Below are positions 1 to 45,104 of a DNA stretch of 45,104 bases, one piece after another; within the stretch, counting starts at the first letter, position 1, and each line of letters opens with the position of its first letter. Made by a program: the position numbers and the translations under genes. The stretch is from Bacteroidales bacterium (lineage in GTDB: Bacteria > Bacteroidota > Bacteroidia > Bacteroidales > Paludibacteraceae), in the NCBI GenBank assembly GCA_015061185.1, contig SUWZ01000026.1, positions 1 through 45,104 of the forward strand, given 5' to 3'. The notes beneath the pieces were generated by a model. It did no database searches. It worked only from the letters and a program-made list of their open reading frames with translations, and had not been told where the DNA came from.

Positions 1-2160
1 CTTAATACACCGAAAGAGAATGCTGTTACCATAGAAGATTTTGCAGACAAAAGAATTGTACTTATATCTGATGAAGCACATCATACGAATACTGCTACTA
101 AGAAAGGCAAGAAACCTGTTGTGACCGATAAGGGTTCTTTGTTCAATGAGGGTGATTTTGAATCAACCGAAGATTGGGAAAGCACTGTGATGAAAATTTT
201 TCATAGTAACGAAACCAATGTTTTGTTGGAGTTTACAGCAACAGAAGACTTTCAAGATACTAAAATTGCCGACAAGTATGAGAACAAAGTAATCTTCGAC
301 TATCCGTTGAAGAAGTTTCGTGAAGATGGCTACTCTAAAGACATATCGGTTGTTCAAAGCGATTTATCGCCAATAGACAGAGCTATTCAGTGCGTACTAT
401 TGAGTCAATACAAGAGAAAACTATTTTCAAGCATACATCAGGACATTAAGCCTGTGATGATGCTTAAATCTAAGACCATTGCAGAAAATAAAAAATTTTA
501 TGATGAGTTCGTTAATACAATTAAACGGCTGAATGTAGAAGATATTGAACATATCGCGACCAATGCAAAAGACGATATACTTGATGTATTCTCATATATA
601 ACAGAACAAAACATTGAATTTGAGAATTTGCTTCTTGAAATTAAAGAGGATTTTAAGGAAGAGAACTTGTTGCTTGTTGATGGTAACAACATCTCACCTG
701 ACAAACAATTGAAACTAAATTCATTGGAAGCAAAAGATAATGAGTTTCGTGTTGTATTCGCTGTTGATATGCTCAACGAGGGCTGGGATGTACTGAACCT
801 ATTCGATATTGTACGCCTTTACGAAACACGCGATTCAGGACACGGCAAGGTGGGTAAGACTACAATGCAGGAAGCTCAACTAATCGGTCGTGGAGCAAGA
901 TATATGCCTTTTACCGAACCTACAGGAGAGTTGAAAGTTAGAGAGCGCAAATATGACAACGACACAACAAATCGTTTAAGAATTTTAGAAACGTTGCACT
1001 ATCACAGCGTAAACAATCCTAAATATGTTACTGAACTTAAACAAGCGATGGTACAGACAGGTATTGTAGCCGAAAAGGTGAAAACGGTTGAACTAAAATT
1101 CAAAGACTCTTTCAAGAAAACATCACTTTATAATGACGGATATGTATTTGCGAATGAACTTGAGCCATATATGCTCAATGAGGAAATCACATCTTTAGGT
1201 GAAGCTATTTTGAACAAAGAATATAAAGTGCGCATAAAGAGTGGGGATATGAGTACGAGTCTGGTGTTTGAATCCGGAACATCATCAAACACAACCTCTG
1301 TACCTTATCGAGCATATAAATTTGGAGAGTTGGGTAATCACGTTATTCGTGCAGCAATCAATCGTTTCGAGACTTTTAAGTTTTCCAATCTTAAAGATAC
1401 CTATCCCAATTTAAAGTCCATCAAAGAGTTTATTGAGAGTAATTCCTATTTGGCAGGAGTAAATATTTCTATATATGCGAAACAAGAGGTATTAGACAAC
1501 ATGACTCAAAAAGAGAAACTCTTTTGTGCAATAGAGGTTCTCCGTCAGATAGAGCCATTGTTATCAAAAGGCGGAGTCGGATATAAGGGGACAAAATTGT
1601 TCAAACCTAAGCAGATAAAGGATGTGTTCCGTGAACGTACACAGAAATTCTCACTTGATGGTTCATCCGATAAGGAACTGGGTAAGTCTATGATGGAAAC
1701 CGAGAATACGTATCTGCGCATGGATTTGTCTAAGACCAATTGGCATGCATACGAAGATTGTTTCGGAACATCGGAAGAGAAGCATCTTATCCGATACATA
1801 GAGTCTATATATCCAAAACTTGCAGAAAAGTACCACGATATATATTTGCTACGCAATGAAAAGGATCTGAAAATTTATAGTTTCACTTCGGAAGATGCCT
1901 ATCAACCGGATTATGTCCTATTCTTGAAAAAGAAGAATGGTGCTAAGACGGACTATATTCAGATATTCATTGAACCCAAAGGAGAACATTTGAGAAGTAC
2001 CGACAAATGGAAAGAGGATGCGATGAAAGAAATTAGAGAAAATGCCGATATTCGTTTCTCTACTCAAAACAGCAACTTTAATGTGTGGGGGATGCCATTC
2101 TTCACAGAAAGCAAACGCGGCATTTTTGATGCCGAAATGAAAAATTCTTTGGAGATTTGA
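1..2160 (+). CDS. Type III restriction enzyme Res subunit, 5'-truncated by window edge
   Basis: The reading frame is open from base 1, so the protein starts before the window; 719 residues are visible. Superfamily 2 helicase motifs are present: a Walker B/DEAH box (SDEAHH, about nt 67-84), motif V (DMLNEGWDV, about nt 766-792) and motif VI (QLIGRGAR, about nt 880-900). A C-terminal PD-(D/E)xK nuclease signature follows (QPDYVLF, then IFIEPKGEH, about nt 1903-1990). This order is that of the Res subunit of type III restriction-modification systems, which translocates or switches on ATP hydrolysis and cleaves DNA together with a Mod methylase. The Walker A motif and any mod gene must lie upstream, outside the window. 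An orphan type III-like helicase-nuclease is the alternative. The C-terminus looks intact. Confidence 0.9.
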   Translation, partial: LNTPKENAVTIEDFADKRIVLISDEAHHTNTATKKGKKPVVTDKGSLFNEGDFESTEDWESTVMKIFHSNETNVLLEFTATEDFQDTKIADKYENKVIFDYPLKKFREDGYSKDISVVQSDLSPIDRAIQCVLLSQYKRKLFSSIHQDIKPVMMLKSKTIAENKKFYDEFVNTIKRLNVEDIEHIATNAKDDILDVFSYITEQNIEFENLLLEIKEDFKEENLLLVDGNNISPDKQLKLNSLEAKDNEFRVVFAVDMLNEGWDVLNLFDIVRLYETRDSGHGKVGKTTMQEAQLIGRGARYMPFTEPTGELKVRERKYDNDTTNRLRILETLHYHSVNNPKYVTELKQAMVQTGIVAEKVKTVELKFKDSFKKTSLYNDGYVFANELEPYMLNEEITSLGEAILNKEYKVRIKSGDMSTSLVFESGTSSNTTSVPYRAYKFGELGNHVIRAAINRFETFKFSNLKDTYPNLKSIKEFIESNSYLAGVNISIYAKQEVLDNMTQKEKLFCAIEVLRQIEPLLSKGGVGYKGTKLFKPKQIKDVFRERTQKFSLDGSSDKELGKSMMETENTYLRMDLSKTNWHAYEDCFGTSEEKHLIRYIESIYPKLAEKYHDIYLLRNEKDLKIYSFTSEDAYQPDYVLFLKKKNGAKTDYIQIFIEPKGEHLRSTDKWKEDAMKEIRENADIRFSTQNSNFNVWGMPFFTESKRGIFDAEMKNSLEI

Positions 2161-2162
2161 GA

Positions 2163-2333
2163 TATAGTCCAATAAATATACCAAAACAATACGAGGAGGC
2201 AATATCACAAAACCGCCTCCTCATAATCTCCTACGAAAAAGAATCGGTAACCCGTATCTCCGAAGTCACCGCCCACAAACGCAATGGTTATGTTAGGGAG
2301 ATTGTAGATGAAATGAAGATCTGTTTGCAGTAA
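2163..2333 (+). pseudogene. Fragment resembling a DprA-like / nucleotide-binding protein
   Basis: A frame without a start codon runs from just after the Res stop to a TAA at 2331. It reads like real protein: a stretch with YEEAISQNRLLIISYEKE and then TAHKRNGYV. The pattern of a hydrophobic strand (RLLIIS), then T-A-x-x-RN, resembles the nucleotide-binding core of DprA/SMF-like proteins that is common in Bacteroidetes accessory regions. No N-terminal part or start is visible, so I take it as a decayed remnant. The assignment is from memory of the motif and is tentative. The remaining gap up to 2526 shows no further gene. Confidence 0.35.
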
Positions 2334-2526
2334 AAAATTATTTGTCATACTTAATTTTAATTGACTCTCATTTCACAACAACGGCTAATAAATTTGGTGG
2401 TAGAATTGAAATCATGTAACTTTACAATCGAATGCCTTCTCAACAGAAAAACACATCTATTTTTCAGCAGAGGAGGATAAGGTAAAAAACAGCCTAGATA
2501 CTGTTCTATATATACTACTCAAAAAA

Positions 2527-3021
2527 ATGAAGAATAAACTTTTATTACTCGCTTTCCTATTGGGATTACCATTGTTAGCCATTGCCCAATCCGTATCCTA
2601 CACATATAAACCTTTAGCTGCCGAAGGATGCTATGTCAGTTATAGTGTAGCCCAACAAGACAGTTCTTATTACATCGTTGTAACAATACGTTCTGACAGG
2701 TTTAAATTCCTCAGTGAATCGACAATGCTCATACGAACATTTAAAGATGATGTAATAAAATTGGAAGGTAAACACATAGATAGCAGTAGTGAATCTGTTA
2801 GTATCGTATCAGGTAATATTGTGATTCCTGTTACTGAACTTAATACAACGGCTATGTTTTCAATAACCTCTGAACAAATAGAAAAACTTAATGATGGGGT
2901 TGCAAAGATTCGTATTACTGCAATACCTATGAACCACGAAAGAACATTCAAAAAGGATAAAATAGGTAAGAAACTTTACGAATTTCTTCATAAGTTATTT
3001 CCCAAAAATGATAACTTTTAA
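2527..3021 (+). CDS. Secreted hypothetical protein, 164 aa
   Basis: The protein opens with a clear Sec signal peptide: Lys-rich start, a hydrophobic core of about 15 residues, then AIAQ with likely cleavage after IAQ. The mature part is about 144 residues, rich in Ser/Thr and beta-prone, and ends in a basic tail (HERTFKKDKIGKK). No domain was recognised. It should be periplasmic or surface exposed; no lipobox or membrane segment follows the signal. It stands alone between the restriction gene and the next orphan, in the same direction. No strong promoter motif was found upstream. I cannot assign a function. Confidence 0.6.
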   Translation: MKNKLLLLAFLLGLPLLAIAQSVSYTYKPLAAEGCYVSYSVAQQDSSYYIVVTIRSDRFKFLSESTMLIRTFKDDVIKLEGKHIDSSSESVSIVSGNIVIPVTELNTTAMFSITSEQIEKLNDGVAKIRITAIPMNHERTFKKDKIGKKLYEFLHKLFPKNDNF

Positions 3022-3042
3022 CATAACTATGTTAATTCTCTG

Positions 3043-3102
3043 CACTATACATAATTTAGTGTAAATAAAAAAACGGTATTCAGAAATGAGACTCGTATTC
3101 TC
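3043..3102 (+). repeat. Divergent direct repeat copy 1 (IS-end-like)
   Basis: About 60 bp beginning CACTATACATAATTT recurs at 4078-4137 with roughly three quarters identity and one single-base indel. The most conserved parts are the first 15 bp, GTAAAT, and ATTCAGAAATGAG. The two copies bracket the orphan gene at 3256-3996 in the same orientation. No opposite arm was seen for this copy. Confidence 0.6.
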
Positions 3103-3219
3103 GTTTAATGTCTTTTATTTGGTCGCAATTATTATATTATAACAAATATTACTCCTGTTATGTAAAATGTGTGATGATAAAATCTGAGGTATAAAATGCT
3201 AAGTCTTAAAAGTTTTGGG

Positions 3220-3227
3220 TAATTTTG
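3220..3227 (+). promoter_or_regulatory. Putative -7 promoter element (TAATTTTG)
   Basis: TAATTTTG matches the Bacteroidetes TAnnTTTG element and lies 28 bp before the ATG at 3256. No convincing TTG was found at the expected upstream spacing, so this is moderate evidence only. Confidence 0.4.
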
Positions 3228-3255
3228 CATTTAGTAACTTAAAAACAAGCTATAT

Positions 3256-3996
3256 ATGGATAATAAGTTGATGCAAGATATAGTAAGTGGAAGTTTAATT
3301 TTATCTGCAATAAAGTTAAGGAATAAGATAAGTTTCACTTCTTGGTGGGATCATTTTTCTGCTATAGTTAGTGCTATCCCTGCAGTTGGTGGAACATTAT
3401 CTGTGGAAATACAATCTGTTAGAGATTCTGCAGCAGACTACCAAGCATATGAATTCTTTAGAAAATTCACGTGTTTTATCTGCGAATTAGGAGAACTTAC
3501 AGATACACAGCGTAAAGAGTTTGTTTCAGAAGTAGAAAAAGTTGCAAAGGATGCTTCTGGAAACGTTATTATGGGACTCGTAGATAGGTTAGATAATATC
3601 AACAAAGAAAGAATACTCGCAAATCTCGTAATAGCTAAAGGACAAAACGCTATCTCAATTGAAGATTTCTTTAGACTATCCTCTATGCTAGAACGTATCC
3701 CATATGTTGATTTAGCGAAATTAGAACTATACAATCAAGATTTTTATGATGATGAAGGAGATTCAGAATTGTTGTTTGCTACAGGTGCTTTACAACAATC
3801 TGTTATAGATGCAGATACTGGGAATAAATATGTTTTATCTAAGTTGGGTAGAAAATTATTAAGATTCGGACTTGGGTTAAAAGTTGAAGATATGCAAACA
3901 ATAGGAACAAAGGTTGCAAAAATAGAATGGGATAACATGTCAGATTTGAAACCTATTTCTAAAGAGGAAATAGAAAATATTATTGAAAGACAATGA
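3256..3996 (+). CDS. Orphan hypothetical protein, 246 aa
   Basis: I do not recognise this protein. It has no signal peptide. Residues of about 33-47 (HFSAIVSAIPAVGGT) form a moderately hydrophobic stretch that could be a short membrane-associated helix. The rest is helix-rich and charged, with a small winged-helix-like tail near the end (TGNKYVLSKLGRKLLRFGLG) preceding the acidic C-terminus. The gene lies between two copies of a roughly 60-bp repeat and next to defence-type genes, which suggests cargo of a mobile segment. The AT-rich composition matches its surroundings. A role in phage defence or stress is only a guess from position. Confidence 0.55.
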   Translation: MDNKLMQDIVSGSLILSAIKLRNKISFTSWWDHFSAIVSAIPAVGGTLSVEIQSVRDSAADYQAYEFFRKFTCFICELGELTDTQRKEFVSEVEKVAKDASGNVIMGLVDRLDNINKERILANLVIAKGQNAISIEDFFRLSSMLERIPYVDLAKLELYNQDFYDDEGDSELLFATGALQQSVIDADTGNKYVLSKLGRKLLRFGLGLKVEDMQTIGTKVAKIEWDNMSDLKPISKEEIENIIERQ

Positions 3997-4077
3997 GCCA
4001 AACAAATCTATATTGAATCGGATCAAGCTATGTTTGATTATGATGTAATAAGGAGAAAGTAATATTGTCATCCCGGA

Positions 4078-4178
4078 CACTATACATAATTTTGCGTAAA
4101 TGGGAAAAACGAAATTCAGAAATGAGTTTTGTATTTTCATCATTATTTTTTTGTAAAAACATAAAATTATGTATAGTG
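4078..4178. mobile_element. Short inverted-repeat element (MITE-like), 101 bp
   Basis: The left arm (4078-4097, CACTATACATAATTTTGCGT) pairs with the right arm (4159-4178, ACATAAAATTATGTATAGTG), with mismatches only near the inner end. The about 60 bp between the arms have no coding potential. The left half repeats the sequence at 3043-3102. Terminal inverted repeats of this shape resemble the ends of IS256-like transposons, so a MITE or solo IS remnant is likely. A bidirectional terminator is the alternative. The flanks 3997-4077 and 4179-4371 hold no gene that I can support. Confidence 0.5.
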
Positions 4179-4371
4179 CCGACTAAAATGACAAATTTGA
4201 CTTTAAAATTGAGCCTATGATATAGAAAATCCATTAGTCCAATCGGTACAATATGGAAATTTATCTTCATTGCCTCTGATTAATTGAATTAAATGACTAT
4301 CGCTATGTTAATTCACAATTATGACTATCAAAATTTGCAATGCAATAATCATTAAAATTTTAGTAAAGCTA

Positions 4372-5019
4372 TTATCTCTTATCCGTTTGTAATGCTTTCC
4401 ATTCTGCCGGTATTGATAAATCAAAGCCGTTTGATAACTTTATGTTATCAGGTAATATCGCGTTCTTAAATTTTCTCTCGTACCTCATCATGTGAATAGG
4501 AGCACCACTACCCATTGTAGCCAAATTGCTTGAGAATTGATGAGGAGGGAAATAGACAAATACATTCACTTTTGCTTCTTTCGCTAACTCGACTGCGGGT
4601 ATCATATCGCTGTCCGCAGAAACGATTATTGCCAAATCACAATTACGCTGATAAGCATCAGCTACAATCTGAGTAGCAATACGAACATCCGATTCTTTTT
4701 CTTCGTATGTATGAATGATATTATGACATTTAAAACATTCTATCTCCTTCTTCAAATACTTGCCAAGAATAAGTTTAAATTTAGGATTCTCTTTATTTGC
4801 TTGAAAGAAGGCATCTTGCCTTTTGCATTTTTCTACATCAGTAGGTCTTGCTGAAAAATATTTAACTGCGATTAATTCTTGGTTAGGTTTCAAAAAAGAT
4901 TCCATAAGTTTTACTATGTCCAGCCAATAATACTTTTTCCATGGATACTTTTTGAGTCCATAGTAAAAATTAAATCCGTCAACATAGACAATGACTTTTT
5001 GCTTACTTTGTTCTTGCAT
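4372..5019 (-). CDS. NYN-domain (PIN-like) ribonuclease, 215 aa
   Basis: The protein has the NYN/LabA (DUF88) fold signatures: YVDGFNFYYG near residues 12-21 with Asp14 and Asn17, SDVRIATQIVADA with Asp111, and VSADSDMIPAVE with Asp136 and Asp138. These acidic residues bind metal in PIN-like nucleases. A CxxC pair (C95, C98) sits between strands and may bind zinc. The family cleaves RNA or is predicted to. I chose the ATG at 5019. The in-frame ATGs farther upstream fall at or before the probable transcription start and would translate a hairpin-rich leader. The leader contains a terminator-like hairpin just before this ATG (see the separate entry). The neighbours are accessory genes. Confidence 0.8.
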   Translation of the reverse strand: MQEQSKQKVIVYVDGFNFYYGLKKYPWKKYYWLDIVKLMESFLKPNQELIAVKYFSARPTDVEKCKRQDAFFQANKENPKFKLILGKYLKKEIECFKCHNIIHTYEEKESDVRIATQIVADAYQRNCDLAIIVSADSDMIPAVELAKEAKVNVFVYFPPHQFSSNLATMGSGAPIHMMRYERKFKNAILPDNIKLSNGFDLSIPAEWKALQTDKR

Positions 5020-5086
5020 ATTATAAAAAATAAGCCCTCTTATCGAGGGCGGGCCTTGGTATTTCCCAACCAAGGGGGATAATTTC
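5020..5086 (-). promoter_or_regulatory. Structured 5' leader with terminator-like hairpin before the NYN gene
   Basis: On the minus strand the leader can form two hairpins. The first pairs CCTTGGT (5069-5075) with ACCAAGG (5054-5060) around an 8-nt loop. The second pairs GCCCTC (5045-5050) with GAGGGC (5034-5039) around a 5-nt loop and is followed by TTATTTTTT. The second has the form of an intrinsic terminator and ends about 15 bases before the ATG at 5019. It could attenuate the nuclease gene or end a small RNA of about 60 nt. A leader peptide frame (MKLSPLVGKYQG...) is open through it and in frame with the nuclease, but starts at the probable transcription start. Confidence 0.6.
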
Positions 5087-5092
5087 ATACCG

Positions 5093-5123
5093 CAAAGATA
5101 CAAAATCTTATTTCTTTAAACAA
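5093..5123 (-). promoter_or_regulatory. Promoter of the NYN leader
   Basis: Minus-strand TATCTTTG (5093-5100) fits the -7 element, and TTG (5121-5123) lies 20 bp upstream, the spacing expected for the Bacteroidetes -33 element. Transcription would start near 5086. Confidence 0.65.
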
Positions 5124-5177
5124 AATAAATTGAGTATTTTCCTTACAATAGTTCGTTAAAAATGACTATATTTTTTT

Positions 5178-5200
5178 GCACTTCGTTTTTTTACAGTACA
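5178..5200 (+). repeat. Recurrent 22-23 bp motif, copy 1
   Basis: GCACTTCGTTTTTTTACAGT followed by ACA. The same motif occurs in reverse orientation at 30278-30299 (one T fewer) and, with two mismatches, at 32631-32652. No similarity was seen outside the core. It lies between the NYN gene promoter and the 3' end of the next ATPase gene. Confidence 0.5.
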
Positions 5201-5285
5201 CAACTTAAATCATTCAAGGAGACCGATTTTTCTGACCAAAAATAAGATTATTTGCAATAAAAGCAGTGCTTTGCAATGAATTAGA

Positions 5286-6611
5286 TTACATATCGTCTAT
5301 AGATAGACCTCTATAAATAAACTCATAGTTCTTGAATGTGCCGACAGCTTTAAAGAACATCTCGGATTTGGCTCTTAATACCGCTTCATCAAAGTTTTTC
5401 TCTTGACGCTTGACTTCAATAAACTCTATCTTGTTTTCCAACTCATCTTCAGATACTATGTCAATCTCATTTTCTCCCTTGCGGTCATGCCAATATCCAA
5501 GGCGAGTATATTCGCCAGACTCTTTCATTACTTCAATAAAGTAGCTTTCGAGAGATTTACCACTGAATGTTGAAAAGTCACGCTCAACTATCGTTCTCAA
5601 TCTGTCATTACCGCCAGCCTCGATAATGTGTGTATATTTGTATATGAAACGGAACCAGAATTTCAAGAACTGGTCATTGATAGCATAATGCACATTTTTA
5701 TTACTTGACTTCTCGTAAACAGGTTGCATCTTACTTATCAAACCATACTCCTCGCTCAGGTTTTTCAAGTAGCCAGACAGCTCTTTTATATTGAGAGCAT
5801 TTTCCAATTCTCTGCGTGTATTTCTACCTTGTGCAATGAGTGTAAGTATTGAGAAGTAGATACCATAGTCTTTGCCAAATTCATCGACAAGCATATTCTT
5901 ACCCTCAGGCAAAAAATAGGAATCACGCTCAAAGAACATATCAAGCATCTTCTTCTCAGTAAACTTCTTTCTGTCAATAAACAACTCAACATATTTAGCT
6001 ACACCGCCAGTCAGAGTATAAAGAGCCAACAAGTCAGACTTTTTATAGTCTGGGCAATATTCAGACATGATTTCTTTTAGGACCGAGGGCTTAAAAGGTC
6101 TAACATGCATTGTTTCTGTCTGTCTACCAAAAAGTGGTTGCTTCTTATCCTTGAAAATCTTATTCATCAAGGTGTTCACAGATCCTGCCACAATCAGGTT
6201 GATGTGAGCCTTATTTTTATAGCTATCCCATATATCTTGCATATCGGAATAGATAGATGGATTTATCCTATAGAAATCTTGGAATTCATCAATAAAAAGG
6301 TTGATATGCTGATTCTGAGACAATTCCATGATGAATTTGAATACGGCGGCAAAAGACATTCCCTTGCTGTCAAGCATTGGTATATTGAGCTTTGTGCGAA
6401 TCTCATCAACGAATATCTCGCATAGATCTGCTTCCGCTTTACGAGCAACAAAAAAGTATAGCATTGTCTTGTTCTCATAAAACTTCTTGACCATCTCAGT
6501 CTTACCAATACGACGTCTTCCTGTAATGATGGTAAATTGGCCTACCTCATGAGACAATTCCTCAATTTCTCTAAGTTTTTCAAACTCTTGTTTTCTATCA
6601 TAAAATCTCAT
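5286..6611 (-). CDS. AAA ATPase, ATPase_2/DUF234 type with nuclease-like C-terminus
   Basis: This 441-residue protein has a Walker A motif GRRRIGKT (residues 31-38) and Walker B LFIDEF (Asp108-Glu109). It belongs to the archaeal-type ATPase_2 (STAND-like) family. The middle (about 270-330) looks like a winged helix (NTRRELENALNIKELSGYL). The C-terminal DUF234 part carries an ENEIDIV...FIEVKRQ pattern that matches a PD-(D/E)xK nuclease core. The family is abundant in Bacteroidetes and archaea with unclear cellular role; defence or mobile-element functions are often proposed. I chose the ATG at 6611 because family members begin MxFYDRxxE; the longer frame to 6674 needs a TTG lying inside the promoter. 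A perfect palindrome covers the promoter start region. Confidence 0.8.
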   Translation of the reverse strand: MRFYDRKQEFEKLREIEELSHEVGQFTIITGRRRIGKTEMVKKFYENKTMLYFFVARKAEADLCEIFVDEIRTKLNIPMLDSKGMSFAAVFKFIMELSQNQHINLFIDEFQDFYRINPSIYSDMQDIWDSYKNKAHINLIVAGSVNTLMNKIFKDKKQPLFGRQTETMHVRPFKPSVLKEIMSEYCPDYKKSDLLALYTLTGGVAKYVELFIDRKKFTEKKMLDMFFERDSYFLPEGKNMLVDEFGKDYGIYFSILTLIAQGRNTRRELENALNIKELSGYLKNLSEEYGLISKMQPVYEKSSNKNVHYAINDQFLKFWFRFIYKYTHIIEAGGNDRLRTIVERDFSTFSGKSLESYFIEVMKESGEYTRLGYWHDRKGENEIDIVSEDELENKIEFIEVKRQEKNFDEAVLRAKSEMFFKAVGTFKNYEFIYRGLSIDDM

Positions 6612-6635
6612 ATCTATAAGTTTTATCGTAATACT

Positions 6636-6663
6636 CATTACCGTAACGGCAGTTACGGTAATG
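6636..6663 (-). promoter_or_regulatory. Perfect palindromic operator candidate
   Basis: CATTACCGTAAC (6636-6647) and GTTACGGTAATG (6652-6663) are exact inverted repeats around GGCA. The site abuts the -7 element (6664-6671), so it covers the expected transcription start of the ATPase gene, 25 bp before its ATG. Symmetry and position suit a repressor binding as a dimer. No regulator gene is adjacent, so autoregulation is possible. Confidence 0.7.
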
Positions 6664-6695
6664 CAAAAGTACAAATAATTTTGTTATTAGTGCAA
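6664..6695 (-). promoter_or_regulatory. Promoter of the ATPase_2 gene
   Basis: Minus-strand TACTTTTG (6664-6671) matches TAnnTTTG, with TTG (6693-6695) 21 bp upstream. It lies directly next to the palindrome at 6636-6663. Confidence 0.6.
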
Positions 6696-6749
6696 TAAAT
6701 CCATAGTTTTTATAGATGTTGCAGCAAATAAGTATCTCCAATACTCAAA

Positions 6750-6863
6750 ATGTCGGAGACATGTCGGTGATATGTCGGAGACAAAACCACTTGAAAGAGA
6801 GCAGATAGCAAGCATTAACTATGGTTATCTCCGACAATACAACTTAAGTGAAATGTCGGAGAC
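6750..6863. repeat. Iterated ATGTCGGAGAC motif
   Basis: ATGTCGGAGAC occurs exactly at 6750-6760, 6772-6782 and 6853-6863. A variant ATGTCGGTGA is at 6761-6770 and an inverted near-copy (ATCTCCGACAAT) at about 6827-6838. All lie within 115 bp upstream of the ATPase_2 promoter. They may be regulator sites or a decayed coding repeat; no gene covers them. Confidence 0.55.
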
Positions 6864-6949
6864 TTTGACAAGTTGCTTTCATTAGTTTGCTTCGGTTATT
6901 ATTGCCCCATATATTTAGGATATAACGCACTTCTAAATTATTGCAAATG

Positions 6950-7024
6950 ACATTTTTTTGTGTATTTACACACTTTTTGTCTGTAGCATCTTTGATTTAC
7001 CATTCCCCTAATGCAGCTAAAATT
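6950..7024. repeat. 75-bp direct repeat, left copy (A1)
   Basis: Nearly identical to 8618-8692: only a few substitutions and a one-base difference in a T run. It contains the dyad GTGTATTTACAC (6960-6971) followed by CACTTTTTGTCTGTAGCATC. The two copies flank the AAA ATPase gene at 7298-8536 in the same orientation. Confidence 0.8.
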
Positions 7025-7037
7025 TCACTATTGGCAT

Positions 7038-7099
7038 TAAGTATCCGTCACGAACAGTCTCCGCCGTTGATTCAGGATTTTTCCAATATCCGGACATAC
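7038..7099 (-). pseudogene. Relic fragment of an acyl-CoA synthetase gene
   Basis: About 62 bp match 9351-9412 inside the intact acyl-CoA synthetase gene at roughly 90% identity. On the minus strand the fragment reads SGYWKNPESTAETVRDGYL, the same as the intact protein apart from a residue at the edge (AGYW versus SGYW). Most base differences fall at third positions (for example ACG GCG for ACT GCC). The fragment therefore derives from a homologue that diverged while still under selection, not from a fresh copy of the neighbouring gene. It lies 14 bp from repeat A1, matching the order repeat-then-synthetase at 8618-9412 with about 645 bp missing. Confidence 0.75.
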
Positions 7100-7100
7100 T

Positions 7101-7178
7101 TACATTGGTGGAACGCTCTACAAATATGTTGCTGATGCAAAGATTGCCTCAAGGGAAGAAATCAAAGCCTTTGGCTAA
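7101..7178 (+). pseudogene. Possible C-terminal gene fragment, unknown family
   Basis: A short open stretch ending in TAA reads YIGGTLYKYVADAKIASREE and then IKAFG. It looks protein-like but has no start and joins the synthetase relic directly. I do not recognise the family. The rest of 6864-7234 has no supported gene. Confidence 0.25.
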
Positions 7179-7234
7179 AGAGGTGTCTAGATTGCTTCTA
7201 CCCTACAGAAATACAAATTAGACGTAATGTATCA

Positions 7235-7273
7235 TAAAAAAAGAGTCCCACTCCTGCTATGGAATGAAACTCT
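7235..7273 (-). terminator. Intrinsic terminator of the DUF4143 ATPase gene
   Basis: On the minus strand AGAGTTTCATTCC and GGAGTGGGACTCT form a 13-bp stem with several G-U pairs around a 6-nt loop, followed by a run of T. It lies 25 bp after the ATPase stop at 7298. Confidence 0.8.
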
Positions 7274-7297
7274 AAGTGTTTGAGTGATTATGAACCC

Positions 7298-8536
7298 CTA
7301 ATTCAGAAGGTAATCAAATACATTCATCATTATAATGCCATTGGGCATAGTATGCGTTGGTATGTCATCTGCTGTGATAATAATTTTTGTAAAAAAGTCG
7401 TCTGTTATGGTTAGTGAGCGTTGTTCCTGCTTCTGTTTATCTTCATCTGGCAAAGAATAAGCAGATTGTATATACACCCTTTCACTACCTCTATTACAAA
7501 CGAAATCAACCTCAAGTGTGGTTCTGGTAGTCTTACCTTCATCATCTTTTTGATATAAAGTAACGCAGCCTACATCTACCTTATAGCCTTTACCTATCAA
7601 ATGGTTATATATGATATTCTCCATAATATGAGTAGGTTCAACTTGTCGGAAATTCAAAAGTGCATTACGCAACCCAAGATCAGCAAAATAATATTTGTAA
7701 GGAGTATCTATATACTTCTTTCCTTTAATATCATAGCGTACTGCTTTATTGATGAGGAAAGAATCAATAAAATAGTCTATATATGTTTTTATTGTATTGT
7801 GGCTTATTTTCACCTTTTTCTCACTAACAAATGTGTTTGCTAGTTTGTTGGGATTAGTCAATGCTCCTATATTAGATGCCAAGAGAGAGAATAATTCTTC
7901 TAATTCTGCATCATTTTTCACATTATTGCGGTCGATTATATCGCTTAAATATGTTTCTTTAAGTAACTCATGAAGTATTTCTGCTTTTCGTGCTTTATCC
8001 TTCTCAATGACAACCATTGGTAACCCTCCATAATAAATATAATCTCGCCACAATGAAGATGTGTCATCATTTGACTTTTCTTTTATTTCCTTAAACGATA
8101 GCGGCTGAAGGTGGATTTGAACTCCTCTTCCTCTGAATTCACTAACGATATCAGAAGAAAGGAACTTTGCATTACTTCCTGTTACATATACATCAAGGTT
8201 ATCTATGTGTAGAAAACCATTGAGTACATCTACGAAATCCTCCAGCATCTGAACTTCGTCAATCATCACATAATACATCTGCGAATCTTGCTTTGTCAGA
8301 TTTTCGACATATTCATATAAAGTTTCTGCCTTGCGATATTTACGATGAACAAATGAGTCAAGTTTTATTTCGATGATATGGCTGGTATCAGCACCATTAT
8401 CTAAAAGATGTTGTTTATAAAGGTTGAGTAGCAGATACGATTTGCCAACACGTCGTAACCCAGTAACAATCTTTATCAAATGATTATGCTTGCTACTTAT
8501 CAACTTTTCAATGTAATGTTTTCTTTCGAATTTCAT
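7298..8536 (-). CDS. AAA ATPase with DUF4143 C-terminal domain
   Basis: This 412-residue protein has Walker A GLRRVGKS (residues 26-33), Walker B VMIDEVQ (Asp93-Glu94) and a sensor-like VTGSNAKFLSSD around 140-150. The C-terminal part has the DUF4143 look: YYFADLGLRNALLNF, then LEVDFVCNRGSERVYIQSAY, a degenerate nuclease-like core. Such ATPases are very common in Bacteroidetes accessory DNA; their function is not settled. The start at 8536 gives the expected family N-terminus (MKFERKHYIEKL). The gene has its own terminator and promoter region and sits between direct repeats A1 and A2, which suggests that it arrived by recombination or on a mobile segment. Confidence 0.85.
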   Translation of the reverse strand: MKFERKHYIEKLISSKHNHLIKIVTGLRRVGKSYLLLNLYKQHLLDNGADTSHIIEIKLDSFVHRKYRKAETLYEYVENLTKQDSQMYYVMIDEVQMLEDFVDVLNGFLHIDNLDVYVTGSNAKFLSSDIVSEFRGRGVQIHLQPLSFKEIKEKSNDDTSSLWRDYIYYGGLPMVVIEKDKARKAEILHELLKETYLSDIIDRNNVKNDAELEELFSLLASNIGALTNPNKLANTFVSEKKVKISHNTIKTYIDYFIDSFLINKAVRYDIKGKKYIDTPYKYYFADLGLRNALLNFRQVEPTHIMENIIYNHLIGKGYKVDVGCVTLYQKDDEGKTTRTTLEVDFVCNRGSERVYIQSAYSLPDEDKQKQEQRSLTITDDFFTKIIITADDIPTHTMPNGIIMMNVFDYLLN

Positions 8537-8551
8537 ATAGATACAATTTTT

Positions 8552-8594
8552 GTGTATTTACACAGTTTTCGTCTGCGAATATAATAGTTTAATC
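8552..8594 (-). promoter_or_regulatory. Dyad GTGTATTTACAC and probable promoter of the DUF4143 ATPase
   Basis: The near-perfect dyad GTGTATTTACAC (8552-8563) lies 15 bp before the ATG. Just upstream on the minus strand, a TATATTCG-like -7 element occurs near 8575-8582. The same dyad, followed by a similar TTTT-GTCTG tail, recurs in repeats A1 (6960-6971) and A2 (8627-8638), so there are three copies around one gene. It is a candidate operator. Confidence 0.5.
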
Positions 8595-8617
8595 ACAAAT
8601 CAAGCAAGAAACCTGAG

Positions 8618-8692
8618 ACATTTTTTGTGTATTTACACACTTTTTGTCTGTAGCATCTTTAATTTACCATTCCCCTAATGCGGCTAAAAATT
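8618..8692. repeat. 75-bp direct repeat, right copy (A2)
   Basis: Partner of 6950-7024. It lies between the ATPase promoter and the 3' end of the acyl-CoA synthetase gene and includes the dyad at 8627-8638. Confidence 0.8.
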
Positions 8693-8760
8693 GACAAATT
8701 CCTCTTCTCCATATATGGATTAACAGAAGAGGAGATTACCTTTATCAAAAAAATGATAAA

Positions 8761-8794
8761 ACAAAAGTAGAGGAGCGTAAATTCACTCCCCTAC
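8761..8794 (-). terminator. Intrinsic terminator of the acyl-CoA synthetase operon
   Basis: Minus-strand GTAGGGGAG and CTCCTCTAC pair around a 10-nt loop with one mismatch, followed by TTTTGTTTTA. It lies 26 bp beyond the synthetase stop. Confidence 0.75.
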
Positions 8795-8819
8795 TTCCTT
8801 CTATTTAAAACTCTAAATT

Positions 8820-10724
8820 TCACCCTAATGCAGATAGGTTCTCCTGTGTCAGTAATTTTTTTCCTTCTGCAGTATATAGTGCATCTATGCGATGTTGATA
8901 TGCTTTTTCAATTTTCCCGCGTACCATCTTCATGGTGCTGTTAATCATCTGATTCTGCTCTGTGAAAGGCTCAGGAAGAACGGCAATGGCACTCGGCAAC
9001 CAACGTTCAGGAAAAGAACCTTCCAACTCTCCTCCTTTCTTAAATTTTCCAACTTCAGACTCAAGTTTCTTTAAAGCTGCCTTTTTTCCCTCTTCGGTCT
9101 CTAAAGAAAGACCTTGTTGCTTCATCTTCCGAGCTAATTGCTCTTTGTTGGGTACAATCAAAGCGATGGTATAAGGCGATTGGTTGTTATAGAGCATGAT
9201 TTGATCGATGTACGGAGAGTGCTCCACCAAAGCCTCTTCTATTCCTTCGGGACTATATTTTTCCCCATCACTCGAAATCAGCAAACTTTTAAAACGTCCT
9301 TTTACGTATAACAACCCTTCATGATTCATATAACCTAAGTCGCCGGTGTATAAGTATCCGTCACGAACAGTCTCGGCAGTAGATTCAGGATTTTTCCAAT
9401 ATCCGGCCATAACATTTTCACCCTTCACCACAATCTCTCCCAACTCTCCAACCGGCAACTCTTTACCGTCGCTATCACAAATCTTCAACTCAATGGGTTT
9501 GACAAGCTTTCCACTGGAGCCAAAACGGTATAAATCCGGTCCGTTTGACGAAATTACCGGAGTGGCCTCGGACAATCCGTAACCTTGATACATCGGAATA
9601 CCAATGCCAACGTAGAACTTTTGCAAATCTTTATCAAGCAATGCGCCTCCTCCAATAAAAAAACGGAGTTCTCCTCCAAAATTGGCACGAACCTTTTCGA
9701 AAATAACTTTATCAAAGAGAGAGACAACAGGAGCTAACAATGCTCGCCATCCCTTCGGATCTAAGTTGCTATCGCCATAATAGATTTGCCGAACCCTCAT
9801 GCCCCAATTAAAAAGTCTGAGCGTGGTTTTTCCTTTGGCACGAATACCTTGCTCCACATTTTTCTTAAAGGTCTTTGCTAACGAAGGAACACTTAATATA
9901 AAGTGAGGTTTCACTTCTCTAATATTGGATGGAATATTTTTCAATGTCTCCATCGATGTACGTCCTACTTGAACGGTTGCTGCTGTAGCCCCTTTGGCCA
10001 TCATCAAATAGAATCCTACCACATGAGCAAAACAGTGATCAAGAGGTAATATAATGAGCGTGCGCCATGTTTCATCTATATTCACCAAAGTGAGTGCCTG
10101 CGCCACATTGGCAGTATAATTTCGGTGGGTCAGAACTACACCCTTGGGGTCTGCTGTCGTTCCACTCGTGTAGGTAATTGTTGCATAATCATCGTTTTGG
10201 ATGCTATTCGCCACCGAAAGAAACTCATCCGTTGTATGTTCTGCCAAAAATTGGTCTCCCAAAGCCAAAACATCAGCAATGGCAATTTCTCTATCTTCAT
10301 AACTCTCTTGGGGGTCAAACACAATAATCTGCTTTACGTCAGATAGTTGCTCTTTAATAGCACGAATTTTCTTAAGTTGATTCCCCGAAACCATCACAAA
10401 CTTTACATCGCCATGTCGCAGACGAAACAGTAGGTCATTGCTCTCTTCTAATTTGATAGAAAGCGGTACATTAACCGCACCGGCATAGAACATGGCAAGT
10501 TCTCCAATTACCCACATATTGCGCCCCTCACTAAGCAGGGCCATGTTATCCCCCTTAATCACGCCCAAAGACTGAAGACCGGCTCCCAAACGATAAACCA
10601 TCTCCTTCACTTGCAAGTAAGTAGTAGGCTGAAATTCTTTACCTGTTTTTTCTAACAAAAAGGTATTGTTCGGATATCGACTCACTGATGACTCAAATAG
10701 GTCAACCAAAGTATTTTTCATCAT
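8820..10724 (-). CDS. Long-chain fatty acid-CoA ligase (AMP-binding)
   Basis: The enzyme activates fatty acids in two steps: acyl-AMP formation from ATP, then transfer to CoA. The 634 residues have the adenylate-forming fold: P-loop YTSGTTADPKG (185-195), the GYGLSEATPV motif (about 380-390), YTGDLGYM (about 456-463) and the hinge/ligase motif VKGRFKSLLISSDGEKYSPE (about 470-490). The length and the KxLIxxxGExxxPE pattern fit the long-chain AMP-forming FadD15/FACL subgroup of Bacteroidetes. It lies 15 bp downstream of the GNAT gene and probably shares its transcript; a strong terminator follows. It sits near the fab operon, but on the other strand. A relic of a related gene is found at 7038-7099. 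Confidence 0.9.
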   Translation of the reverse strand: MMKNTLVDLFESSVSRYPNNTFLLEKTGKEFQPTTYLQVKEMVYRLGAGLQSLGVIKGDNMALLSEGRNMWVIGELAMFYAGAVNVPLSIKLEESNDLLFRLRHGDVKFVMVSGNQLKKIRAIKEQLSDVKQIIVFDPQESYEDREIAIADVLALGDQFLAEHTTDEFLSVANSIQNDDYATITYTSGTTADPKGVVLTHRNYTANVAQALTLVNIDETWRTLIILPLDHCFAHVVGFYLMMAKGATAATVQVGRTSMETLKNIPSNIREVKPHFILSVPSLAKTFKKNVEQGIRAKGKTTLRLFNWGMRVRQIYYGDSNLDPKGWRALLAPVVSLFDKVIFEKVRANFGGELRFFIGGGALLDKDLQKFYVGIGIPMYQGYGLSEATPVISSNGPDLYRFGSSGKLVKPIELKICDSDGKELPVGELGEIVVKGENVMAGYWKNPESTAETVRDGYLYTGDLGYMNHEGLLYVKGRFKSLLISSDGEKYSPEGIEEALVEHSPYIDQIMLYNNQSPYTIALIVPNKEQLARKMKQQGLSLETEEGKKAALKKLESEVGKFKKGGELEGSFPERWLPSAIAVLPEPFTEQNQMINSTMKMVRGKIEKAYQHRIDALYTAEGKKLLTQENLSALG

Positions 10725-10739
10725 GATTATATTTTTATA

Positions 10740-11180
10740 TTATTCTTTTTCTTCTGTCAAATCCATTCGATAGACATTAGTCTCTCTTCTTTGGAACAGC
10801 ATCTTGGGATATAATTGATTGGCTGCAACTCGCTTGGGATTAGAGGTTAACATCAAAATCGGAATATCGTGTCTGCGCGCCCAATCAATGGCATAGGAAA
10901 TTAATTCTTTTGCAAAACCTTTCCCTCTGTGAATTTCATCCACCACCACATCTTCAATCCAAGCCTTCTTTCCTATTGGAGTTATATAGGTAGCAATTGT
11001 CAGCATACCAACTAACTCATCATCTTCAGTCGCAACTAACAAATGGCTGTTAGGCGACTCGATAACAAGACGCAACATATCATCCGAAAAATCAAGTTGT
11101 TTCTCGGTCAACTGTAACAATAGCCGATGTATAGATTCGCTAAGACCGGGGTGAAATTCATCAATCTCTGTAATTTTCAT
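10740..11180 (-). CDS. GNAT family N-acetyltransferase
   Basis: This 146-residue protein carries the GNAT acetyl-CoA binding motif A (VVVDEIHRGKGFAKELISYA, about 89-108; R/Q-x-x-G-x-G/A as RGKGFA), preceded by strands containing LVGMLTIATY. These enzymes transfer the acetyl group of acetyl-CoA to an amine; the substrate cannot be told. It is the first gene of a two-gene operon with the acyl-CoA synthetase. A physical or metabolic link, such as acetylation control of the ligase, is possible but only inferred from this position. Confidence 0.85.
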   Translation of the reverse strand: MKITEIDEFHPGLSESIHRLLLQLTEKQLDFSDDMLRLVIESPNSHLLVATEDDELVGMLTIATYITPIGKKAWIEDVVVDEIHRGKGFAKELISYAIDWARRHDIPILMLTSNPKRVAANQLYPKMLFQRRETNVYRMDLTEEKE

Positions 11181-11201
11181 TGTGCGCTATTTCATTTCCG
11201 G

Positions 11202-11233
11202 CAAAGATACGATAAAGAAATGAAAGTGTACAA
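11202..11233 (-). promoter_or_regulatory. Promoter of the GNAT-acyl-CoA ligase operon
   Basis: Minus-strand TATCTTTG (11202-11209) with TTG (11231-11233) 21 bp upstream; the transcription start would fall about 15 bp before the ATG at 11180. Confidence 0.65.
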
Positions 11234-11296
11234 AAAATTTGCAGTACAGAATCTTAGAAGTAGATTGAAATTTTATAGGAAACCACAAAAAAACAG

Positions 11297-12136
11297 TTAG
11301 GAAGTAAAAAATTCAGCCACTTTTGACAGGTAAGTTTTTGAAACAGGAATTTCACAAGCAATATCAGTTGCCAACTCCAAAACCAACCCCTCTTTAGTTT
11401 TTCGCAAAAGGCTGACTTTCTTTGAATTAACAACATAAAAGCGATGACAGCGTATCAGTCCGAGAGACTCAAAAGTCTCTTCGATAGACTTAAGTGTAGA
11501 ACGCAATAAAAATTTCGCCAATTCACCTTTATTGTTGATATAGTAGATATAAACATAATTGTCGGCGGACTGCACATACAACAAATCATCCAATCTAAGA
11601 GAGAGTCTAAGCACCTTTTTTTCATCTAAAAAATGAACCAAGCCATCATCAATCCTCGGTCGATTTTTATGTTTTAAGATTTCATTTAATTGAAATTTCT
11701 TCTCTTCCAATGAAAAATAGAGCCACGAAATGAGGTATGGAATAAATAACAAAGAGACAACAGCCAAGGTGGTCCGAGGGAAAATAATCGCAAAAGAGCG
11801 CGTATTTGGAACATTGATAGACCATCCAAAACAAGAGAGTCCGATGGAGATTAAAATAAACTCAAAAACAATCCAAAAATAGAAGAACTTAACGGACAAA
11901 GGTCTTTTTTTATTCAATGTATAAAATAGCCAACGACTAAAACAAAGAATAATATACCCCAAACCAATCATGGTAGAAATATAGTAAACATATTGATGTT
12001 CTTTATATTCCAAACCACGAATAGCTACATTCGGGCGATAGACAAAAGCAAATGCAATTGCCCAAATCAAGACAAAAAAGAGAAATCTAAAAATATCTCT
12101 TTTATGCGTCATAAATTTTGGAATCGTCTTATCCAT
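11297..12136 (-). CDS. Membrane-bound LytTR transcription regulator
   Basis: The 279 residues begin with four predicted membrane helices (about 14-32, 48-70, 82-104 and 120-142). A linker (about 145-170) and a C-terminal LytTR DNA-binding domain follow (about 172-275), with the family patterns LDDLLYVQSADNYVYIYY, FLLRSTLKSIEE and RCHRFYVVNSKKV. There is no receiver domain. Proteins of this build are thought to bind DNA at the membrane in response to an unknown signal. The gene is transcribed away from the fab operon from a shared intergenic region of 212 bp, so control of that operon is a reasonable guess. LytTR sites are usually imperfect direct repeats; I could not define one with confidence. 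Confidence 0.85.
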   Translation of the reverse strand: MDKTIPKFMTHKRDIFRFLFFVLIWAIAFAFVYRPNVAIRGLEYKEHQYVYYISTMIGLGYIILCFSRWLFYTLNKKRPLSVKFFYFWIVFEFILISIGLSCFGWSINVPNTRSFAIIFPRTTLAVVSLLFIPYLISWLYFSLEEKKFQLNEILKHKNRPRIDDGLVHFLDEKKVLRLSLRLDDLLYVQSADNYVYIYYINNKGELAKFLLRSTLKSIEETFESLGLIRCHRFYVVNSKKVSLLRKTKEGLVLELATDIACEIPVSKTYLSKVAEFFTS

Positions 12137-12154
12137 AATTCAAAAATCACTCCG

Positions 12155-12185
12155 CAAATTTAATAAAATTTATCTATTTAAACAA
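12155..12185 (-). promoter_or_regulatory. Promoter of the LytTR regulator gene
   Basis: Minus-strand TAAATTTG (12155-12162) with TTG (12183-12185) 20 bp upstream. Confidence 0.6.
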
Positions 12186-12296
12186 CAAAAAAATATAGTT
12201 CACCCAAATATCATTAAATTCACCCCTATATAATTAACTTCGTCCCAAAACCCTCTAAATACATACCTTTCAAAAAAAACAAAAAAAAGTAAATCT

Positions 12297-12304
12297 TACC
12301 TTTG
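12297..12304 (+). promoter_or_regulatory. -7 element of the fab operon
   Basis: TACCTTTG matches TAnnTTTG and lies 44 bp before the fabH ATG. No clear TTG at -33; a purine-rich A tract precedes it, which may reflect activator dependence. Confidence 0.5.
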
Positions 12305-12348
12305 TGTCGTAAAATAGTGCAAGAAAAAAGCACCAAAAAAGAAATAAA

Positions 12349-13299
12349 ATGAAAATCATTGGAACAGGAAGTGCACTTCCACACTTGGTCGTTACAAATG
12401 ATGACTTATCAAAGTTTTTAGACACAAATGACGAGTGGATAAGAACAAGAACCGGAATTCAGAGTCGTAATATTCTATCCACAGATACAATCACTGAATT
12501 GGCAATCAAAGCTTGTCAGGATTGCATCAAAAATGCCGGCATCAGTGTCTCTGACGTGGATTACATATTATGCCATACAATCATATATGATGCAATAATC
12601 CCCGGGTTATCAACATTTATACAAGATGAATTAGGAACAGATTGTCCTACTTTGGATTTAAATGCTGCATGCACCGGTTTTATCTATGCTTTGGATATTG
12701 CTGATTCATTAATAAAAGCAAAGAAAGCAAAAAACATTCTCATCGTATGTGCAGAAGAGACTTCCCGATTTGTTGATTGGACCAAGAGAGAGACTTGCGT
12801 CTTGTTTGGTGATGGTGCAGGAGCTGTTGTGGTGACAGAAGGCGGAGAAGATTGCAAATTCCGACTTAAAACACAACATACAGATGCACTAATCTGCGGA
12901 GCAAATTACGGAAACTCTCCTTTTAATAAGGTTGAAAATAGCGAGCCGTACTTGTACATGAAAGGAAGAGATGTATTCAAATTGGCAGTTCTAAATTCAA
13001 TTAGAGACATGGAACACGTTCTTAAACTTGCAGGAAAAGAGTTTACAGACGTCACTTACTTCTTGTTGCATCAAGCCAATATGAGAATCTTGGATGCAAT
13101 TAGAGGTCAGTTGGCTCTTTCCGAAGAGAAATTCCCTCATAACATAGAACACACTGGAAATACATCTTCGGCAAGTATCCCGTTGCTATTGGACGAGATG
13201 AATAAAACTGAACAATTAAAAGAGGGAGACGTTTTAGTCTTAAGTGCTTTTGGAGCAGGATTTACATCCGGAGCTTGTTACTTAAAATGGGGAAAATAA
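12349..13299 (+). CDS. fabH: 3-oxoacyl-ACP synthase III (FabH-like)
   Basis: FabH starts fatty acid chains by condensing an acyl-CoA (usually acetyl-CoA) with malonyl-ACP. The 316 residues carry the thiolase-fold catalytic triad: Cys108 in LNAACTGF, His241 in LLHQANMRI and Asn271 in HTGNTSSAS. The start fits the family (MKIIGTGSALP). It heads a four-gene cluster followed by fabK, fabF and fabZ, and faces the LytTR gene. Housekeeping FabH and specialised starter-unit enzymes cannot be separated by motifs alone. Confidence 0.9.
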   Translation: MKIIGTGSALPHLVVTNDDLSKFLDTNDEWIRTRTGIQSRNILSTDTITELAIKACQDCIKNAGISVSDVDYILCHTIIYDAIIPGLSTFIQDELGTDCPTLDLNAACTGFIYALDIADSLIKAKKAKNILIVCAEETSRFVDWTKRETCVLFGDGAGAVVVTEGGEDCKFRLKTQHTDALICGANYGNSPFNKVENSEPYLYMKGRDVFKLAVLNSIRDMEHVLKLAGKEFTDVTYFLLHQANMRILDAIRGQLALSEEKFPHNIEHTGNTSSASIPLLLDEMNKTEQLKEGDVLVLSAFGAGFTSGACYLKWGK

Positions 13300-13351
13300 A
13301 ATTGAAATAGTTCATAAGGTAATTTGCAAAAGTTACCACAAAACAATTAAT

Positions 13352-14296
13352 ATGATTAAAAGTAAAATTTGTGACCTTATTGGAATTAAATATCCAATTT
13401 TTCAAGGTGGAATGGCGTGGATTTCCGATGCTAAATTAGCTGCTTCCGTATCTGAAGCCGGTGGGTTAGGTATTATCTCTGCAATGAATGCTAACGCAGA
13501 ATACCTTCGTACAGAAATTCGCAAATGCAAAGAGTTAACCAATAAAAATTTTGGTGTAAACATCATGTTAATGAGTCCTTTTGCCGATGAAGTGGCAAAA
13601 GTGGTTGTAGAAGAAAAAGTTCCTGTAGTAACAACCGGAGCCGGAATGCCAACTAAATACATCAAAGATTGGTTGGAAGCCGGAATCAAAGTTATCCCGG
13701 TGGTTGCATCTGTTGCTGTAGCAATACGCGTTGCAAGAATGGGGGCAAGCGCTGTTATTGCAGAGGGTTGCGAATCCGGTGGACACGTTGGCGAAATGAA
13801 CACAATGGCCTTGGTCCCTCAAGTTTGCTCGGCTGTTGATATTCCTGTGATTGCTGCTGGTGGTATTGCAGACGGAAGAGGAGTTGCAGCCTCTTTTATG
13901 CTCGGTGCTGAAGGTGTTCAATGTGGAACTTGTTTCTTGGTAGCTGAAGAGTGCAACGTTCACGAAAATTACAAGAATAAGATTATTTCTGCCGGAGATA
14001 CTGATACTATCGTAACAGGTAAACGTCTTGGTCACCCTGTGCGCTCTCTAAAAACTCCTTTCTCTCGCAAATTTGCTGCAATGGAGAAAGAAAACACCAC
14101 AACCGATGAACAAATTATGGCTTTCGGTGCCGGTTCTTTGCGCAAAGCAGCTGTAGATGGAAATATCACTGAGGGTTCTTTTATGGCAGGACAATCTGCA
14201 GGTATGGTAAAAGAAATTTTACCGGCTAAGGATATTATCAATAAGATGATGACTGAAGCGGAAGATTTATTAAAAAATGCTCAAAACAGAATATAA
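13352..14296 (+). CDS. fabK: Enoyl-ACP reductase II (FabK), FMN-dependent
   Basis: FabK reduces trans-2-enoyl-ACP with NAD(P)H through FMN, the last step of each elongation cycle. The 314 residues have the 2-nitropropane dioxygenase/FabK TIM-barrel signatures: YPIFQGGMAWIS at 14-25, GGLGIISA near 37-44, the flavin/active-site stretch AEGCESGGHVGE near 138-149, and AAGGIADGRG near 166-175. It lies 52 bp after fabH and its stop codon directly touches the fabF ATG, so translation is probably coupled. FabK is an alternative to the triclosan-sensitive FabI. Confidence 0.88.
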   Translation: MIKSKICDLIGIKYPIFQGGMAWISDAKLAASVSEAGGLGIISAMNANAEYLRTEIRKCKELTNKNFGVNIMLMSPFADEVAKVVVEEKVPVVTTGAGMPTKYIKDWLEAGIKVIPVVASVAVAIRVARMGASAVIAEGCESGGHVGEMNTMALVPQVCSAVDIPVIAAGGIADGRGVAASFMLGAEGVQCGTCFLVAEECNVHENYKNKIISAGDTDTIVTGKRLGHPVRSLKTPFSRKFAAMEKENTTTDEQIMAFGAGSLRKAAVDGNITEGSFMAGQSAGMVKEILPAKDIINKMMTEAEDLLKNAQNRI

Positions 14297-15535
14297 ATGA
14301 AAAGAGTAGTAATTACAGGTCTTGGTGTAATTTCACCAATCGGAAACGATATCAACACCTTTTGGAACAACGCCAAAAATGGTGTATGCGGAATTGGAGA
14401 AATTACAGCCTACTCAACAGAGGGTATGGCCATCAAATTGGCTGCTGAAGTAAAAGATTTTAACGCTGAGAGTTTTGGCGTTGAAAAGGGATTAGCAAGA
14501 CGTTCTGACCGTTTCTGCCAATTTGCATTAGCTGCAGCTCAACAAGCTGTTAAAGATAGTAATATCGAAGGTAATGTCGATTCTTCTCGATTAGGAGTCT
14601 ATGTAGGCTCAGGAATTGGAGGAATTAATACTTTTGTTAACGAATGTACTAAAATGAACGAAGAGGGTGCCAATCGTGTATCGCCTCTTTTCATTCCAAT
14701 GTTAATCTCTAATATTGCGGCAGGAAATATTGCTATTTCTCATAAAGCAGAAGGTCCTTGCTTGCCGGTTGTTACGGCTTGTGCTACAAGTACTCATGCC
14801 ATAGGTGAGGCTTATCGTGCTATCAAACACGGATATGCTGACGCCATTATTGCCGGCGGTGCAGAAGCTACTATAACGCCTTTGGCGGTTGGCGGATTTA
14901 TGAATAGTAAAGCTCTTTCAAAATCTACTGACCCTCTAAGAGCCTCTCTCCCTTTCGATGCTGAAAGAGGAGGTTTCGTAATGGGCGAAGGTGCCGGAAT
15001 CGTTATTTTAGAGGAGTATGAACATGCTGTTAAACGCGGAGCTAAAATCTATGGCGAAATCTGCGGATATGGCAACACTTGTGATGCTCACCACTACACC
15101 GCGCCTAAACCGGATGGTAGTTGCGCTGCAAAAGCAATTAAAGAGGCTTTGGGTGAAGCTCAATACTCTGAAAAAGATACGCTCTACATCAACGCTCATG
15201 GTACCGGAACTCCGCTTAATGATAAATCGGAAACTTTGGCAATAAAAACTGCCTTAGGTGATGAGGATGCTCATAGAGCTCATATTAGTTCTTCTAAATC
15301 GATGACAGGACACATGTTGGGAGCTGCAGGTGCTGTTGAGGTTATTATCTCTACTCTTTCTCTTCAAGAGGGAATTGTTACTCCAACAATCGGACTTCAA
15401 AATCCTGATCCTAACTGCGATTTGAATTATACACCGAATAATGCTGTACAGGCTGATTTGACAATCGCTATTTCCAACTCATTGGGATTCGGCGGTCATA
15501 ATGCTTGCGTTGCTATAAGAAAATATAAAAGTTAA
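14297..15535 (+). CDS. fabF: 3-oxoacyl-ACP synthase II (FabF)
   Basis: FabF elongates acyl-ACP with malonyl-ACP. The 412-residue length is typical. The triad is Cys162 (VTACATSTH), His301 (NAHGTGTPLND) and His339 (SMTGHMLGAAGA). The closing glycine-rich motif SLGFGGHNAC is also present. It begins immediately at the fabK stop with no spacer and is followed 28 bp later by fabZ. All residues needed for decarboxylative condensation are intact, so it is not a chain-length-factor-like partner. Confidence 0.92.
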   Translation: MKRVVITGLGVISPIGNDINTFWNNAKNGVCGIGEITAYSTEGMAIKLAAEVKDFNAESFGVEKGLARRSDRFCQFALAAAQQAVKDSNIEGNVDSSRLGVYVGSGIGGINTFVNECTKMNEEGANRVSPLFIPMLISNIAAGNIAISHKAEGPCLPVVTACATSTHAIGEAYRAIKHGYADAIIAGGAEATITPLAVGGFMNSKALSKSTDPLRASLPFDAERGGFVMGEGAGIVILEEYEHAVKRGAKIYGEICGYGNTCDAHHYTAPKPDGSCAAKAIKEALGEAQYSEKDTLYINAHGTGTPLNDKSETLAIKTALGDEDAHRAHISSSKSMTGHMLGAAGAVEVIISTLSLQEGIVTPTIGLQNPDPNCDLNYTPNNAVQADLTIAISNSLGFGGHNACVAIRKYKS

Positions 15536-15563
15536 TTTTTACCTAACCATTTAACTACTAAAT

Positions 15564-15992
15564 ATGACACGAGAAGAAGTGAAAGAATTTCTACCTCACC
15601 GAGAGCCTATGTTGTTGATCGATTCTTTGGAAATCGATTCTGACAACATAGCTCACGGAAAGTACCATGTTACTGGTGAGGAGTTCTTCTTAATGGGACA
15701 TTTCCCGGGGAATCCGGTTGTTCCCGGAGTTATCCAATGTGAAATTATGGCTCAAGCGAGTGGTCTTCTTTTAGGAGATGACATTAAAGGGAAAGTGCCT
15801 TTGTATGCCGGAATTAACAATGTTAGGTTCAAACAACCTGTTAGACCTGGTGATACGATTGAAATTACCGCAAAAATTACTAATCGCAGAGGACCCATCG
15901 TTTTTGTTGAAGCTTTCGCTGAAGTAAACGGTAAAAGATGTGTGCAAGGGGATTTATCTTTTGCTCTTATTGACAAGGATAAAGCACTATAA
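15564..15992 (+). CDS. fabZ: 3-hydroxyacyl-ACP dehydratase (FabZ)
   Basis: FabZ removes water from 3-hydroxyacyl-ACP to give the enoyl-ACP used by FabK. The 142 residues have a single hot-dog fold with the opening motif LPHREPMLLID, catalytic His46 (GHFPGNPVVPG) and Glu60 (QCEIMAQ). Many Bacteroidales also carry a FabZ fused to LpxC for lipid A synthesis; this stand-alone form within a fab operon would be an additional enzyme if that fusion exists in this genome. It is the last recognisable gene of the operon. Confidence 0.9.
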   Translation: MTREEVKEFLPHREPMLLIDSLEIDSDNIAHGKYHVTGEEFFLMGHFPGNPVVPGVIQCEIMAQASGLLLGDDIKGKVPLYAGINNVRFKQPVRPGDTIEITAKITNRRGPIVFVEAFAEVNGKRCVQGDLSFALIDKDKAL

Positions 15993-16293
15993 TATAAAGG
16001 TTACTAATTGTTCTTGTCACCGCTTTTATGCGTTGTTTTTCGCTTATTCTACTCGCAACGAAGGGGATTAAGGATTGGTGAATAACAAAAAAGGTAACAA
16101 GGAAAATTAGGAACTTATCTGAGACGAGTTCTGTAAATTCATTGCATACTATGAAGAATGTATAAATGGAGAATCACTCTTCCTTATCACTCTGCAATCT
16201 TCATAAGAATTAATTCAAAGGTTGTGCGAAAGGAATTTATAGTACTCTCACTAAGGAAAAAACCTACTCTTAACAACTGAAAAAATAATAGTG
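15993..16293. other. Intergenic stretch with no gene
   Basis: No coding frame with plausible protein composition, no clear hairpin terminator for the fab operon and no RNA gene were recognised here. Confidence 0.5.
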
Positions 16294-16388
16294 GTGCGTC
16301 GTAATTAACAAGTGTATTCGTCGTTTAAAGTAGAAAAATTGCCATACCCAAAAACTTTTTAAACACGATTTTGTTAATTCTGACGCAC
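16294..16388. mobile_element. 95-bp element with 18-bp inverted repeats (MITE-like)
   Basis: The left end GTGCGTCGTAATTAACAA (16294-16311) and right end TTGTTAATTCTGACGCAC (16371-16388) are inverted repeats matching at 16 of 18 positions. The about 59 bp between them are AT-rich and non-coding. I saw no clear target duplication. A long-stem RNA or regulatory dyad is the alternative. Confidence 0.45.
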
Positions 16389-16393
16389 TTTTA

Positions 16394-16430
16394 ATAAAAA
16401 AAGTGAGGATGTACAAACATACACCCTCAT
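16394..16430 (-). terminator. Intrinsic terminator of the low-complexity protein gene
   Basis: On the minus strand ATGAGGGTGTA pairs with TACATCCTCAC around a short loop with one or two mismatches, followed by TTTTTTTATTAAAA. It lies about 45 bp beyond the stop at 16474. Confidence 0.7.
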
Positions 16431-16473
16431 TCTCTTCAAACGATTTCAATCTATCTATAAAAGCTGTAATAGA

Positions 16474-16938
16474 TTATTTTTTGAATAATTTACCTAATAA
16501 TCCTCCTACACCTTTCAAAATACTTGCTTTTGAGGAAGAAGATCCTGAACCTCCTGACACAGCTGAAATTATATCAGCAATGCTAAATCCATCTTTACCG
16601 GATGAAACTGCTGCTATTAACTTATCAACTACAGTAGGTAACATCGCTGTTATAGTACTTGTAACAGCTGACGACAATCCTAACTTCGGTGCTACCTTAG
16701 AAGAAAATATTTGAGTAGCCATCGAAGTAATTGGACTTGATGATGCTGATGTCTCTCCTGATAATAGATTCGTAATTTGTTCAATTCCTCCGTTAGATGC
16801 TGCCGTTTTCTTTATACTATCAAAAATAGAATCAGAAACTCCACCCAATACTTTTTCTTTTAAATTGTCCGGAATATCAATATTCCCTGCGGCTGCTTCT
16901 GCTGCAACCTTCTTAATTAAATCTGCTACACCTGCCAT
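16474..16938 (-). CDS. Small helical low-complexity protein, 154 aa
   Basis: The protein has no signal peptide. It is rich in Ala, Ser, Gly, Ile and Lys, with helical repeats (ADLIKKVAAEAAAG, TSTITAMLPTVVDKL). The C-terminus has a Ser-rich linker (SGGSGSSSSKAS) and a basic end (GGLLGKLFKK). The pattern of amphipathic helices with GG-LLG-LF repeats recalls DUF937-like proteins of unknown function, but I am not certain of the family. It has its own promoter with a leader of about 135 nt and its own terminator, so it is a single-gene unit. Confidence 0.65.
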   Translation of the reverse strand: MAGVADLIKKVAAEAAAGNIDIPDNLKEKVLGGVSDSIFDSIKKTAASNGGIEQITNLLSGETSASSSPITSMATQIFSSKVAPKLGLSSAVTSTITAMLPTVVDKLIAAVSSGKDGFSIADIISAVSGGSGSSSSKASILKGVGGLLGKLFKK

Positions 16939-17081
16939 TGTTATTTGTACATTTAATAGTTAACAAAAGGTAATAATTACCCAAACCACTCTCTTAAATT
17001 TCTTTTATGAATAATTTAATCGTCTCCGACTTCTTCGGATTCACTTTTAAATTGTTGCTACATCCAAGAATATTTCTGTTG

Positions 17082-17111
17082 CAAATATAATAAAGTTAAA
17101 ATGTTAAACAA
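17082..17111 (-). promoter_or_regulatory. Promoter of the low-complexity protein gene
   Basis: Minus-strand TATATTTG (17082-17089) with TTG (17109-17111) exactly 19 bp upstream. The leader of about 135 nt is unusually long; it includes a small TCCGAAGAAGTCGGA hairpin near 17024-17038. Confidence 0.6.
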
Positions 17112-17204
17112 TAATTCACAATTTATTTTTTTATTTTTTTCTATCAACAACTTTACATTCCCACATTCCTAACAACTTTCTAAAGCAACCTACACACAAT
17201 AAAA

Positions 17205-18392
17205 TCAGGGGTTAGAAATCATAACTTTCTCCACTCTTCCTGATAAAGAAACAAGGTATAATCCACATGGAATCGAGGACAAGGTAAAATCATCGGATGG
17301 GATAGTTCCTTCGTACAACGCACTCCCTACAAGATTATAAAGAGATAACTTTTGATTTTTGACGTTTACTAAACGTATCGTTCCATTACCTACCAATAGA
17401 GTGTTGGGAGAAATTTTGTTTCCCGCAACCAATGTTGTCATAACCTCGTTGGCATAATAGGCAACATAACCATTAGTAGTAGCTCCTGCTACAACCTCTA
17501 ACGGACTGTTATTTCTCACTATAGAAAGGGAATAGCAATCTAAAAATGCTTTATCACCAATAGATTTCAACGTCGTAGGAAGAGATATCGCAGATATATA
17601 GGTACATCCATAAAAAGCGTATGAACCTATCGTTTCAAGACCTTCATTCAACGATATAAATAGGAGATTGCCACACCCACTGAAGGCGGACGCTCCTATC
17701 GTCTTAATCGAAGATGGTAGAGTGACAATTTGCAAAGAAAGACAATCTGAGAATGCCTCTCGCTTAATGGCGGTCACTCCTTCGCCTATCGCCACCTCGG
17801 CTAATGTCGAGCATCTCATAAAGGCTCCCTCGCCTATTGTTTGTACCGAGTTAGGAATTGACACATACTCTATCATGGAACAAGAATTAAATGCTGTTGG
17901 AGGGATTTGTGTCACGCCATCATAAACTTCTACAACTCCGGATAAAGCGCGAGGAACAAAAAAGATTTCAAGGGGTTCTTTTTGATACATAACACCGGAA
18001 TAGACAAAATAATAGGGATTCTCCTCATCCACCGTCACGGTATGCAACGACAAACAGAGTGGGAATGCATCATATCCAAATCCGGTTATAGTTGCCGGAA
18101 AGTGAATTGAGGTAAGTTGTCGAGAACCGGCAAAGGCATTTTTACCAATGGTAGTCACTTTGTATTCCACCCCTTCATAAGTTACAGATGGTGGTATTAC
18201 CAAATCTCCCACATAGAGTCCTGAGGCGGGAAAACCCATCCATCCATCATCCGACTCATCACCACGAAAGGTTACTTGGGCTTCTCGTGTTGTCTCATCA
18301 AAATTATAGTAAATTCCATCTACGCTAATATCTGAGGCAGATAGAGTTACACCCAAAAGTGATAGCAAAAATATAAGTCCTAATTTTTTCAT
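17205..18392 (-). CDS. BspA-like leucine-rich repeat surface protein with T9SS-type tail
   Basis: The 395 residues begin with a Sec signal peptide (KKLGLIFLLSLLGVTLSA). They continue with a run of LRR_5 (BspA/Treponema type) repeats from about residue 60 to 310, seen as repeated I-G-x-x-A-F-x-x-C-x-x-L and V-x-x-I-P-x-x-V units. The last 70 or so residues (KLSLYNLVG, then LSSIPCGLYLVSLSG, then KVMI) have the shape of a type A T9SS C-terminal sorting domain. The protein is therefore probably exported by the T9SS to the cell surface, where BspA-type repeats bind host or environmental ligands. The T9SS regulators PorX and PorW are encoded nearby. Confidence 0.8.
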   Translation of the reverse strand: MKKLGLIFLLSLLGVTLSASDISVDGIYYNFDETTREAQVTFRGDESDDGWMGFPASGLYVGDLVIPPSVTYEGVEYKVTTIGKNAFAGSRQLTSIHFPATITGFGYDAFPLCLSLHTVTVDEENPYYFVYSGVMYQKEPLEIFFVPRALSGVVEVYDGVTQIPPTAFNSCSMIEYVSIPNSVQTIGEGAFMRCSTLAEVAIGEGVTAIKREAFSDCLSLQIVTLPSSIKTIGASAFSGCGNLLFISLNEGLETIGSYAFYGCTYISAISLPTTLKSIGDKAFLDCYSLSIVRNNSPLEVVAGATTNGYVAYYANEVMTTLVAGNKISPNTLLVGNGTIRLVNVKNQKLSLYNLVGSALYEGTIPSDDFTLSSIPCGLYLVSLSGRVEKVMISNP

Positions 18393-18458
18393 ACCATTAT
18401 GCGTTTTAATACTTCAAAATAACATATAAAAAAAGTTCATGCGTCTTACTAACTTTGT

Positions 18459-18488
18459 CAAATATAATAAATAATTTCGCATTTTCAA
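18459..18488 (-). promoter_or_regulatory. Promoter of the BspA-like gene
   Basis: Minus-strand TATATTTG (18459-18466) with TTG (18486-18488) 19 bp upstream, identical in form to the promoter at 17082-17111. Confidence 0.65.
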
Positions 18489-18527
18489 TACAAAAAACTA
18501 CCTTTATGGCGAAAAATAGATATACTC

Positions 18528-19376
18528 ATGAAAAATACAATTCTCTTTGATAGCGGGTCAACAAAGACAGATATCCGAATTATCTGCAACCGACAAATCA
18601 CTGAATTACAATGTGCCGGAATCAACCCCTTTTACCAAAATGGGGATGAAATTTACCATGCGCTCCTCAATTGTTTCGGGCAAGATGAAAATTTGGAAGA
18701 GTTTAATATCTTTTTTTATGGTGCTGGGTGCTCTTTTGAAGAAAAAAAAGAGATTGTTCGTTCTGCTCTATCTCACCTATTCCCTAAATCTTGCATTATC
18801 ATAGAAAATGACCTATTAGGTGCTGCCAGAGCTTTGTTTCAAAGAAAAAATGGTATCGCTTGTATATTAGGCACCGGAGCCAACTCTTGCTTGTTCCAAG
18901 GGGGAGAAATCATAAAAAATGTGCCTCCATTAGGTTATATACTTGGGGACGAAGGTAGTGGCGCAAACATAGGAAAATTATTGGTTGCCGACATTCTAAA
19001 AGGAATTGCTCCACAAAAGGTTATTCTGCGTTTTTATGAGGAGGAAAAATGTTCCTGCGAAGAAATCATGAACCGCATTTACAAAGGAAGTTTCCCTAAT
19101 CGCTACTTGGCCACATTTAGCAAACACATCTACAGACATATAGATGAAATCTATTTCCAAAACCTCATTTTAGAAGCTTTTGACAACTTCTTCAAAAGAA
19201 ATATAGTTCAATATGACCCAACAGTAAAAGAGATAGGATTTGTCGGTTCTATTGCCCTCCATTTTGCGCCTCAATTGGAAATAACTGCTCAAAAATATGG
19301 CTACTCAATTCAACAGATACTCAAAAGTCCGATAGAAGGTCTTATCTCCTATCATACTGCATCACCTCGGGAGTAA
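18528..19376 (+). CDS. BadF/BadG-type ATPase, probable N-acetylglucosamine kinase
   Basis: This 282-residue protein has the ASKHA phosphate motifs: LFDSGSTKTDIRI (residues 5-17) for phosphate 1, ACILGTGANSCLF (about 112-124) for phosphate 2, and LGDEGSGANIGK (about 137-148). It matches the short BadF/BadG/GlcNAc-kinase family, which phosphorylates amino sugars; recycling of cell wall sugars is likely. Its last 15 bp overlap the convergent porX gene end. A weak TACCTTTA promoter-like element lies at 18499-18506. The sugar substrate is inferred from the family, not seen. Confidence 0.8.
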   Translation: MKNTILFDSGSTKTDIRIICNRQITELQCAGINPFYQNGDEIYHALLNCFGQDENLEEFNIFFYGAGCSFEEKKEIVRSALSHLFPKSCIIIENDLLGAARALFQRKNGIACILGTGANSCLFQGGEIIKNVPPLGYILGDEGSGANIGKLLVADILKGIAPQKVILRFYEEEKCSCEEIMNRIYKGSFPNRYLATFSKHIYRHIDEIYFQNLILEAFDNFFKRNIVQYDPTVKEIGFVGSIALHFAPQLEITAQKYGYSIQQILKSPIEGLISYHTASPRE

Positions 19377-20909
19377 CGTCACCAACGGAACAATCATCTC
19401 CTCTAAAGATACTCCTCCGTGCTGGAAAGTGTTTTTATAATAAGAAACGTAGTGATTATAACTATTGGGGTAGGCAAAGAAATCGTCATTACCTGCAAAG
19501 ATATAGGTTGAACTTACGTTTAGCAAAGGAAGTCCGATTTTCTCGGGGCGTTTAACTTCAAATACCTCTTTGGGGTTATAATTTAGGTTCTTACCAACTT
19601 TGTATCGCAGATTGGTATTGGTATTTCTATCTCCTACCACACGAATTGCATTATTCACCTTAATTGTCCCATGATCTGTGGTCAACAAAACTTTCACTTT
19701 GTTTTTAGCCAACAATTGAAAGAACTCGACAATGGATGAATGCTGAAACCACGATTTTGTTAAGGAACGATAGGCTGCCTCTGTGGCGGCTAACTCTCTA
19801 ATCATCTTTGAATCTGTGCGTGCATGAGAGAGCATATCTACAAAATTGAAAACAACCACATTCAATTGATTATCCAATAGTCGCTTTAAATCTGAATTTA
19901 ACTTTTCTCCTGAAACAGAGTCGTTAATTTTATGATAGGAGAAGGTATATTTTTTCCTGAATCGCTCTATTTGAGTTCTCAACAAATCCTCTTCAAAGAT
20001 ATTTTTTCCCTCCTCTTCGTCTTCGTCCACCCAATACTCAGGAAACATCTTCTGAATTTGATTCGGCAGCAATCCGGAAAATATCGCATTGCGAGCATAT
20101 TGTGTTGCAGAAGGTAAAATGGCACTATACAACTCTTCATCTTGAACCAAAAAATCACCCGCCACCAACTCTTTAATTACTCGCCATTGGTCTAATCGAA
20201 AATTATCTAAAACTATAAAAAAGATTTTTTCGCCTGAATCCAATAAGGGGAAAACCCGTTTTTTCATCAACTCATGGCTGAACATAGGATGTTCTGCGCC
20301 CTCCTCAAACCATCCTTCATAGTGTTTCTTGATAAACTTAACAAACGTAGAGTTGGCCTCATCTTTTTGCATTTTTAGCATCTCTGACATTTGAGGATCG
20401 GTATCCTCTAATTTCAACTCCCAATAAACGATTTTTTTATAGACCTCCATCCAATCTTCTATTGAGAAGGAGTCGTTGATTAGAGAACCTATTTTCATAA
20501 ATTCTGCACGATATTCATCCATCGTTGTTGACGATATAATCTCTCGTTTATTGATATTCTTCTTAATAGACAATAAAATCTGGTTGGGATTAACCGGTTT
20601 TATTAAGTAATCGGCAATCTTTTTTCCTATAGCTTGCGTCATTAAATCTTCCTCTTCGCTTTTCGTTATCATCACTACAGGAACAATATTATCGACTTCC
20701 TTAATTTTAGTTAGGGTCTCTAATCCACTCATACCGGGCATATTCTCATCCAAAAAGATAATATCAAAATGTTGCTCTGAACAGGCTGCCAACGCATCTG
20801 CTCCATTATTTACGCATACAACCTCATATCCTTTCGCCTCTAAAAAGAGAATATGCGCTTTGAGTAGATCAATCTCATCATCTGCCCATAAAATTTTATC
20901 TTTTTTCAT
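19362..20909 (-). CDS. porX: T9SS regulator PorX (receiver domain plus PglZ domain)
   Basis: PorX is a response regulator required for type IX secretion and gliding in Bacteroidota. The 515 residues have an N-terminal receiver domain with Asp54 as phospho-acceptor (FLDENMPG), Thr82 and Lys104. A helical linker and a C-terminal PglZ domain of the alkaline phosphatase superfamily follow. Candidate metal ligands or catalytic residues in PglZ are Asp235 (VLDNFRLDQ), Thr269 (PSATQ), Asp358 and His362 (NFVDMLSH), Asp412-His413 (TTDHGT) and His497. All are intact, so phosphatase or phosphodiesterase activity is expected. The gene lies 45 bp downstream of porW on the same strand and probably in one transcript. 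Its cognate kinase PorY is not in the window. Confidence 0.92.
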   Translation of the reverse strand: MKKDKILWADDEIDLLKAHILFLEAKGYEVVCVNNGADALAACSEQHFDIIFLDENMPGMSGLETLTKIKEVDNIVPVVMITKSEEEDLMTQAIGKKIADYLIKPVNPNQILLSIKKNINKREIISSTTMDEYRAEFMKIGSLINDSFSIEDWMEVYKKIVYWELKLEDTDPQMSEMLKMQKDEANSTFVKFIKKHYEGWFEEGAEHPMFSHELMKKRVFPLLDSGEKIFFIVLDNFRLDQWRVIKELVAGDFLVQDEELYSAILPSATQYARNAIFSGLLPNQIQKMFPEYWVDEDEEEGKNIFEEDLLRTQIERFRKKYTFSYHKINDSVSGEKLNSDLKRLLDNQLNVVVFNFVDMLSHARTDSKMIRELAATEAAYRSLTKSWFQHSSIVEFFQLLAKNKVKVLLTTDHGTIKVNNAIRVVGDRNTNTNLRYKVGKNLNYNPKEVFEVKRPEKIGLPLLNVSSTYIFAGNDDFFAYPNSYNHYVSYYKNTFQHGGVSLEEMIVPLVTLLPR

Positions 20910-20954
20910 CTTTCAAGTATTTATGGGAGAAAATCCCGGATTTAAACAATTCTA

Positions 20955-23900
20955 TTATCGTTTCAGATACAATCTTTTATAGAGTTCCATATAAACTGCT
21001 ATATTCCCACTACTTTTCAATACCTCTAAGTTGTCTTTGGATATCACAATTGTACGATATGGATTATTTCCAAAAGATTGCTTTACATCTAACGATTTTA
21101 CCTCTTGCCTCATGTAGGAAAGTGCGACATCGGCAGACGGCATTTCTCCTACTATAAACAGCTGTTTAAATGCGTTTGTTGACGATGTTTGTACTTTTAG
21201 ATTCAACAATGCATGAGCTTTCTGATTGTAAGTATTCAATGCCTGCACCACTTTCGCTTCATCTGCTCCACCATTGGTAACGATATTCACCAAGTAGTGC
21301 GGAGCTTCAGGATCATAGGTATATAAACCTTTGTACTTCTTCAACTCTTTTTTAGGAGCGGACGGAATAGGTTCCTCTTTCTTTTCTTCTACAACACTCT
21401 TTTCCTCTTTATTCTCCTCTTGCAACACTTTCTCTTCCGCAACTTTTTGCATCTGCACCGGTGACACTTCAGACTCTTGTTTTAAAATATTTTCTGCAGG
21501 TGCAGCGGTGTTCTCCTTGCTTACATCGCCATTTTCTTCTCCTGCAATCGCGCCTTGCTGAACTTGATCCTTAGATGGCGAAGATACCTTCTCTTTAGAA
21601 ACATTACTTGCAGAGGAATTAGTGGTCGTAAATTTAGCCTTTGTCAAGTCATCACCCTCTTTCAATTCATCAACTTTAGCTTGAACGGTATCTACTTTTT
21701 CTTCAACCAATTCCACACGTACAGCTCTATCCTTAGAATAGTTGGCAACAATACTATCTTTATAAAATTTATCATAATCTTCTAAAGTAAATCCTCTTCC
21801 TATCAAATCTAAATTTTCAGGAGAAATCAACAAATACTTGTAATCCGTCCCCTTCAATAGTTCTTGAATTCCTTTATCTTCAATAAATCCACGAATATAC
21901 CACAATGCTTCTTCATAATTATCCAAACCGGACACCGTCAAAACATTCATTCTCACCTCCAAATCAAAATCTTTCACCAAGAACTTCGTAAAATTATACA
22001 CCGCTGTTTCGTAAAGCAACTTATTGACATCTACCTTATTTGTATCTGTAATCAACTTAAATAAATAGGGTGAATCATAATTAACCGTAAAGTTTTTAGC
22101 CAACGTCACACCGGCCTCTACCATCTCTTCTTGCAAATTCTCCTGACGTAAAGCCATCAATCCTCCGGAACTTGACCCCTCTTCCGGATTTAGTCCCTGA
22201 CTGATTAGTGCTAAAATATCCTTAGCCATGAAAGCTACATCACTCTCCGGATATCTCTCCAACAATTTATTGAGCGAAGCCGAGAAAGTATCCTTACCTT
22301 GAGTTTTTCCGATTGCCAACGAATTCAACAACAAAAACTTAGGCATCAAATTAGAGACCGGATAGGTTTCTTCCATATATTTTGTCATCGCCCTAACCGT
22401 ATCAAATGATGAATTCAAGAATGCAGCATACGTCAATTCATACAACGAATCTTGCTCCATTGTCATTCTCTCCATCTGACGGCGATAATCCGGTTGCGAT
22501 AATATCATCGCGTAGGTGCTTTGAGGATATTGTTCTATCAATTTGGCTCTATACGCCTCCACTTCACTTTGATTATTCAACTTGCCGTATATGCGATAAC
22601 AATTGTAATAGGCATCTGCAGAACGTGGATCATTAGGATAACGTCTGACAAACTCATTATATGCCTCAACAGCCTTTTCGTAATCTTTCAGATCATCTTC
22701 ATAGAGAGTCGCCATATTGAATAAAGCATCTGATAATTGCTGATGCGAAGCAACCTTTTGTTCTTCTGAGAATGGAATCTGCTTCAAATAATACTCCGGT
22801 CGTTTGGGATTATATTCAGGCTGCAACTGATTAGGATCTGCAGTTTCCCCTCCTGCACCCTCCTCTGTCATATCAAACAACTCACTATCCACTCGATCGG
22901 CCAACGTCTCTTCTGAAAATACCATAATAGTCTTATTACGTCTATTCCAGTTATCCTCTAAACGACGTTGTCCAAATTTTCGACGGAACTCCAACTTTCC
23001 TTTTTCTACAGTACTTTTGTTATAGAAATACCATGTTGCTTCATTTGTTGTTCCGAGAGCTCTGCTATCCATCACCGCCATATTTTCAATTTCCAACTCC
23101 AATTGGCGTTGCTCTTCACGCTCTTTTGCTAAACGTTCCGCCTCTTTTCGCTCCTCTTCCTGCACCACCTTTATTGCTCTCCCAATTGCGGCTGACAACT
23201 CTGATTTACTTGCCACAGAGAGTGCTAACAGACTGTCTTGCAAAGTATAAGTTGTGTAATCCACAACCAATTTATCCAAGATGTTGGCTAAACGGGAGAC
23301 ACGCAAATAATCTTCATGCTTATGATCAATAATGGACGAAGCTTCTGAATAACAAGGCTGAGCAGACACATAATCCAAACGGTCGTAATAAATATCTCCC
23401 AAAACAATCAAAGTCTGAGCTTTCTCTTTTCCATGACGCGTACTTTTTTCCACAGAAAGCAAGTAATTTTCAATCGCCTTAGCAGAATCTGATTGTGCCC
23501 AATAGATATTTCCTATCGCATAGTAAATCTGATCCAAATAATCTTCATTATTTCTATTTTTAGCCATTTTTTTCAAACGACTAATCAACTCTTCACTCGA
23601 CTTCCCTGAAAACACCTCTGTTTGATGAACTTGAGCATTAAACGCCATCTGATAAGATGGATTGGCACGAATAACCTTTTCATACCAATCATAGGCTGAT
23701 TTTTTATCTCCTTTCAATTGATATATCTGAGCCAAAATGTAGGAAAAACGAATTCGCTGAGTTCTCTCCTCTTCCAACTCAACCGCCTTCAGTAGGAATG
23801 GAAGTGCCTCTTCATAATCATGCTGACTAACCTTTAGATCTGCATACGCTCCATAATACAAACCTTGTAATTCTATAGGCAACTCTTCGGCATCTATTCG

Positions 23901-24494
23901 CTTTAGGAGATCTTCGGCTTCATAATACCACTCCATCTCTTTAAGTGCTCTTGCCTTCCAAATATTGGCCTTCGTCACCAAAGTTTCGTCTAAAGAAAAG
24001 TGTTTAATTACATACGAAAATGTAGCAGATGCCGCCAAATAATCGTTGGAGTAAAATTTGGCCTCTCCTAATAACATCCACACTTCATCCATGTAAGAAT
24101 TAAACTCCTCCTGATTATAGAACATGACATACTTAGGATCTTTCATCTTAGAGAAATCTTTCTTAGGCTTTTTCAGCATAGAACGTTCTTGAATCGCAGT
24201 TTCACACTTTTCTACCGTTCGCGACATATCATTTTTTGCCACTCCTTCCGTCGATTTATCACTTACAGCATAAACCGGAATAACATGTGAATAGTCCGGA
24301 CTAAAACTCTCTTCGATTTTTTTATAACCCTTCTTAAATGATTCATTCGCATTAAAATAGACATTATACTTCGTGTTTAATGCTTGATAATTACGATTAA
24401 ACCAATTATTCTTCTTCATATCACACCCCGAAAAAAGGGTTAGAAATGAAAAGAAACATATAAATTGTACAATATGACGTGTATATACTTTCAT
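20955..24494 (-). CDS. porW: T9SS lipoprotein PorW/SprE, TPR repeats
   Basis: PorW (SprE in gliding Flavobacteria) is an outer-membrane-associated lipoprotein of the T9SS that links the trans-envelope motor to the translocon. The 1179 residues start with a lipoprotein signal: hydrophobic core then LFSGC with Cys24. The motif NTKYNVYFNANESFKKGYKKIE typical of the family follows. TPR-like repeats fill about residues 130-420 and 620-780. A highly charged coiled-coil region (EEERKEAERLAKEREEQRQL) is near 450. An acidic, low-complexity segment (about 970-1070) precedes the conserved end (KGLYTYDPEAPHYLVNI). The length is close to that of known homologues. It is transcribed with porX downstream. 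Confidence 0.9.
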   Translation of the reverse strand: MKVYTRHIVQFICFFSFLTLFSGCDMKKNNWFNRNYQALNTKYNVYFNANESFKKGYKKIEESFSPDYSHVIPVYAVSDKSTEGVAKNDMSRTVEKCETAIQERSMLKKPKKDFSKMKDPKYVMFYNQEEFNSYMDEVWMLLGEAKFYSNDYLAASATFSYVIKHFSLDETLVTKANIWKARALKEMEWYYEAEDLLKRIDAEELPIELQGLYYGAYADLKVSQHDYEEALPFLLKAVELEEERTQRIRFSYILAQIYQLKGDKKSAYDWYEKVIRANPSYQMAFNAQVHQTEVFSGKSSEELISRLKKMAKNRNNEDYLDQIYYAIGNIYWAQSDSAKAIENYLLSVEKSTRHGKEKAQTLIVLGDIYYDRLDYVSAQPCYSEASSIIDHKHEDYLRVSRLANILDKLVVDYTTYTLQDSLLALSVASKSELSAAIGRAIKVVQEEERKEAERLAKEREEQRQLELEIENMAVMDSRALGTTNEATWYFYNKSTVEKGKLEFRRKFGQRRLEDNWNRRNKTIMVFSEETLADRVDSELFDMTEEGAGGETADPNQLQPEYNPKRPEYYLKQIPFSEEQKVASHQQLSDALFNMATLYEDDLKDYEKAVEAYNEFVRRYPNDPRSADAYYNCYRIYGKLNNQSEVEAYRAKLIEQYPQSTYAMILSQPDYRRQMERMTMEQDSLYELTYAAFLNSSFDTVRAMTKYMEETYPVSNLMPKFLLLNSLAIGKTQGKDTFSASLNKLLERYPESDVAFMAKDILALISQGLNPEEGSSSGGLMALRQENLQEEMVEAGVTLAKNFTVNYDSPYLFKLITDTNKVDVNKLLYETAVYNFTKFLVKDFDLEVRMNVLTVSGLDNYEEALWYIRGFIEDKGIQELLKGTDYKYLLISPENLDLIGRGFTLEDYDKFYKDSIVANYSKDRAVRVELVEEKVDTVQAKVDELKEGDDLTKAKFTTTNSSASNVSKEKVSSPSKDQVQQGAIAGEENGDVSKENTAAPAENILKQESEVSPVQMQKVAEEKVLQEENKEEKSVVEEKKEEPIPSAPKKELKKYKGLYTYDPEAPHYLVNIVTNGGADEAKVVQALNTYNQKAHALLNLKVQTSSTNAFKQLFIVGEMPSADVALSYMRQEVKSLDVKQSFGNNPYRTIVISKDNLEVLKSSGNIAVYMELYKRLYLKR

Positions 24495-24912
24495 CTCAAT
24501 ATTTAATAACTCTCAATCTTGCAAAAAATTGTCATTCTCTCAAGAAATAATTTACAAAAATAATGAAAAAAATATTCTTTGAAAAATTTAGGCTACTTCT
24601 ATACGGAAACCGCAACATAAAGACAACGTAAAATTTAGAAGTCATTTGAAGATATCTACAATTTATTTTGAGTTTTACCCTTCTTATTTTCGGCATCTTT
24701 GAGATGCTTTAAAAGCAAATTTTGATGGTAGTCTTCGGCATCTTTGATGAGGTCGTCATGTATTGGGAAAATATAACAAGATCTCTTGCCTATCAACTGC
24801 ACGCTCTTATAAATCAAAATAATTGGCAAGAATTTTAATCTGCAACTAAAATTTCCTAAGAAAAAAAACTATTTTTGTATCAAATTGATTATATACACGA
24901 CAATTTTAGATT
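24495..24912. other. Divergent intergenic region with possible gene remnant and two -7 elements
   Basis: Minus-strand TATTTTTG at 24555-24562 suits porW, and plus-strand TATTTTTG at 24870-24877 suits the amidase-like gene; neither has a clear -33 TTG. Between them a minus-strand frame without ATG is open from about 24860 to a stop at 24656-24658. It reads like protein, with HDDLIKDAEDYHQNLLLKHL and then KDAEN, including a repeated KDAE. It may be the tail of a lost gene; I do not recognise it. Confidence 0.35.
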
Positions 24913-27897
24913 ATGCCACTATATAGATACTTAATTTTATCATCTTTTTTACTTCTTTCGGTTTTCTCTTACTCTTCTTCCGAAAGTGGGATTACATTGT
25001 GTAGCGACTCCATCTTTACTCCTCTTTACGACTCTCTAAAAAAGGAGTACCCTATACTTCGTGCTAATAAATTAAAAAATGATAGTTTTCGCATTAATCA
25101 TAACAAAAAAGAGATTGATTTTTTTGTCAGCAAATACTTAGAAAGTATTCCTTTTAGGGAAGAGGATAGTCGCTCCATCTACGACTTTGTAAAAAAACGA
25201 TTACCACAAGAGTTCCAATCGTACACCGTCAATTTATACATCAATCAGTATGAATTGAGCGATTTAATTCCGAATATCTATCGTCAAGAGATGGAAATTG
25301 ACAAGGATAGAAAAGGGAAAAAATTGAATCTTGCTCGTCCCATCGTCCTCAATGCCAACCGTCCCTACACTCCCGAAAAGGGATTCCGAAACTCTCACTT
25401 AGCTCTTTGGGCCAGTCATGGTTGGTACTTTGAAAAATCGGAGAATCGTTGGATATGGCAACGTCCAAGACTATTTCAAATTGCAGAAGACACCTACACA
25501 TTGGGGTATGTTCTCCCCTACTTAGTCCCGATGCTTGAAAATAGCGGTGCTTACGTTTTTCTTCCTCGCGAAAGGGATTTTCAATCGAACGAAATCATCG
25601 TTGATAATGATGATCCCAAGGGACATTTTTATAAAGAGACAAATGGAGAAAAGTTGTCATGGGAAGATGGAGACTCTGTTGGTTTTGCTCATCGCAAAGA
25701 GATATATGGAGAAGGTGAAAACCCTTTCACCATGGGGAGTTACAGACAAATCACTTCAGAAAAAAAAGGGGACGCATCAGCCTCATGGACTGCTCACTTT
25801 CCCCACTCCGGACGATATGCTGTCTATGTCTCTTACCATACCCTTCCTAACAGTTCATCACAAGCTCTGTACACCGTTCATCACGCAGGCGGAAGTACCA
25901 ATTTTATTGTAAATCAGAAACAAGGAGAAAAGACATGGATTTACTTGGGGACTTTCTTTTTTAATCGAGGCTTCAACCTAAATAGGGGCAGCGTCACCCT
26001 AACCAACAAAAGCAAACAGAATGGTAAAATTATCACAGCCGACGCTGTAAAATTTGGAGGGGGTAATGGTAACATTGGTAGAATGGCAGCTGATAGTACC
26101 TTGCAACCGAGCGGTAAAAAACGCTATTTGGAAGGGGCAAGATATTGGTTACAATGGGCCGGATTCCCGGATAGTATATACAACCGAAACAACTCTGAAA
26201 ACGAGTACAAGGATGATTACATGTGTCGTCCCTATTGGGTCAACAATTTGTTGGGTGGTTCCACCAAAAGCATTGAAACAAAAGGAAAACAGATTCCAAT
26301 TGAACTTGCCATGGGTTTTCACACCGATGCCGGTCAAACGCTTAAAGATTCCATAATAGGAACCATGACCATCTATATGTCTGAAAGCGAAGGGAAGCGA
26401 GAATTTATCAATGGTCAAAGACGTTTGGCCTCCCGCGACTTAGCGGATATTGTTCAAACTCAGATCGTATCGGACATAAAATCGCTATACAGAGAGAATT
26501 GGACTCGCAGAAAACTGACCGACCAATCCTATTTCGAAGCAAGAGTTCCGGAGGTTCCTACCTTCTTATTGGAACTTTTGTCTCATCAAAATTTCACAGA
26601 TATGCAATATGGTTTGGATCCCAATTTTCGCTTTCATGTTAGTCGGGCCATCTACAAAGGATTGCTAAAATTCTTATCTGCACAACACAACGAAGAATAT
26701 GTGGTGCATCCTCTTCCAATCAAGGCTTTTAGTGCCAATTTGTATCAGGAGGGAGATGAACATTATGCTATCTTAAAATGGGAGCCGCAAGAGGATTCTT
26801 TGGAAGCGACTGCACAGGCAGAACAATATGTTTTGTATAAAGGAACCAACAACGAGGGTTGGGACAATGGGACACTTCTGTCATCGCCGGAAGCGAAAGT
26901 TAAAATCGACACAGATAAGATTTACAATTTCCGTGTTACAGCAGTGAATAAGGGCGGCGAGAGTTTCCCTTCTGAAACTTTATCCCTGCACAAAGCTTCC
27001 AAAGGAAATAAAACGGCTCTCATCATAAACGGATTCCAACGAGTCTCTGCTCCGGAGTCTTTTTGTACAGAGACTCAATCCGGATTCTTGGATACGTTAG
27101 ACCAAGGTGTCCCGGACCGGTATGACCTAAGCTACACCGGTAGTCAGTACAGTTTCAATATACGAACCAAATTCAAAAATAATATCAACCCGGGGCATGG
27201 TGGCAGCCATGGCAACTACGAAAATGATGTTATCGCCGGAAATCTGTTCAACTACCCATTTACCCACGGCAGAGCCCTAAAAGAGTGCGGCTACTCATTT
27301 GTATCCTGCAACAAAGAGGCTATCGTTAACGGGATGGTTCCGATTATCGACTATAACATGGTGGACCTAATATTGGGAGAAGAAAAAGAGACCGTAACAG
27401 GAAAAAACCGAAAATACAAAACATTTCCTAAAGAGTTGCAAACTGCTCTTATGGAGTACTTAGATATGGGGGGAAATCTATTTGTAAGTGGAGCTTATAT
27501 TGCCTCTGACATTCTGGAAAATGAATATTGCGAACCGGACGATGTCACCTTCCTAAAAGGAACTCTGAAAGTGGGCTTAGGCGAAAGTAAATTTAGGTCG
27601 GAAGGGACAATCGAAAATGCCAATTCAGAATTTACTCAATTCCAACATCCATTCTACAACTTTTGTCAGGAACTGAATGCCAAACAATATGCAGTAGAGG
27701 CTCCGGATGCCCTTATTCCTGCCAACGGTTCTTATCCGATATTAACCTTTGGAAATAATACTAATGCAGCTGCTGCAGTGGCTTATAAAAACAAATACAA
27801 AACCGTCATCTCCTCTATTCCATTGGAATCTCTTACAACAGAATACCAACGAATAAAGTGGATGAAGGAAATTGTTAAATTCTTTGAAAGTAAATAA
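24913..27897 (+). CDS. Secreted amidase-like protein with golvesin/xanthan-lyase-type and FnIII domains
   Basis: The 994 residues begin with a signal peptide (LILSSFLLLSVFSYSSS). A region around 150-220 and 460-530 resembles an N-acetylmuramoyl-L-alanine amidase (Amidase_3) fold split by an insert, with WASHGWYFE, PRERDF and GFHTDAGQT as candidate active-site segments. The insert (about 225-390) looks like the golvesin C-terminal/xanthan lyase beta-sandwich, with VDNDDPKGHFY and SWTAHFPHSGRYAVYVSY. A fibronectin III domain covers about 600-695. The C-terminal 290 residues look like a Rossmann/ThuA-type alpha-beta domain. Such proteins are often labelled xanthan lyase, but lytic activity on xanthan is not implied. 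It is the first gene of an operon with GT2 and DUF4922, divergent from porW. Confidence 0.7.
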   Translation: MPLYRYLILSSFLLLSVFSYSSSESGITLCSDSIFTPLYDSLKKEYPILRANKLKNDSFRINHNKKEIDFFVSKYLESIPFREEDSRSIYDFVKKRLPQEFQSYTVNLYINQYELSDLIPNIYRQEMEIDKDRKGKKLNLARPIVLNANRPYTPEKGFRNSHLALWASHGWYFEKSENRWIWQRPRLFQIAEDTYTLGYVLPYLVPMLENSGAYVFLPRERDFQSNEIIVDNDDPKGHFYKETNGEKLSWEDGDSVGFAHRKEIYGEGENPFTMGSYRQITSEKKGDASASWTAHFPHSGRYAVYVSYHTLPNSSSQALYTVHHAGGSTNFIVNQKQGEKTWIYLGTFFFNRGFNLNRGSVTLTNKSKQNGKIITADAVKFGGGNGNIGRMAADSTLQPSGKKRYLEGARYWLQWAGFPDSIYNRNNSENEYKDDYMCRPYWVNNLLGGSTKSIETKGKQIPIELAMGFHTDAGQTLKDSIIGTMTIYMSESEGKREFINGQRRLASRDLADIVQTQIVSDIKSLYRENWTRRKLTDQSYFEARVPEVPTFLLELLSHQNFTDMQYGLDPNFRFHVSRAIYKGLLKFLSAQHNEEYVVHPLPIKAFSANLYQEGDEHYAILKWEPQEDSLEATAQAEQYVLYKGTNNEGWDNGTLLSSPEAKVKIDTDKIYNFRVTAVNKGGESFPSETLSLHKASKGNKTALIINGFQRVSAPESFCTETQSGFLDTLDQGVPDRYDLSYTGSQYSFNIRTKFKNNINPGHGGSHGNYENDVIAGNLFNYPFTHGRALKECGYSFVSCNKEAIVNGMVPIIDYNMVDLILGEEKETVTGKNRKYKTFPKELQTALMEYLDMGGNLFVSGAYIASDILENEYCEPDDVTFLKGTLKVGLGESKFRSEGTIENANSEFTQFQHPFYNFCQELNAKQYAVEAPDALIPANGSYPILTFGNNTNAAAAVAYKNKYKTVISSIPLESLTTEYQRIKWMKEIVKFFESK

Positions 27898-27900
27898 GTT

Positions 27901-29355
27901 ATGACTGATTGTTTTATTCCTTACATTTCAGACGAGATAACCACAATGGTTATTAAAAATCTAAGAAAAGATAGACTGATAAATAATATTATAGTTCTTC
28001 ACCACAGCAATACATCGCCTAATATAACAGCCTCTCTATTAGAGGCTGACTCGCTGGATAGCAGTGATACAATGAAGAGGATTGCGATGTTTGCACGTTC
28101 TGAATACATTCTTTTTTGCCAAATGCCTTGCGCCTTCTCTTTGGGACAACATGCAATCAGCCGCATGGAATATGCCTTGGAAAACAGCCAATATTCTATG
28201 CTATATTCCGACTACTACATAATCAAAGAAGAGAAACAGGAAAAAGTTCCTACAATCGATTATCAAAAAGGGAGCGTAAGAGATGATTTTGCATTTGGTC
28301 CACTGCTCTTCTTCCGCGCCTCAACATTCAAGCGCATAGTAGAATCAGAACCAACTCAATACTTCTGTTCCGGCTTGTATGACGTTCGATTAAAATTGTC
28401 AGAAGAGGCTCTGCCATTTCACCTCGACGAATTCCTCTATTCCGTGATAGAGACGAAAGAGGAAAAAGAAGGTGAACGCCAATTCGACTATGTTGACCCA
28501 CGCAATAGGGAGGCCCAAATAGAGAAAGAAAAGGTATGCACAGAACATCTGAAACGTATCAATGCCTACCTAAAACCTCTGTTTAAAGAAATCTCTCCGG
28601 ACGAGGAGGAATTTGAATATGAAGCCTCTGTTATCATTCCGGTTTACAATCGGATCAGAACCATAGAAGATGCCATCCAATCAACCTTAAAACAGGTATG
28701 TAATTTCCGCTACAACGTGATAATCGTTGATAATCATTCCACTGATGGCACAACTGAAGTCATTGATAAGTGGGCTCAAAAAGAGAGCAGAATCCTACAC
28801 CTGATTCCGGAACGGAAAGACTTGGGAATCGGAGGTTGCTGGAACGAAGCCATAGATTGTGAACAGTGTGGAAAATTTGCTGTTCAACTGGATAGCGACG
28901 ACGTGTACAGCAACGAAAATACCTTACAAAAAATTGTAGATACATTCTACAAGGAACATTGCGGCATGGTGGTTGGAACATACAAAATTACGGATTTCAA
29001 AATGAACGAAATCCCACCCGGAATCATCGACCATCGGGAATGGACTCCGGAAAACGGACGAAACAATGCACTGCGCATCAACGGCTTAGGAGCCCCTCGT
29101 GCTTTCTACACCCCTCTCCTGCGAAAACTTCACGTTCCTAACACAAGCTATGGAGAGGATTACGCATTGGGATTGGCAATATCACACAACTATTTGATAG
29201 GACGAATTTATGACGTCTTATACCTTTGCCGCCGCTGGGAGGATAATACAGATGCCTCATTGAATATTGAAAAACAGAATAAAAACAATCTATACAAAGA
29301 CCGTTTACGGACATTGGAAATTGAAAAAAGAGTATATGAGAATGGAAATAAATAG
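27901..29355 (+). CDS. Family 2 glycosyltransferase with N-terminal extension
   Basis: The 484 residues split into two parts. The first 230 have no clear motif of their own but resemble a degenerate GT-A-like unit (CFIPYISD, later [11 protein letters not shown]). The second is a classic GT2 GT-A domain: [10 protein letters not shown] (about 241-250), [12 protein letters not shown] (about 276-287) and the DxD-type metal motif [10 protein letters not shown] (about 328-337). It has no membrane helix, so it acts in the cytoplasm or at the membrane surface. Its ATG lies 3 bp after the previous stop, and it overlaps the next gene by 14 bp, so the three genes are translationally linked. The sugar donor and acceptor cannot be inferred. 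Confidence 0.85.
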
Positions 29356-30229
29356 TGATGCTCTCTACCAAGAACAATTAGAAGAGTGGAGCGAATTCAG
29401 AGAGCGAGTTGAACAACTCAACACAATTCAAACTCGAAAAATTGAGATGGGGGGCTACCACATCATTGCTCAATTCAATCCGGCAAGGGCTGTCTCCTCA
29501 GGAGCTAAATTAGACAAAAAAAGTATTGCTGCCAGAAAATGCTTTTTATGCTCCAATAACAGACCTACCATCCAAAAAGGGATAGGACTGAATGAGCGAT
29601 TTACCCTGTTGGTCAATCCGTTTCCGATTCTAAAGAAACACTTTACAATTCCGCTGAACGAACATTGCGCACAAGAGATTCTTCCGTACATGGCTGATTT
29701 CTTGAATTTTGCGCAACGAATGCCTCGCTACATTCTCTTCTACAACGGTCCGCAATGCGGAGCTTCTGCTCCGGATCACATTCATTTTCAGGCAATAGAG
29801 AAAGGGCAACTTCCGTTAGAAAAAGAGTGGCAATTGCAAGAGAAAGAAATTTGGGAAGAAAACGACGATTCAAAAGTGGAGCAATTATTGAACTACGGAC
29901 GGAAATGTATTCACATTCAATCGGCATGCGCAGACACAGTCATTAGAGAGTTTAAAAGTTTGTACAATAAGTTCCAAAAAGAGACAAACACAAACGATGA
30001 ACCCAAAATGAATCTGTTTGGATTTGTTGAAAATGGTTTAATTCACCTTTTTATTTTTCATCGTAGGACCCATCGTCCTACCCAATTTTTTGAAACCGGA
30101 GAAAAATTTAAAATGATTAGTCCCGGAGCAATCGACATCGCCGGAATTTTTGTACTTCCAAGGAGAGAAGATTATGAATCCATCTGCAAAGAGGAGATTT
30201 TGGACGTGCTGGAGCAAGTGAGTTATTAA
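29342..30229 (+). CDS. DUF4922 protein, HIT/GalT-like nucleotide phosphorylase homologue
   Basis: The 295-residue protein carries a Cys pair ([10 protein letters not shown], about 59-68), a strand pattern [19 protein letters not shown] and, near residue 145, the histidine triad-like [11 protein letters not shown]. This is the catalytic signature of the HIT/GalT superfamily and resembles plant GDP-L-galactose phosphorylase-type proteins. The reaction would be phosphorolysis or nucleotidyl transfer on a nucleotide sugar. I chose the ATG at 29342, which overlaps the glycosyltransferase end. An in-frame ATG two codons upstream is also possible, whereas the ATG at 29267 would lie deep in the upstream gene. 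Its position beside a glycosyltransferase fits nucleotide sugar metabolism. Confidence 0.75.
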
Positions 30230-30269
30230 GGAGAACAACTTCTAAAAAATAACCTCTTAACCTACAAAA

Positions 30270-30560
30270 TTAAGAACTGTACTGTAAAAAACGAAGTGCA
30301 TGCCGTTCTGGTGTTTCAGTTGTGATTGTTTTCCAATTTTCTTCAAAATCTTTCAAGCACTGCTGAGCATTATAAACAGTTACTTTTCCGAGATTATTCA
30401 TCTTTACAGATGGTTTTGTATTCTATGTTTTGTGATTCGGGCATAATAGTTACAATTTTATTTATCCTTCAAATCCTTTCTTTTTCAATTGTTCCAAATT
30501 GAGATAGAAAGCGTATTTCAGACGATAGGTAAGCAGTTTGCAACCATGGCTGATGCTCTT
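30270..30560 (-). pseudogene. Cluster of broken gene fragments
   Basis: Three short minus-strand fragments follow each other. Fragment 1 (to 30462) ends RLKYAFYLNLEQLKKKGFEG and a stop, without a start. Fragment 2 (30394-30444) reads MPESQNIEYKTICKDE and a stop; its first ten residues match the typical beginning of AlbA_2-domain ATP-binding (RecG-like) proteins. Fragment 3 (30270-30401) is a 43-codon frame, MNNLGKVTVYNAQQCLKDF and on to HALRFLQYSS. They look like start and end pieces of lost genes joined together. Fragment 3 could in principle be a real small protein. Confidence 0.45.
30278..30299 (-). repeat. Recurrent 22-23 bp motif, copy 2 (reverse)
   Basis: TGTACTGTAAAAAACGAAGT followed by GC, the reverse complement of the motif at 5178-5200 minus one base. 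On the minus strand it encodes the ALRFLQY end of the 43-codon frame. Confidence 0.5.
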
Positions 30561-30562
30561 TT

Positions 30563-31270
30563 CTATTTTTTGATAAATTCAGAAATAAGTTCTTTTATTT
30601 TGTCTTCAGCCTTTTCTTTACCGACTAACGAGATTAGCTGATTATAATCGTCAATTTCATTATCAGAAAAGGTAATTACAATCTGTCTTTCTTCACGACC
30701 TGCGATATGTGTATAATTTTCAGGATGTGCCCAAAAGCAATTGCTGCAAAATTCTAAATTTTTCCGTGTCCAATTGGGACAATGCTCACAAGTCCAAGAT
30801 TTTGCACGATTGGCAGATGGACTCAGAAGCATGTAACAATCAATGTTATCATCTAGTTCACCTCCAATTTCGTATGGAATTCTGTGGTCTATTTGAAGCA
30901 ATCTTTCTTCCATCGGTTGCAAATAAACAAAACACACTGCTCCATATTTATCAATTAAAGCTTTTTTTAGAGCTTGTGACAAGGCTGTTCGTCCTCCCTC
31001 TTTAGAAATTTTATTGTCAATAAAAACAGGTTCTCCGAATTTATATGCAGCAATATTTCTTCCATCAGAAGATTTTACTCTATATGTCACAAGGTTTACA
31101 CCACGTTCTCGAACATCTCTTGCGGCACGAGGTGCATGTTCGTATCCATATTTACTCGCAAGTTCTTCTGTAGTAATGTATCCATATTTTATAATATGCT
31201 GAATTACTGTTGAAGGTCGCTTATCTGTAATAGCATTTAATCTATTCAAAATTTCCTTTGATAATTTCAT
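30563..31270 (-). CDS. Type II restriction endonuclease, HNH with zinc ribbon
   Basis: The 235 residues have an N-terminal winged-helix-like part (VIQHIIKYGYITTEELASKYG, about 22-42) and a central HNH nuclease: LLQIDHRIPYEIGG with Asp128-His129, then Asn142 and Asn154 in LLSPSANRAKSW. The HNH is combined with a zinc-binding set Cys161, Cys164, Cys175 and Cys178. It lies directly downstream of an adenine methylase and overlaps it by 4 bp (ATGA), which is the hallmark of a type II R-M pair. It should cut DNA at the sequence methylated by its partner; the site cannot be read from sequence. The 3' neighbour is decayed DNA. Confidence 0.85.
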   Translation of the reverse strand: MKLSKEILNRLNAITDKRPSTVIQHIIKYGYITTEELASKYGYEHAPRAARDVRERGVNLVTYRVKSSDGRNIAAYKFGEPVFIDNKISKEGGRTALSQALKKALIDKYGAVCFVYLQPMEERLLQIDHRIPYEIGGELDDNIDCYMLLSPSANRAKSWTCEHCPNWTRKNLEFCSNCFWAHPENYTHIAGREERQIVITFSDNEIDDYNQLISLVGKEKAEDKIKELISEFIKK

Positions 31271-32235
31271 AATGCAAATAATAATTGTTCCTCTGGCATT
31301 GAAGAAGTAATACTATATAAATCACGACTGACATACAGAGCTTCAACGGTTTTTTCTTTTTTACCTAACAAAAGGCTTTGGCTAGAAAGTCCTGCATTAA
31401 GCATAACCTTTTTAAGGTTTAATTCTTTGGGGAGATCTATACCATATTGTTTTTCCCCACATGTACCATCATAGCTAATTATAAAGTCAATACCTCTACT
31501 ATTTAAGTTATCAATACATTCTACAAATTCGTCATAATTAATTCCTGCAAAATATCGACTATCTCTTGTAGAACAAACTCCTTGATAGGGCGGATCCATA
31601 TAAACGATATCACCATATTGAGCCATTTTTGTAATTTCTCGATAATCAACAGAAGCAAACTCGGTTTTCCCTTTTAGGAAACTCGAAATCATATAAACAT
31701 TTGGTGCAAGATTCTTAGGATTTGTTCCCATGCGGCGTTTGTCGGGTGATTGATTAAACATTCCATTGCTACTATATCGTACAGAACCTTTCACGCAACG
31801 CGCCAACAAATACAGCATATTTGCAGCACATTTATCACCATCATTAAAATCTTTTCTGATTTTGTAAAAGTGTTCCACACTGCCGTCTGCATACGTTAGT
31901 TGCTCGCTCCACACTTTAGTATAATCTTCAATAAGCTTTTGAGGATTGTTAATAGCTTCTTTCAAAATATTCACAAGAGGTTCATTCAGATCATTCAATA
32001 CATAATGATTTGCCCGCCGTTGTTTGGAAACGGCAATAGAAATTGCAGCCATACCCGCAAAAGGTTCAATAAGACGATTGAATCTTTTGGGGAAATAATG
32101 AAGAATTTGAGGTGCTAAATTTCTTTTTGAACCTTGATATTGAACTATATGTGGGGTTATTCCGTTCATTTTTGTTTCATTTAGTAAATCCGTACTTGTT
32201 TTCTCGTTTTTGGAATGCTTCTTGTCCTCCTTCAA
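31267..32235 (-). CDS. DNA adenine N6-methyltransferase (Dam/D12 class)
   Basis: This 322-residue protein has the alpha-class order: the first conserved segment VQYQGSKRNLAP (about 31-42), the SAM-binding motif I IEPFAGMAAIS (56-66), and the catalytic DPPY (214-217, DIVYMDPPYQG). It transfers a methyl group from S-adenosylmethionine to N6 of adenine. The D12 class includes Dam and DpnII/MboI-type methylases, but the recognition site is unknown here. It is the first gene of the R-M pair, so methylation can precede cutting. A second in-frame ATG at residue 23 (MNGITPHIVQYQG) is an alternative start. A -7 element lies at 32294-32301. Confidence 0.9.
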   Translation of the reverse strand: MKEDKKHSKNEKTSTDLLNETKMNGITPHIVQYQGSKRNLAPQILHYFPKRFNRLIEPFAGMAAISIAVSKQRRANHYVLNDLNEPLVNILKEAINNPQKLIEDYTKVWSEQLTYADGSVEHFYKIRKDFNDGDKCAANMLYLLARCVKGSVRYSSNGMFNQSPDKRRMGTNPKNLAPNVYMISSFLKGKTEFASVDYREITKMAQYGDIVYMDPPYQGVCSTRDSRYFAGINYDEFVECIDNLNSRGIDFIISYDGTCGEKQYGIDLPKELNLKKVMLNAGLSSQSLLLGKKEKTVEALYVSRDLYSITSSMPEEQLLFAL

Positions 32236-32293
32236 ACAATTCTTGTTGGGATTTTTGTTTATCAGTACATTTTGTTATTCTTTGAATTCTATA

Positions 32294-32301
32294 CAAAGAT
32301 A
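32294..32301 (-). promoter_or_regulatory. -7 element of the R-M operon
   Basis: Minus-strand TATCTTTG, 58 bp upstream of the methylase ATG. The nearest TTG (32317-32319) is only 15 bp away, so the -33 element is weak or absent. Confidence 0.45.
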
Positions 32302-32769
32302 CAAAAGATAGCGATACAATGGTGATTTCTAAACATAGAAAATACATCTTAATACATGATAATAAAAAAAACATACTATAATATAGCAATTATCAAGTGA
32401 TTACATTTGAAGCCAAAGTTGAATTTTCGTATCTTTAAGGAAGTTAACAATCACATTAACACCACAATACGAAACTCTGAGGAGTACTACAAAAGTAGTG
32501 ATTTATACTCAAAATTAAAGAACATAAAAAAACATTAATTTGCCAAGGATTAAAGCAATACAAAACAAGTTTTTACGTAAAAAAGAGGGCATATCTATTT
32601 TGAGACACCCTCTTGATGATTAAATTTTTCCACTCCGTTTTTTTACAGAACATTGTTTGCAATAATTCGCAAAATGCGCATCAGACAGATATCCAAAGGC
32701 TACCTAAACACAACCCAACCTAAAATCGTTATAATAGAGATTTAGATTGAGACCTCTAAATAAAAAAAA
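32302..32769. other. Intergenic region with IS-end-like debris
   Basis: No gene is supported. AGAGGG (32584-32589) and CCCTCT (32608-32613) flank TTTTGAGACA; GAGACACCCTCTT-type ends occur at IS termini in Bacteroidetes, so this may be a solo IS end or a weak minus-strand terminator. The recurrent 22-bp motif follows at 32631. No clear promoter for the export operon was found. Confidence 0.35.
32631..32652 (+). repeat. Recurrent 22-23 bp motif, copy 3
   Basis: CACTCCGTTTTTTTACAGAA followed by CA; two mismatches to 5179-5200. With copy 2 it forms an inverted pair around the R-M locus, 2.3 kb apart. Confidence 0.45.
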
Positions 32770-34239
32770 ATGAAAAAAATAATTGTTGCTTTGGTTGGAT
32801 TTTCAGTAGCGAATTTCACTTTTTCTCAAACTATCTATTCTTTAGACAGCCTGCAAAAATTAGCCAAGGAGAATAGCAAAGAACTTGCCATCGCTAAACT
32901 AAAAACAACCCTAACTCAATATGAAAAAAGTGCCGCATTTACAAAGTTCCTACCCGAAATTACCATTCAAGGTGGGTATGTCAGAAATTTTGAAGAACTA
33001 TCCTTAATAAGCAAGGATATGCTACTCCCGATAGGGTCATTGAATGGAAATCAATTTTCGTTTACACCAGATCAAATCAACAATCCAATAGAAATCCGCA
33101 ACGGAAATATTGTGCTTTTAGACAAAAACGGACAACCTTTTAATCCTCAAACTGAACCATCGAAAATCTTATGGAAAGAGTATGCCGTTATCCCGAAAGA
33201 GAGCTTGACATTTGATACTCGAAACCTCTTTATTGCCTCACTCAATTTTATTCAACCGCTATTCATGGGCGGTAAAATTATTGCCTATAACAAAATTGCT
33301 CGATTAAGAACTGATTTATCGAATTACGAAGCGGATGAGTGTAATGAAGATATTGAAATTTTCGTAGAACAACTGTATTGGCAAATTGTCTCCTTGGTTA
33401 ACAAGCATGATGCCATTGTTTCACTCATCGAGTTATTAAATCAGACAGAAAAAGATCTCCAAATATTAATAGAAACCGGTATTTCTGCGCCAAGCGAACG
33501 ATTGAACGTTGCTGTAAAAAGAGACGAAGCCGAATTGAATGAGCTCCAAATCCTCAATGCAATATTACTCTCCAAAATGTCGTTGGCTCAACTTTGCGGA
33601 ATCCAATTGAACAACGAGATTATTTTGAAAGATGAAGGGTTAGAGAATCTACATTCTGTTCCTCAAGAGAGAGTATCTTTAGACTCGATTATATCAAGAC
33701 GGTGGGAGATAAAAAAACTAACCACAGTGGGCGATATACAGAAACAAAAAGAGCGAATAGAACGCTCAGCTCTTCTTCCTTCAATCTCATTTATAGGGAC
33801 CTATACCGGAACCAATCCGGCTATCAACAATGGTTTTCAAAAGCACTTCTCGTTTGATTGGCATTTGGGAATCTTGGTAAACATCCCGCTTCTTCATTGG
33901 GGCGAAAATATTTATTCTCTGAAGGCTGCCAAGTGCGAAAGTAATATAACCCGACTAAGACTTGAAGAGGCAAAAGAAAAGATTAACCTACAAGCAGAAC
34001 AGAGCTATCTGCGGCTAACGGAATCTTGGCGAAAGTTGCAAATGACGGAAATCAATCTCGAGAGAGCCGGCGAAAACTTGAAAGCTGCCAACGAGGGTTT
34101 TCTCGAAGGGGTAATCCCTGCTTCCAGTCTAATGGAGGCTCAAACTGCGTGGGTAAAGGCAAGAGCAGAAAGAATAGATGCAGAAATTGAAATTAAAATA
34201 AATGAAATGAATTACAAAAAAGTAACAGGCCGACTGTAA
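32770..34239 (+). CDS. TolC-family outer membrane efflux protein
   Basis: The 489 residues begin with a signal peptide (KKIIVALVGFSVANFTFSQ). They then show the two long helical hairpins of outer membrane efflux proteins: KLAKENSKELAIAKLKTTLTQYE-type helices near residues 28-60 and LRLEEAKEKINLQAEQSYLRL-type helices near 400. Strand segments such as FIASLNFIQPLFMGGKI and FSFDWHLGILVNIPLLHWGE form the barrel part. It is the exit duct of a tripartite pump. It is the first gene of an operon with an HlyD adaptor and two permeases, 162 bp ahead of the adaptor. Confidence 0.88.
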   Translation: MKKIIVALVGFSVANFTFSQTIYSLDSLQKLAKENSKELAIAKLKTTLTQYEKSAAFTKFLPEITIQGGYVRNFEELSLISKDMLLPIGSLNGNQFSFTPDQINNPIEIRNGNIVLLDKNGQPFNPQTEPSKILWKEYAVIPKESLTFDTRNLFIASLNFIQPLFMGGKIIAYNKIARLRTDLSNYEADECNEDIEIFVEQLYWQIVSLVNKHDAIVSLIELLNQTEKDLQILIETGISAPSERLNVAVKRDEAELNELQILNAILLSKMSLAQLCGIQLNNEIILKDEGLENLHSVPQERVSLDSIISRRWEIKKLTTVGDIQKQKERIERSALLPSISFIGTYTGTNPAINNGFQKHFSFDWHLGILVNIPLLHWGENIYSLKAAKCESNITRLRLEEAKEKINLQAEQSYLRLTESWRKLQMTEINLERAGENLKAANEGFLEGVIPASSLMEAQTAWVKARAERIDAEIEIKINEMNYKKVTGRL

Positions 34240-34401
34240 TCAACTCATCTTAATGTGAGTTCTATAAATTCACAGGGTGAGATTTTAGAATAGATTAAAA
34301 AGAATCTCAAAGAACCTAAAATAAGAGGGTGGAACTCAAAATTAATTTTAACGGCTTCTAAGATTTGTCCAAAACTAAGGTTTTATAAAACAATAATAAC
34401 A

Positions 34402-35391
34402 ATGATGCATAAGAAGAAAAATAAAATGACTCTCCTAATTTTTACTCTGCTACTTATTATTATCGCAGGAGTAAGCGTTGTGGGGATAGTTAGGAACACG
34501 AAGGAGGAATCGTTTATTCAAGGTGAGATTGAATTCACAGAACTTCGGATATCGGGAAAAGTTGCCGGAAGGATAGATAGTTTTTGGGTTGAAGAAGGAG
34601 ATTATATTAGAGCCGGCGACACCCTTGTTGTAATCCAATCTCCTGAAATAGAGGCTAAACTACACCAAGCTGAGGCGGCCGAAAAAGCGGCTATTGCTCT
34701 TAACCAAAAAGCAGAGAACGGACTGCGAGAAGAGAGTCTGAATGCTGCATTTGAAATGTGGCAAAAGGCTGTTGCCGGAGCAGAAATCGCCCGAAAATCT
34801 TATAACAGAATGCTTCGTCTCCATGAAAAAAAGGTGATTTCGACGCAAAAATTGGACGAAGCGGAGGCAAATTACAAAGCAATGATGGCTACTGAAAAGG
34901 CGGCGAAATATCAGTATGATTTAGCTAAAAAAGGGAGCTACAAGGAGGATAAACAAAGTGCAATGGCTCAACTGGAACGTGCCCATAGCGTTGTCAACGA
35001 AGTGCGTTCATACCTCAACGAAACACTTTTGACCTCCCCGATAGCAGGGAAAGTGGGAACCATATTTCCACTGAAGGGGGAGTTGGTGGGACAAGGTGCT
35101 CCTATCATGAATATCATCGACACAACAAAAATCTTTGTCATCTTTTCAATTCGTGAAAGTGACTATCCGATTTTGTCTGTTGGAAAAGTGATAAAGGGGT
35201 ATATACCTGCCCTTAACAACCAAGAGATATACATGAAGGTGACAAGTGCCAAAGATTTAGGGAACTTTGCAGCTTGGAAGGCTACAAAACAGACCGGCGA
35301 GTTAGATTCGAAAACATTTGAAATAAAAGCCGTTCCTCAAAAAGCCCCAGAAGGATTAATCAGCGGAATGTCTGTTATCATCAAAAAATAG
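34402..35391 (+). CDS. HlyD-family periplasmic adaptor (membrane fusion protein)
   Basis: The 329 residues have an N-terminal membrane anchor (about 10-29), then a lipoyl/barrel-sandwich half (ISGKVAGRIDSFWVEEGDYIRAGDTLVVIQSPE, nt about 34550-34650). A long coiled-coil hairpin (about 85-205), the second lipoyl half (LTSPIAGKVGTIFPLKGELVGQGAPIM) and a beta-barrel part follow. It bridges the inner membrane transporter to TolC. The first ATG pair (MM) is at 34402. It ends 3 bp before the first permease gene. Confidence 0.9.
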   Translation: MMHKKKNKMTLLIFTLLLIIIAGVSVVGIVRNTKEESFIQGEIEFTELRISGKVAGRIDSFWVEEGDYIRAGDTLVVIQSPEIEAKLHQAEAAEKAAIALNQKAENGLREESLNAAFEMWQKAVAGAEIARKSYNRMLRLHEKKVISTQKLDEAEANYKAMMATEKAAKYQYDLAKKGSYKEDKQSAMAQLERAHSVVNEVRSYLNETLLTSPIAGKVGTIFPLKGELVGQGAPIMNIIDTTKIFVIFSIRESDYPILSVGKVIKGYIPALNNQEIYMKVTSAKDLGNFAAWKATKQTGELDSKTFEIKAVPQKAPEGLISGMSVIIKK

Positions 35392-35394
35392 GTT

Positions 35395-36573
35395 ATGCCA
35401 TCTATGATCAAAACAAGATTTAATGACTTCCTGAAAATATTTTACAGAGAGTTGAAAGAGATTGTGTTTCATCCAAAGTATCTCTTCTTAATTGTTCTTT
35501 TTCCTCTATTTTCAACATTTTTGTTCTTAACAATGATGCAAAACGGACTTCCTCAAGCACTTCCGATAGCTGTCATCGACCAAGATAATAGTGCCACATC
35601 AAGAAGAATCATTCGTCAGCTCGACAACTATAAACAGACTGATGTAACCGCCCGAGTTCCCAATTTTCAGGAAGCTCAAGAACTTCTAAAAAAGGGGGAT
35701 GTTTATGCTATGCTTTCGATTCCTCCTAAGTTCGAGCAGGAGCTTCTCTCTTTTCGTCAACCAACCATAACCTACTACCTCAATGGAGCCTTTATCGTTG
35801 CCAATTCTCTCCTGTTCAAAGACCAAAAAACGCTATCAATAGTGAGTAACGCTGCCGTTAATTTGGAACTTCGCAAAGCGAAAGGAGAAAGAGAGGAACA
35901 AATTATGGCCGACCTTCAACCAATATACATAGACACTCACGCACTTGGCAACCCGCTTATCAACTATGCTATCTACCTCTGCTCCATTATTCTTCCGGGT
36001 ATCGTTGGCATACTGATTATGCTGACAACTCAATACACATTGGGAAATGAAATAAAGAGAGAGAGTTGCAAGAGACTTCTTTCTATGGCACGCAACAACA
36101 TCAGAACTATGCTATCAGGCAAAATGCTCCCCTATACACTCCTCTATTGGTTGGTTCTTTCTTGTATCGATGTCATCTTATATAAATTTATGGAATACCC
36201 ATGCCAAAATGGTCTGCTAACAATTATGATAGGTGGATTGCTATACATCGTAGCTTGCCAATCTTTATCCCTAATCATATTCTCACTATTTCCTTCCATG
36301 CAAATATCATTAAGTATCACAGCCCTAATCAGCGTTTTATCCTTATCAATGAGTGGTTTTACCTTTCCCGTATCTGAGATGAATCCACTACTACAAACTA
36401 TGGCTGAACTTTTCCCTCTGAGACACTATTTTTTGTTTTATGTTGATAACTGTCTCAATGGTGTCTCTCTGCAATATAGTTGGCAATCTGTTGCGGCATT
36501 AATCGGATTCCCGCTGCTGGGTTTATTGGCATCGATTCCAATCAAAAATGCTTATCAAAATTGCAACAAATGA
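35395..36573 (+). CDS. ABC-2 type transporter permease 1
   Basis: The 392 residues have one N-terminal membrane helix (about 28-46), a large periplasmic segment (about 50-180) starting with the family pattern LPIAVIDQDNSATSRRIIRQL, and five C-terminal helices (about 185-385). This is the YhhJ/YbhR-like topology of ABC-2 export permeases. Its stop overlaps the start of the second permease (ATGA), indicating translational coupling and probably a heterodimer. No ATP-binding cassette gene is found in the operon. Confidence 0.88.
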   Translation: MPSMIKTRFNDFLKIFYRELKEIVFHPKYLFLIVLFPLFSTFLFLTMMQNGLPQALPIAVIDQDNSATSRRIIRQLDNYKQTDVTARVPNFQEAQELLKKGDVYAMLSIPPKFEQELLSFRQPTITYYLNGAFIVANSLLFKDQKTLSIVSNAAVNLELRKAKGEREEQIMADLQPIYIDTHALGNPLINYAIYLCSIILPGIVGILIMLTTQYTLGNEIKRESCKRLLSMARNNIRTMLSGKMLPYTLLYWLVLSCIDVILYKFMEYPCQNGLLTIMIGGLLYIVACQSLSLIIFSLFPSMQISLSITALISVLSLSMSGFTFPVSEMNPLLQTMAELFPLRHYFLFYVDNCLNGVSLQYSWQSVAALIGFPLLGLLASIPIKNAYQNCNK

Positions 36574-37763
36574 AACTACGATTTAAACAATATATCTTCC
36601 GAATTTTGGTTTATTGGAAAAGTGAATGGGAAGCCATCTCTTCTGACAGAGCCTTACTCCTACTCTTGTTTGCTGCTCCTATCTTCTACCCCATCATCTA
36701 CGGCTCTATCTATGATAATGAGGTAGTAAAAGAGGCAGAACTAATTGTTGTTGATCATAGCCAAACAGCGGAAAGCAGAAGATTCTGTAGGCTTTGCGAT
36801 GCAACAAGAGAGGTGAAAATTGTAGCAAAAAAAGAAAACTTAAAAGAGGCTGAAAGGGCTATCCAACAAAAGGAAGCCTACGGAATCATAGAAATCCCAT
36901 CCGACTTTTCAAAAAAGTTAATAGAAGGAGAAAAAAGCTACATAACTCTTTTTTCTGACATGAGCAGTCTGCTCTATTATAAAAATTACTTGCAAACACT
37001 CACCAATGTCTCGTTAGAGATGAATAAAGAGATACAGATAAAGCGATTAAACAAAAGTAGTTCTCGAGAAGAAGATATTGCAGTACAACCTATCATTTAC
37101 CAAGAGTCAACACTCTTCAACACATCCAACGGCTTTGGTAGTTTTCTAATCCCGGGGGTCATCATGCTATTAATTCAACAAACTCTGATAATCGCCATTT
37201 GCGCACTCAACGGGAAACGTTGCGAAGAGAATACAAAGCCGACAAACACTCAACAAACACTCTTAGAGACTATCTTTTCCATCTTAGGAAGGTCGTTCTG
37301 CTACATCATGATTTATTGTGTGTTGGGTTGCTACCTATTTGTGGTCATTCCCTATCTATTCTCTTTACCACAAATCGGCAATTATTGGGACATCATGGGA
37401 TTGTACCTGCCCTATCTATTTGCGGTTGTCTATTGGGGATTGTTTCTTTCCAATTTTTTCCAAGAGAAAGAAGAAGCCTATCTCTATCTTGTGTTTACCT
37501 CAGTAATTCTTTTGTTTTTGTCCGGAATATCTTGGCCGGCTCATGCCATCCCGACAGGATGGAAGGTGGTGAGTTATTTGATTCCAAGCACATTCGGGAT
37601 ACAAGGCTTTATAAAAATCAACACAATGGGAGCCGAATTATCAGAGATAACTTGGGAATACATCGGGTTGTGGATTCAAGCCGTCGGCTACTTTGCTCTA
37701 TGCATCGTAGCAGTTCAAACTAAAAGAGACAAAAAGTGTGTCAGAACCAACAACCCGGGCTGA
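36570..37763 (+). CDS. ABC-2 type transporter permease 2
   Basis: The 397-residue protein repeats the layout of its upstream neighbour: one N-terminal helix (about 28-46), a periplasmic segment starting with AELIVVDHSQTAESRRFCRL, and a C-terminal bundle of helices. I chose the ATG at 36570, which overlaps the upstream stop; the longer open frame to 36480 lies inside the previous gene. The last codons lie within the loop of a terminator hairpin (37736-37794). It should pair with permease 1; the energy source is unclear. Confidence 0.88.
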   Translation: MKLRFKQYIFRILVYWKSEWEAISSDRALLLLLFAAPIFYPIIYGSIYDNEVVKEAELIVVDHSQTAESRRFCRLCDATREVKIVAKKENLKEAERAIQQKEAYGIIEIPSDFSKKLIEGEKSYITLFSDMSSLLYYKNYLQTLTNVSLEMNKEIQIKRLNKSSSREEDIAVQPIIYQESTLFNTSNGFGSFLIPGVIMLLIQQTLIIAICALNGKRCEENTKPTNTQQTLLETIFSILGRSFCYIMIYCVLGCYLFVVIPYLFSLPQIGNYWDIMGLYLPYLFAVVYWGLFLSNFFQEKEEAYLYLVFTSVILLFLSGISWPAHAIPTGWKVVSYLIPSTFGIQGFIKINTMGAELSEITWEYIGLWIQAVGYFALCIVAVQTKRDKKCVRTNNPG

Positions 37764-37794
37764 AAGCCTCAACAGATTGTCCGTTCTGACACAC
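37731..37794. terminator. Perfect 12-bp hairpin terminator between convergent genes
   Basis: GTGTGTCAGAAC (37736-37747) and GTTCTGACACAC (37783-37794) are exact inverted repeats. The A run at 37731-37735 gives a T tract on the minus strand, so it best serves the cellulase gene. The left arm lies inside the permease coding sequence and the permease stop is in the loop. Confidence 0.75.
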
Positions 37795-37831
37795 TCACAA
37801 TATCACTGCAATATCAGTTAACTATCACTCA

Positions 37832-40792
37832 TCAACGTTTAAGGAATTGCGCTCTCTTAACGCCGGAATCAGTAATTAGTTCCACGATATATACACCTGC
37901 ACCAAGCTGAGAAACATTCAAAGAAATTTTATCCGCTTCGACATCGGCATCCACCTCAAACACTGCACCGGAAGAAGCATAAACTTTCACGTTCAACAAA
38001 GACTCTTCATCTGATAAATCTATGAACAAATTATCGTCCACCGGATTAGGGTACAAAGAGAGAGCTTTTGCCTCCGCATTTTCTACAGAAACCAAGTCAC
38101 AAGGAACATTTTCGTCTATTACTGCAAATACCGGAGTTCTTGCACAAGAAGAACCGGCAGAGATCTTCCAATCAAAGAGAGCCGGGAAGCCATAATCATT
38201 TGCATTACCCGAATTAAACTTAATAATATCTGAATAAGCAAACTCATCATAATTACAATTGGTAGAATAACTAAAATTAGCATTATCCGGTTTGAACTCT
38301 ATAGAGTAATTACCTGCCTTGGTGATATTAATTGGATTTTGTTCAAAAGAGAATGTATATACCCCTGCCTTCTGAACATCCTGCGATGCAGAAACAAATG
38401 TACCTTTGGCATCTCCTGAAAGCGTTGCTGTCAAAGTTTGCATACTTCCGTAATATACACTACTATAATACACAGAAATTTGAGTAATTTGCACCTCCCC
38501 GGAAGCAGAGAAATAAACGATTTTATCACCATAAGTTCTATCATTAGTCAATTGCTTTTCAGACGGCCCGGCAGTAGCGGAAATAGAGCCTGCATCTTGT
38601 ACATAAAATACCGTTGACTCGGAAATTTTGGTTGAATACGAAGTTCCCTTTCCTAAAGCAGTACCCCCTTCTGGAGCATCATACCACTCATAATCGCCAT
38701 CAGCCAATACCGAAAGATTAACATATCCCGGTTCACAAATAACATCACCCTCAACCTCCGGCAATAAAGAGGTAACCACCACTTTGGCCGACTTGCTTTC
38801 GCAACCGGTTGCAGAAATAGTCAAACCATAAGTACCTGCAGAATAAACTGTATAAACAGTATCATTTGCCTCCTCAATTTTAGCACCATCTTTACTCCAA
38901 GAATAGGTCAAGCCTTCGCCAACCACAGATGCAGCTAAACGAGCAGAAGTTTGCTTACAAAGCTCTACATCCTCTCCAATAGTAAAATCAGGAAGAACGT
39001 CTGTAACAGCCACCTCAGAACTGGTTGTCCACTCACCTTTTGATTCAATAACCTCACACTTATAAGTTCCGGCCTCAGAAACCGTAATACTCTGTTTTCC
39101 GTCAAAAGAAGCAAGATGAGAATCATTTCTATACCACTTAAACGAAACCTTTTCACCCTCTTCTAAATTAGACCAATCCACAGCAGCCTCAATAGTTACC
39201 GAGCCTAATCCACAAAGTGTTCTATCTGCACCCAAATCCGGAGTCGGATGACCAAATTTATTGGTGTTAACCGGGTTTAAGATAGAATTGATATATCCCA
39301 AAGCACCAACTAATCCTGCATTATAATCAATACCCCCCTCAGAATAGGTATAATCTGCACCTGGAACATCACTATAGGAACCATCCAGATTACCACCAAC
39401 CAGATAACCAAATTGTCTGAATTTATCCTTAACAGTCACACCAGCCTCTTTATCAGTATCTTCGCGATAATAATTCCTATGATGAACATACTTTGGAGAT
39501 TTTTCTCCAAATCCGGTAATATAAGATAAATTACCGGAGTTCTTACCCATTATGTATTCGATTGTAGTAAGTGAATATTGATTTACAGAAGATAACTCAC
39601 CCTTCAATTTACTATATAATCCGTAAACAAAAGCTTGATTGGCAGGGAAACGAAGTTTACCCCAAGCACCAACTTGTTTGTTTAAGAAATAGCCTGAAGT
39701 GGGTTTATACATCGAATTGACATAAAAATCCAAAACCTCAAGTGCTTTATCCGAGTAAGAAGACTCTTTTGTAGATGCTATCAAATAAGCTGCTAAATCC
39801 TCCGTATTATTATAACATAACGAATAATTGTAATTATAATCTGTTTCCGCTTCCATCCAAGAACAATAGGATTCTGCTTCTGTCAAATAGTATTTATCTC
39901 CTGTTGTTCTATAAAGCTCAACGCTAAATGTTACCATATCAGCAACATACTTTGGTTTAGACCCATAAAATCCTCCGGCTGCCGAGTTCCCTTTTGGCGT
40001 TCCATTAACAAATTCGTATGCTACCAAAGCCTTATCCAAACACTTTTTAGCATATTCTCCATCAAAAGGCGCATAAAGCCTTGCCATCGCTGCTAAGGCC
40101 GAACCACAAAGAGCTGCCATAGAGGTAACATTGCCTGTTGCCTTAGAAACTTTTCTGGACCCATCGGCTTCACCACCCTCAGATACTGGCAAAGTTGCCA
40201 TCACAGATGCTGTAACCCAATGTTTATGATCCGCATCCCCCTCTCCTACTTGATAATAGAAAGTAGATTTATCTCTTACGCATTTCATCAAATAGTCTGT
40301 GGCATATTTCACCTCATCCAAGATATCCGGAATCCCATTGGGTTTCCCTTTTTTCCCTTCCCATGTGTAATCATCTGCCGAAATATATCCGCTATAGTCA
40401 AATGAATAATAATCATCATACCCTTCAGGAAACTCAGAATAGCCTAACAACAGCATATAGGCAGAATAAAACTCGGTCTGACCAAATTTTACGTGGTCTC
40501 CACAATCAAACCATCCGCCGGACAAATCATAATTTCCATCTGCATCTTTTACAAAAGATTGTCCTTGAACAAATTTGCTTTTATCCCATGAGACATTGAC
40601 ACTTGTTGGGGTATGAGATGCTAAAAGCCAATTGGGTCCAACGCCGGAACGCTGTGCACCATAAAAACGAGTGGTCATCCACAAGGCCTTCTGATATTGT
40701 TCTAAATCGAACGAAGGATTTTGTGCCCAACCCCCTAACGACGAGAACAAACTGATTACCAATAAGATAAATAATTTTCTAAATTTATTCAT
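37832..40792 (-). CDS. GH9 cellulase (endoglucanase) with Ig-like modules and T9SS sorting domain
   Basis: The enzyme hydrolyses beta-1,4-glucan by inversion. The 986 residues start with a signal peptide (LFILLVISLFSSLGGWAQ). The GH9 (alpha/alpha)6 domain spans about 28-510 with the nucleophile-activating motif GGWFDCGDHVKFG (Asp96 and Asp99), the substrate-binding VHHRNYY (about 450) and the acid Glu in SEGGIDYNAGLVGAL (about 490). Ig/PKD-like modules follow (about 525-700), then a beta-sandwich of about 160 residues that could bind carbohydrate. A type A T9SS tail closes the protein (SLYPNPVDDNLFIDL ... GVYIVELIT). The enzyme is therefore secreted or surface-attached through the T9SS whose regulators are encoded in the same window. 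Confidence 0.92.
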   Translation of the reverse strand: MNKFRKLFILLVISLFSSLGGWAQNPSFDLEQYQKALWMTTRFYGAQRSGVGPNWLLASHTPTSVNVSWDKSKFVQGQSFVKDADGNYDLSGGWFDCGDHVKFGQTEFYSAYMLLLGYSEFPEGYDDYYSFDYSGYISADDYTWEGKKGKPNGIPDILDEVKYATDYLMKCVRDKSTFYYQVGEGDADHKHWVTASVMATLPVSEGGEADGSRKVSKATGNVTSMAALCGSALAAMARLYAPFDGEYAKKCLDKALVAYEFVNGTPKGNSAAGGFYGSKPKYVADMVTFSVELYRTTGDKYYLTEAESYCSWMEAETDYNYNYSLCYNNTEDLAAYLIASTKESSYSDKALEVLDFYVNSMYKPTSGYFLNKQVGAWGKLRFPANQAFVYGLYSKLKGELSSVNQYSLTTIEYIMGKNSGNLSYITGFGEKSPKYVHHRNYYREDTDKEAGVTVKDKFRQFGYLVGGNLDGSYSDVPGADYTYSEGGIDYNAGLVGALGYINSILNPVNTNKFGHPTPDLGADRTLCGLGSVTIEAAVDWSNLEEGEKVSFKWYRNDSHLASFDGKQSITVSEAGTYKCEVIESKGEWTTSSEVAVTDVLPDFTIGEDVELCKQTSARLAASVVGEGLTYSWSKDGAKIEEANDTVYTVYSAGTYGLTISATGCESKSAKVVVTSLLPEVEGDVICEPGYVNLSVLADGDYEWYDAPEGGTALGKGTSYSTKISESTVFYVQDAGSISATAGPSEKQLTNDRTYGDKIVYFSASGEVQITQISVYYSSVYYGSMQTLTATLSGDAKGTFVSASQDVQKAGVYTFSFEQNPINITKAGNYSIEFKPDNANFSYSTNCNYDEFAYSDIIKFNSGNANDYGFPALFDWKISAGSSCARTPVFAVIDENVPCDLVSVENAEAKALSLYPNPVDDNLFIDLSDEESLLNVKVYASSGAVFEVDADVEADKISLNVSQLGAGVYIVELITDSGVKRAQFLKR

Positions 40793-40984
40793 AACACTTG
40801 ATCCTATTATATTTTACATAAAAACGGGTGTAAGGTAAGAATTATTAACCTTATTTCCATAATTTTATCTAAAAAAAAATCACCCCATATCGTCAAAACG
40901 TTTTAAAATCTTGACGAAACAGAATAAAAAAACTACAATACAAATGAAACATTACCCCGGAGGAGAACGCAGGTTGGCTTCTAC

Positions 40985-41434
40985 TTATTTCACAGGGATT
41001 TTAGCTACTCTCGCTTCATGTCTTCCCCCCTCAAAATCAGTTGATAAGAATGCTTCAACAATCTCCCATGCCTTTTCAATCGAAATAAAACGCGCAGGAA
41101 TACCAACCACGTTGGCATTATTATGTTCTCTTGCCAAACGTGCAATCTCTACCTCCCACGAGAGTGCAGCCCTAATGCCTTGATGTTTGTTGCAAGTCAT
41201 GCTGATACCATTTCCTGTTCCGCAAATGGCAATTCCCATATCGCACTTACCCTCTTCCACTGCCAAAGCCATAGGATGAGCAAAATCAGGATAATCACAA
41301 CTATCAGTAGTATCCGTTCCAAAATTAGAGATTGTAACTCCTTTTTCTTCTAACTTCTTTACAATAAAATTCTTTACTTCCACTCCGGCATGGTCGTTAC
41401 AAATACCTACTGTCAAATCTTTAAAATCTTTCAT
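40985..41434 (-). CDS. rpiB: Ribose-5-phosphate isomerase B
   Basis: RpiB interconverts ribose 5-phosphate and ribulose 5-phosphate in the pentose phosphate pathway. The 149 residues include CNDHAGVEVK (about 12-21), the phosphate-binding/active-site loop GIAICGTGNGISM with its catalytic Cys (about 71), and KHQGIRAALSWE. The length is typical of the LacAB/RpiB family. It lies 58 bp downstream of the topoisomerase gene on the same strand and may be cotranscribed. No terminator was recognised between it and the cellulase gene, 192 bp downstream. Confidence 0.93.
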   Translation of the reverse strand: MKDFKDLTVGICNDHAGVEVKNFIVKKLEEKGVTISNFGTDTTDSCDYPDFAHPMALAVEEGKCDMGIAICGTGNGISMTCNKHQGIRAALSWEVEIARLAREHNNANVVGIPARFISIEKAWEIVEAFLSTDFEGGRHEARVAKIPVK

Positions 41435-41492
41435 ATTCTTTTTATTGAATCAAATTTTCGGCAACTACAACATAGCACCTTTAAACTACTAA

Positions 41493-43376
41493 TTAATCCT
41501 CAGGAATATCCTCCTCCATCACAAGATTATCAATGATAAAGTCTTGCCTTTTTGGAGTGTTTTTACCCATGTAAAACGCCAACATTGCATTGACACTGTC
41601 CTCTTTTCTTAGCGACACCTGATCTAAACGTATATCTTTCCCAATAAAACATTTAAACTCATCATGAGAAATTTCTCCCAAACCTTTAAATCGTGTAATC
41701 TCCGCATTGGCCCCCAATTTTGCTATCGCCGTCAGACGTTCCTCATCGGTGTAGCAATAAAAGGTTTGCTTCTTATCTCTTACTCGGAACAAAGGGGTTT
41801 GAAGGATATATACATGTCCTCTTTTCACCAAATCCGGAAAAAACTGTAAAAAGAAAGTAAGCAACAACATTCGGATATGCATACCATCAACATCGGCATC
41901 TGTGGCAATAATCACCTTGTTATATCGCAAACCATCCATTCCATCTTCGATATTCAAAGCCGCTTGCAACAAATTAAACTCCTCATTTTCATAAACCACT
42001 TTTTTAGTCGAACCAAAACTATTAAACGGTTTTCCTCTCAAACTAAAAACAGCTTGATAATTGGCATCTCTACTCTTTGTGATAGATCCGCTCGCTGAGT
42101 CTCCCTCTGTTATAAATATAGATGTCTCTTCTTGCAAATTTCCTTTCACGTCATTATAATGACAACGACAATCTCTCAACTTACGATTGCACAAGTTCAC
42201 TTTCTTGGCCCGTTCTCTTGCCACCTTTGTCACTCCGGCAATAGCTTTTCGCTCCTTCTCTGCAGCCAAAATCTTTTCATACAAAACATCTGCCACATTG
42301 GGATACTTATGCAAATAGTCATCTAACTCTTTCTTTACAAAATCATTTACATACTTATTGATGGAGACACCCCCTTCCGGAGCCATATCTTTAGAACCCA
42401 ATTTCGTTTTGGTCTGACTTTCAAAAATAGGTTCTTCTACATCAATAGCAATAGCAGCAACAATCCCTAAACGGATGTCTGCCAACTCCATATTTTTATT
42501 GTAAAATTCTTTGATTGTTTTTCCTAATGCCTCTCTAAAAGCTGATTGATGTGTTCCTCCTTGCGTTGTATGCTGACCATTCACAAAGGAATAATACTCC
42601 TCGCCATACTGAATGCAGTGGGTCATCGCAAACTCTATATTCTCCCCTTTTAGATGAATGATAGGATAGATGGGTTGCTCAGACACATTGTCGTTCAACA
42701 AGTCCAACAAACCATGTTTCGAATTATACTTTTTACCATTGAAAATCAAAGTCAACCCGGTATTCAAATAGGTATAATTCTTCAACATTGTCTCCACAAA
42801 ATCCTCCCTAAATTTGTAATTAGGGAAAATGTTAGGAGAATCATCCGGACGGAAAAAGATCAATGTTCCATTGGGTTCATCAGAATCGATAATACCGGAA
42901 TCCTCCACTAATTCACCATGACGGAAGAGTGCCCAACGAGTCTTTCCTTCTCTGAAAGCTTGCACTTTAAATTCAGAAGAGAGTGCATTGACAGCCTTCG
43001 TACCCACACCATTCATACCAACCGACTTCTTGAAAGACTTATTATCGAATTTTCCTCCGGTATTAATCTGAGAAACCGCTTCAATCATTTTACCTAAAGG
43101 AATACCACGACCATAATCGCGAACAGAGACAGCCCCATCCTCTAAAGTAATGTCGATTTGTTTACCGGCTTGCTGACGAAATTCGTCAATACCATTATCC
43201 AAAACCTCCTTCAAAAGAACATAGATGCCATCGTCAGAATGTGAACCATCACCCAATTTACCAATATACATACCAGGACGCAACCGAATATGCTCTAACG
43301 GCTCCAAGTGTTTGATGCTATCCTCGTTATAATCTCCCGCTTGGGAATTTTGTATTTCAAAGTCTAATTCTGCCAT
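41493..43376 (-). CDS. parE: DNA topoisomerase IV subunit B (ParE-like)
   Basis: This is the ATPase subunit of a type IIA topoisomerase that decatenates and relaxes DNA. The 627 residues contain the GHKL ATP site ([10 protein letters not shown], then [11 protein letters not shown] and [13 protein letters not shown]), the transducer with a QTKTKLGS loop, and the TOPRIM domain ([29 protein letters not shown]). The C-terminus is RFKGLGE...FIGKDIRL. The length without a GyrB-type insert and the [17 protein letters not shown] start favour ParE over GyrB. A partner parC is not in the window. A -7 element (TATTTTTG, minus strand) lies at 43395-43402. Confidence 0.88.
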
Positions 43377-43394
43377 ACTTAAACCTCATTTTTG

Positions 43395-43402
43395 CAAAAA
43401 TA
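43395..43402 (-). promoter_or_regulatory. -7 element of the parE gene
   Basis: Minus-strand TATTTTTG, 18 bp before the ATG at 43376; no TTG at the expected distance. Confidence 0.4.
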
Positions 43403-43471
43403 CATTTTTTTGCCAAAATTCAGAATAATAACTACCTAAATATTTTCGACAGGAGTGGAAAAAAAACAGAC

Positions 43472-44752
43472 CTACTCTTTACTTGACAACTCTTTCCCCC
43501 GAAAAGTATATCCCACTCCCCATGTTATAAATTGTGCTTTGGAGAAGTAGGCTGCTCTAATTCCCATGGTGGCAAAATAGGTGCCTGTAGGTTCAATTTT
43601 CACACCCATCATTTGATAAAATCGAGGCTGATTTTTGTCTCTATGTATAACATCATACCCCATATTGGCATACACTGAAAAATAGGGTAATACAATCTCT
43701 CCTTTTAATGAAATTCCTAACATAAATCGGTCTTTCTTTTCTCCTAACGTTACATGTTCATAATACTTATTATCAGCGGAATTTAAAATATAATCTGCCT
43801 TTGCCCCCACACTCTCATCATACAAGAAATCTAAACTCAATCCATATTTGTATTTGTAACTTCGGGTTAACAAAGCTGCATAACTTAAAGCAAAAACTCT
43901 ATGCCGATAATCGACATATTGGGTAGTCAATTGAGTATTGTCCCCATTGTAATAAATTTGTTTGACCGACAACATTGCCCAAACTTCATGGTCTAAACGA
44001 TACTTCCGTCGCTGTTTGACAAATGGTGTTGAATTTTGCAATACCTCCTCTGTATCATGAATGCGATAACCGAGTGTGAGAATTGGCGTCAGCATATTAA
44101 TTCCGCGATTGGGCATACGAGTAGCTCCATTGGAAAAATGATCAAATGAGAAACCGACTTTTGCATCCCAATGTTTAGACAACAAGAAACGCAAATAGAG
44201 ATCCAACGACACATAGATATTATTTTTCCATCCGACTGCCACATTATCTTGATTATCGAAACGGTCATAATGATTCCAATTGGTTGAATATCCTAAATTC
44301 AACTCTCCATTAAAGGTGAGCCATGGAGTTATACGTGCAAAACGTCCTCCATAAATCATATACAAGGTCCACGGATATCCTAAACGCTCATCAAAATAGT
44401 TGGTACCGGACAATCCTATACCAAAATAGGGGTTTCTATATGCTTTTGCACGCCAATCATCCGGTTTCAGTGTCCAATGAAACTCTAAAGCATAGGCAAA
44501 AAAATTCTCCACCTTCCAATCTTCTGAGTACCTCCACGACAAGGATGGGATATCAAAACTTCTCCCTTTAACCAAATTATTGGTAGGCAACACAAATCCA
44601 TATTTTGCTTTTGCCACCCATGAGAGCTGCGACTTTGAAATGGATAATGTGTCGTGTCGAGATACATCGGTTGCACGTCCCCGCAAAACAAATCCTGCAA
44701 GGAGAAGTAAAATAACGAAATATCGATATTTGAACAAAGCTATATATTTCAT
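43472..44752 (-). CDS. PagL-like lipid A deacylase / acyloxyacyl hydrolase outer membrane protein
   Basis: The 426 residues start with a signal peptide (FVILLLLAGFVLRGRA) and are rich in aromatic, alternating beta strands typical of an outer membrane barrel. The segment FDHFSNGATRMPNRGINML (about 203-221), with His205 and Ser207, matches the catalytic H-x-S-N...PN-x-G pattern of PagL-type lipid A 3-O-deacylases. The protein is longer than enterobacterial or Pseudomonas PagL (under 200 residues), with about 200 extra C-terminal residues of further strands. This fits the acyloxyacyl hydrolase family of Bacteroidetes. It would remodel lipid A in the outer leaflet. It is the first gene in its strand block, 95 bp upstream of parE. 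Confidence 0.75.
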   Translation of the reverse strand: MKYIALFKYRYFVILLLLAGFVLRGRATDVSRHDTLSISKSQLSWVAKAKYGFVLPTNNLVKGRSFDIPSLSWRYSEDWKVENFFAYALEFHWTLKPDDWRAKAYRNPYFGIGLSGTNYFDERLGYPWTLYMIYGGRFARITPWLTFNGELNLGYSTNWNHYDRFDNQDNVAVGWKNNIYVSLDLYLRFLLSKHWDAKVGFSFDHFSNGATRMPNRGINMLTPILTLGYRIHDTEEVLQNSTPFVKQRRKYRLDHEVWAMLSVKQIYYNGDNTQLTTQYVDYRHRVFALSYAALLTRSYKYKYGLSLDFLYDESVGAKADYILNSADNKYYEHVTLGEKKDRFMLGISLKGEIVLPYFSVYANMGYDVIHRDKNQPRFYQMMGVKIEPTGTYFATMGIRAAYFSKAQFITWGVGYTFRGKELSSKE

Positions 44753-45104
44753 GTTGCATCCTTCTTTAGTCCACTTCTAAAATTACTCTTATAGGGCGAT
44801 TCTAAAATTCTTTTCGCAGAATCTTTGAATTTATTTCGAATAAGTTCCACCCATGGTTATAAATCATATTTAACTGGATTGTTAGAAGCATACTTTATGC
44901 TACAAATATATAACAAATTTGAATATTTAATGTTGCTTAAATTTTATTTCGAGCATATTTGAGATAGATTTTCAGATCTATTTTTAGTCTTCTTTTTGCA
45001 GAAAACAGTGGACTATTATCATAAAAGATTGTAATCATCCGATTTTAGCCGTCTTTTCAATATGTATTTTGATTGTTTATTTTGCGTTCAAAAAGACTTA
45101 TGTT
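44753..45104. other. Upstream non-coding region of the PagL-like gene
   Basis: No gene is supported up to the window end. Minus-strand TATATTTG at 44903-44910 could be the -7 element of the PagL-like gene, giving a leader of about 145 nt; no TTG is found at the expected spacing. Confidence 0.4.

Follow-up and report, generated by a model that had tools for sequence, protein, structure and literature searches.

A predicted structured RNA beside a NYN ribonuclease gene of a Bacteroidales bacterium: a candidate two-part module

A NYN (PIN-like) ribonuclease gene in the genome of a Bacteroidales bacterium is preceded by a promoter and two hairpins, raising the question of whether these merely attenuate the gene in cis or make up an RNA with a function of its own. 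A sequence-only reading of the window (the whole 45,104-nucleotide stretch analysed, which is contig G000:C10 in a draft genome of 2.9 Mb) had named two options: either the nuclease is attenuated or regulates itself, or RNA and nuclease form a pair of a type not described. Our comparison of related loci shows a covarying RNA structure with its own promoter and terminator, co-inherited with the nuclease and frequently surviving without it. On these comparisons we put at about 0.6 the probability that the locus is a two-part module, in which a structured RNA would bind and inhibit the NYN ribonuclease.

The NYN gene and its predicted leader RNA

The window protein matches Pfam NYN at 51.3 bits (cut-off 24.2), bearing out its earlier description as PIN-like, and this is its sole Pfam match at E 0.001, with no match to Abi_2 or to ToxN/CptN/TenpN. 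The PADLOC profile HEC-09 (PDLC04163, an Hma-embedded candidate), which also matches five distant relatives, scores 204.3 bits over residues 7-208 of 215. Acidic residues D14, D111, D136 and D138 are conserved and a NYN fold with an acidic active site is confirmed; among solved structures, 2qip alone matches in sequence, and the best fold matches are 2qip and the NYN domain of MARF1. The nearest named relatives belong to Paludibacteraceae/Bacteroidales metagenome genomes. The family is patchy in the order, with matches in 24 of 393 genomes (6 of 395 for the class, the window genome being in both counts), and relatives occur on viral contigs and small Enterobacteriaceae plasmids, further loci having been drawn from viral contigs (40), phages (two records, both opened) and plasmids (94 records, six opened).

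Table 1. Features of the window discussed in the text, with the basis of each assignment.
Feature	Position	Strand	Basis
Type III restriction enzyme, part	121-2157		297.2 bits
NYN (PIN-like) ribonuclease gene, 215 aa + stop, PADLOC HEC-09	4372-5019	-	profile matches
Predicted small RNA, class A, ~62 nt	5025-5086	-	promoter and terminator
Intrinsic terminator, GCCCTC-GATAA-GAGGGC (5050-5034) then TTATTTTTT (5033-5025)	5025-5050	-	sequence and fold
Hairpin 1, CCTTGGT/ACCAAGG, conserved purine-rich loop	5054-5075	-	fold and covariation, 12 sequences
Promoter, Bacteroidota type: TTTG (5124-5121), N20, TATCTTTG (5100-5093)	5093-5124	-	sequence
PADLOC candidate PDC-S27	5286-6674		profile match
PADLOC candidate PDC-S01	7298-8536		profile match

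The elements that the sequence-only reading had placed ahead of the gene are all present (Table 1). The promoter is one which we take to follow the Bacteroidota consensus, and the 5' end of the RNA is inferred from it, presumably at the usual Bacteroidetes spacing; the 3' end is set by the terminator. The 7-bp hairpin recurs with covariation, and the GCCCTC/GAGGGC stem with its tail, put at about 15 nt before the start codon, reads as an intrinsic terminator whose stem, the last of the RNA, ends 14 nt before the ATG at 5019. Folding of the 71-nt leader gave -22.5 kcal/mol, compared with -14.6 +/- 2.8 in shuffles (z -2.8; 3 of 200 shuffles at least as good), a modest result alone, which leaves some room for chance, that is, for the ordinary terminator of an upstream gene lying beside a random hairpin. 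The window RNA is lifted above chance by comparison with its homologues, with their promoters, terminators and different arms. The leader has one match only in its own genome, itself, and an Rfam scan of the window at gathering score gave no match to the RNA.

Tandem and divergent RNAs among related loci

The leader recurs in three relatives (L012, L013 and L015, at 78, 67 and 60% identity) with a like loop and altered stems. Across 12 sequences, 97.2% of hairpin 1 cells form standard pairs, compared with at most 59.7% when the partner strand is slid by 1 to 3 columns, a lenient control because the structure was drawn from the same 12 sequences. Two-sided changes occur in 5 of 6 pairs (1.5 in shuffles, which do not preserve relatedness), and this count is the stronger measure. 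Homologous leaders, to which the sequence-only reading had looked for conserved stems, thus keep hairpin 1 with two-sided changes, which favours the RNA. The covariance model R1, when run on 37 loci, gave 16 full-length matches; 12 of these built the model, among them the window RNA (49.9 bits), and four did not (L047, L089, L098 and L101). All 16 of these class A RNAs have TAnnTTTG within 60 nt upstream, a motif found in 2.6% of 60-nt stretches sampled at random from the collected loci (unmatched for base composition), and all 16 are followed by a terminator, with 16 different 5' arms.

In class A only 9-32 nt separate the end of the terminator stem from the start codon used, too little for a second promoter. 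This arrangement would suit a leader that acts in cis only, its hairpin and terminator attenuating transcription of the nuclease until relieved by a signal or by self-cleavage, with no separate RNA function, and a comparable cis effect is described in the available text on AbiF/RCd22 (PMC12373285). Against it, the loop and structure of hairpin 1 are conserved, whereas the terminator arms all differ. A leader peptide was considered and rejected: although the reading frame is open in the window, the open sequence in frame ahead of the start is anywhere from 12 to 111 nt long over 12 class A loci, so no such peptide is conserved. The one candidate pseudoknot pairing tried, between a 5' CCC and a loop GGG, forms pairs in 66.7% of cells and has no two-sided change.

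Several loci carry other structures. L040, labelled class A by eye, scores only 14 bits with R1; three loci (L035, L036 and L045) represent a further RNA class, whose hairpin 1 has a TTTCTT loop; and L004, L005/L041, L028, L052 and L090 have other or unplaced hairpins. The more distant NYN gene of L007 (G026) is preceded by a promoter and a single terminator hairpin enclosing an inner hairpin, as if the two had fused, and the more distant NYN genes of L008 and L009, outside the family, have no hairpin leader. That tandem repeats are absent, as remarked earlier from the sequence, is true of the window RNA, a single hairpin by sequence and fold. Among three plasmid leaders checked, only that of L022, an enterobacterial plasmid relative, is repeated, with two imperfect 28-nt direct repeats (561-641; 53 nt apart, 89% identical) before the terminator, which hint at the arrays of repeats that make up type III antitoxins. 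Exact class A patterns matched viral contigs twice, once adjoining an intact NYN gene and once beside a gene whose NYN matches cover the first 26 residues only; the one match there to a looser DNA pattern, L014, lies inside a coding sequence of a filamentous-phage-like contig and was taken as chance.

A subset of NYN genes without a tandem terminator, in Bacteroidota and Thermus, is accompanied by a class B RNA that would be transcribed divergently, away from the nuclease. On the opposite strand lie, in order, a promoter, AACANC, a hairpin tipped GATAGYATC, GACGCC...GGCGTT and a T-rich tail. An alignment of 13 such sequences, including that of Thermus (L019) and one RNA with a NYN remnant (L046), is 99.0% paired; it excludes L020 and L053, whose B-like RNAs were assigned by eye. 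Two-sided changes are found in 5 of 8 pairs (3.3 in shuffles, 12 of 500 of which reach 5) and in 18 cells, compared with 5.4 in shuffles. TAnnTTTG stands within 60 nt upstream in 12 of 12 Bacteroidota class B RNAs, the Thermus RNA being outside this count, at the same background of 2.6%. No match to the exact class B pattern was found in the viral contigs, and an Rfam scan of 18 related loci gave no match at the NYN-adjacent RNAs, its six hits elsewhere being RNAI and tRNA.

Its divergent orientation means that the class B RNA is not merely a leader, and argues for action in trans. The cis-only explanation would have to accommodate an RNA which points away from the gene with its anatomy unchanged, as well as RNA genes surviving beside nuclease scraps (L046 and L098) or none (L101). 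Since class B and orphan RNAs are unexplained by it, cis attenuation alone is insufficient, and we regard it as an unlikely account of the locus.

Co-inheritance with the nuclease and RNAs without one

For a null test, 68 different NYN sequences were clustered at 80% identity into 60 clusters, 58 of which had enough upstream sequence. A tandem intrinsic terminator, with its end 4-60 nt ahead of the start, was found in 36 of the 58, compared with 6 of 253 clusters of control ORFs, namely other ORFs of the same loci (Fisher p 1e-25), and a divergent terminator only in another 13, compared with 16 of 253. The script found neither in nine NYN clusters. By eye, and unscored, a class B RNA or hairpin-terminator with long loops or a mismatch can be made out in L030, L094, L088, L079 and L084, weaker elements in L060 and L071, and one in L018 at a distance of 110 nt upstream; L021 shows none. 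Taken with covariation and the RNA's own promoter, the 36/58 and 6/253 counts refute the chance association considered above, the probability of which we take to be practically negligible.

In a quick tree of 62 NYN proteins (six of the 68 rows, being short, broken or upstream-less, were left out), ten class B NYNs make up the clade starred on the tree, Thermus included, and L020 (Microbacterium) is the only class B NYN outside it. RNA class labels had been given by eye before the tree was built. Counted on the tree with treekit, class A changes state once and class B twice, and with so few changes the type of RNA tracks the type of nuclease across phyla. Searched from the nuclease side, among 21 intact NYN genes with upstream sequence in the order and class (L037, at a contig end, is excluded), an RNA was found in 19 by script and in 21 by eye.

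Searches starting from the RNA gave 42 places, 17 of them in one genus, at which the adjacent nuclease is intact in 13, broken in 15 and missing in 14. R1, run over 295 genomes of the order, gave six hits, with the nuclease intact in three, disrupted in two and absent in one: in L098 NYN matches cover only about the first 43 residues, in two frames, in L099 the C-terminus no longer fits the family, and L101 has a promoter, a new stem and a terminator, but no NYN. R2, the class B search, covered 295 genomes of the order (E up to 0.01), 232 from the class and a further 223 from the phylum (both E up to 0.001), and gave 36 places in 32 genomes, with the nuclease intact at 10, disrupted at 13 and absent within about 1.5 kb at 13. 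Seventeen of these places, in 14 genomes, are non-independent because they belong to the same genus (5 intact, 7 disrupted, 5 absent; 5, 6 and 8 for the other 19); L131 and L132 are identical in RNA and flank, and the hits of L111, L136 and L139 are weak (29.6, 30.0 and 31.1 bits).

Beside disrupted nucleases, at least 7 of 8 stem pairs are kept in 12 of 13 RNAs and a terminator in all 13. RNAs that lack a nuclease keep these elements less often, the stem in 10 of 13 and the terminator in 9 of 13, two of the nine being doubtful, with two RNAs not located. Class B was scored with a looser terminator rule, the terminators of L112 and L138 are doubtful, and the script located no RNA in L134, L136 and L139. 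L046 has an intact class B RNA next to a C-terminal scrap of the nuclease, alongside a second NYN gene with its own hairpin RNA. Two class B RNAs lacking a NYN gene (L109 and L111, RNA at 1501-1553) lie antisense in restriction-modification-like loci with, by eye, methyltransferase-like, ORF6N-like and helicase-like ORFs. The closest relative of the window gene (L003/L011 of G012, 99% identity) is without the RNA and without its first 14 residues, D14 among them, a loss that sits 161 nt from a contig end.

The RNA-first and nuclease-first searches are conditioned differently and their numbers do not form one test; persistence of the RNA is partly ascertainment, because the RNA-first counts require an RNA that still fits the model, and many disruptions come from draft or metagenome assemblies, in which some stops or frameshifts may be errors. 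Read with this in mind, the searches show an asymmetry of the kind expected if the nuclease were not tolerated without its RNA. That the RNA is often kept after the nuclease is broken suggests that it holds the nuclease in check.

Two other roles for the RNA have to be weighed here. Co-inheritance and a conserved loop would suit any RNA-protein partnership, including one in which the RNA, as a cofactor, guide or decoy sensor, switches on or directs the nuclease instead of inhibiting it, and a cofactor would need to lie, as the RNA does, beside all 21 intact Bacteroidota nucleases examined (19 by script). A cofactor has no clear reason to outlast its enzyme, yet structured RNAs are common beside broken or missing nucleases, and no variable, guide-like segment was seen except the terminator arms; we consider such a role decidedly unlikely. 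The 13 of 36 class B places without a NYN gene within reach might be those of an independent regulatory small RNA that base-pairs, for instance, with mRNA of the nuclease or of other genes. Duplex prediction, covering own and swapped nuclease mRNA starts only, found the own pairing stronger in just 4 of 12 class A and 5 of 11 class B cases, the conserved positions are those of the hairpin loop and stem, and RNA class tracks the NYN tree, all of which make this explanation very unlikely. Of the two options in the sequence-only reading, the RNA-nuclease pair is thus upheld by covariation, agreement with the NYN tree, divergent order and RNAs kept beside broken nucleases, and pure cis attenuation gains no support as the general function.

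A proposed mechanism and its relation to known systems

For the preferred reading, an RNA that inhibits its nuclease, we propose the following scheme, in which transcription, RNA-protein binding, inhibition, toxicity and a phage trigger are all steps that we infer. A dedicated promoter would give rise to a short structured RNA, consisting of a hairpin with a conserved loop followed by an intrinsic terminator; most transcripts would stop there, and rare read-through would supply the mRNA of the NYN ribonuclease. The RNA would bind the nuclease, most likely via hairpin 1, and keep it inactive, until loss of the RNA supply or a phage trigger freed the enzyme to cleave RNA of the cell or of the phage. 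The class A terminator would set the excess of RNA over nuclease mRNA, as in type III toxin-antitoxin (TA) systems and AbiF/RCd22, and probably also limits nuclease expression; in class B the same logic would hold with the RNA made from its own divergent unit. The RNA may also have a life of its own, given the class B RNAs found apart from any NYN gene.

Two known systems come close, as far as the available texts describe them. AbiF/RCd22 shares its own promoter, a short hairpin RNA, an intrinsic terminator and a toxic protein gene without an intervening promoter, as well as a phage context, and its RNA acts in cis and in trans (PMC12373285). Its toxin is an Abi_2/AbiD/F protein linked to Cas13 and not a NYN protein, its RNA has two copies of the abiF motif (RF03085) whereas the RNAs here match no Rfam family, and we met no divergent gene order for it in that text (PMC12373285). 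Type III TA systems (ToxIN, CptIN, TenpIN) share the class A plan of single promoter, RNA, Rho-independent terminator and endoribonuclease gene, but their toxins have a ToxN/Kid-like instead of a NYN/PIN fold, their antitoxins are tandem repeat arrays in place of one hairpin, for which the single pseudoknot pairing tried gained no support from covariation, and the divergent order of class B departs from theirs (PMC5086642). In both, the terminator is described as giving an excess of RNA over toxin mRNA (PMC5086642, PMC12373285). Because it departs from type III TA in two defining features, toxin family and repeat array, we do not file the module there, although it would work like one.

As for the protein, HEC-09 is the same family, but the PADLOC model covers the protein only. 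In the text available, a Pseudomonas syringae study ties HEC-09 to phage susceptibility, not resistance (PMC12447246), and a report of several antiviral HECs, HEC-06 included, makes no mention of HEC-09 in the part available (PMC12988326). A CRISPR-associated NYN protein of Bacteroides fragilis, likewise compared with 2qip and MARF1, shares the NYN fold and three conserved Asp residues and shows Mn-dependent, sequence-nonspecific cleavage of single-stranded RNA (PMC11346440). It belongs to a type III CRISPR locus with a proposed role in crRNA trimming, and the available text notes no hairpin RNA partner (PMC11346440). Our search of full-text literature, with preprints and the HEC-defining paper outside its scope, found no RNA partner of NYN or HEC-09. 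A prior description is possible, and the module is best read as ToxIN- or AbiF/RCd22-like, with another fold, other RNAs and a partly different gene order.

More broadly, the chances seem to us about evenly balanced that HEC-09, instead of being a system of one gene, is the toxin in a widespread and undescribed type of module with an RNA antitoxin. Every NYN clade would then be paired with a hairpin RNA of its own, tandem or divergent, and the module would reach from Bacteroidota, Thermus, Actinobacteria and Proteobacteria to viral contigs and small plasmids; where the nuclease was lost, orphan RNAs would be relics or would have been retained as anti-toxins. If so, a candidate anti-phage nuclease family would have a missing RNA half, experiments on the protein by itself would be aimed at the wrong target, and a NYN/PIN-fold nuclease would join the RNA-controlled toxins. 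One partnership in two opposite gene orders would imply action in trans, the compact RNA-protein pairs would lend themselves to studying how a hairpin of about 35 nt silences a nuclease, and with the orphan RNAs one could test for immunity to such elements that rests on the antitoxin only.

The surroundings of the window module are a defence island, made up of the restriction enzyme part, PDC-S27 and PDC-S01 (Table 1). Downstream of the NYN gene lies a MITE-like imperfect inverted repeat (CACTATACATAATTTT ... AAAATTATGTATAGTG, 4060-4205), with a partial second copy, 82% identical, 1 kb away (3043-3102); these are its only two genome matches at E 0.001, 40 of 56 first-look candidates having been scored.
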